Source: an uncultured Pseudomonadota bacterium
GTDB lineage: Bacteria > Pseudomonadota > Alphaproteobacteria > RF32 > CAG-239
Assembly (NCBI GenBank): GCA_949295025.1
Contig: CASFJK010000016.1
Location: 1 to 33,869, forward strand
Length of the DNA: 33,869 nt
Direction of reading: 5' to 3'
Positions 1 to 33,869 of the stretch are shown piece after piece (position 1 is the stretch's first letter; each line of letters starts with the position of its first letter). The notes beneath the pieces are model-generated. The model saw only the letters and a list, made by a program, of their open reading frames with translations, ran no database searches and was not told where the DNA came from. The translations under genes and the position numbers were made by a program.

Positions 1-1
1 T

Positions 2-844
2 TGTGTTCCTTGTGTAAACAAAATAAATTCCAAACCTGAAAACTCTTCTTACACTTACTCTTCTTGTACTGATGGTGAAGGAAGTAAACAAATTCAAACT
101 GGGTGGACTTGTAACTCAGGTTATCATACGAAAAACGGGGCTTGTGAAAAAGATTGCCAAATTGACAGTTGTTCTGCTTATCCTTTGACCTCTTGTCCGG
201 CAAATGGTAATTGCTCTCAATGTACAAAGACTGCCCAAGATTGTTCTACCGATGGAACAAGATATAAATTAGATAGTTGTGCGTCTGGCTTTGTTGTTAG
301 CGGAAATTCTTGTCGAGAACAAACTTGTGAAGAAAAAGGTCAAAAGACCTGCAACGGCTCTTGTATTGCTACTTCAGAATGTTGCGGTGGTTGTCCTAGC
401 GGTAAAAAATGCTCTAATGGTACTTGTATTGATGATAAATATTATATTTCTATAGTTGTATACCTAAAAGGATCAACTGGTAATAATTATGATTTATCTT
501 TACGTAGTGATGGATGTTCTATTGGCAAACAGCCATTTCCTTGGATAGGTGTTGAATATGGATCTAAACATTATGATGTTCAAATGTATCCTAAATGTCC
601 TTATAACAACGGACCTCAGTATTTCAATGAAACAACAAGTTGTTATGGTTCAACTTGCACATTTTCTTTCTACGTAAAACCTGGATCTATAATTCGCGTC
701 AATACTTATGGAGATTTATTTTTCCAATGCGGTTATCCAACAGTAAAAGATGGCTTCGGAAATACAAACACTGATGCTGAAGAAAAAATCTTAACACCCC
801 AGAAAAATACAATTTATTACTTTGATTTTAATTGTACGAACTAA
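2..844 (+). CDS. Cysteine-rich modular secreted-type protein, 5'-truncated by the window edge
   Basis: The frame is open from base 2 to the TAA at 842-844, so the start lies outside the window; the TTG near 185 is internal. The N-terminal two thirds is a series of short Cys-rich modules of the type CPxNGxCSxCT / DCSTDG / CASGF, with a Cys every 5-12 residues, ending near the CSNGTC element. The last ~135 residues (from about KYYISIVVY) are a different, beta-rich, aromatic-rich domain with six Cys, probably a disulfide-stabilised extracellular tail. The composition resembles the large Cys-rich repeat families seen in gut alphaproteobacteria; I know no assigned function. A signal peptide cannot be checked because the head is missing. 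The stretch from 153 to about 290 recurs at 32825-32948 with a different tail. A strong terminator follows at once. That it is a protein is near certain; surface location is inference. Confidence 0.8.
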   Translation, partial: CVPCVNKINSKPENSSYTYSSCTDGEGSKQIQTGWTCNSGYHTKNGACEKDCQIDSCSAYPLTSCPANGNCSQCTKTAQDCSTDGTRYKLDSCASGFVVSGNSCREQTCEEKGQKTCNGSCIATSECCGGCPSGKKCSNGTCIDDKYYISIVVYLKGSTGNNYDLSLRSDGCSIGKQPFPWIGVEYGSKHYDVQMYPKCPYNNGPQYFNETTSCYGSTCTFSFYVKPGSIIRVNTYGDLFFQCGYPTVKDGFGNTNTDAEEKILTPQKNTIYYFDFNCTN

Positions 845-850
845 ATCTCT

Positions 851-880
851 AAAAAAAGGCTCCTGAACGGAGCCTTTTTT
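851..880. terminator. Intrinsic terminator, bidirectional
   Basis: The stem GGCTCC/GGAGCC (858-863 with 869-874, loop TGAAC) is flanked by an A-run on the left and a T-run on the right, so it can stop transcription on both strands. It lies 7 bases after the Cys-rich gene's stop. Confidence 0.9.
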
Positions 881-950
881 ATAATTTTAATTTTTGCTTT
901 ATCTTCTCTGCAATTTCCAAATAAGCTTTGGCGTAAGGACTATCAAATGC
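879..950 (-). pseudogene. Possible 3' remnant of an Mrp/ApbC-type P-loop ATPase gene
   Basis: On the minus strand, 23 codons between a TAG (951-953) and a TAA (879-881) read AFDSPYAKAYLEIAEKIKQK and then LKL. The pattern DSPxAKAYxxIAxKI resembles the last helix of Mrp/ApbC/NBP35-family Fe-S carrier ATPases. No upstream part of such a gene is present: the next bases are the nrdG terminator. It sits directly before the bidirectional terminator, where a gene end would be. This suggests that a neighbouring gene was cut off and only its tail remains. The match is short and made from memory of the family, so chance is possible. Confidence 0.25.
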
Positions 951-976
951 CTATCTTGCAGATAAAGTTGATAAGC

Positions 977-1009
977 AAAAAAGCGATAGAACAACCTATC
1001 GCTTTTTTT
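977..1009. terminator. Intrinsic terminator after nrdG, bidirectional
   Basis: The stem AGCGATAG/CTATCGCT (982-989 with 996-1003) has six A on its left and seven T on its right. It lies just downstream of the nrdG stop on the minus strand. Confidence 0.85.
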
Positions 1010-1015
1010 CTTATC

Positions 1016-1717
1016 TTATTTTCTTACATCAAATATTTCAAAGGTATTATGAAGATATTCTAATAAGGCTTTATCTTCAAAAAATTTATCACACTCGCTA
1101 TCGGGGGTATTATCGCCTTCTACTTGACGATAGCGTTGCAGATAATATTCTTTTACACCTTTGGCCTTGAGTTCATCGGCTATGGTATAAATATCTTCTA
1201 CACTCAACACTCTTGGGTCACAAGTGGTTCGGCACTCAAATGCTTTTCCGCTTTTGATGAGCATATCCAAGCTCTGCATGGCTTTTTCAAAATGGTTTAT
1301 ACCACCAACGGCTTTGGTATAATGCTCGGCATTCAACGGTGCTTTGATATCAAAGCCTACCCAATCGAGCATTGGTAGAACCTTTGCAAAATGCTCCGGT
1401 CTATAGCCACCTGAGTGCATGCCGACTTGATAGCCCATATCTTTGACTTCTTTGATATAATCTATCAAGCAATCTTGCACCAAAGGCTCGCCACCACTGA
1501 AAACAACGGCATCTAATATGCCTTTTCTGCCCTTCAAAAACTCGGCAAATTTCTCCCAAATAAAATTTGTTTCTGCGCCGATTTTTTGCAAAGCTTTGTT
1601 ATGGCAAAAAGGACAACGCCACGGACATCCCTGCATAAAGACAACAGCGGCCATCTTATTAGGAAAATCGACGGTGCTGAAGGTCTCAACACCGCCGATT
1701 TTTATTTCTTTTTGCAT
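1016..1717 (-). CDS. nrdG: Anaerobic ribonucleoside-triphosphate reductase activating protein (radical SAM)
   Basis: This radical SAM activase uses a [4Fe-4S] cluster and S-adenosylmethionine to generate the glycyl radical on the class III ribonucleotide reductase. The 233-residue protein has the cluster motif C31-x3-C35-x2-C38 within GCPWRCPFCHN and the SAM-binding FSGGEP near residue 75. It resembles the NrdG2-type subfamily rather than the shorter E. coli NrdG. The ATG is at 1715-1717, with a GGA element 7 bases before it. It is the last gene of the nrdD - glycyl-radical peptide - nrdG unit, 15 bases after the small gene. Because its substrate glycine is here on a separate peptide, it presumably acts on that peptide docked to NrdD (inference). 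Confidence 0.93.
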   Translation of the reverse strand: MQKEIKIGGVETFSTVDFPNKMAAVVFMQGCPWRCPFCHNKALQKIGAETNFIWEKFAEFLKGRKGILDAVVFSGGEPLVQDCLIDYIKEVKDMGYQVGMHSGGYRPEHFAKVLPMLDWVGFDIKAPLNAEHYTKAVGGINHFEKAMQSLDMLIKSGKAFECRTTCDPRVLSVEDIYTIADELKAKGVKEYYLQRYRQVEGDNTPDSECDKFFEDKALLEYLHNTFEIFDVRK

Positions 1718-1732
1718 TATTTTCCAATAATA

Positions 1733-1945
1733 CTATTCAGCTGCAATTGCTGTGTAATCTTCTCTTGCTTCCATACCTGCGATTGCTTTGCTCTCAGAGA
1801 AGCATACTCTTGAATAAAACTCAGATTTTTTACCTTTGTTGAACTCAGATACCGGACGCAAATAGCCCATTACTCTGGTCCAAACTTCGCAAGGTTGTCT
1901 TTCTTCATCACTCAATCTAACATCATTAATATTAATTGTAGTCAT
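1733..1945 (-). CDS. Free-standing glycyl-radical domain of class III ribonucleotide reductase
   Basis: This 70-residue protein contains CEVWTRVMGYLRPVSEFNKG, which corresponds to the C-terminal glycyl-radical loop normally fused to NrdD. RVxGY is the glycyl-radical signature, so Gly27 would carry the radical. The following GKKSEFYSR also matches NrdD C-termini; the last ~20 residues are Ala/Glu-rich and unfamiliar. The gene has its own ATG at 1943-1945, preceded by CTGGAG at a normal distance, and lies 33 bases after the nrdD stop and 15 before nrdG. NrdD itself ends in its zinc site and has no RVxGY. The parts therefore look like a split enzyme rather than a duplicate, comparable in principle to the autonomous GrcA/YfiD glycyl-radical cofactor of pyruvate formate-lyase. 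The family assignment is firm; how it assembles is inference. Confidence 0.85.
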   Translation of the reverse strand: MTTININDVRLSDEERQPCEVWTRVMGYLRPVSEFNKGKKSEFYSRVCFSESKAIAGMEAREDYTAIAAE

Positions 1946-1978
1946 TTTTAATATACTCCAGTTTCTAAGATTATTAAC

Positions 1979-4015
1979 TTAAGCAACTTCTTTTCTAGAG
2001 GCTGCGGCTCTTTTTTCTGCCATTTTCTCTTCATCGCAGATTGGGCAGTATTTGTGTTCTCCGGAAATATATCCATGTTTTGGGCACACAGAGAAAGTCG
2101 GAGTTATGGTAATGTATGGTAAACGGTAGTTGGTCAAAACTTTTCTTACCAAATCGCGGCAGACTTTGGCTGAAGACAGCTTTTGTCCCATGTAAAGGTG
2201 AAGAACAGTTCCGCCAGTGTATTTGGTTTGCAAACGAGATTGCAAATCCAAAGCTTCAAACGGATCATCCGTAAAGCCAACCGGCAATTGTGAAGAGTTG
2301 GTATAATACGGATTTTCTTTGGTGCCGGCTTGAATAATATTCGGATAGCGTTTTTTATCTTCACGAGCAAAGCGGTAGGTTGCGCTTTCTGCCGGAGTAG
2401 CTTCCAAGTTATACATATGACCGGTTTCTTCTTGAATTTTTACTAATTGTGCACGGATGTAATCCAAGAACTTCTCAGCAAAATCTTGACCCCATTGTGT
2501 TGCAATGTTTTCTTTGCCATCGGTGTAGTTCAAAATCATTTCATTGATACCATTTACACCAATTGTAGAGAAGTGGTTACGCAAGGTTCCCAAATAGCGT
2601 TTTGTATAAGGATACAAACCATTGTCAATCAAGCGTTGAATAACTTTACGTTTGATTTCCAAAGAAGTACGAGCAATGTTCATCAACTCATCAACACGAG
2701 CAAACAAACCAGCTTCATTACCTTTATAAACATAACCCAAACGAGCGCAGTTGAAAGTAACAACACCGATAGAACCTGTTTGTTCAGCAGAACCAAACAA
2801 ACCATTACCTCTTGCCAACAACTCACGCAAGTCAAGTTGCAAACGGCAACACATAGAACGAATTTGTCCCGGTTTCAAAACAGAATTGATGAAGTTTTGG
2901 AAATAAGGCAAGCCATATTTGGCGGTCATTTCAAACAACAATTCGGTGTTTTCATCTTCCCACGGAAAATCAGGGGTCATGTTGTAAGTTGGAATTGGGA
3001 ATGTGAATGGACGACCTTTAATATCACCTCTCATCATAACTTTGATGTAGGCTTTATTAATCATGTGCATTTCTTCTTTCAAGTCGCCATATGTGAAGTC
3101 TTGTTCAACGCCGGCAATAATCGGGTGTTTATCACGCAAATCTTCAGGGCATACCCAGTCAAAGGTGAAGTTGGTAAACGGTGTTTGTGAACCCCAACGA
3201 GAAGGAACGTTCAAGTTGTAAATAAGCTCTTGGAAAGCTTGTTCAACTTGGTCATAGTTCAACTTATCTACTCTGACGTATGGTGCCAAATAGGTATCAA
3301 CAGATGAGAAAGCTTGAGCACCAGCCCATTCGTTTTGCAAGGTTCCCATAAAGTTAACCATTTGTCCGATGGCTGCAGACAAGTGTTTTGCTGGACCAGC
3401 TTCAGCTTTACCAGGAACACCGTTAAAGCCTTCATGCAATAAGTTTTTCAAAGACCAACCGGCACAATATGCTGCCAACATATCCAAATCGTGAATATGG
3501 ATATCGCCATTGCGGTGAGCTTCACCAACATTAGCCGGATATACGTGGCTCAACCAATAGTTTGCGGTAACTTTACCGGAAACGTTTAAAATCAAACCAC
3601 CGTTTGAGTAACCTTGGTTAGCATTGGCATTAACACGCCAGTCTAATCTTTCCAAATATTCATTGATTGAGCTTTCAACATCAACCATTACTTTTTTATC
3701 AGAACGCATACGATTGCGTTGATCACGATATAAAATATATGCTTTGGCAGTTGCAAAGTAGTTGGCAGAAATTAAAACTTGTTCAACTACATCTTGGATT
3801 TGCTCAATAGATGGCAGAGACTCTGCAAATTTGTGTTTTAATACTTTTAAGACTTGCGCCGTTAAGAGTTGGCTTTCTTCTTCACCAAACTCTCCAGTAG
3901 TTGTACCGGCTTTATTGATGGCATTAAAAATTTTAGTGTTATCAAACGGAGCTAAAGTTCCATCTCTTTTGGTAACGCTCTCAATCGGAGAGGATTTGTA
4001 CTCGGTCTCTGACAT
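1979..4015 (-). CDS. nrdD: Anaerobic (class III) ribonucleoside-triphosphate reductase, catalytic chain lacking the glycyl-radical loop
   Basis: This enzyme reduces ribonucleotides to deoxyribonucleotides without oxygen. The 678-residue chain starts with an ATP-cone allosteric domain (residues ~10-100, VTKRDGTLAPFD), followed by the ten-stranded barrel with HIHDLD (~173) and MCCRL with Cys389/390 on the presumed thiyl-radical loop. A C-terminal metal site follows: C644-x2-H647 and C657-x2-C660. After it only a charged tail remains, so the usual RVxGY glycyl-radical loop is absent and is supplied by the next gene. The start ATG at 4013-4015 has GAAGGG about 14 bases upstream, a rather long spacing. 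Two NrdR-like boxes lie at 4088-4134 in the presumed promoter, fitting NrdR control. First gene of a three-gene unit. Confidence 0.95.
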   Translation of the reverse strand: MSETEYKSSPIESVTKRDGTLAPFDNTKIFNAINKAGTTTGEFGEEESQLLTAQVLKVLKHKFAESLPSIEQIQDVVEQVLISANYFATAKAYILYRDQRNRMRSDKKVMVDVESSINEYLERLDWRVNANANQGYSNGGLILNVSGKVTANYWLSHVYPANVGEAHRNGDIHIHDLDMLAAYCAGWSLKNLLHEGFNGVPGKAEAGPAKHLSAAIGQMVNFMGTLQNEWAGAQAFSSVDTYLAPYVRVDKLNYDQVEQAFQELIYNLNVPSRWGSQTPFTNFTFDWVCPEDLRDKHPIIAGVEQDFTYGDLKEEMHMINKAYIKVMMRGDIKGRPFTFPIPTYNMTPDFPWEDENTELLFEMTAKYGLPYFQNFINSVLKPGQIRSMCCRLQLDLRELLARGNGLFGSAEQTGSIGVVTFNCARLGYVYKGNEAGLFARVDELMNIARTSLEIKRKVIQRLIDNGLYPYTKRYLGTLRNHFSTIGVNGINEMILNYTDGKENIATQWGQDFAEKFLDYIRAQLVKIQEETGHMYNLEATPAESATYRFAREDKKRYPNIIQAGTKENPYYTNSSQLPVGFTDDPFEALDLQSRLQTKYTGGTVLHLYMGQKLSSAKVCRDLVRKVLTNYRLPYITITPTFSVCPKHGYISGEHKYCPICDEEKMAEKRAAASRKEVA

Positions 4016-4087
4016 TTTTTTTCAACAACCCTTCTTTAATTTTTATGGTTAACTTCATTTGTTAATTTATATCACCTGATATGAGTC

Positions 4088-4134
4088 ATACCATATATTG
4101 TGTAAACAAATTGTAAACATTCAAAATATAGTAT
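4088..4134 (-). promoter_or_regulatory. Tandem NrdR boxes upstream of nrdD
   Basis: ATACCATATATTGTGT (4088-4103) matches the known NrdR palindrome ACACwATATATwGTGT at nearly every position. ATTCAAAATATAGTAT (4119-4134) is a weaker second copy. The boxes are 31 bases apart start to start, i.e. three helical turns, the spacing typical of NrdR operators. They lie 73-119 bases before the nrdD start, where the promoter is expected. Confidence 0.7.
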
Positions 4135-4449
4135 CCACATTTTTATTTCAGATTTTTTAACAAAGAGCTTTTGTGGACTCTTTCTGCCCTTAATATTGCG
4201 TTATCCGAACATGGATAACAAGGGTTTTAAAGTTAATAAAACTGTTTTTTTCTCTATCCTATTATATTTATTGGATAAAAAAAATTTAGGCTTGTAGATA
4301 AGATTCTGAATAACTTTTTTTATTGGCAAATAAGGCAAATTTTGTGTCAAAATACGCCAAAATTTATTGCAAAAGTTGTAAGTTTTTTGCGACTCTGATT
4401 CTATATATTTGAAAACGGATTCGCTCACATACAATATTTTGTGCCTAAC
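4135..4449. other. Long AT-rich intergenic stretch with several TTATCC-type motifs
   Basis: I see no convincing gene between the NrdR boxes and the terminator at 4450. The stretch is very AT-rich and holds DnaA-box-like words: GTATCCACA (4131-4139), TTATCCGAA (4201-4209), TTATCCATG on the minus strand (4210-4218; together with the previous one an inverted repeat around GAACAT), and TTATCCAAT on the minus strand (4270-4278). This could be a DnaA-binding cluster or simply an AT-rich spacer. None of the words is a perfect TTATCCACA. A 77-codon open frame here has the composition of translated AT-rich spacer. Confidence 0.3.
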
Positions 4450-4486
4450 AAAAAAAAAACTCCCGAATCTGATTTCGGGAGTTTTA
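4450..4486. terminator. Intrinsic terminator after the TolC-like gene
   Basis: The stem ACTCCCGAA/TTCGGGAGT (loop TCTGA) is flanked by a long A-run, which gives a T-run on the minus strand. It lies about 16 bases after the minus-strand gene's stop. Confidence 0.85.
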
Positions 4487-4502
4487 ATGTTGTAAGTTGT
4501 CT

Positions 4503-6413
4503 TTATAATTTTGGTGCTGTTACAACTTCTTCACCAATAACACTTTCTTCTATATATTCATCCGTGCATTGAGGTCCGGTGCAACGTTTTAAGACTGTGG
4601 CTTTTCGTCCTTCCGTTAACCCCATGACACGCATGGATGGAACATACACATCAACTACCGTGATTTTGAAGATAACATATGCTACGTTTCCTTCTTCATC
4701 AGACATATAAACTTTGATTTTATACTCTTTATTTTCTCCGGGTTGAACTTTACCTGTGAAACGCATTGTTTCTTCATCATACTTCAACCAAGAAGGCAAC
4801 GGCGAATCATCAAATAATCCGGCTTTGGTTGTTACTTTGCCTTGGAAATCGATTTTATTCATGATTTCTTTAGGAATCGAAATATCAATATCATTCCAGG
4901 TTTCAACCGTCATATCCGGAACCAAGGTTGCCGATGAAATATTAACCGGCGGGCGTTTTGCCGGAATGTCTAATAGATATGGACGGTTATCCGGAATAAA
5001 CTCACCATTACCCCATTTGCGGAAAGTTTTGCGTAAATACATAGCAATTTGCGATGGTTTTTCATTCAACATATAATAAGGAATCGCATCCATACCCAAT
5101 GTTGCATATAAATTTCCTAAAGAATCTTGCAATTCGACATAAGCGCCATATGCAGCCGTTTCATCTTCGATAGCTTTGGCGGCTTCAAGCTTGCTTTTTT
5201 CTGCTTGTGCGCCATCAGCAATAGTCACATCTTCTGCAATATTTTCAGATACATCAGCCAATTCTTTGCTGATTTGATAATCTTCCATTGCAGACATATA
5301 ACGTGCCCAAGCAACATACACTTGGTTTAAGATTAAAGATGTTATTCTTTGGCGACGCAAATTTTCTAAATCTGCTGCATTGGGATTTTTCAAATCTTCA
5401 AAAATATGGATAGCAACTTCGCGTCCTTGTTTGGCTATCAAACGATTGTAATAAGACGGATTGTTTTTGTATTTTATTTCCGACGGAGCTTTATATTCTT
5501 TAACATACATTTTCAATGTATCCGGAGATGTAACTAAATCTCTAACACGCAATTCCGGTCGATTGGTTAAAGCCAACCACTCCATCTCTGCTAAGTTACT
5601 CTTGATTTCCGGTAATGAAAAATTGCCATATTCGGGCCCAACTAATTTATATTCACTATAGGGGTGCAAACCCATTAATGTTGCCAAACGAATCTCTGAA
5701 TTTTCAAATTCACGCTTCATTGTGGACAAGGTTTTTACAGCTTCCATATATTTTCTTTTTTGAACCATAACAGACATTGGCAAGTTTTGTCCGGACTTTG
5801 CCAACTCTTTGCTTTGAGCATTGATTTCATCTACAGCCAAAGTCATATATTCTATCATATCATCTACGGTCGGAAGAAGTTTTTGCGCTGTTAATGTTTT
5901 CCAATATAAAATTCTGGTTTCTTGCAAGATATTGTGGATTACCTTACGGCTTTGTTCATAAGCAATGTTATTTTTATATTCGGCATCCTGACTTTGATAA
6001 TAAACACTTCCCATATCCAAAATATTCCAAGCTTGCTTCAATTCGGAATTGGAATTTGAGGATGTAATATCTGTAACATATCCGGCAGAAGCAAAAACCT
6101 CTGGCATTTGATCATAGGTGGACTGTCCGGCAGCAAGCATGCTTTGTTCATAACCGGCGATACGTCTTGTATAATTATATTTCAAAGATAAAGCCATGGC
6201 CATATACATATCTATCGGCTTTTCTATTTTGCGTGGTGTTGCTGCATACATATTTTGTAAATCGGTATCGACACGGATTGCTCGATCCCAATCGCTATAA
6301 GCAACAGGAGCTGGTAAACTTTTGTCATCATCTGAGCTAAAAGTTTTGTCATAAAGACTGCAACCACACAACATGACTGTGACTAAAGCTGATAAAAGCA
6401 AATTTTTCTTCAT
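4503..6413 (-). CDS. TolC-like outer-membrane efflux lipoprotein with a C-terminal cadherin-like (CADG/He_PIG) domain
   Basis: The protein has 636 residues. A lipoprotein signal peptide ends in L-C-G-C18. Residues ~60-460 are long amphipathic helices with repeated Ala/Glu/Gln patterns (e.g. IAEDVTIADGAQAEKSKLEA), as in TolC/OEP trimeric export channels. Residues ~490-600 form a beta domain with LPSWLKYDEETMRFTGKV and a YKIKVYMSDEEGN stretch, which is the cadherin-like fold of bacterial surface proteins. Such a domain at the end of a TolC-like chain is unusual. No inner-membrane pump or adaptor gene is beside it; the divergent neighbour is a VirB8-like protein. It probably forms an export channel in the outer membrane, with the extra domain at the periplasmic or surface side (inference). 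The last ~35 residues contain two Cys and an acidic tail. Confidence 0.7.
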   Translation of the reverse strand: MKKNLLLSALVTVMLCGCSLYDKTFSSDDDKSLPAPVAYSDWDRAIRVDTDLQNMYAATPRKIEKPIDMYMAMALSLKYNYTRRIAGYEQSMLAAGQSTYDQMPEVFASAGYVTDITSSNSNSELKQAWNILDMGSVYYQSQDAEYKNNIAYEQSRKVIHNILQETRILYWKTLTAQKLLPTVDDMIEYMTLAVDEINAQSKELAKSGQNLPMSVMVQKRKYMEAVKTLSTMKREFENSEIRLATLMGLHPYSEYKLVGPEYGNFSLPEIKSNLAEMEWLALTNRPELRVRDLVTSPDTLKMYVKEYKAPSEIKYKNNPSYYNRLIAKQGREVAIHIFEDLKNPNAADLENLRRQRITSLILNQVYVAWARYMSAMEDYQISKELADVSENIAEDVTIADGAQAEKSKLEAAKAIEDETAAYGAYVELQDSLGNLYATLGMDAIPYYMLNEKPSQIAMYLRKTFRKWGNGEFIPDNRPYLLDIPAKRPPVNISSATLVPDMTVETWNDIDISIPKEIMNKIDFQGKVTTKAGLFDDSPLPSWLKYDEETMRFTGKVQPGENKEYKIKVYMSDEEGNVAYVIFKITVVDVYVPSMRVMGLTEGRKATVLKRCTGPQCTDEYIEESVIGEEVVTAPKL

Positions 6414-6572
6414 TCTTTTTACCCTTTTACAGATACTACTTGCGTTTAAGTTATACTAATTATTTTTAGATTTACAGTATTTATTTGCTTTTATTAACTT
6501 TCATATATAAAATATTAATGGTTAGGATTTATTCTTAAATCAGATATTACTTTAAAATAGGTCAAATTTCCG

Positions 6573-7340
6573 ATGTTGGACATTTTTAATACAATTTTTA
6601 AATATAAAGAAAAGGAAAGCCCTGATAAGCTTGGTCTTTATCCGGAAAGTGTCCATGTCGATGCCATGCCAGAACGTCGCTATTTGTGGACCTCTCGCAT
6701 TTTGGTGATTATTGCTAGCCTCAGCATTAGCTTAAATATGATGCTAGCTTCTACAATATATATTATGTTGCCGCAACGATCTGCTTATCCAAGATTGTTA
6801 TATATTAATGATTATTTTTCCAGATTGGAGCAGATTGAACCTCAGGAAAGACGAATCTCGGCTACGGATTTGATTACTGAACAACATATTTATAACTATA
6901 TTATGCTCAGGCATGAAATTCCCGATGATTTTGATGAACTGAGAGAAAAATGGGCCCCGTTTGAAACTCTTTATTGGTATTCTAATCGCGGCGTATATGA
7001 AATTTTTTCTAAAAATGAAGCCCAATACAGCATGGATCAGTTTAGAAACTTATCTCTCAGACGAGATGTCGAAATTCAATGGATTAAAATTATGAGTACC
7101 GGTTTATGGCAAGCTCAATTTTTGACCTATGATTATGTTAAAAACAATCCTAATCCAACCGTTAATATTTGGCGCGCCGTTATTCGTATCGGATATGGTC
7201 AGCCTCCGTTCAGAAACCGTAATGACCTTGCCAAAAACCCCTTCGGGTTTATGGTTGTTAACTATTCTCTCGGATATATGGGAACTCCAGAAACTTCTGC
7301 TCACTATCTGGAAACAGCTAAAGAGCTGAGAGAAAGATAA
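6573..7340 (+). CDS. VirB8/DotI-like type IV secretion inner-membrane protein
   Basis: The 255-residue protein has a cytoplasmic N-terminus of ~40 residues, one transmembrane helix (residues ~41-67, ILVIIASLSISLNMMLAST) and a periplasmic domain. Its end, KNPFGFMVVNYSLGYMG, matches the NPLGFxVxxY signature of VirB8, and the ITEQHIYNYIMLRHEI and FETLYWYSNRGVYEIFS stretches fit the NTF2-like VirB8 domain. VirB8 proteins scaffold type IV secretion channels. No other virB/dot gene is seen here; in related organisms such genes can be scattered. The ATG at 6573 has only a weak AGGT upstream. It is divergent from the TolC-like gene (159 bases between, presumably two promoters) and converges with the LOG gene with 15 bases between. 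Confidence 0.7.
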   Translation: MLDIFNTIFKYKEKESPDKLGLYPESVHVDAMPERRYLWTSRILVIIASLSISLNMMLASTIYIMLPQRSAYPRLLYINDYFSRLEQIEPQERRISATDLITEQHIYNYIMLRHEIPDDFDELREKWAPFETLYWYSNRGVYEIFSKNEAQYSMDQFRNLSLRRDVEIQWIKIMSTGLWQAQFLTYDYVKNNPNPTVNIWRAVIRIGYGQPPFRNRNDLAKNPFGFMVVNYSLGYMGTPETSAHYLETAKELRER

Positions 7341-7355
7341 ATCACTTTCTTTGGC

Positions 7356-8288
7356 TTATTTCTTCTGAGCTTTCCTTTTTTTGAGTAGCGTCAACTTATC
7401 GCTAACAATAGAAGTGTCTCTTCCGGTTTTGGCCAAACGATCATACATGCGCTCTATTTCTTTTTCTAAATATGCTTGCTCAACTTCATTAGCCAGTTCG
7501 TTTTTGGCATCTTGTGTTCCTTGTTTTTCAATATTCAGCATTTGCTCATATATATCTTCAACATGCACAGAGCTATCAGTTTTCTTTTTTACAAAATATG
7601 GTAACTCATAAATCAACTGTCTGGCTTGAGCATAAGCTTCTTTAGTACTGTCTGTTTTGTGATAACGCAATTTCAAAAGACGGAAAACGATGCTTAATTC
7701 ATTACTATTATCAACTACAATAAACGGAACAGGGTCTGCAAAACCTTCTAAAGAAATAAATTTCAAATATTCTACAAGATGATGAAAGAACCCGTTAACA
7801 TTATATAAAATAAATGGTTTTACCGCTAACAAACCATCTTGCATGGCAACACAATCATATGCTAACTCATCCAAGGTGCCGACACCACCGGGAGCAAAAA
7901 CCACAAAATCAGCATTAAGGAGTTTTTGTTTTCTTTCCTCCAAAGTTTGTGCCACAATTACATCTTCAATTTGTGAGATGATTTCATCACTTTGATAAAG
8001 ATTGTAATATTCCTTAGTGGTAATTCCTTGAATTGCAGATGCCTTATCTTTGTTATGTTTCCAGCCATCTAATACACCTTTGGCTACAGCACCCATAATA
8101 CCGCTGCTTGACAGACCAAAGTCTAACTTAAATTCCATTCTGGCAATTTGTCTGCCTAAATTATAAGCTTCTTCGACATAAAGTTCATCATTTCCGGAGC
8201 GAGAACCACCGGCAACAAAAACTCTTAATCCTTTTCTGGAATTTTCTTCGGCAAAACTACCGACCATATCATTCATATTTGTATCCAT
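7356..8288 (-). CDS. LOG-family nucleotide-binding protein (Rossmann-like, possible phosphoribohydrolase)
   Basis: The 310-residue protein has the LOG signature PGGVGTLDE (about residues 132-140) and an N-terminal FVAGGSRSGN nucleotide-binding loop. LOG proteins cleave nucleoside 5'-monophosphates such as cytokinin ribotides to the base and ribose 5-phosphate, although bacterial members are often of unknown substrate. The last ~90 residues are a charged helical extension ending in KKRKAQKK, longer than classic LOG proteins of ~190 residues. It is the second gene after tgt with a 10-base gap and an AGGAGA-like site, so probably in one transcript. Confidence 0.85.
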   Translation of the reverse strand: MDTNMNDMVGSFAEENSRKGLRVFVAGGSRSGNDELYVEEAYNLGRQIARMEFKLDFGLSSSGIMGAVAKGVLDGWKHNKDKASAIQGITTKEYYNLYQSDEIISQIEDVIVAQTLEERKQKLLNADFVVFAPGGVGTLDELAYDCVAMQDGLLAVKPFILYNVNGFFHHLVEYLKFISLEGFADPVPFIVVDNSNELSIVFRLLKLRYHKTDSTKEAYAQARQLIYELPYFVKKKTDSSVHVEDIYEQMLNIEKQGTQDAKNELANEVEQAYLEKEIERMYDRLAKTGRDTSIVSDKLTLLKKRKAQKK

Positions 8289-8298
8289 TTAGGTTCTC

Positions 8299-9435
<1,137 letters not shown>

Positions 9436-9507
9436 TTACATAAAATTATAATGCCTTTGATAATGCCTTGATTTCTATTTTTTAGCAAGAAGAATATATG
9501 AAGAATA

Positions 9508-9541
9508 ACTAAAAAAGGCATCATTAAGATGCCTTTTTTAG
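9508..9541. terminator. Intrinsic terminator after phoB, bidirectional
   Basis: The stem AAAAGGCATC/GATGCCTTTT (loop ATTAA) has six A to the left and six T to the right. It begins directly at the stop of the response-regulator gene and overlaps the upstream region of tgt. Confidence 0.85.
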
Positions 9542-10246
9542 TTATTCTTCATTTTCTCCAATCGGATTTTTGTCAATGGCATATCCAGTAGCTCGAACTG
9601 TGCGGATATAGTCCGGACCAAATTCATTTAACGATTTTCTTAAGCGTCGGATGTGAACATCTACCGTGCGGGATTCAACATAAATATTATCTCCCCAAAC
9701 CGTTTTTAACAAATATTCACGAGAAAAAACTTTCCCTGGAGTTTCCATCAACATACGCAATAAACGAAACTCTGTCGGACCAAGGTGAATATAATTTTCG
9801 CCTCTAAATACTTTTTTCGACGTGATATCCATAACAATATCTTCAAAAACCAATTCTTTTTCATCTGCCGGTTCAGGAGCGCGACGCAATTGCGTTTTGA
9901 CACGAGCCATAAGCTCTGGAATTGAAAAAGGTTTGGTTACATAGTCATCAGCACCGGCTGACAAACCTTTAATTTTATCTTCTTCTTCACCTTTTGCCGT
10001 CAGCATGATAATCGGAATACTTTTTATATCAGGTTTACTGCGAATCATTTTGCAGATTTCGACGCCTGAAAGTTCCGGCAACATCCAATCTAAAATAATG
10101 ACTGAAGGCATATTTTGTTCAACTTCGGCAACCGCTTTTCCTCCACGGGCCTCCCATAAAACATCATAGCCTTCTTTTTCCAGATTATATTTTAACAACA
10201 GGGCTAAAGCTTCTTCATCTTCAACCAACATAACCTTATGTTTCAT
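9542..10246 (-). CDS. phoB: PhoB-type response regulator (REC + winged-helix DNA-binding domain)
   Basis: The 234-residue protein has a receiver domain with acidic pocket E9/D10, phospho-acceptor D53 (ILDWMLPE), switch T83 and K105 (VTKPF). It is followed by an OmpR/PhoB winged helix (about 130-228) with FSREYLLKTVWG and SRTVDVHIRRLRKSL, very close to PhoB. PhoB activates phosphate-starvation genes when phosphorylated by PhoR. No phoR, pst or phoU gene is beside it, so the gene stands alone; another OmpR-family regulator of the same subtype cannot be excluded. Confidence 0.88.
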   Translation of the reverse strand: MKHKVMLVEDEEALALLLKYNLEKEGYDVLWEARGGKAVAEVEQNMPSVIILDWMLPELSGVEICKMIRSKPDIKSIPIIMLTAKGEEEDKIKGLSAGADDYVTKPFSIPELMARVKTQLRRAPEPADEKELVFEDIVMDITSKKVFRGENYIHLGPTEFRLLRMLMETPGKVFSREYLLKTVWGDNIYVESRTVDVHIRRLRKSLNEFGPDYIRTVRATGYAIDKNPIGENEE

Positions 10247-10304
10247 TCCAAAACACTCCTGACTATATTCTATAATCCTGTATTTTAAGTCTATTATCTT
10301 AAAA

Positions 10305-10940
10305 TTACCTTAAACTATTAATGTTTTTCTGATATTCGCCACCAACAAAGACTGCTGTTCCGGCAACCAAAATATCGGCTCCGGCGGCAATACATTCTGC
10401 TGCCGTCATCGGATTGATACCACCATCGACCTCTATTTCAATGTCTTTTCCGTCAATCAGTTCTTTAACGGCAGCTATTTTTGTTAATTGTGATTCAATA
10501 AAGGTTTGACCGCCAAAGCCCGGATTGACACTCATTATCAAGATTAGATCTAATTTATCTAATATATATTTCAAGCAATCTTCATTGGTTGAGGGATTGA
10601 GAGAAACTCCGGATTTAATACCATAATCGTGTATTGTTGCTAAAGTTTTATCCAAATGTTTGCAGACCTCTGCATGAACGGTGATGATATCTGCTCCTAC
10701 TTCAGCAAACCAAGGAATCATAATTTCGGGATTTTTCACCATTAGATGGACATCAAACGGTAACTTGGTTTCTTTGCGCAAGGCTTTTATAACGCATGGA
10801 CCAAAAGTTAGATTTGGAACAAAATTTCCATCCATTACATCAATATGAATCATATCTGCGCCGGCTTTTTCCAGAGCCTTTATTTCTTTTCCTAAAGCAG
10901 AAAAATCTGCCGATAAAATACTTGGAGCAATTTTTACCAT
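10305..10940 (-). CDS. rpe: Ribulose-phosphate 3-epimerase
   Basis: It interconverts ribulose 5-phosphate and xylulose 5-phosphate in the pentose phosphate pathway, feeding the transketolase encoded at 13979. The TIM-barrel has all usual motifs: IAPSILSADF, HIDVMDGNFVPN, FDVHLMV, MSVNPGFGGQ and EVDGGI. At 211 residues it is slightly shorter than most members (~220), the difference being at the C-terminus. A GAGGG ribosome-binding site precedes the ATG. The C-terminus ends 58 bases before phoB. Confidence 0.96.
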   Translation of the reverse strand: MVKIAPSILSADFSALGKEIKALEKAGADMIHIDVMDGNFVPNLTFGPCVIKALRKETKLPFDVHLMVKNPEIMIPWFAEVGADIITVHAEVCKHLDKTLATIHDYGIKSGVSLNPSTNEDCLKYILDKLDLILIMSVNPGFGGQTFIESQLTKIAAVKELIDGKDIEIEVDGGINPMTAAECIAAGADILVAGTAVFVGGEYQKNINSLR

Positions 10941-11010
10941 CGATAAACCCTCTTTGTTTCATTATGTCATATAATATAAAATTATATCATTAGAGTTTGG
11001 TTAATGAAAC

Positions 11011-11054
11011 AAAAAAACCTGCATCAAAACAATTAAATAGATGCAGGTTTTTCT
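11011..11054. terminator. Intrinsic terminator after the small secreted-protein gene
   Basis: The stem ACCTGCATC/GATGCAGGT encloses a 14-base AT loop and is flanked by seven A and by T-rich sequence. It lies just after the minus-strand stop at 11056. Nearly the same stem core recurs at 27749-27782. Confidence 0.8.
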
Positions 11055-11055
11055 T

Positions 11056-11424
11056 TCAACGTTTGTTTTGTTTTCTTTTCAGCAAAAAAACCGTAAAATT
11101 GTGTCCGTTTATTTTAAACTTTTGCAAATCCCATGATTTTGGTTTGCAGTCAGGATCCAATTTTAACCAAAGGGTTTCTTCATGAGGCGAAGGTAGATTT
11201 TTTTGATTGAGTTGCTCTTCCAATTTTACTTTCCATAAATGTTTATTTTCATCATATGCACTACTGACCTTTACATCATGAGAAAAATAAAAATTGTAAA
11301 AAGAATCTCTTTCCAAATGTGTGATAATTACTTCATTCTTAAGAGAATCTATTTGCGCTTGCAACGGCAAAACGGAAAACCCGCCCAACATGAATAATGC
11401 ACTTGTAAAGAAAAAATTTTTCAT
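11056..11424 (-). CDS. Small secreted protein of unknown function
   Basis: I do not recognise the family. The 122-residue protein begins with a Sec signal peptide (MKNFFFTSALFMLGGFSVLP, probable cleavage after LQA at residue ~23), leaving a ~98-residue periplasmic or secreted domain rich in Lys, Asp and aromatics, with a single Cys and no transmembrane segment. It ends in a basic KRKQNKR tail. The pattern of alternating polar and hydrophobic residues suggests beta structure. It stands alone between rpe and fba with its own terminator. Confidence 0.65.
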   Translation of the reverse strand: MKNFFFTSALFMLGGFSVLPLQAQIDSLKNEVIITHLERDSFYNFYFSHDVKVSSAYDENKHLWKVKLEEQLNQKNLPSPHEETLWLKLDPDCKPKSWDLQKFKINGHNFTVFLLKRKQNKR

Positions 11425-11502
11425 AATTTTTGTGTAATAATGTGTGAAAATTAATAATATGATTTTTACGTTTTTTTACCATATTTTCTCGGATATCGGC
11501 AA

Positions 11503-11534
11503 TAAAAAAAGCTCTCTTTTGAGAGCTTTTTTTT
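11503..11534. terminator. Intrinsic terminator after fba, bidirectional
   Basis: The stem AAAGCTCTC/GAGAGCTTT (loop TTTT) has seven A on the left and eight T on the right, 20 bases past the aldolase stop on the minus strand. Confidence 0.9.
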
Positions 11535-11554
11535 CTACTTTATACCAAAATGAA

Positions 11555-12604
11555 TTATAATTCACCTGCGGCATAACGTTTTGCCATTTCAGACATCGGA
11601 ATTGCCTTAATTTTATCGGCATGACCTGCAGCACCGAAAGCAACGTAACGGGCTTCGCATACTTTTTGCATTTCTTCGATTGCCGGTTTCAAATATTTGC
11701 GCGGGTCAAATTCTTTCGGATTTTCGGCAAACAATTTGCGAATCGCACCAGTAATTGCCATACGACAGTCTGTATCAACGTTAACTTTGCGTACGCCGGA
11801 TTTGATACCTCTAACGATTTCTTCAACAGGTACACCATAAGTTTGAGGAATGGCACCACCATATGCATTGATCAAATCTTGCAATTCTTGTGGAACTGAA
11901 GAAGAACCATGCATAACCATGTGGGTGTTCGGCAATTTTTTATGAATTTTTTCAATAACATCGATTGCCAAAATTTCACCATCCGGTTTGCGGGTGAATT
12001 TGTATGCACCGTGAGATGTTCCTACAGCAACAGCCAAAGCATCCAACTTGGTTTCAGCCACAAAACGAGCAGCTTCATCAGGATCAGTTACAAGGCGTTT
12101 CTTATCAATTACGCCTTCAGCACCGTGACCATCTTCTTTATCACCTTTACCTGTTTCCAATGAGCCGATAACACCCAATTCACCTTCAACAGAAGCGCCA
12201 ACAGCGTGAGCTCTGGCAACAACTTCTTTGGTTACTTTTACATTATATTCAAAAGAAGAAGGTGTTTTGCCGTCTGCTTCCAAAGAACCATCCATCATTA
12301 CGGAAGAATAACCGTTAACAATGGCTGATTGGCAAATATCTACGGATGAACCGTGATCTTGGTGAATACAAATTGGCAATTCAGGAAACATTTCAATTCC
12401 GGCTTGAACCATATGACGAATCATCGGGTCACCGGCAAATTTACGAGCACCGGTAGATGTTTGCAAAATAACCGGAGCGTTTACTTTTTTAGCTGCTTGC
12501 AAAACAGCAATGATTTGTTCCATATCATTAATATTGAATGCAGGAACACCATAGTTGTTTTCTGCAGCATGGTCAAGGATTTGACGCATTGTAACTAAAG
12601 GCAT
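11555..12604 (-). CDS. fba: Class II fructose-bisphosphate aldolase
   Basis: This zinc enzyme cleaves fructose 1,6-bisphosphate to dihydroxyacetone phosphate and glyceraldehyde 3-phosphate (glycolysis/gluconeogenesis). The 349-residue length and features match the proteobacterial type-B (Calvin-cycle subtype) class II form: HQDHGSS with catalytic Asp83 and zinc His84, EGELGVIG (~140), GTSHGAYK (phosphate/zinc loop), MHGSSSVP, and NVDTDCRMA near residue 275. The ATG at 12602-12604 has a GGAG site just upstream. Single gene with its own terminator. Together with rpe and tkt it gives this window three central-carbon genes. Confidence 0.97.
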   Translation of the reverse strand: MPLVTMRQILDHAAENNYGVPAFNINDMEQIIAVLQAAKKVNAPVILQTSTGARKFAGDPMIRHMVQAGIEMFPELPICIHQDHGSSVDICQSAIVNGYSSVMMDGSLEADGKTPSSFEYNVKVTKEVVARAHAVGASVEGELGVIGSLETGKGDKEDGHGAEGVIDKKRLVTDPDEAARFVAETKLDALAVAVGTSHGAYKFTRKPDGEILAIDVIEKIHKKLPNTHMVMHGSSSVPQELQDLINAYGGAIPQTYGVPVEEIVRGIKSGVRKVNVDTDCRMAITGAIRKLFAENPKEFDPRKYLKPAIEEMQKVCEARYVAFGAAGHADKIKAIPMSEMAKRYAAGEL

Positions 12605-12754
12605 ATTTTAACTCCTTTTGATTGTTTGACATATTATTACTGCTGCAAATATATATCCTTCCGTTACTTTTGCAAGAAAATTATGCTGATTGTACAGTTT
12701 CATAAAACTGTAATGATTATTTTTGTTTTTTTATGATATTATATAATTATAAAA

Positions 12755-12845
12755 TTTCCTCCCCATAATGGGCATTGAGAGGCAGAATTATCTCTTCGAA
12801 TTGCAGTCAACGGATTGATTATTTCTGTTTCTTCAATGCCCTTCT
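12755..12845 (+). ncRNA. Possible structured small RNA or leader
   Basis: In the 344-base gap between fba and the next gene, GGGCATTGAG (12770-12779) pairs with TTCAATGCCC (12832-12841). A second stem, CAGAA (12783-12787) with TTCTG (12823-12827), lies inside, and a short TCAA-CGGA-TTGA hairpin in the loop. A single-stranded CCTCCCC (12758-12764) precedes the stem, and a TATAAT-like box lies at 12742-12747. I recognise no Rfam family. There is no strong T-run after it, so it could be the 5' leader of the downstream membrane-protein gene instead of a separate RNA. The rest of the gap (12605-12740, 12846-12948) is AT-rich with no other feature. Confidence 0.35.
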
Positions 12846-12948
12846 CTATTTATTGTCACAAAACTTTCATAAAATAATCATTGATTTTTTTAGATATTTG
12901 AGCATTATAGCTTCTTGTATATTGTATTTTTAATTTAAATTATAAGTT

Positions 12949-13347
12949 ATGGAAATTATTTTTTGGTCAGGATTAATCCTGTTAGTGGGGTTGAGCATCT
13001 ATCTTGCCCCTAAAATCGTTAGGAAAGACTTCAGTTTTTCAATGTTTACAATCATTGTTTTGGCTTTCTATTTGCTTTTATTCAAGATTTGCCCTCAAGC
13101 TGTAATTTTGCATGCCTTTTTAGCATCTTTACTCTTGTGTTGCTCCGGTTATGTCTTCTTGTTGAAAAAGAAACATCAGCATAATCCAGATTTGTTGAAA
13201 GAAGAAGAAATGGATTCTGAATCTGATTATTTAAGATTAAGAAAAGCTAAAATTCTAAAATTGAGGTACTATCAAGATTGGTATGAGAAGTTTGTAATTA
13301 TCAATATTGCAGCATTTATTTTAACATCTACTCTTGAACTAATCTAA
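12949..13347 (+). CDS. Small membrane protein of unknown function
   Basis: I do not recognise the family. The 132-residue protein has three predicted N-terminal membrane segments (about residues 3-20, 28-48 and 53-72), a cytoplasmic basic/acidic loop (KKKHQHNPDLLKEEEMDSES), and a final hydrophobic segment near the C-terminus (VIINIAAFILTSTL). Cys pairs (LLLCCSG) lie inside a membrane segment. The ATG has no clear ribosome-binding site, which may fit control by the structured leader upstream. A strong terminator follows. Confidence 0.55.
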   Translation: MEIIFWSGLILLVGLSIYLAPKIVRKDFSFSMFTIIVLAFYLLLFKICPQAVILHAFLASLLLCCSGYVFLLKKKHQHNPDLLKEEEMDSESDYLRLRKAKILKLRYYQDWYEKFVIINIAAFILTSTLELI

Positions 13348-13395
13348 AAAAAAGCCGTGCGCGAATTTTATTTTTTTCGCGGACGGCTTTTTTTT
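13345..13395. terminator. Intrinsic terminator, bidirectional
   Basis: The long stem AGCCGTGCGCGAA/TTCGCGGACGGCT with one G-G mismatch is flanked by eight A and eight T. It serves the plus-strand membrane gene and possibly the convergent minus-strand gene. Confidence 0.9.
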
Positions 13396-13452
13396 AATTC
13401 TTAGGCTGTAATCCACCTATAAAATAGCATTGGACTACAGATGAATACATTC

Positions 13453-13842
13453 TTAACTTCTTTCTGCCTTTTGACGACGCCTTGCTATCAGTTCATCTTC
13501 AGAAACAATTTCATAGTCATCATTTTCCATTTTTTTGTACGACCAGACTGTTTTGCCTATAGCTTTCCAGTCATGACCAATACCAAACTTTTCAATTCCT
13601 GTTCCATCTTTAGGAATGATAATGGCAATACGAGGTGTTTTTCCGGCATAAGCCTTCACATACAAATAACTTGGAACACCATCTTTTTCAACTTCTGCCA
13701 CAAAGGCGACGTAACCGTAATTTCTTTCATCTTTTGGATAAATTCTACACGGCAAGAAATCTTCATTTGTCAAATTAAAACCCGCTTCCTTAGCTTTTTC
13801 TACAGCTTGTGAAGCATACTTAATGTATTCTTTTGTTTCCAT
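13453..13842 (-). CDS. Conserved-looking cytoplasmic protein of unknown function
   Basis: I do not recognise the family. The 129-residue soluble protein has an N-terminal helix (MxTKEYIKYASQAVEKAKEAG), a central beta-rich part (YGYVAFVAEVEKDG, YLYVKAYAG, RIAIIIPKDG), and an acidic-to-basic helical tail ending RRRQKAERS. There is no signal peptide or membrane segment. Codon use and composition are like the neighbours. It lies between two terminators, so it is a single-gene unit. Confidence 0.6.
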   Translation of the reverse strand: METKEYIKYASQAVEKAKEAGFNLTNEDFLPCRIYPKDERNYGYVAFVAEVEKDGVPSYLYVKAYAGKTPRIAIIIPKDGTGIEKFGIGHDWKAIGKTVWSYKKMENDDYEIVSEDELIARRRQKAERS

Positions 13843-13935
13843 AATGATATAAATTAAATTAATAAGATTAAATATGGCAATGAAATTAACACGAAAACGA
13901 GCTTTGTCAAATATTTTTTATATTTCTTATTGCAA

Positions 13936-13962
13936 AAGGGGCTCGGAAATCCGAGCCCCTTC
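13936..13962. terminator. Intrinsic terminator after tkt
   Basis: The strong stem AAGGGGCTCGGA/TCCGAGCCCCTT (loop AA) lies 17 bases after the transketolase stop. On the minus strand it is followed by a short T-run. Confidence 0.85.
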
Positions 13963-13978
13963 TAAAAAATCATATAAT

Positions 13979-15949
13979 TTACAAGCTTTTAATAGCTTTC
14001 ACAACAGCATCTACAGTTATGCCGAAATGCTTATATAGTTCTCCGGCCGGGCCAGATGCTCCAAAGCCATCCATACCGATTATCTTGCCTTCGATTCCGA
14101 CATAGCGCTCCCAACCGTATTTTGCTGCAGCTTCTACGGCAACACGTGGTGCTTTGCCCAAAACTTTTTCTTTATAATCTTTGCTTTGTGCATCAAAAAG
14201 CTCTGTGCAAGGCATTGAAACAACTGCCACTTCTATGCCTTCTTCTCTCAATTTTTGTTGAGCTTCAACCGCTAATGATACTTCTGAACCAGTTGCAATA
14301 ATTGTAGCTTGTCTTTCTTTACCATTACTTACATCAGAAATGACGTAACCTCCTTTAGCGGTCAGATTTTCTGCAACAGAGTTTCTTAACATCGGCAAAC
14401 CTTGTCTGGTTAAAGCTAAAATACTTGGAGTATGTTCACTTTCCAAAGCAATTTTCCATGCCTCAGCCGTTTCGACCACATCGCAAGGGCGGAAAGTATA
14501 AATATTGGGCATAGCTCGATATGATGCCAAGTGTTCAATCGGCTGGTGTGTCGGGCCATCTTCACCAACGCCGATAGAATCATGTGTCAAAACATAAACA
14601 ACTCTGATGCCCATTAATGCGGCCAAACGCATGGACGGGCGCAAATAATCTGAAAAGACAAAGAATGTGCCACCATAGGGAATAACACCGCCATGCAATG
14701 ACAAACCATTCATAATGGCACCCATGGCATGTTCTCTGATGCCGTACATCAAATTGTTACCGTTATAATCTCCTTTTACAATGGTTTTCATGCCATTAAC
14801 AAAAGTCAGATTTGATGCGGCCAAATCTGCCGAACCGCCAACAATTTGCGGAATGTTCGGAACGATTTGTTCCAAGCACATTTGAGAGGCTTTTCTTGTG
14901 GCTACTTTGGTCTTTTCATCAATTGCCTTTTGAGCCATAGATAATAAATCTTTATCCCAATGTTGAGGTAATTTACCGGCAATCACATCCAAAAATTCTT
15001 TACCTTTGGCTGTGGCTCGTTTTTCCCATGCCGCATATTCATTTTGATGAGCTTTAGCACAATTTTTCCATGCCTCCAAAATTTCTGCAGGGATTTCAAA
15101 AGGAGCATAATTCCAATTCAATGCTTGGCGCATGGCTGCAACTTCTTCTGCACCCAACGGAGAGCCATGACATTTACTGGTTCCGCATTTGGTCGGGGCG
15201 CCAAATCCGATTTTGGTTTTGCATGCAATCAATGTCGGTTTATCTGATTTTTGAGCCTTCTCTATTGCATGTTCAATTTCAGTATAATTATGACCATCAA
15301 TTTCAATTGTATTCCAACCAACCGCTTTGAAACGAGCAATTTGATCGGTGGAATTGGCTTTATCAACCGTACCATCAATGGTGATGTTATTGTTGTCCCA
15401 GAAAACAATAAGTTTGTTCAAGCCCCAATGTCCGGCCAAAGAAATTGCTTCTTCAGAAATGCCTTCCATCAAACAGCCATCACCACAAATTGCATAGGTA
15501 TAGTGATTACAAACATCCTCACCATATTTAGCGGCCAAAATTCTTTCTGCCATAGCCATACCAACAGCAGAACTGATACCTTGTCCTAACGGACCTGTTG
15601 TCATATCAATTCCTTGTAAATGACCATATTCAGGGTGTCCGGCTGTTTTGGCACCTAACTGACGGAAGTTTTTGATATCTTCAATTGTAATATCTTCATA
15701 TCCCATTAAATAGAGCAAAGAATACATCAGCATGGAGCCGTGACCTGCCGATAATACGAATCTATCGCGGTCAAACCAGCGCGGTGTTTGCGGATTGAGT
15801 TTAATAAATTTTGAAAACAGAACCGTTGCAACATCTGCCATGCCTAACGGCATACCGGGGTGACCGGATTGTGATTTTTCAATAGCATCTGCACTCAAAA
15901 AACGGATGGCATTGGCCATTTGTGATAAAGGAAGGTTGAAACCGTTCAT
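13979..15949 (-). CDS. tkt: Transketolase
   Basis: This thiamine-diphosphate enzyme transfers two-carbon units between sugar phosphates in the pentose phosphate pathway. The 656-residue length is typical. Seen motifs: GHPGMPLGMAD, the ThDP/Mg signature starting GDGCLMEG and ending near NNNITIDG (~155-190), the pyrimidine-domain GIREHAMGAIMNG with the catalytic Glu (~405), and DSIGVGEDGPTHQP (~457). The stop of the lipoprotein gene upstream is two bases before this start, so the two are likely translationally coupled. Confidence 0.97.
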   Translation of the reverse strand: MNGFNLPLSQMANAIRFLSADAIEKSQSGHPGMPLGMADVATVLFSKFIKLNPQTPRWFDRDRFVLSAGHGSMLMYSLLYLMGYEDITIEDIKNFRQLGAKTAGHPEYGHLQGIDMTTGPLGQGISSAVGMAMAERILAAKYGEDVCNHYTYAICGDGCLMEGISEEAISLAGHWGLNKLIVFWDNNNITIDGTVDKANSTDQIARFKAVGWNTIEIDGHNYTEIEHAIEKAQKSDKPTLIACKTKIGFGAPTKCGTSKCHGSPLGAEEVAAMRQALNWNYAPFEIPAEILEAWKNCAKAHQNEYAAWEKRATAKGKEFLDVIAGKLPQHWDKDLLSMAQKAIDEKTKVATRKASQMCLEQIVPNIPQIVGGSADLAASNLTFVNGMKTIVKGDYNGNNLMYGIREHAMGAIMNGLSLHGGVIPYGGTFFVFSDYLRPSMRLAALMGIRVVYVLTHDSIGVGEDGPTHQPIEHLASYRAMPNIYTFRPCDVVETAEAWKIALESEHTPSILALTRQGLPMLRNSVAENLTAKGGYVISDVSNGKERQATIIATGSEVSLAVEAQQKLREEGIEVAVVSMPCTELFDAQSKDYKEKVLGKAPRVAVEAAAKYGWERYVGIEGKIIGMDGFGASGPAGELYKHFGITVDAVVKAIKSL

Positions 15950-15951
15950 GT

Positions 15952-16587
15952 TTATTCTCCTGATTTATTTTGAATATTTTTTAAATTTTCGGGATCTGCG
16001 GGAGTGCCGTCTTCATAATATATTGCAGGCTGTTCTTTTACTTTGACACTATAAGGCTCTGAAGTTTCTTCTTCAAAATAGCCTAGTTCGACATCAAAAA
16101 TGCGTTGATTGTATTTTCTTTCGCGCGGAGAAATTTCTAGTCCGGCAAATATTTCAAATTCATACATCATATCTACCGGAATTTTAACTTCTACCTGTGC
16201 TCCCTTAAATTCTTTACGTCGCTCATCTTTTTTCAATGAGGTTTCTACAAAATATGTTTTTTTACCTAAATATGCCGGAGGGCCTTTGATGGTGTTGGTA
16301 AACCAACGAAATTGAACATCTGATTCATCCGTATTTCTCAATTTGTTTATTACAAAAATGGGAGTGATTTTGGCTTTTTCTTGTTTGACACGCGTATCAT
16401 AATAGCAAAAGCCTTCCATTCCTACGAGCTCGATTTCAAAATTATCTTGATAATTAACAATTTGAATTAATCTGGCATCTTCGCGTTTGATTGTCACTAG
16501 AGGACATTGCTTATAGCCTTCCGGAGCTGATGAAACGCACCCATTTAATACCATGAGCATTAAAAAAGCACAAAATATTTTTCGCAT
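15952..16587 (-). CDS. Lipoprotein of unknown function, in one transcript with tkt
   Basis: I do not recognise the family. The 211-residue protein has a lipoprotein signal peptide with lipobox L-N-G-C17. The mature part looks beta-rich (FEIELVGMEGFCYYDTR, FWRWFT-type aromatic stretches) with alternating strands and an acidic, Pro/Asn-rich C-terminus that may be disordered. Two further Cys (near 28 and 61) could form a disulfide. The stop abuts the tkt start (2-base gap). The arrangement in one transcript with metabolic genes is not explained by anything visible. Confidence 0.7.
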   Translation of the reverse strand: MRKIFCAFLMLMVLNGCVSSAPEGYKQCPLVTIKREDARLIQIVNYQDNFEIELVGMEGFCYYDTRVKQEKAKITPIFVINKLRNTDESDVQFRWFTNTIKGPPAYLGKKTYFVETSLKKDERRKEFKGAQVEVKIPVDMMYEFEIFAGLEISPRERKYNQRIFDVELGYFEEETSEPYSVKVKEQPAIYYEDGTPADPENLKNIQNKSGE

Positions 16588-16635
16588 TTAGTTATCCTAT
16601 TTTATTAATATTACAAACACTATATATGGCTTGTT

Positions 16636-17766
16636 TTATTTTGTAAATAAGGCAACAAGTTCACTGTGATTAGAATAGCAAAATTGGTCAATCACAGAAA
16701 CTTCATGCAAATGATAGCCTCCTGAAATTAAGATATTGGCATCACGCACAAAACTGTGCGGATTGCATGATACCGCTATAATCTTTTGAGGTTGCTTGGC
16801 CGCCTCTACTATCTTCTTTACTTGCTCTAAAGCTCCGGCTCGAGGAGGATCAAAAACCACTACATCAAATGAGGAAATTTCTTTTTCATCCAGCGGATAT
16901 TTAAATAAATTTCTGGTTATAATTTCAATATTCGGAATCATGTTTTTATTGACAGAATGCTTAAAACCATCAAGCAAACTTGCAGATGAATCAATGGCCG
17001 TTATTTTATTATTTTTATTAACCGACAAGGGATATGAGAATGTTCCCACGCCACAGAATAAATCTGCTATTTTTCCTTCTGATTGATCAATATATTTCAT
17101 CACCAAATTTATCATTGCTGTTTCTGAAGCTTTTCCTGCCTGCAAAAATGTTCCTGCAGGTATAAAAACCTCATATCCGGCAATTTTTATGAATGGTTTG
17201 ATTTTTTCTAAAACAGTCTCGGTTTGAGAATCGGCTTTGCGACGGTGCGAGATGCGAATGATATCCGAATATTGCTGCCCCAATTCTGAAATCAGCATTC
17301 GATAATCCAAATTTAAATCCTTATCAAATTCCAAAACAACATCAATACCGTTATTGGCTTCCGTTAACCATACATCACCGGCTTGCAAATTTTCATATCC
17401 GATTACTTTATTTTTTTTACGTAAGGGTATTTTTATTTGGCATAAAGCTGACAACAGTTGGCGAATGTTTTCCAAATTGGCATTAATCTTTGGTGTGAGC
17501 AAAAGACATGACGCTAAATTGACAATTTCATTACTTTGTCTTTGATTAAACCCCAAGGTCAAACTGCCCTTTTTGTACTTGAAAGCCAAAGAGGCTCGTC
17601 TTCTTCCGCCATCTTCCAAGAAAAAAGGTTCGGCAAAATGGTAATCTTGACTATTTAACTCTGATAATATTTTTTTGATTTGCTCTATTTTATATTTTTT
17701 ATATTCTTCCAGTGACAAATGACGACATTGACATCCGCCGCACTGTTCTTGATAAGGACAAGTCAT
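16636..17766 (-). CDS. TrmA/RlmD-family RNA (uracil-5-)-methyltransferase with Fe-S cluster
   Basis: The 376-residue SAM-dependent methyltransferase forms 5-methyluridine, by family most likely in 23S rRNA (RumA/RlmD/RlmC group). The N-terminus carries the 4Fe-4S motif C3-x5-C9-GG-C12, without the TRAM domain that E. coli RumA has before it. IADLFCGVGTFSYPL is the SAM-binding motif, FDPPRAG the substrate loop, and VSCNP holds the nucleophilic Cys. The C-terminus SVIDQFCYSNHSELVAL corresponds to the DxFPxTxHxE motif with Pro-His replaced. Exact target site cannot be told from sequence. It starts 12 bases after the diguanylate cyclase gene ends. Confidence 0.88.
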   Translation of the reverse strand: MTCPYQEQCGGCQCRHLSLEEYKKYKIEQIKKILSELNSQDYHFAEPFFLEDGGRRRASLAFKYKKGSLTLGFNQRQSNEIVNLASCLLLTPKINANLENIRQLLSALCQIKIPLRKKNKVIGYENLQAGDVWLTEANNGIDVVLEFDKDLNLDYRMLISELGQQYSDIIRISHRRKADSQTETVLEKIKPFIKIAGYEVFIPAGTFLQAGKASETAMINLVMKYIDQSEGKIADLFCGVGTFSYPLSVNKNNKITAIDSSASLLDGFKHSVNKNMIPNIEIITRNLFKYPLDEKEISSFDVVVFDPPRAGALEQVKKIVEAAKQPQKIIAVSCNPHSFVRDANILISGGYHLHEVSVIDQFCYSNHSELVALFTK

Positions 17767-17778
17767 CTGATACCTACT

Positions 17779-19545
17779 TTACTTTAAATCTTCTTCATCA
17801 ACGCCTAAAATTGGATAATCAATCTCATCTTCCTTTTTATGATCTTCAATATTGGTATTTTCACCTTGGATATGGTTTGCCTCAATACCATCGAGCAAAG
17901 AAATTTCAGCATTTTCTTCTTTATCAAAAATCGGATGACGATTATTGACTTCATTTTTGATACGCTCTTGCATCTCTTTATTATCAAAAGCTTCTAAATC
18001 ATTTTTATCAAATATTTCGACACGATTTCGGCCATTTTCCTTGGCTTTATACAAAGCTTCATCTGCTGTTTTGATTAGGGTATCTATATTATCGGATATT
18101 TCATATGAAGATACACCGATACTTACCGTGAAGCGAACTTCTTCACCTTCATCTGAATAAACAACAATATTAGAAATGCTTTCCCTTAAACGGTCGGCAA
18201 CTATTTTACCTTTAAGAGCATTTACGCCAGCCAAAAAGACAACAAATTCTTCACCACCATAACGAGCCACGATATCATCGTTTCTTAAAGCACGTTCACA
18301 AGTTGAAGCTAGCTCGATCAAAACTTTATCACCGGTTTTATGTCCGTAAGTATCATTTACTTTTTTGAAATGATCTGCATCTATCATCAAAACACTAAAT
18401 GGTTCATTATTGGTTTTTGATTCAACAATGCGCTTAAATACTTCTTCTTCAAAATAGCGTCGATTGTACAATGATGTTAACGGATCTCTTGTTGCTTGAT
18501 TTTTTAATAATACTTCACGATTTTTACGAGATGTAATATCTTGGAATGCCGTATATAAAGCAACATCATAGTTATAATCAATGATATTAGCTGATGCCAG
18601 CAACCAGAAAGGTGTATTTCCTGTCGGTGTTTTAACCAAGATTTCAAAATCTTGTACAACTCTTTCTTTTTCCAACAGTTCTCCTAATATGCGACGATTA
18701 TCCGCATCGGCAAAAAAGTCTTTAAAATGATAGCGATCTAATTCTTTGGCGGAAATATCAAAAAGTTTGATTGCATTGCTGTTGGCTAAAATAATTCTAT
18801 CATCACTCAAGCGTGAAATAATAATCGGGAAAGGTGAATATTTGATAATTTCTTCAATTCGTTGATTATCTTTTTCTATTTCGATACAACTTTCATCGTA
18901 TTTGCGAGCAAAAGAATCTGCTTTGAGCATAACCATTGATAAACTTAACATAATATACAATGCCGGAGTGGTATACCAAACACCATATATGAAATAATTA
19001 AAGCCCAACAATTTCAGAAGCATAACAATTGCTGCCGACATTGTTACCAAACCTGCCAAAACAAAAGCGCTGCTTCTTTTTTTATTCATTTGAGAAAAGC
19101 AACCGATGGACAAATATGTAAAGCCGGTTAATGGGAAAATATAGCGCATTTGAGCAATCATTTGGTTGTCTGGGTATATGTACAAGAAAAAGATGATGGC
19201 AAACAAACCCAAACCACCAAAAACAGAAACAATTGGGAGATTGGAGGCATTTTTAACTAAAATGTGTGATGATGCCATTGCCAACAACAACATAGAAACC
19301 AAACAAAAAAGCATTTCTAAAAACACCCATATTTCTACAGAGTTGCCTTTGGCATAAACTTCTGCCGAATGCACGGAAATATATAGAGAGAAGAAATCAA
19401 TCATCAAGCCCCAAAACAAAAGCCAAATTCCTTTAGCTTGTTTATTACCAACAGAGGCATATAAACAGGTGATGAAAAGTAAAAATATTGAAAGATATGT
19501 TACAACTAAATAGACACTTTGATTAAAAATACTGATATTTCCCAT
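17779..19545 (-). CDS. Membrane-bound diguanylate cyclase (membrane sensor - PAS - GGDEF)
   Basis: The 588-residue protein makes cyclic di-GMP. Residues ~8-207 hold about seven membrane helices, followed by a linker coiled coil, a PAS domain (~229-345, ending in the typical FQDITSRK), and a GGDEF domain (~350-510). The catalytic G430-G-E-E-F434 is intact, as are the inhibitory I-site R421-N-D-D424 and the DPLTSLYNRR start. A ~75-residue acidic tail rich in Asp/Glu follows and looks disordered. It should be an active, feedback-inhibited cyclase responding to a signal in the membrane or PAS pocket (inference). First gene of the run toward tkt. Confidence 0.93.
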   Translation of the reverse strand: MGNISIFNQSVYLVVTYLSIFLLFITCLYASVGNKQAKGIWLLFWGLMIDFFSLYISVHSAEVYAKGNSVEIWVFLEMLFCLVSMLLLAMASSHILVKNASNLPIVSVFGGLGLFAIIFFLYIYPDNQMIAQMRYIFPLTGFTYLSIGCFSQMNKKRSSAFVLAGLVTMSAAIVMLLKLLGFNYFIYGVWYTTPALYIMLSLSMVMLKADSFARKYDESCIEIEKDNQRIEEIIKYSPFPIIISRLSDDRIILANSNAIKLFDISAKELDRYHFKDFFADADNRRILGELLEKERVVQDFEILVKTPTGNTPFWLLASANIIDYNYDVALYTAFQDITSRKNREVLLKNQATRDPLTSLYNRRYFEEEVFKRIVESKTNNEPFSVLMIDADHFKKVNDTYGHKTGDKVLIELASTCERALRNDDIVARYGGEEFVVFLAGVNALKGKIVADRLRESISNIVVYSDEGEEVRFTVSIGVSSYEISDNIDTLIKTADEALYKAKENGRNRVEIFDKNDLEAFDNKEMQERIKNEVNNRHPIFDKEENAEISLLDGIEANHIQGENTNIEDHKKEDEIDYPILGVDEEDLK

Positions 19546-19736
19546 CTATCACACCTTAAATTTAAATTGTTACAATTCTTGTACGAGTTTATATTTATAC
19601 GAATAATATTAATATAAATTAAATTCACTAATTTTTTAAAAAAATCGATTATGATGTGAAAAAATGATGATAATTAAAAAAAAATATTGTACAATTTGTT
19701 TGTTCGTTACCACTTAAACTATATTAAGGATATGAT

Positions 19737-20903
19737 ATGAACAGGAATATTCCACATCACTATAGCTATAATTATAAGCTTGATATTGATAAACTTCCCA
19801 GCAAAGAATCCGATAGAATTAATTTACGTATTTTATTACCGGGTATTTTTTTAGGGCTGATTTTGGTTTTGCTCGGTGTTTTTGAACTGACAAACGGATT
19901 GTCTTCTCCGCAAATGCTTTTTGGAACAGATGCTTCTTATACTTATAATTCGTTCTTATCTCCTATTGTTTTTGATATTTTTATCATTGTTTTGGGAATC
20001 GGAATCATCACTTCTTTAATTTTATCAAACTTACGCTACAAAAAAATCTTTTTTGATGGAAATACCATCACCATGATTAAGCGCAATTCTTTTGGGAAAA
20101 AAGATATTTATAAAAACAAAATCCATGATTTTCTTGGCGTGATGTTGCGAATCGAGTTCGTACAATGTGGTTTTATGACAAAGAATCGTTATATTGTTGA
20201 GCTACATAATAAATCTTGTGAAAGAACTATCCCCCTCTATATTTCCACCTCAGAAAAAGATATCCGCAAAATTTGGGTGGATTATGCTAAAAAGCTCAAT
20301 CTGCCGACCTTGCTCTATACTGATGAAGGAATTTTGAAACGTGATGTTCCTGATTTGGAAAAATCTTTACGAGAAATGGCCGATATATGGGATTTATACG
20401 GAAAATTCAATCCGGCATCCAAACATTCTTCTCGCATTAGCGTTAAAGAAACATCTGACAAAACCATTATTAAATTGCGCAAAGTTTTGTGGGATGGATA
20501 TAATATTCTTGGTGCTTTGAGTATTTTTATTTTAGCTTTGACAATGTTTATTGTAAGCATGAATCATCAAGGTTTTTCTCTAGAATTTTTAGTTGCCTTT
20601 TACAGCATTTGTTCTTTAGGCATTGTTTCGGCAATTTTTATCATGTTTCGTAAAGAAAAACTGGTTTTGAAAAAAGATAAAATCGTTAATACTCATAAAT
20701 ATTTTCTTTTTTCAACTAAACACGATGAAATTTTCAAAAAAGATATCAAAGGAGTGTATGTGACTTTTAATCCGGCTACGGAAAGGTATTTTGTTACCAT
20801 TACATCCTCTGAAAGAAATATCATTTTTGGAAAGAAACTGCCTATTGCCGATTTAAAATGGATTAAAAACTTTTTGGTTGAGCAAATCATCACCTCTGAA
20901 TAG
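19737..20903 (+). CDS. Membrane protein with two repeats of (two membrane helices + PH-like domain), unknown function
   Basis: I do not recognise a named family. The 388-residue protein seems internally duplicated. Two membrane helices (~31-50, 72-96) are followed by a beta-rich segment (IFFDGNTITMIKRNSFGKKD, then RYIVELHN) ending in a helix. Two more helices (~252-270, 278-300) are followed by a similar segment (LVLKKDKIVNTHKYFLFSTK, RYFVTITSSERNIIFG) ending in a helix. This pattern resembles bacterial PH-like (YdbS/YdbT-type) membrane proteins. It is divergent from the diguanylate cyclase gene across 191 bases. ATG at 19737 with an AAGGA site. Confidence 0.65.
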   Translation: MNRNIPHHYSYNYKLDIDKLPSKESDRINLRILLPGIFLGLILVLLGVFELTNGLSSPQMLFGTDASYTYNSFLSPIVFDIFIIVLGIGIITSLILSNLRYKKIFFDGNTITMIKRNSFGKKDIYKNKIHDFLGVMLRIEFVQCGFMTKNRYIVELHNKSCERTIPLYISTSEKDIRKIWVDYAKKLNLPTLLYTDEGILKRDVPDLEKSLREMADIWDLYGKFNPASKHSSRISVKETSDKTIIKLRKVLWDGYNILGALSIFILALTMFIVSMNHQGFSLEFLVAFYSICSLGIVSAIFIMFRKEKLVLKKDKIVNTHKYFLFSTKHDEIFKKDIKGVYVTFNPATERYFVTITSSERNIIFGKKLPIADLKWIKNFLVEQIITSE

Positions 20904-21029
20904 AATGTTTATTGGCTTAAAATATCACAAATACACACATTTTTGAGCTTTTGCAAAAAATTTGCTTTGCTAAAAATGTGATTTCTATTATACATAGTAG
21001 AAAAGATATTTTTTATTGGGAGATAATTT

Positions 21030-21716
21030 ATGATAAAGAAAAAAGCTCCGGAACAGCATAATGATTTTGAAGATGCGTTCATCCGCGAGATTGACGAAGA
21101 ATTAAAAAACGAAAAAATCAAAAATATATGGGATAAATACGGCTTATATATCATTATCTTTGTTGTTATCGCTGTTTTTTCCGCCGTTAGTTTTGAATCT
21201 TTAAAAGCTTGGAATGACAGACGCAATCAAGAAATGTCAGATACTTTTGCTTATGCTTTAAATTTGCAAAATCAAGGTCGTTTTGCGGAAGCAACCGAGG
21301 TTTTGGATAATTTAGCCAAATCAGGTCATGGAATTTATACCAATATTGCACAAATGCAAAAAGCCAACTTGCTTTTTGAACAAAATCAACTCGAACAAGC
21401 TATTGTTGTTTTGCAAAACATTATTAATGATGAAGATTTTAATCCGCAAATGCGTAATATTGCCATTTTAAAATTAGCTTCTTACAAATTGAATAATGCT
21501 CCGGCTGCAGAAATTAAAGACTTGTTGCAACCTTTGACCGAAGAACAAAATGTTTGGAATGATACTGCTAAAGAATTGTTAGCTATGCTTGCCATCAGAG
21601 AAAAAGATTTTTCTGAAGCTCAAAAATTATATACAGAAATATCTAATAGTCCTAAAGTTTCTGAAACATTAAAAACCAGAGCTTTAGACATGATTAATGT
21701 TTTGGAACAAAAATAG
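21030..21716 (+). CDS. YfgM-like membrane-anchored TPR protein
   Basis: The 228-residue protein has a ~44-residue cytoplasmic N-terminus, one transmembrane helix (YGLYIIIFVVIAVFSAV, ~45-62), and periplasmic TPR-like helical repeats (FAEATEVLDNLA, LEQAIVVLQNII, FSEAQKLYTEI). This architecture and the position directly before bamB and der match YfgM, a periplasmic chaperone ancillary to SecYEG. The ATG at 21030 has a GGGAGA site. 26 bases separate it from bamB. Confidence 0.85.
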   Translation: MIKKKAPEQHNDFEDAFIREIDEELKNEKIKNIWDKYGLYIIIFVVIAVFSAVSFESLKAWNDRRNQEMSDTFAYALNLQNQGRFAEATEVLDNLAKSGHGIYTNIAQMQKANLLFEQNQLEQAIVVLQNIINDEDFNPQMRNIAILKLASYKLNNAPAAEIKDLLQPLTEEQNVWNDTAKELLAMLAIREKDFSEAQKLYTEISNSPKVSETLKTRALDMINVLEQK

Positions 21717-21742
21717 TTCAATAATTTGATAAGGGTGTAACC

Positions 21743-23074
21743 ATGAAATTTTTAACTTATAAAAAAACGATTGTTTTGGGCGCCTTAGCTTTCTTATCCT
21801 CTTGTGGAATGTTTGGAAACGAAAGACTGAAACTGGATGGAGAAAGAGTTGCCGTTTTGCAAGAATCCAAAATGTTGGCCCCTGATTTTGAATCCGGAGA
21901 GTTAAAAATTACATTACCTAGGCCCTATGTGAACAATTCTTGGAAACAATCTGGCGGAAATTCTTTGCATCGTATGGAGCACTTACAAGCATCTCAAAAT
22001 TTGAAAAAGGTTTGGGATGCAGGAATCGGCGCCGGAAGTTCTAAAAGAGATTATCTTTTAGCAGCTCCTGTCGTCGCTTATAAAGTTGTGTTTACTATTG
22101 ATGCCGAAGCTCACGTTAAAGCTTTGCGCTTGGATGATGGTGAAGAAATTTGGAGCAAGACATTAAAGCCCAGAGTTGAAGATGAATATGAAATTTCGAT
22201 GAAAGGAGCCGGTTTGGCTGAATTTGGAAGAAAAATTTATGCCACGACCGGTTTTGGCAGCGTCTTTGCTTTGGATATGAAAAATGGAAAACAAATTTGG
22301 CGCTTTGACGAAAACGCACCTATTCGCATTGCACCAACAGTTGCCAACAATATCGTCTTTGTACAAACTATTGAAAATACTTTAATTGCTTTAGACGCAC
22401 AAACAGGTAAAGAAATTTGGCGCTATAAAACCGCAACTGAAGCCACAACTTTAGTTGGCGGGGCCAGCCCGGCATATGATCCATTCCAAGATGTGGTTAT
22501 TGCCGCATTTTCTACCGGCGAGCTTAAAGCTTTCAAAGCCAGCACCGGTTCAGAATTATGGAGCTCTTTATTGGTTTCTTATCGCAGAACAAACGCTTTA
22601 TCCAGCATCAACGGCATTAAAGCCAACCCGATTATTGACGGTAGCGTTGTCTATGCTCTAGGACACTCAAATATCTTAGCCGCAATCGACTTGAGAACCG
22701 GTAATAAAATTTGGGAAAGAGAGATTAGCGGTATTAGCCAACCTTGGGTTGCCGGAAAATACATTTATGTTCTGGACAGCGAGTTCAACCTTTTAGCCTT
22801 GGAAAAAGCAAGCGGCAAGATTGTATGGAATACCAATGTTCCGGTTACAAATAATGAAGAAAATACGTCTGGTGTTTTTGCCAAAGGACCGGTTTTGGCC
22901 GGAAACAGATTGCTTGTAACAAGCTCAAACGGCTATGTTTTTGCCATTTCTCCGTATAACGGCAAGATTATCGGTTATATCACACTCTCTGACGGTGTGA
23001 GTGTTTCTCCGGTTGTTGCCCGCGGAATGGTCTTGTTTACAACTAACGATGCCGAAATTGTGGCTTATAAATAA
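21743..23074 (+). CDS. bamB: Outer-membrane assembly lipoprotein BamB (PQQ-like beta-propeller)
   Basis: BamB is an accessory part of the BAM complex, which inserts beta-barrel proteins into the outer membrane. The 443-residue protein has a lipobox L-S-S-C21 and then repeated propeller blades: DDGEEIWSKTL, KNGKQIWRFD, QTGKEIWRYK, STGSELWSSL, RTGNKIWERE and ASGKIVWNTN. The repeated GxxxW at blade ends is typical. The order yfgM - bamB - der is a known conserved gene order in proteobacteria and supports the call. Confidence 0.95.
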   Translation: MKFLTYKKTIVLGALAFLSSCGMFGNERLKLDGERVAVLQESKMLAPDFESGELKITLPRPYVNNSWKQSGGNSLHRMEHLQASQNLKKVWDAGIGAGSSKRDYLLAAPVVAYKVVFTIDAEAHVKALRLDDGEEIWSKTLKPRVEDEYEISMKGAGLAEFGRKIYATTGFGSVFALDMKNGKQIWRFDENAPIRIAPTVANNIVFVQTIENTLIALDAQTGKEIWRYKTATEATTLVGGASPAYDPFQDVVIAAFSTGELKAFKASTGSELWSSLLVSYRRTNALSSINGIKANPIIDGSVVYALGHSNILAAIDLRTGNKIWEREISGISQPWVAGKYIYVLDSEFNLLALEKASGKIVWNTNVPVTNNEENTSGVFAKGPVLAGNRLLVTSSNGYVFAISPYNGKIIGYITLSDGVSVSPVVARGMVLFTTNDAEIVAYK

Positions 23075-23093
23075 TAGATTAGGATAAAATTTA

Positions 23094-24494
23094 ATGAGTA
23101 TGAAAGTTGCCATCATCGGACGTCCGAATGTCGGAAAATCTACTTTGTTTAACCGCTTGGCCGGTCGCAAGGTTGCCATTGTGCACGACAAACCGGGCGT
23201 AACCCGTGACCGCAGAGAAACCCCGACCAAACTGCGCGATATGAATTTGACCATTATTGATACCGCAGGTTATGAATATTCTAAAGAAGATAACATTGAA
23301 AAGCGTATGTGGGAGCAAACCAAACGTGCGATCGAAGATGCAGATGTTTGCTTGTTTCTTTTTGACTCTCGTGATGGCTTGCAACCTTATGATGAACATT
23401 TTGCTCAGCTCTTGCGCCAAATGCATCGCCCTGTCATTTTGCTTGCCAACAAATGCGAAGGCAAGTTGCAAGAAGATAGTATCGGCGAGGCTTATAAGCT
23501 CGGTTTTGGGCAACCTATTCCCTTCTCGGCCGAGCATGGATTGGGTATGCAAGATTTGTACGAAGCTTTGCACGAACATTATGTTAAACTGAATCCTAAA
23601 GATAAAACGGCAGAAAAAGCCGAAGAAAATCCGACTACAGATAACGGAACGGAAGAAATCAGTGAAGAAGCGTGGAAAAAACGCACCATTCAGCTTGCGA
23701 TTGTCGGACGTCCGAATGTGGGTAAATCTACCCTTGTCAATGCCTTGCTTCAAGATGAGCGTATGCTCACAGGTCCTGAAGCAGGTGTGACACGTGATGC
23801 CATTACCACAGCTTGGGAATATCAAGGTCGTAAAATAAATTTGGTAGATACTGCCGGTTTGCGTAAACAATCTCGAGTTTCCGACTCTTTGGAAAAAATG
23901 TCAGCCGCCAGTACCAAGCGTGCCGCATTCTTAGCACAAGTTGTGGTTTTGGTGTTGGATGCCGATGCCGTGCTTGACAAACAAGATTTAACTATTGCAC
24001 GTCAAGTTTTGGATGAAGGTCGTGCTTTGGTGATTGCCGTCAACAAATGGGACGTGGCCAACCGCAAAGAAGCGCTTGACCAGTTGAACTATAAATTGCG
24101 CACGTCTTTGACACAGGCTGAAGGTGTGCCGACCGTGACCATTTCCGCCCTCAAAGGCGAAGGTTTGGATAAGTTGATGCGTGCCGTATTCAAAGTTTAT
24201 GATCGTTGGAATATTCGTATTCCGACATCTCCTTTGAACAAATGGTTTGCCGATGTGACCGACAACAACCCGCCGCCGCTCGGCAAAAATAATCGCCGCA
24301 TAAAATTGCGCTATATCACGCAAGCTAAGACCAGACCGCCGGCATTTTTCATTTTTTCCAGCAATCCGGAAGGTTTACCTGACTCATATTTGCGTTATCT
24401 GATTAATAACCTGAGAGAAACTTTTGATATGGGTGGGATTCCAATTCGCATTACCGTGCGCAAAGGGAACAACCCATATCAAGACAAAGACTAA
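23094..24494 (+). CDS. der: Ribosome biogenesis GTPase Der (EngA)
   Basis: Der is an essential tandem-domain GTPase acting in 50S ribosome assembly. The 466-residue protein has two G domains, each with P-loop GRPNVGKS (from residues 9 and ~205), DTAG, and NKxD-type motifs: the second is NKWD, while the first reads NKCE, with Glu in place of Asp. A C-terminal KH-like domain follows (ending GIPIRITVRKGNNPY). The linker between the G domains is acidic. The start MSMKVAIIGRP is 19 bases after bamB; a start two codons later is possible. Confidence 0.97.
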   Translation: MSMKVAIIGRPNVGKSTLFNRLAGRKVAIVHDKPGVTRDRRETPTKLRDMNLTIIDTAGYEYSKEDNIEKRMWEQTKRAIEDADVCLFLFDSRDGLQPYDEHFAQLLRQMHRPVILLANKCEGKLQEDSIGEAYKLGFGQPIPFSAEHGLGMQDLYEALHEHYVKLNPKDKTAEKAEENPTTDNGTEEISEEAWKKRTIQLAIVGRPNVGKSTLVNALLQDERMLTGPEAGVTRDAITTAWEYQGRKINLVDTAGLRKQSRVSDSLEKMSAASTKRAAFLAQVVVLVLDADAVLDKQDLTIARQVLDEGRALVIAVNKWDVANRKEALDQLNYKLRTSLTQAEGVPTVTISALKGEGLDKLMRAVFKVYDRWNIRIPTSPLNKWFADVTDNNPPPLGKNNRRIKLRYITQAKTRPPAFFIFSSNPEGLPDSYLRYLINNLRETFDMGGIPIRITVRKGNNPYQDKD

Positions 24495-24496
24495 AA

Positions 24497-24532
24497 TAAA
24501 AGCCTCTTCCTTATGAAAGAGGCTTTTTTTTA
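24497..24532. terminator. Intrinsic terminator after der
   Basis: The stem AAGCCTCTT/AAGAGGCTT (approx., loop CCTTATG) is followed by eight T on the plus strand and preceded by A-rich sequence, so it may also serve the convergent trcR gene. Confidence 0.88.
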
Positions 24533-24548
24533 TTTTTCTTTAATTTTA

Positions 24549-25145
24549 TTATTTAGCGGCTTTTTTAGAAGTTTTTTTAGCTGCTGTTTTTTTCTTAGCC
24601 TTTTTAGGAGCACTGGCCTTTTCTAAACGAGCTTGTGCCAATGCAATGGCTTTATCCAAATCTTTTTCAGTGGTCAAACCGATGATAACCGGATTTTTCG
24701 GACGCAAGGTTGCGCTTTCACGGTGGGTTCCGTTGCGAATGGCATCAATTGTCGGTTTGGTGGTACCAATCAACTTGCAAATTTGGCTGTCTGCCAACAT
24801 TGGATAGTTTTTGATAACCCAAGCAATGGCTGCCGGTTTATCATTTCTTTGAGAAGGAGAAAGAATTTTTTTAGCTTTAGCATTCTTTTCTTTAACGTTT
24901 CTTTCCAACGGATTGGCTACCAAATTAGCAGAAGCATCTGCCTCACAACGATGAATTTCTTCCCATGTCAATTGGTTGTTATCAATCGGGCTCAAACCCA
25001 TGATGTTGCTGGCAACATCACCATCGGCAATGGCTTGAATTTCAAGTTCATGAATTTCGCAAAAATCTGAAATTTGTCTGAAGGTCAGAGTTGTGTTTTC
25101 TACCAGCCATACAGCTGTTGCTCTTGGCATCAACGGCGCTGTCAT
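24549..25145 (-). CDS. trcR: TrcR-type cell-cycle transcriptional regulator (DUF1013)
   Basis: The 198-residue protein matches the alphaproteobacterial DUF1013/TrcR family: MPRATAVWLVENTTLTFRQISDFCEIHELEIQAIADGD at the N-terminus, NPLERNVKEK, and a second helix-turn-helix-like segment around residues 107-140 (CKLIGTTKPTIDAIRNGTH). In Caulobacter this protein is linked to cell-cycle transcription. The C-terminus is a Lys/Ala tail of histone H1 style (repeats of KKxAAKK), which probably binds nucleic acid non-specifically. This gene is the best single taxonomic marker in the window. Confidence 0.9.
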   Translation of the reverse strand: MTAPLMPRATAVWLVENTTLTFRQISDFCEIHELEIQAIADGDVASNIMGLSPIDNNQLTWEEIHRCEADASANLVANPLERNVKEKNAKAKKILSPSQRNDKPAAIAWVIKNYPMLADSQICKLIGTTKPTIDAIRNGTHRESATLRPKNPVIIGLTTEKDLDKAIALAQARLEKASAPKKAKKKTAAKKTSKKAAK

Positions 25146-25264
25146 TTTTATTATCCTTTCTTTAGCAAAATATATCTGTTTGTATATATAGCAAACTATT
25201 TATCCTAAAGATAGTTTTTCTTTGCATAATATACAAGTATTTTTTTTGCTAAAGCGCTTATTTC

Positions 25265-26092
25265 TTAAAATTTGCTATTGCGACTGTAAATATTGGCCAT
25301 ATTCTGATAACCAACCTCCAACATCTGGGCGGTTGCTTGATATTTTGTTGCTTGAATTTCTAAAGCATTTACAGAAGACAAACCACTAGAACTGCTTGTG
25401 CTTGTTGTCAGAGGAATTTTGCTTTCAGTTTTATTTTTTGTATCTTCTGAATCTTGCTCTGTCATAACATAGTCGTGTTTAAAGTTTTCACCCATACCGA
25501 CTTGCAAAGCATAAGAAACTTCTTCGTTTCTTTCAGTGGTATCTTCATTACGAGTGATTTTGAAATAATAATCACCTTTTGTTGCCTTATATTCTCCGGA
25601 AAGCATGGCATCCATGGCTTCTCTTTCTGGGGTGCCTTTTTCAGCCGTACTATCAGCAATCAAAACTTGTTTGTTGCCTTTGGTCATATAGACCTGAATA
25701 TTCAATTTGGTTGAGGTTAATGACAACAAGTTCTCTTCTTCTTGTTTTTTCTTTTCCTCTTGTTCTTTTTGATAGCCTTCCGGATCGGTTTGTTGTTTTA
25801 GAGCATCAAGAGCTTCTTCATATTTTGATAAATCTAATACCTTTTCCTCAGATGCATTATCTCTTAAACCAACACCTAATTTACCGTTAGATTGCAACTG
25901 AACTTTGTAGATATCTTGAGAGTCATAAGATTCTGCCAATTTGGCAACAGCGGTTACACGAGCATAATTCAGACGCGTATAGCCAAGATCTCGTGCATTG
26001 GCAAAAGACTCATCAATATTATTCATATCGGTAAGTGTTTTTTCCCATGTTTGCGCGGTTCTATCTGCCATTACCTCAGAAATTGTAACCAT
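25265..26092 (-). CDS. Unknown protein with a coiled-coil centre and Ser-rich linker
   Basis: I do not recognise the family. An ATG at 26090-26092 (MVTISEVMADRT) with GGGAGAC five to six bases upstream is the better start; a longer frame would read through that ribosome-binding site. The resulting 275-residue protein has an N-terminal helix with repeated Ala/Arg, a charged coiled coil (KEQEEKKKQEEENL, ~115-128), a beta-rich middle (LNIQVYMTKGNKQVLIA, GDYYFKITR), a Thr/Ser linker, and a final amphipathic helix (NALEIQATKYQATAQMLEVG). That last part is reminiscent of the C-terminal coiled-coil of flagellar or type III axial proteins, but there is no signal peptide and no flagellar gene here. 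Confidence 0.65.
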   Translation of the reverse strand: MVTISEVMADRTAQTWEKTLTDMNNIDESFANARDLGYTRLNYARVTAVAKLAESYDSQDIYKVQLQSNGKLGVGLRDNASEEKVLDLSKYEEALDALKQQTDPEGYQKEQEEKKKQEEENLLSLTSTKLNIQVYMTKGNKQVLIADSTAEKGTPEREAMDAMLSGEYKATKGDYYFKITRNEDTTERNEEVSYALQVGMGENFKHDYVMTEQDSEDTKNKTESKIPLTTSTSSSSGLSSVNALEIQATKYQATAQMLEVGYQNMANIYSRNSKF

Positions 26093-26162
26093 CTTTTGTC
26101 TCCCTTTCCACCATAACAAAATTTATTATAGCATATTTTTTTCGATTTCTCAACAAATTCTA

Positions 26163-27728
26163 TTAATATATCAACTTATACAAAGGTACCATTTGTTCTG
26201 TTTTATTAAGCTTTTTCTCGCCCAAAAATTCAAAATCATATTTAGTTACATACATACTGTTTTTTATTTTTTCCGTAACCAAAATTTCATTATTATAGGT
26301 ATGGTCTAAAATATCGGTAATATAGTCATCCAATGCAGTATCTTCATCAGGAATATCTATAATATTGCACTTGCTTAAGAACAGCAAATTTTCATCATTT
26401 AAATCTTCTTTATATTGAGCAATATCTCGCAAAAAGTCTGCTGCAAATTTGACTGCTACTTCCGTATTATCATATTCAACACTCATAAAACCTTCTTTTT
26501 CACTTGTGTTTACAGCATGATATTTACTTAGCAAATTATATATAATATTTTGTAAATCAGCCTGATATGATGCTTTGAGCGACGCAACCTCGCTACTACT
26601 TTCATCATAAAAACGAAATTGACAACTAATATTGACCAAACAAGGGCAACGAATATCTACTTTAGGAAGAGCTTGTTTTTGTTCTTGCACTTGGTACATA
26701 CCGTTTAATTGGTCTTCCCATTTTTCAAAACTAACTCTCAGAACACTAAAATCTGCCGGTTCCCCATCAATTATCTGAGCCATTAAATGCGCTCCGACCC
26801 CGGTAAGAAATATTGCAACTTTGTTGTCTGAAAATGTTTTTTTACAATCATAAAAAGCTTCCAAATCGACATCATCGCCATCCAAGATTTTAAATGCTTC
26901 AAAAAGGAGAGAGTTTGCTTCGGTTATTCTTAAACCACAAAAACGAGCTAACTCCATACTTCCACCATAAACCACAAGCTTGATGCCAAATTTTGAAAAT
27001 GTATCTTCAAACATGGTTTTAGAGTTGAGATTAGCCATAACCTCACGAATAAAATCTACAATATAATGCTTATATTCTGTCGGAGCTTCCGGCCAAGCAG
27101 GAGCCAAACTTGGCTCATATTCGTTCATATGATAAAGTTTTATAATGTTGTTTGCTTTGTCATAAAACTTGCTTTCTTTAACACGTACAACTTTTTCCGG
27201 TTTGGCTTTGAAAATATACCAAGGAATTTTATTCAACAACAATGGGATGGCCAAACCCAAAAAGATGGCGAAGAAAACAATAAAGAGAATCGGTCTTACA
27301 TTTTCTTCCGAAGCCAATTCTTCTACAATTGGCAATAGTAAAGTTACAACAATATTGGCAAAAATCAAACTTAAGACAATAATGGAAACCAATTTAAGAA
27401 CGGCGACAAAAACATCACTCGTGTTGCTTTGAGATTCATTATCTTCATCTTCGTCATCACTTATCTCATAGACATTGTTTATTTTTGGTCCTGCGTTGGT
27501 ATCTTTTTCTTTATGTTTATTTAATACGCTGACGTATTCTACGGTTTCTTGATAGGTATTATCCTGCACATCAAAAATTTCGCGAATGATTTTAACTTTA
27601 ATTTTTTCTTGCTCGCGCTCTTTTGCCAGATTTATCGCCTCGTGCCTTTGCTCGCTTGAAAATCTGTCTTCAAGTTTCCACCCGTCGCCTCGATCTGTAT
27701 AAACTTCGTAATGTGTTATTTTTACCAT
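26163..27728 (-). CDS. Membrane protein with a possible degenerate nucleotide-cyclase-like C-terminus, function unknown
   Basis: The 521-residue protein has a ~70-residue soluble N-terminus (ITHYEVYTDRGDGWKLEDRF), an acidic linker, and two membrane helices (~105-135 and 145-165). A large cytoplasmic part of ~350 residues follows. Segments such as YGGSMELARFCGLRI and EKEGFMSVEYDNTEVAVKFAADFLRDI are arranged like class III adenylate cyclase domains, but the metal-binding Asp residues and the usual DxxGFT motif are not evident, so any such fold would be inactive. This is a weak impression from motif order, not a family match. It lies 70 bases before the trypsin-free unknown gene at 26092 (start) and after rpmE's terminator. 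Confidence 0.55.
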   Translation of the reverse strand: MVKITHYEVYTDRGDGWKLEDRFSSEQRHEAINLAKEREQEKIKVKIIREIFDVQDNTYQETVEYVSVLNKHKEKDTNAGPKINNVYEISDDEDEDNESQSNTSDVFVAVLKLVSIIVLSLIFANIVVTLLLPIVEELASEENVRPILFIVFFAIFLGLAIPLLLNKIPWYIFKAKPEKVVRVKESKFYDKANNIIKLYHMNEYEPSLAPAWPEAPTEYKHYIVDFIREVMANLNSKTMFEDTFSKFGIKLVVYGGSMELARFCGLRITEANSLLFEAFKILDGDDVDLEAFYDCKKTFSDNKVAIFLTGVGAHLMAQIIDGEPADFSVLRVSFEKWEDQLNGMYQVQEQKQALPKVDIRCPCLVNISCQFRFYDESSSEVASLKASYQADLQNIIYNLLSKYHAVNTSEKEGFMSVEYDNTEVAVKFAADFLRDIAQYKEDLNDENLLFLSKCNIIDIPDEDTALDDYITDILDHTYNNEILVTEKIKNSMYVTKYDFEFLGEKKLNKTEQMVPLYKLIY

Positions 27729-27748
27729 TGTCTTTCCGTTTTAAAATA

Positions 27749-27782
27749 AAAAACCTGCATTAAGATTACTCAATGCAGGTTA
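27749..27782. terminator. Intrinsic terminator after rpmE
   Basis: The stem AACCTGCATT/AATGCAGGTT (loop of about nine bases) is preceded by six A, giving a T-run on the minus strand. It lies 24 bases after the rpmE stop. Confidence 0.8.
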
Positions 27783-27805
27783 ATAAAAAGCTAAATCAAC
27801 TAAAA

Positions 27806-28045
27806 CTACTTAGCAGAATCACCGGCTTTAAGACCAAATGCAGCAAATTTGCTGTTAAATTTGGAGATTTGTCCGCCTGTGTCTACCAAACGTTGAACAC
27901 CAGTCCAAGCTGGATGAGATTTCGGGTCAATTTCCAAACGAATCTTATCACCAGCTTTACCCATGGTTGATCTTGTTTTGAATTCTGAACCATCTGTCAT
28001 TACATATGTAATTTCATGATAATCAGGATGAATACCTTGTTTCAT
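27806..28045 (-). CDS. rpmE: 50S ribosomal protein L31
   Basis: The 79-residue protein starts [20 protein letters not shown], the classic L31 N-terminus, with [16 protein letters not shown] and the end FNSKFAAFG. It lacks the CxxC zinc pair of E. coli RpmE, so it is the zinc-independent (C-minus) form, common in alphaproteobacteria. An AGGAG site precedes the ATG. It is a single gene with its own terminator. Confidence 0.96.
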
Positions 28046-28155
28046 TCTAAAAACTCCTAAAACTTTTATTTAAAACGCATAATTTTTAAGCCTTTATACA
28101 TTAGCATTCTAAATAAGGCAAGTGTTAATTTACAATTTTTTAAATTTTTGTCAGT

Positions 28156-29139
28156 TTATTTCAATTCTTCAATATGAACACTATTTTCTTTGCCGTTGGC
28201 TTCATTCAGATTAACCACTTTGATACTGAAATTTTTATACCCTTTATTCAAAAGGTAAGATCTTACGGCAATGGCTCTGTTCAATGAAATTCTCTTTTTA
28301 CGAAAACTATCGTTTCCATCATCTAAGTTAAATGAAAAAATAGCTATTTTATTTTCTTGAGGATTTTCAAACGTGGCAATTATATTATCAATCTTTGTTT
28401 CATCTTCAGGAAGCAAAGCATCACTTTCAGCGGCAAAGAAGATATCAGAACTAACCTCCGTTTGGCTTGATGAAGAAGCATTATCTTGCTTAGTATCAAT
28501 AAGCAAGCTTGGTTTTTCCTCTGCTTTTTGGAAATTATTTACTGCAGGCTCTGCTGCAATAGCTTGTGCCGGCTCTTTCACAACAGGCTCTGGAGCTTGT
28601 TCTTTATTACTGTTGTTTGAAATAGAACTCTGTTCTTGAGTTTGTGCAGAAACTGTAGGCTGTGTATTCTCACCTTTATTCTCTACTGTTGGCAGCGGCT
28701 CACTTTTTACAGCTACGCTCGGTGCTGCTTGTACATTTTCTTTTTGAGCTTCAACCGGAGCTGGCTTAAAAGGAATTTTTTCTGCAGTAACTTTACTTCC
28801 TACAGAAACTTCTTGTTTCTTAGCAACAGTTTCTTTTTCTTGCTTTGGAGTCTCTACTTTTACAGCTTGTTTGCTGGGAATCTCCAATTTTTTCTTTTTA
28901 ATAATATTTTTTTTAATTTTGCGAGAGGGATTTTTAACTTTAACCTCATCTTGATGCGAATCGGAAGAAGAAACTATCGGGAAGAGAGGTCCCTGATTGT
29001 TTATTGGAAAAGAACTACCTTCCAAACTGTCCAAAACAGATAAGTCTACATAAACATCATCAGCCAGAACAGAGGAAATATTTCCAGCAAAATACAAGGA
29101 CAGCACACTCATTGTTGTTAACAAATATTTGGCGCGCAT
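28156..29139 (-). CDS. Secreted protein with OmpA-like C-terminus and long disordered Pro/Lys/Glu linker
   Basis: The 327-residue protein has a Sec signal peptide (cleavage probably after VLA, ~26), a ~190-residue low-complexity region rich in Lys, Glu, Pro, Gln and Val, and a C-terminal domain (~230-327) with FAAESDALLPEDETKIDNII and RISLNRAIAVRSYLLNKGY. This is the pattern of OmpA/MotB peptidoglycan-binding domains (the N-R-A-xxV-RxYL helix). The NxxR-type key residues are only partly kept. It probably spans the periplasm and holds the envelope to the wall (inference). It lies 27 bases before the phosphatase-like gene. Confidence 0.75.
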   Translation of the reverse strand: MRAKYLLTTMSVLSLYFAGNISSVLADDVYVDLSVLDSLEGSSFPINNQGPLFPIVSSSDSHQDEVKVKNPSRKIKKNIIKKKKLEIPSKQAVKVETPKQEKETVAKKQEVSVGSKVTAEKIPFKPAPVEAQKENVQAAPSVAVKSEPLPTVENKGENTQPTVSAQTQEQSSISNNSNKEQAPEPVVKEPAQAIAAEPAVNNFQKAEEKPSLLIDTKQDNASSSSQTEVSSDIFFAAESDALLPEDETKIDNIIATFENPQENKIAIFSFNLDDGNDSFRKKRISLNRAIAVRSYLLNKGYKNFSIKVVNLNEANGKENSVHIEELK

Positions 29140-29166
29140 TTCTTCCCTCCCCTATAATTTCTAAAA

Positions 29167-29985
29167 TTACTTTTTATTTAATAAATCCGATACTTTTTTA
29201 CCAATATTGGCATTACAAGCAATAATATCACCAGAACGCAATACGGTATCTAAATTTTCGCTACGAATATCAGATTGATCAATATCAAAAACTGATCCAC
29301 CAGCTTCTTTAACAAGCAACATACCTGCGGCAATTTCAGTGGTCATATTACCGGAACTTACCACTGCATCCAATTTTCCGGCGGCAACGTAAGCTAAGTC
29401 TAATGAGATTGCACCAAAAGTGCGATTGGCATTAAACTGCGGAATGACATTTGCTTGAATTTTGCGGCAACAATCTTTTTCGTGTTCATTATCATAAACC
29501 GGTGCTGTCTTGGCTGAAACCATACATTCACCCAATTCTTTACGAACAGAAACACGCAGACGCTCATGATTGCGAAAACCTTCTTTATAAGCACCTGTTC
29601 CACGTTCTGCAAAATAGCATTCTTCGGTTGCCGGATTATAAATTACACCTGCTGTAATTTGTCCATTTTCATATGTTGCTACAGAAACAGCAAAATAAGG
29701 AATGCCATGAGCAAAATTAACCACGCCATCTAATGCCGAAACGATAAAATGCGGTCCGTTTGGCTGTGGCTTATTGTTTTCGGCAAAAGCATAAGACGGA
29801 CGAGATTTTGAAAGCTCAACTCGAAGGTTGTTTTCAACCTTTTTGATAGCCGAAGCAACAAACTCTTTATATCCGCGAACAGAAGATTGTAATTTTTCAA
29901 TCTCACTAAAATCGCGATTCAAAGAAGCAGAGGCTTTTTTGACGGCATTGATGAGCATGTTTAAATTTGCTGATAAATAAGACAT
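29167..29985 (-). CDS. Inositol-monophosphatase-family protein with degenerate metal site
   Basis: The 272-residue protein follows the SuhB/IMPase fold throughout: LDGVVNFAHGIPYFAVSVA, the glycine-rich AGVIYNPATEECYFAERGTGAY, RTFGAISLDLAYVAAGKLDAV, and IAAGMLLVKEAGG. However, the DPxDG metal motif reads S83-A-L-D86-G, losing the first Asp, and the WDxAAG motif reads T216-E217-I-A-A-G, with Trp-Asp replaced by Thr-Glu. The upstream D..T..D pattern is also missing. It may be inactive or use another metal arrangement. The start ATG overlaps the efp stop (TAATG), so the two are translationally coupled. SuhB proteins can also act in rRNA antitermination without needing catalysis. Confidence 0.8.
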   Translation of the reverse strand: MSYLSANLNMLINAVKKASASLNRDFSEIEKLQSSVRGYKEFVASAIKKVENNLRVELSKSRPSYAFAENNKPQPNGPHFIVSALDGVVNFAHGIPYFAVSVATYENGQITAGVIYNPATEECYFAERGTGAYKEGFRNHERLRVSVRKELGECMVSAKTAPVYDNEHEKDCCRKIQANVIPQFNANRTFGAISLDLAYVAAGKLDAVVSSGNMTTEIAAGMLLVKEAGGSVFDIDQSDIRSENLDTVLRSGDIIACNANIGKKVSDLLNKK

Positions 29986-30548
29986 TATTTTGCTCTTTCT
30001 ACATATGATCCATCGGCAGTGTTAACAACGATTTTTTCGCCTTGACCAACAAAAGGCGGAACCATGGTACGTACACCATTATCCAAAATAGCCGGTTTGT
30101 ATGAAGAAGCGGCTGTTTGACCTTTGATAACAGGCTCTGTTTCTTTAACTTCGCAAATAACTTGCAACGGCAATTCAACAGAAATCGGTTTACCATCAAT
30201 AAAGTTGATGATAACAGCCATACCATCTGTCAAGAACGGACGAGAATCGCCTAAAATATCTGAAGGCATGCTGAATTGATCAAAAGTTTCAGAATCCATG
30301 AAAGTTAAGCCGGTAGCATCTTCAAACAAAAATTGGCAATCTTTGGTTTCAACCATCAATTTTTCAACCATATCTTCTGTTCTGTAACGTTCGTTGGTTT
30401 TGGTTCCTTCTTCAACAGACTTCATTTCAACTTGCATAAAAGCACCGCCTTTACCAGGTTTTACAAAGTTTGTTTTGGTTACAGTCCAAGGTTTGTTTTT
30501 GTATTCAATTACCCAACCAATTCTGATTGATCCAGCTTGTTGTTTCAT
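29985..30548 (-). CDS. efp: Elongation factor P
   Basis: EF-P relieves ribosome stalling at consecutive prolines. The ATG at 30546-30548 (MKQQAGSIRIG) with GGAG seven bases upstream is the best start, giving 187 residues; a TTG four codons earlier would read through that site. The three domains are visible: the KOW-like N-terminal domain with KPGKGGAF, where K33 lies at the usual modification site, the OB middle domain, and the C-terminal domain with ILDNGVRTMVPPFVGQGEKIVV. An EpmA/EpmB modification pair is not in the window. Confidence 0.96.
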   Translation of the reverse strand: MKQQAGSIRIGWVIEYKNKPWTVTKTNFVKPGKGGAFMQVEMKSVEEGTKTNERYRTEDMVEKLMVETKDCQFLFEDATGLTFMDSETFDQFSMPSDILGDSRPFLTDGMAVIINFIDGKPISVELPLQVICEVKETEPVIKGQTAASSYKPAILDNGVRTMVPPFVGQGEKIVVNTADGSYVERAK

Positions 30549-30607
30549 TTTTTTCTCCAAACAATTATTTTCATATTTACAATTTTCAAAAAGATTTTAT
30601 TGGCAAA

Positions 30608-31129
30608 TTAATCTAATCTTTTAATTTTATCAACTAGAATCTTATATGTCGACGCATTTAAAATGACGAAATCGGCCAAATTCAACAAATTTTCATCTAT
30701 TTTTTCAAAATAGGTCACGGCCGATTGTATTAAAAACAACTCCGAATACCAAAGCATCACTTCTTTTGCGGCTTCTTGATTATCTTCGTTCACATCAAAA
30801 GCCACAAAATCCGGTTCTGCCTCAGAAGCTATCATAGCCTCGTGACGAGTGGGATTACAATATATGCCCATAAACTTGTTTTTAAGTTGTTTTTGTATTG
30901 GTTTAATAAATTTGGCAAATTTTTCATCTATAGGATGGCGAATCATCACCCCATCCAAATTTTGGTCTATGCTAAAATCAACATTTGTGCCTAAAACCAA
31001 TTTGTCTGAAGACATTGCTTGCTTCAAAATGCTTTTGTTTGATTTTTCATCGGCAATGTAGCAGCAGATATCGTCATTATTGAGCAAATTTGCATCTTTT
31101 TCTTCTATTTTGATGATAAACTTTGGCAT
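30608..31129 (-). CDS. ThiE-like TIM-barrel protein, shortened and probably non-canonical
   Basis: The 173-residue protein reads like the second half of a thiamine-phosphate synthase barrel: NLDGVMIRHPIDE, then GIYCNPTRHEAMIASEAEPDFVAFD (positions ~55-115), a phase that matches the DGVHLG and iGxSxHs..A..aDY elements of ThiE. The N-terminal strand with the usual YLIT and the final GPxxxTxTK phosphate loop are not evident, and the length is ~30-40 residues short. ThiE-like genes are found beside efp and suhB-type genes in other alphaproteobacteria as I recall, so the neighbourhood supports the link. Enzyme activity is doubtful. Confidence 0.55.
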   Translation of the reverse strand: MPKFIIKIEEKDANLLNNDDICCYIADEKSNKSILKQAMSSDKLVLGTNVDFSIDQNLDGVMIRHPIDEKFAKFIKPIQKQLKNKFMGIYCNPTRHEAMIASEAEPDFVAFDVNEDNQEAAKEVMLWYSELFLIQSAVTYFEKIDENLLNLADFVILNASTYKILVDKIKRLD

Positions 31130-31219
31130 AAATTCTCTTTGCTGGTTGAAAAACTCTTCGATATTATTATGATGTAAGCCATCATAGGAGATTAATCCGT
31201 TAATTGAAAGAGAAAAATT

Positions 31220-31492
31220 GTGACTGAAACAAAAAAAATGGAATTAACACAAACAGAGAATGCTCTGGCAGAGCTCAGTAATGTGTTAGTCAAACTCTCT
31301 GATATTCTTGATGAAAAGAAAAATACTTTGAGCGCAGAAAAGAAAAAATTGGTCGCTCAAGCCCAAGAAAATTCTGAAAATTTGGAGCTTTTAAAAGCTT
31401 CTTCTCAAAATATCATAAAAAATATTGATAATGTAATTGGAAAATTAGATAAAGTGTTGGAAAACGATGGCGCAAGTAACAATAACAATTAA
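31220..31492 (+). CDS. Small coiled-coil protein before zapA (DUF4164-type)
   Basis: This 90-residue protein is nearly all helix with Leu heptads (LAELSNVLVKLSDILDEKK ... LDKVLEND). It starts at a GTG (31220) and overlaps the zapA start by 26 bases, so translation is coupled. Small coiled-coil genes of this kind commonly precede zapA in alphaproteobacteria; a role in Z-ring-linked assembly is inference. The C-terminus ends in an Asn run. Confidence 0.7.
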   Translation: MTETKKMELTQTENALAELSNVLVKLSDILDEKKNTLSAEKKKLVAQAQENSENLELLKASSQNIIKNIDNVIGKLDKVLENDGASNNNN

Positions 31493-31814
31493 TTCTCGCG
31501 AATATGCCGTTGCCTGTGAAGATGGTCAAGAAGTGCGAATCATTCAGCTTTCACGAATCCTTGATGAAAAAGCTAAACTTCTTACTCAAGGTGGCGGTCA
31601 AGTTAATGAAAATATGCTTCTCGCTATGGTTGGACTCCTTTTGGCAGATGAATTAACCGAGCTAAAAAAGAATAATGGCATTCCTTTGCAAACCCCGTCT
31701 CAGCCTCAGTTTGACGAGAAACAAATTGCTGAACTCGATAACTTGTTAACAGGCAAAATTAATTCTTTAATTAATCAAATAAATTCTGTTGCATCTAAAA
31801 TAGAATCATTGTAA
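31467..31814 (+). CDS. zapA: Cell division protein ZapA
   Basis: ZapA bundles FtsZ filaments. The 115-residue protein has the typical beginning AQVTITINSREYAVACEDGQ, the RIIQLSRILDEKAKLL helix, MLLAMVGLLLADEL, and a C-terminal coiled coil (ELDNLLTGKINSLINQINSVA). It is followed directly by 6S RNA, the conserved zapA-ssrS order. Confidence 0.93.
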   Translation: MAQVTITINSREYAVACEDGQEVRIIQLSRILDEKAKLLTQGGGQVNENMLLAMVGLLLADELTELKKNNGIPLQTPSQPQFDEKQIAELDNLLTGKINSLINQINSVASKIESL

Positions 31815-31824
31815 ACTGACTTAC

Positions 31825-31986
31825 ATAGAGGGAGGCTGTCTGGTTTGTATCTCCGCAGATCTTCCGAGCCAACGTATTTTTATAGGGAACTGTCTCTGAG
31901 CAGATCGTGGTCTGTTTATATGGTACCCACCTTGTGAGAAGCGGTTCGTTAAGAATGTTACTACGGCTAAGATGGCTCCCTCACAT
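31825..31986 (+). ncRNA. ssrS: 6S RNA
   Basis: 6S RNA binds sigma70-RNA polymerase and lowers its activity in stationary phase. The ends pair, GAGGGAG (31828-31834) with CTCCCTC (31976-31982), forming the closing stem. The interior has a long, partly paired rod with a large central open bubble, and the ~160-base length is in the normal range. It lies 10 bases after zapA, the classic location of ssrS. The hairpin at 31992-32013 (GCCCC/GGGGC) is its terminator. The boundaries are inferred from the closing stem, not measured. Confidence 0.85.
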
Positions 31987-31989
31987 AAG

Positions 31990-32014
31990 TTTCAAGCCCC
32001 TTTTAAGGGGCTTT
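31990..32014 (+). terminator. Intrinsic terminator after 6S RNA
   Basis: The stem AAGCCCC/GGGGCTT (loop TTTTAA) is followed by a T-run; it ends the 6S transcript. Confidence 0.85.
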
Positions 32015-32045
32015 TTAGTTGCTAATTTTTACCGAAAGTTTATTT

Positions 32046-32837
32046 ATGAAATTTATCTATTGCGGCGATGTTGTTGCCCGAGCTGGACGAGATGCTGTTT
32101 TAAATAATATTGATACACTAAAGCAAAAGTATCAGCCTGACTTTATCATTGTTAACATTGAAAATGCTGCTCATGGTTTTGGAGCCACACCAGGAATCTG
32201 TCGCGACTTTTTAGATAAAGGCGTTGACGCTCTGGTTACCGGAAACCATGTTTGGCAACAACGAGAACTCATTCCGTTTTTAGATGAATGTAAACGCATT
32301 GTTCGTCCGCTTAACTATCCGGAAAATCTTCCAGGAAAAGGTTTTTGTGAAATAGAAACCGCCAATGGTAAAAAATTACTCATTGTTCAAGTTCTTGGGC
32401 GTTTGTTCATGGAAGCTGTTGACTGCCCTGTTGCTACAATCGATAAGTTATTGAAAAATTATACTCTTGGCAGAAATATTGATGCTATCTTTGTAGATAT
32501 TCATGCTGAAGCAACCTCAGAAAAATTAGCTCTCGGATGCTATCTAGACGGTCGTGTCTCTGCGGTTATCGGTTCACACACCCATGTTCCGACTGCAGAT
32601 GCTAAAATTTGGCCCGGAGGCACAGCTTATCTTACCGATGTTGGCATGTGTGGAGATTATGATTCTGTCCTTGGGTTCGACAAGCAAGAACCAATGAATC
32701 GCTTGGCTAGAAAATATACCGGAGGACGTCTCTCTCCGGCCAAAGGAACCGGAACGCTTTGCGGTGTGTTGATTGAAACAGATGACAGAACCGGTTTGGC
32801 AAAAAACATAGAACAAATTAAAATATTGCCAAATTGA
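32046..32837 (+). CDS. YmdB-family metallophosphoesterase (TIGR00282 type)
   Basis: The 263-residue protein starts at the second in-frame Met (32046, MKFIYCGDVVARAGRD), as in the family (MxILFIGDIVGxxGR); an earlier TTG/ATG would add nine unrelated residues. Metal ligands are visible: D (CGDVV), E (NIENA), N-H (TGNHVW), H (DIHAE) and H-T-H (GSHTHVPTAD). B. subtilis YmdB is a 2',3'-cyclic-nucleotide phosphodiesterase affecting biofilm genes; the substrate here is unknown. In many alphaproteobacteria a 5-formyltetrahydrofolate cyclo-ligase lies between 6S RNA and this gene; here it is missing. The stop codon is at the exact start of homology with the Cys-rich gene, see the junction finding. Confidence 0.9.
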   Translation: MKFIYCGDVVARAGRDAVLNNIDTLKQKYQPDFIIVNIENAAHGFGATPGICRDFLDKGVDALVTGNHVWQQRELIPFLDECKRIVRPLNYPENLPGKGFCEIETANGKKLLIVQVLGRLFMEAVDCPVATIDKLLKNYTLGRNIDAIFVDIHAEATSEKLALGCYLDGRVSAVIGSHTHVPTADAKIWPGGTAYLTDVGMCGDYDSVLGFDKQEPMNRLARKYTGGRLSPAKGTGTLCGVLIETDDRTGLAKNIEQIKILPN

Positions 32838-32948
32838 CAGTTGTTCTGCTTATCCTTTAACCTCTTGTCCAACCAATGGTAATTGCTCTAAATGTACAAA
32901 AACAGCTCAAGACTGTTCTACAGATAAATTAGATTCATGCGCTTCCGG
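32825..32948 (+). repeat. Direct repeat of the Cys-rich stem found at 153-288
   Basis: The first 34 bases (32825-32858) are identical to 153-186; the similarity then continues with scattered substitutions and a 12-base gap to about 32948. The two copies are in the same orientation, ~32.7 kb apart. The repeat starts inside the last codons of the metallophosphoesterase gene. Confidence 0.9.
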
Positions 32949-33459
32949 ATATCAAAAATCTGGTAATGAATGTATAAAAAATATCACTTGTAGCGCAGGA
33001 ACCCATTTATCTGGAAGCAGTTGTGTTCCAAATGATTTTCGAGTATATATCAGTCTATCTGCCGGAAAAGCTCATACATTTTATGCTTACGTTACTGTGT
33101 GGAAAGATACTGGTTCTGGACTACAGCAAATAGCAAAAATAACTGATGGTCAATCGCAGTCTTTCAATGCTGACACTTCTATAAAAAAGTTTGTAATCAG
33201 ATTTGCTCCTGTTGTATTTGGTTATGATGACGCTTCAGCAGTATATTATGTTTCTCCCTATATAAATACAAGTAATGTTAGCGGTAGTCCGCTTTATTGC
33301 TCACAATCTTCAGGATCTATTTATGGAACAAATGAAGCTCAACTTCAATTAAGCAAACTAGGTCATAATTCAACTGTTTCATTAAACTTCACTTATACAT
33401 TTGCTAGTTATGGTGGAGGCAGTGTTAATGTCAGCAGTAACTGTAGTGTTTCACCATAA
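32827..33459 (+). pseudogene. Headless Cys-rich modular protein gene (stem without start + new tail)
   Basis: From 32827 an open frame (210 codons) reads CQIDSCSAYPLTSCPTNG and further Cys-rich modules, the same as at 156-290 of the left gene. It then switches near 33035 to a different beta-rich tail (FRVYISLSAGK..., ending SSNCSVSP). In this frame a TAG stands at 32809-32811 and no ATG, GTG or TTG lies between it and the Cys-rich part, so it has no proper beginning; internal GTG/TTG codons in the tail would only give ~120 residues. It may be a silent cassette, a recombinant gene, or an artefact at a repeat. Confidence 0.75.
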
Positions 33460-33477
33460 AAATATATTACTTTTATT

Positions 33478-33508
33478 TAAGCCTCTAATTGCTTAGAGGC
33501 TTTTTTTA
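33478..33508 (+). terminator. Intrinsic terminator after the headless Cys-rich gene
   Basis: The stem AAGCCTCTA/TAGAGGCTT (loop ATTGCT) is followed by seven T. Its presence shows that the 3' end of this gene is intact even though the 5' end is missing. Confidence 0.85.
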
Positions 33509-33773
33509 TATCGGTATAACTATGTATATCTATATTTTATAAAAAACATAATATTTAATAAATTTGGCATATAAAAAAATACTCTTCAAACAATCAATAC
33601 CTCTTGAAAGTGCACAAACCTTTGGAGTTTTTAGACCTGATTCAATCCAAAATTATGAAAATAGGAATAGAAACGATAAACGACACAGTAGAGATATAAT
33701 AAAAAAAAGGACCATCAACCGGAGCAGAGGATAAGGATAAGGATAAGGATGAGGAGAAAACGTATCAGAAGCA
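33509..33773. other. Non-coding end region with a GGATAA tandem repeat
   Basis: I see no supported gene here. The stretch is AT-rich; at 33729-33752 there are four GGATAA-like units (GGATAA three times, then GGATGA). A frame of 56 codons (33564-33734, TTG start) has no recognisable features and no ribosome-binding site. Confidence 0.5.
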
Positions 33774-33814
33774 ACAAAAAAAACCCTCGTTATCTTTGGG
33801 ATAACGAGGGTTTA
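33774..33814 (-). terminator. Intrinsic terminator for a minus-strand gene beyond the window
   Basis: The 14-bp stem AACCCTCGTTATC/GGATAACGAGGGTT (loop TTTG, approx.) is preceded by a run of eight A, which gives a T-run on the minus strand. It implies that a gene on the minus strand ends to its right; only ~55 bases of that region are in the window, so the gene cannot be named. Confidence 0.65.
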
Positions 33815-33869
33815 ATATAAACAACAATAAACAAGAAGGGAAAACAGTGTAGTTTGAAGATCTGGCAAC

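Follow-up and report, generated by a model that had tools for sequence, protein, structure and literature searches.

A split class III ribonucleotide reductase with a separate glycyl-radical loop gene, and free loops of the same family in bacterial genomes and phages

The locus described here raises the question of why the glycyl-radical loop of a class III ribonucleotide reductase (RNR) is encoded as a protein of its own, and whether such a loop could act as a replaceable part. The window, meaning the whole stretch of 33,869 nucleotides that was analysed, comes from an uncultured alphaproteobacterium (contig CASFJK010000016.1). The first-pass annotation described an NrdD of 678 residues that lacks RVxGY and ends in its metal site. 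It placed a separate 70-residue gene product 33 bases on, with its own ATG and a CTGGAG, and nrdG after it. Both descriptions were borne out, the former by a scan of the chain and the latter by the ORFs and Pfam NRDD. The features are listed in Table 1.

Table 1. Features of the nrdD, loop gene, and nrdG locus, with positions in the window.
Feature	Position	Strand	Basis
nrdD main chain, 678 aa: ATP-cone, catalytic barrel, and metal site, without glycyl-radical loop	1979..4015	minus	ORF; NRDD 2-531/562; NF006126 1123.7 bits
ATP-cone, residues 13-101	3713..3979	minus	Pfam PF03477, E 7.6e-25
Codons Cys389-Cys390, presumed thiyl-radical cysteine region	2846..2851	minus	inferred from motif SMCCRL
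Metal-site ribbon CPKHGYISGEHKYCPIC, residues 644-660, retained on NrdD main chain	2036..2086	minus	sequence; NRDD match ends just past ribbon
TAA stop of nrdD, in frame with next ORF	1979..1981	minus	sequence
CTGGAG, likely ribosome-binding site of loop gene	1956..1961	minus	sequence
Loop gene, 70-aa glycyl-radical subunit	1733..1945	minus	NRDD 531-562/562, 36.2 bits
RVMGY motif of 70-aa protein; radical glycine Gly27 = codon 1865-1867	1862..1876	minus	sequence
nrdG-type activase, 233 aa, NrdG2 family	1016..1717	minus	TIGR02495 193 bits, cut-off 131
Possible NrdR-box-like palindrome upstream of nrdD	4088..4103	plus	2 mismatches; weak

No R..GY occurs in any of the 678 residues of NrdD. The chain ends in ...CPKHGYISGEHKYCPICDEEKMAEKRAAASRKEVA, and its metal ribbon contains Cys644, Cys657, and Cys660 and a His, as judged by sequence. 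The CTGGAG lies inside the 33-base spacer, the loop ORF carries CEVWTRVMGYLRP including Gly27, and nrdG starts 15 bases past the loop-gene stop. The radical-SAM activase that the enzyme needs is encoded by this adjacent NrdG2 gene (TIGR02495). The main chain matches Pfam NRDD over positions 2-531 with 587.7 bits, and its NF006126 score is well above the cut-off of 548. The 70-residue protein covers the remaining positions, 531-562 of 562, with 36.2 bits against a cut-off of 26.2, which rules out RVMGY as a chance motif. The glycyl-radical loop is on the 70-residue chain and not in the chain that holds the NrdD core. Jointly, the two proteins amount to one NrdD, with the break falling after the metal ribbon and before the radical loop. 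Elsewhere in the window, positions 185-844 encode a cysteine-rich, secreted-looking protein close to the window edge. The palindrome in Table 1 resembles the NrdR-box consensus, for which 4 matches in the window against 0.75 expected are a weak signal.

An assembly error, a pseudogene, or stop-codon read-through could be suspected here, since the two ORFs share one frame and are separated by a single TAA. For the same reason, the event that would join them is a substitution or read-through rather than the indel that had been envisaged, a detail that the first-pass annotation missed. The split itself stands. In five other loci of the same genus the spacer is 32-35 bases long, in frame 2 in four of them and in frame 0 in one. 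Among 58 linked loci from a scan of named genomes, it ranges from -4 to +176 bases and falls in all three frames. Across the wider frame comparison of relatives, spacers occur in frames 0, 1, and 2; the negative gaps of L015 and L018 there are artefacts of start codons set too far upstream. A GGAG is present within 20 bases before the loop start in 25 of 29 linked loci, the own locus counted. Relatives with three frames, 4-base overlaps, and spacers of up to 176 bases lead us to reject sequence error and read-through, and the chance that the split is spurious is close to nil. A profile search of the own genome gave only two NRDD matches, the main chain and the loop, and a hidden second full-length nrdD is ruled out by this search.

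A hint in the first-pass annotation that the split might be peculiar to this lineage is not supported. Within the sampled NrdD group a split is the usual state, and it occurs in several phyla. The loop protein is present in 31 of the 54 genomes searched, own included. At 29 of 30 loop loci (again with the own one) nrdD, the loop gene, and nrdG are all in the fetched stretch, and one locus (L024) has the loop alone. NRDD was searched in 12 of the 23 loop-less genomes and was absent from 11; the other, an assembly that is 86% complete (G006), has an NrdD without a detected loop. The scan of named genomes gave at least 546 loci. Among the best 80, a whole or partial nrdD lies upstream on the same strand in 58 and is fused to the loop in none, 19 are unlinked copies, and three (L091, L141, and L142) are at contig ends and adjoin nrdG. 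Split operons were identified in Cupriavidus, Bradyrhizobium, Paracoccus, Sulfuricystis, Shinella, Sulfuricurvum, Sutterella, Parasutterella, Herbaspirillum, and Afifella, and in metagenome genomes labelled Coriobacteriaceae, Acidobacteria, and Chlamydiae. Fused relatives are found in Actinomyces oris, Acidiphilium, and one further genome (G404).

An NRDD match is present in 66 of 397 Pseudomonadota genomes, own included, and is above the cut-off in 65. From a reading of the match table, with the states of three genomes (G321, G389, and G261) taken from further data, 19 of these 65 are split (own included) and 46 are fused. The fused NrdDs are mostly in a higher-scoring group taken as E. coli type. 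A separate split exists in G321 and G389, which belong to one genus; their E. coli-type NrdD ends past the metal site, and the loop is next with its own ATG. In another genome (G338) the loop and an activase-like ORF, named by eye, are together approximately 9 kb from nrdD. A family tree was constructed by a quick method from 55 of 116 rows after thinning of near-copies, with 25 E. coli-type rows omitted. L200 was left out because its state was then ambiguous; it later proved to be a separate split. The tree has 47 split and 8 fused rows and requires at least 4 changes, 2 of them forced by well-supported branches; with its many open forks and long branches, it does not settle the direction of splits and refusions.

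The small loop gene is already known as an annotation in RefSeq, for example in Cupriavidus necator. It is named nrdD, anaerobic ribonucleoside-triphosphate reductase, in C. necator, Bradyrhizobium, Sulfuricystis, Sulfuricurvum, and Shinella, and hypothetical in the Paracoccus record. No published account of a split NrdD loop was found in the open-licence literature, as judged largely from titles, abstract openings, and passages. What looks new is the loop occurring alone.

Plasmid pHG1 of C. necator H16 has the same split and order, with nrdD, small nrdD, and nrdG as RefSeq H16_RS32680, H16_RS32675, and H16_RS32670. It differs from the locus described here in its 66-residue loop, in its longer, 142-base spacer, and in being beta- rather than alphaproteobacterial. 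The C. necator NrdD has 676 residues (76.19 kDa) with no R..GY near its end. Its glycine at position 650 belongs to the metal ribbon CPTHGY, and RVMGY is on the 66-residue neighbour. The 1999 abstract by Siedow reportedly gives NrdD a mass of 76.2 kDa and interprets a G650A mutant as affecting the radical glycine. If so, the assignment of the radical glycine in C. necator may need revisiting, as the placement of the two motifs suggests. NrdDG is essential for complete denitrification in C. necator H16, according to a passage of PMC2864759 that cites Siedow 1999. The same source lists NrdD and NrdG of C. metallidurans as Rmet_5137 and Rmet_5139. The replicon that carries them has a loop match, and Rmet_5138 is the candidate loop gene.

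Fused class III NrdDs of known structure (the Prevotella copri 8p23 series, T4 NrdD 1h7b, and Thermotoga 4coi) have in common with the two chains the barrel, the metal ribbon, and the radical loop with its place in the fold; the P. copri enzyme also has an ATP-cone. In the locus described here, unlike those enzymes, the loop is a separate gene product and the metal ribbon is left on the large chain. An AlphaFold2 model of NrdD and the loop as one tethered read-through chain puts the loop at the place found in solved NrdDs. Such tethering favours docking, and pLDDT is below 50 at residues 387-394, around the Cys389-390 pair present in NrdD.

These observations are probably explained by a two-chain class III RNR with an exchangeable radical subunit, for which unlinked and phage loops are spare parts. 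In this enzyme the ATP-cone and barrel are on NrdD, together with the metal ribbon and the presumed radical cysteine. The 70-residue subunit with its radical glycine loop would dock in trans beside the active site. NrdG would charge Gly27 while the peptide is docked, and the radical would pass from Gly27 to the cysteine at each turnover. Oxygen would then cut only the cheap peptide, and the large chain would be reusable. Unlinked and phage loops may serve as spare parts that sustain host RNR activity through an infection or following contact with oxygen.

The class II NrdJa/NrdJb of Pseudomonas aeruginosa is not known to have a separate radical loop. The P. aeruginosa RNR is likewise spread over two consecutive ORFs but is of class II (a passage of PMC4009431). 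The Jug phage also has nrdD in pieces, and no splicing was seen at one boundary, between pieces of 230 and 91 residues. Unlike the case here, its pieces are ascribed to introns and homing genes, some are spliced back, and the nrdD core is present (passages of PMC12363816). The closest parallel is GrcA/YfiD of E. coli and Y06I of phage T4, likewise small free homologues of the loop of a glycyl-radical enzyme in host and phage. According to passages of PMC8683613, both rescue oxygen-cleaved pyruvate formate-lyase, and in that 2021 study only these two are validated as spare parts, although others may exist for other glycyl-radical enzymes. The analogy with GrcA/YfiD drawn by the first-pass annotation is apt for a small stand-alone loop-like protein with unlinked copies. 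It is imperfect in one respect: GrcA backs up a loop-bearing enzyme, whereas the target here is an RNR whose large chain lacks the loop. Rescue of RNR by a free loop is proposed from the parallel.

Since NrdD is without its own loop, the enzyme should depend on the linked peptide as a subunit, and a likeness to spare parts would be confined to the extra copies. Alternatively, the loop may be an ordinary obligatory subunit made with NrdD and never exchanged, with no repair role and with extra copies as mere duplicates. This alternative is less likely than not. It fits the linked gene, the conserved order, and the single loop match in 26 of the 31 loop-bearing genomes. It leaves unexplained the unlinked copies under purifying selection and the loops in many NrdD-less viral records, both described below.

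More than one loop match was found in five of the 31 loop-bearing genomes, and the eight extra loci fetched from these have no nrdD within the stretch. Whole-genome searches were made for 15 genomes chosen for unlinked loops, which therefore give no measure of frequency. In 14 of them a loop-less NrdD with a linked loop is accompanied by at least one further loop; in G479, NrdD is on one contig and three loops are on others. Three of the genomes (G484, G487, and G488) also have a second NrdD, or pieces, matching to NRDD position 560, and their extra loops might therefore serve another enzyme. The unlinked loop is near an RNase-HI-like gene, named by eye, in three genomes (L140, L148, and L166), and on an Allochromatium vinosum plasmid a loop gene occurs with no nrdD nearby. 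In three other loci (L107, L119, and L120, one per genome) it adjoins clpB.

Viral loops were identified in two scans of IMG/VR. The first gave 29 loci; the second, made with an alignment, gave 253, of which the best 80 were kept and 55 of these were new. Whole-record NRDD searches covered 79 viral records, mostly fragments, which represent all 29 of the first loci and 50 of the 55 new ones. No NrdD catalytic core above the cut-off was found in 78 of these 79 loop-bearing records, and the remaining record (G071) has its own split NrdD. Among the 78, one (G082) has no NRDD match at all and a loop interrupted by a stop. In another (G502), a further NRDD match, weak and below the cut-off, covers 486-538. 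The remaining five new loci have no NrdD within the fetched stretch. In some viral loops the reading frame seems to be disrupted, through a frameshift in L074 and a stop in L076. A search of the GenBank phage collection for the loop gave only the archaeal virus ANMV-1 and none in other named isolates. ANMV-1 (L086, 3686-4120) has a 144-residue NrdD-like gene that matches only the C-terminal end, another possible free loop. In a separate phage locus (L065, about 7389-9782) the NrdD core holds an insertion of some 125 codons close to the cysteine site. The frame stays open throughout, and the insertion may be an intein.

Gene families were used to check the viral nature of two loci, L131 and L054. 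A single 80-kb contig of genome G478 contains a 42,130-base phage unit repeated head to tail with 99.968% identity. The phage has terminase, connector, and tail genes, an endolysin, an integrase, and a reverse transcriptase, and in a whole-genome search the only NRDD matches on its contig are two loop matches, with no NrdD. Between the two copies (L131 and L132, G478:C42), 11 differing positions are clustered some hundreds of bases away from the reverse transcriptase, as a diversity-generating retroelement would give. The best PHROGs family of the L131 loop, and of a seven-protein set apart from ANMV-1, is phrog_4132, annotated as of unknown function; weaker PHROGs matches of loop proteins are NrdD families. 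In eight viral contigs (L066, L068-L073, and L075) TGA seems to be read as sense, and ORFs are then much longer. In three of them (L069, L073, and L075) a TGA takes the place of Gly38, a loop residue that is invariant elsewhere, suggesting a code in which TGA means glycine. Absconditabacteria and Gracilibacteria read TGA as glycine.

The loop is just before a convergent integrase-like ORF in L048, L054, L131, and L133, and the integrase is confirmed for L131 and L054. Phage loops could on this account be attachment-site relics of integration beside nrdD. This is very improbable, as the phages carry complete loop genes, the linked locus of the host is found intact on a different contig, and a prophage in G010 is near a gyrase-B-like ORF, named by eye, away from nrdD.

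The median pN/pS of the 37-codon core is 0.16 for phage-assigned loops (n=16, six of them from genome contigs assigned to phages by eye), 0.24 for unlinked chromosomal loops (n=8), and 0.16 for linked loops (n=16); with synonymous sites close to saturation, these values are approximate. A readable core is present in 80 of 84 viral loci. The viral consensus differs from linked genome copies at 4 of 36 positions and from unlinked copies at 3 of 36, and the constancy of the loop glycine is partly by construction, as the scans were motif-based and the filter required Gly-Tyr. A further alternative is that the loops of phages act as decoys or radical sinks and so inhibit host NrdD or NrdG. A free loop could occupy NrdG or the docking site. 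We consider this unlikely, given cores that differ at only 3 to 4 positions (with the search bias toward the motif), the phage requirement for dNTPs, and T4 Y06I, which supports its target enzyme in the passages of PMC8683613.

Loop genes that stand alone in related genomes, on a plasmid, and in phages add evidence to the idea of a replaceable part. The most likely reading is that the radical is on an exchangeable subunit and that spare loops, those of phages included, keep the host anaerobic RNR running, where we infer both exchange and rescue. That the family of free RNR loops as a whole, with its many NrdD-less phages, is a replaceable part, and that phages bring a fresh subunit for host anaerobic dNTP synthesis, is a broader claim to which we give an even chance.

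The free loops are direct candidates for RNR spare parts, and the question is testable in culturable bacteria such as Cupriavidus necator. In that organism the loops may also correct an older reading of which glycine bears the radical, if that reading is as reported. If phages use the loops, they would have a new means of controlling the dNTP supply of an anaerobic host.
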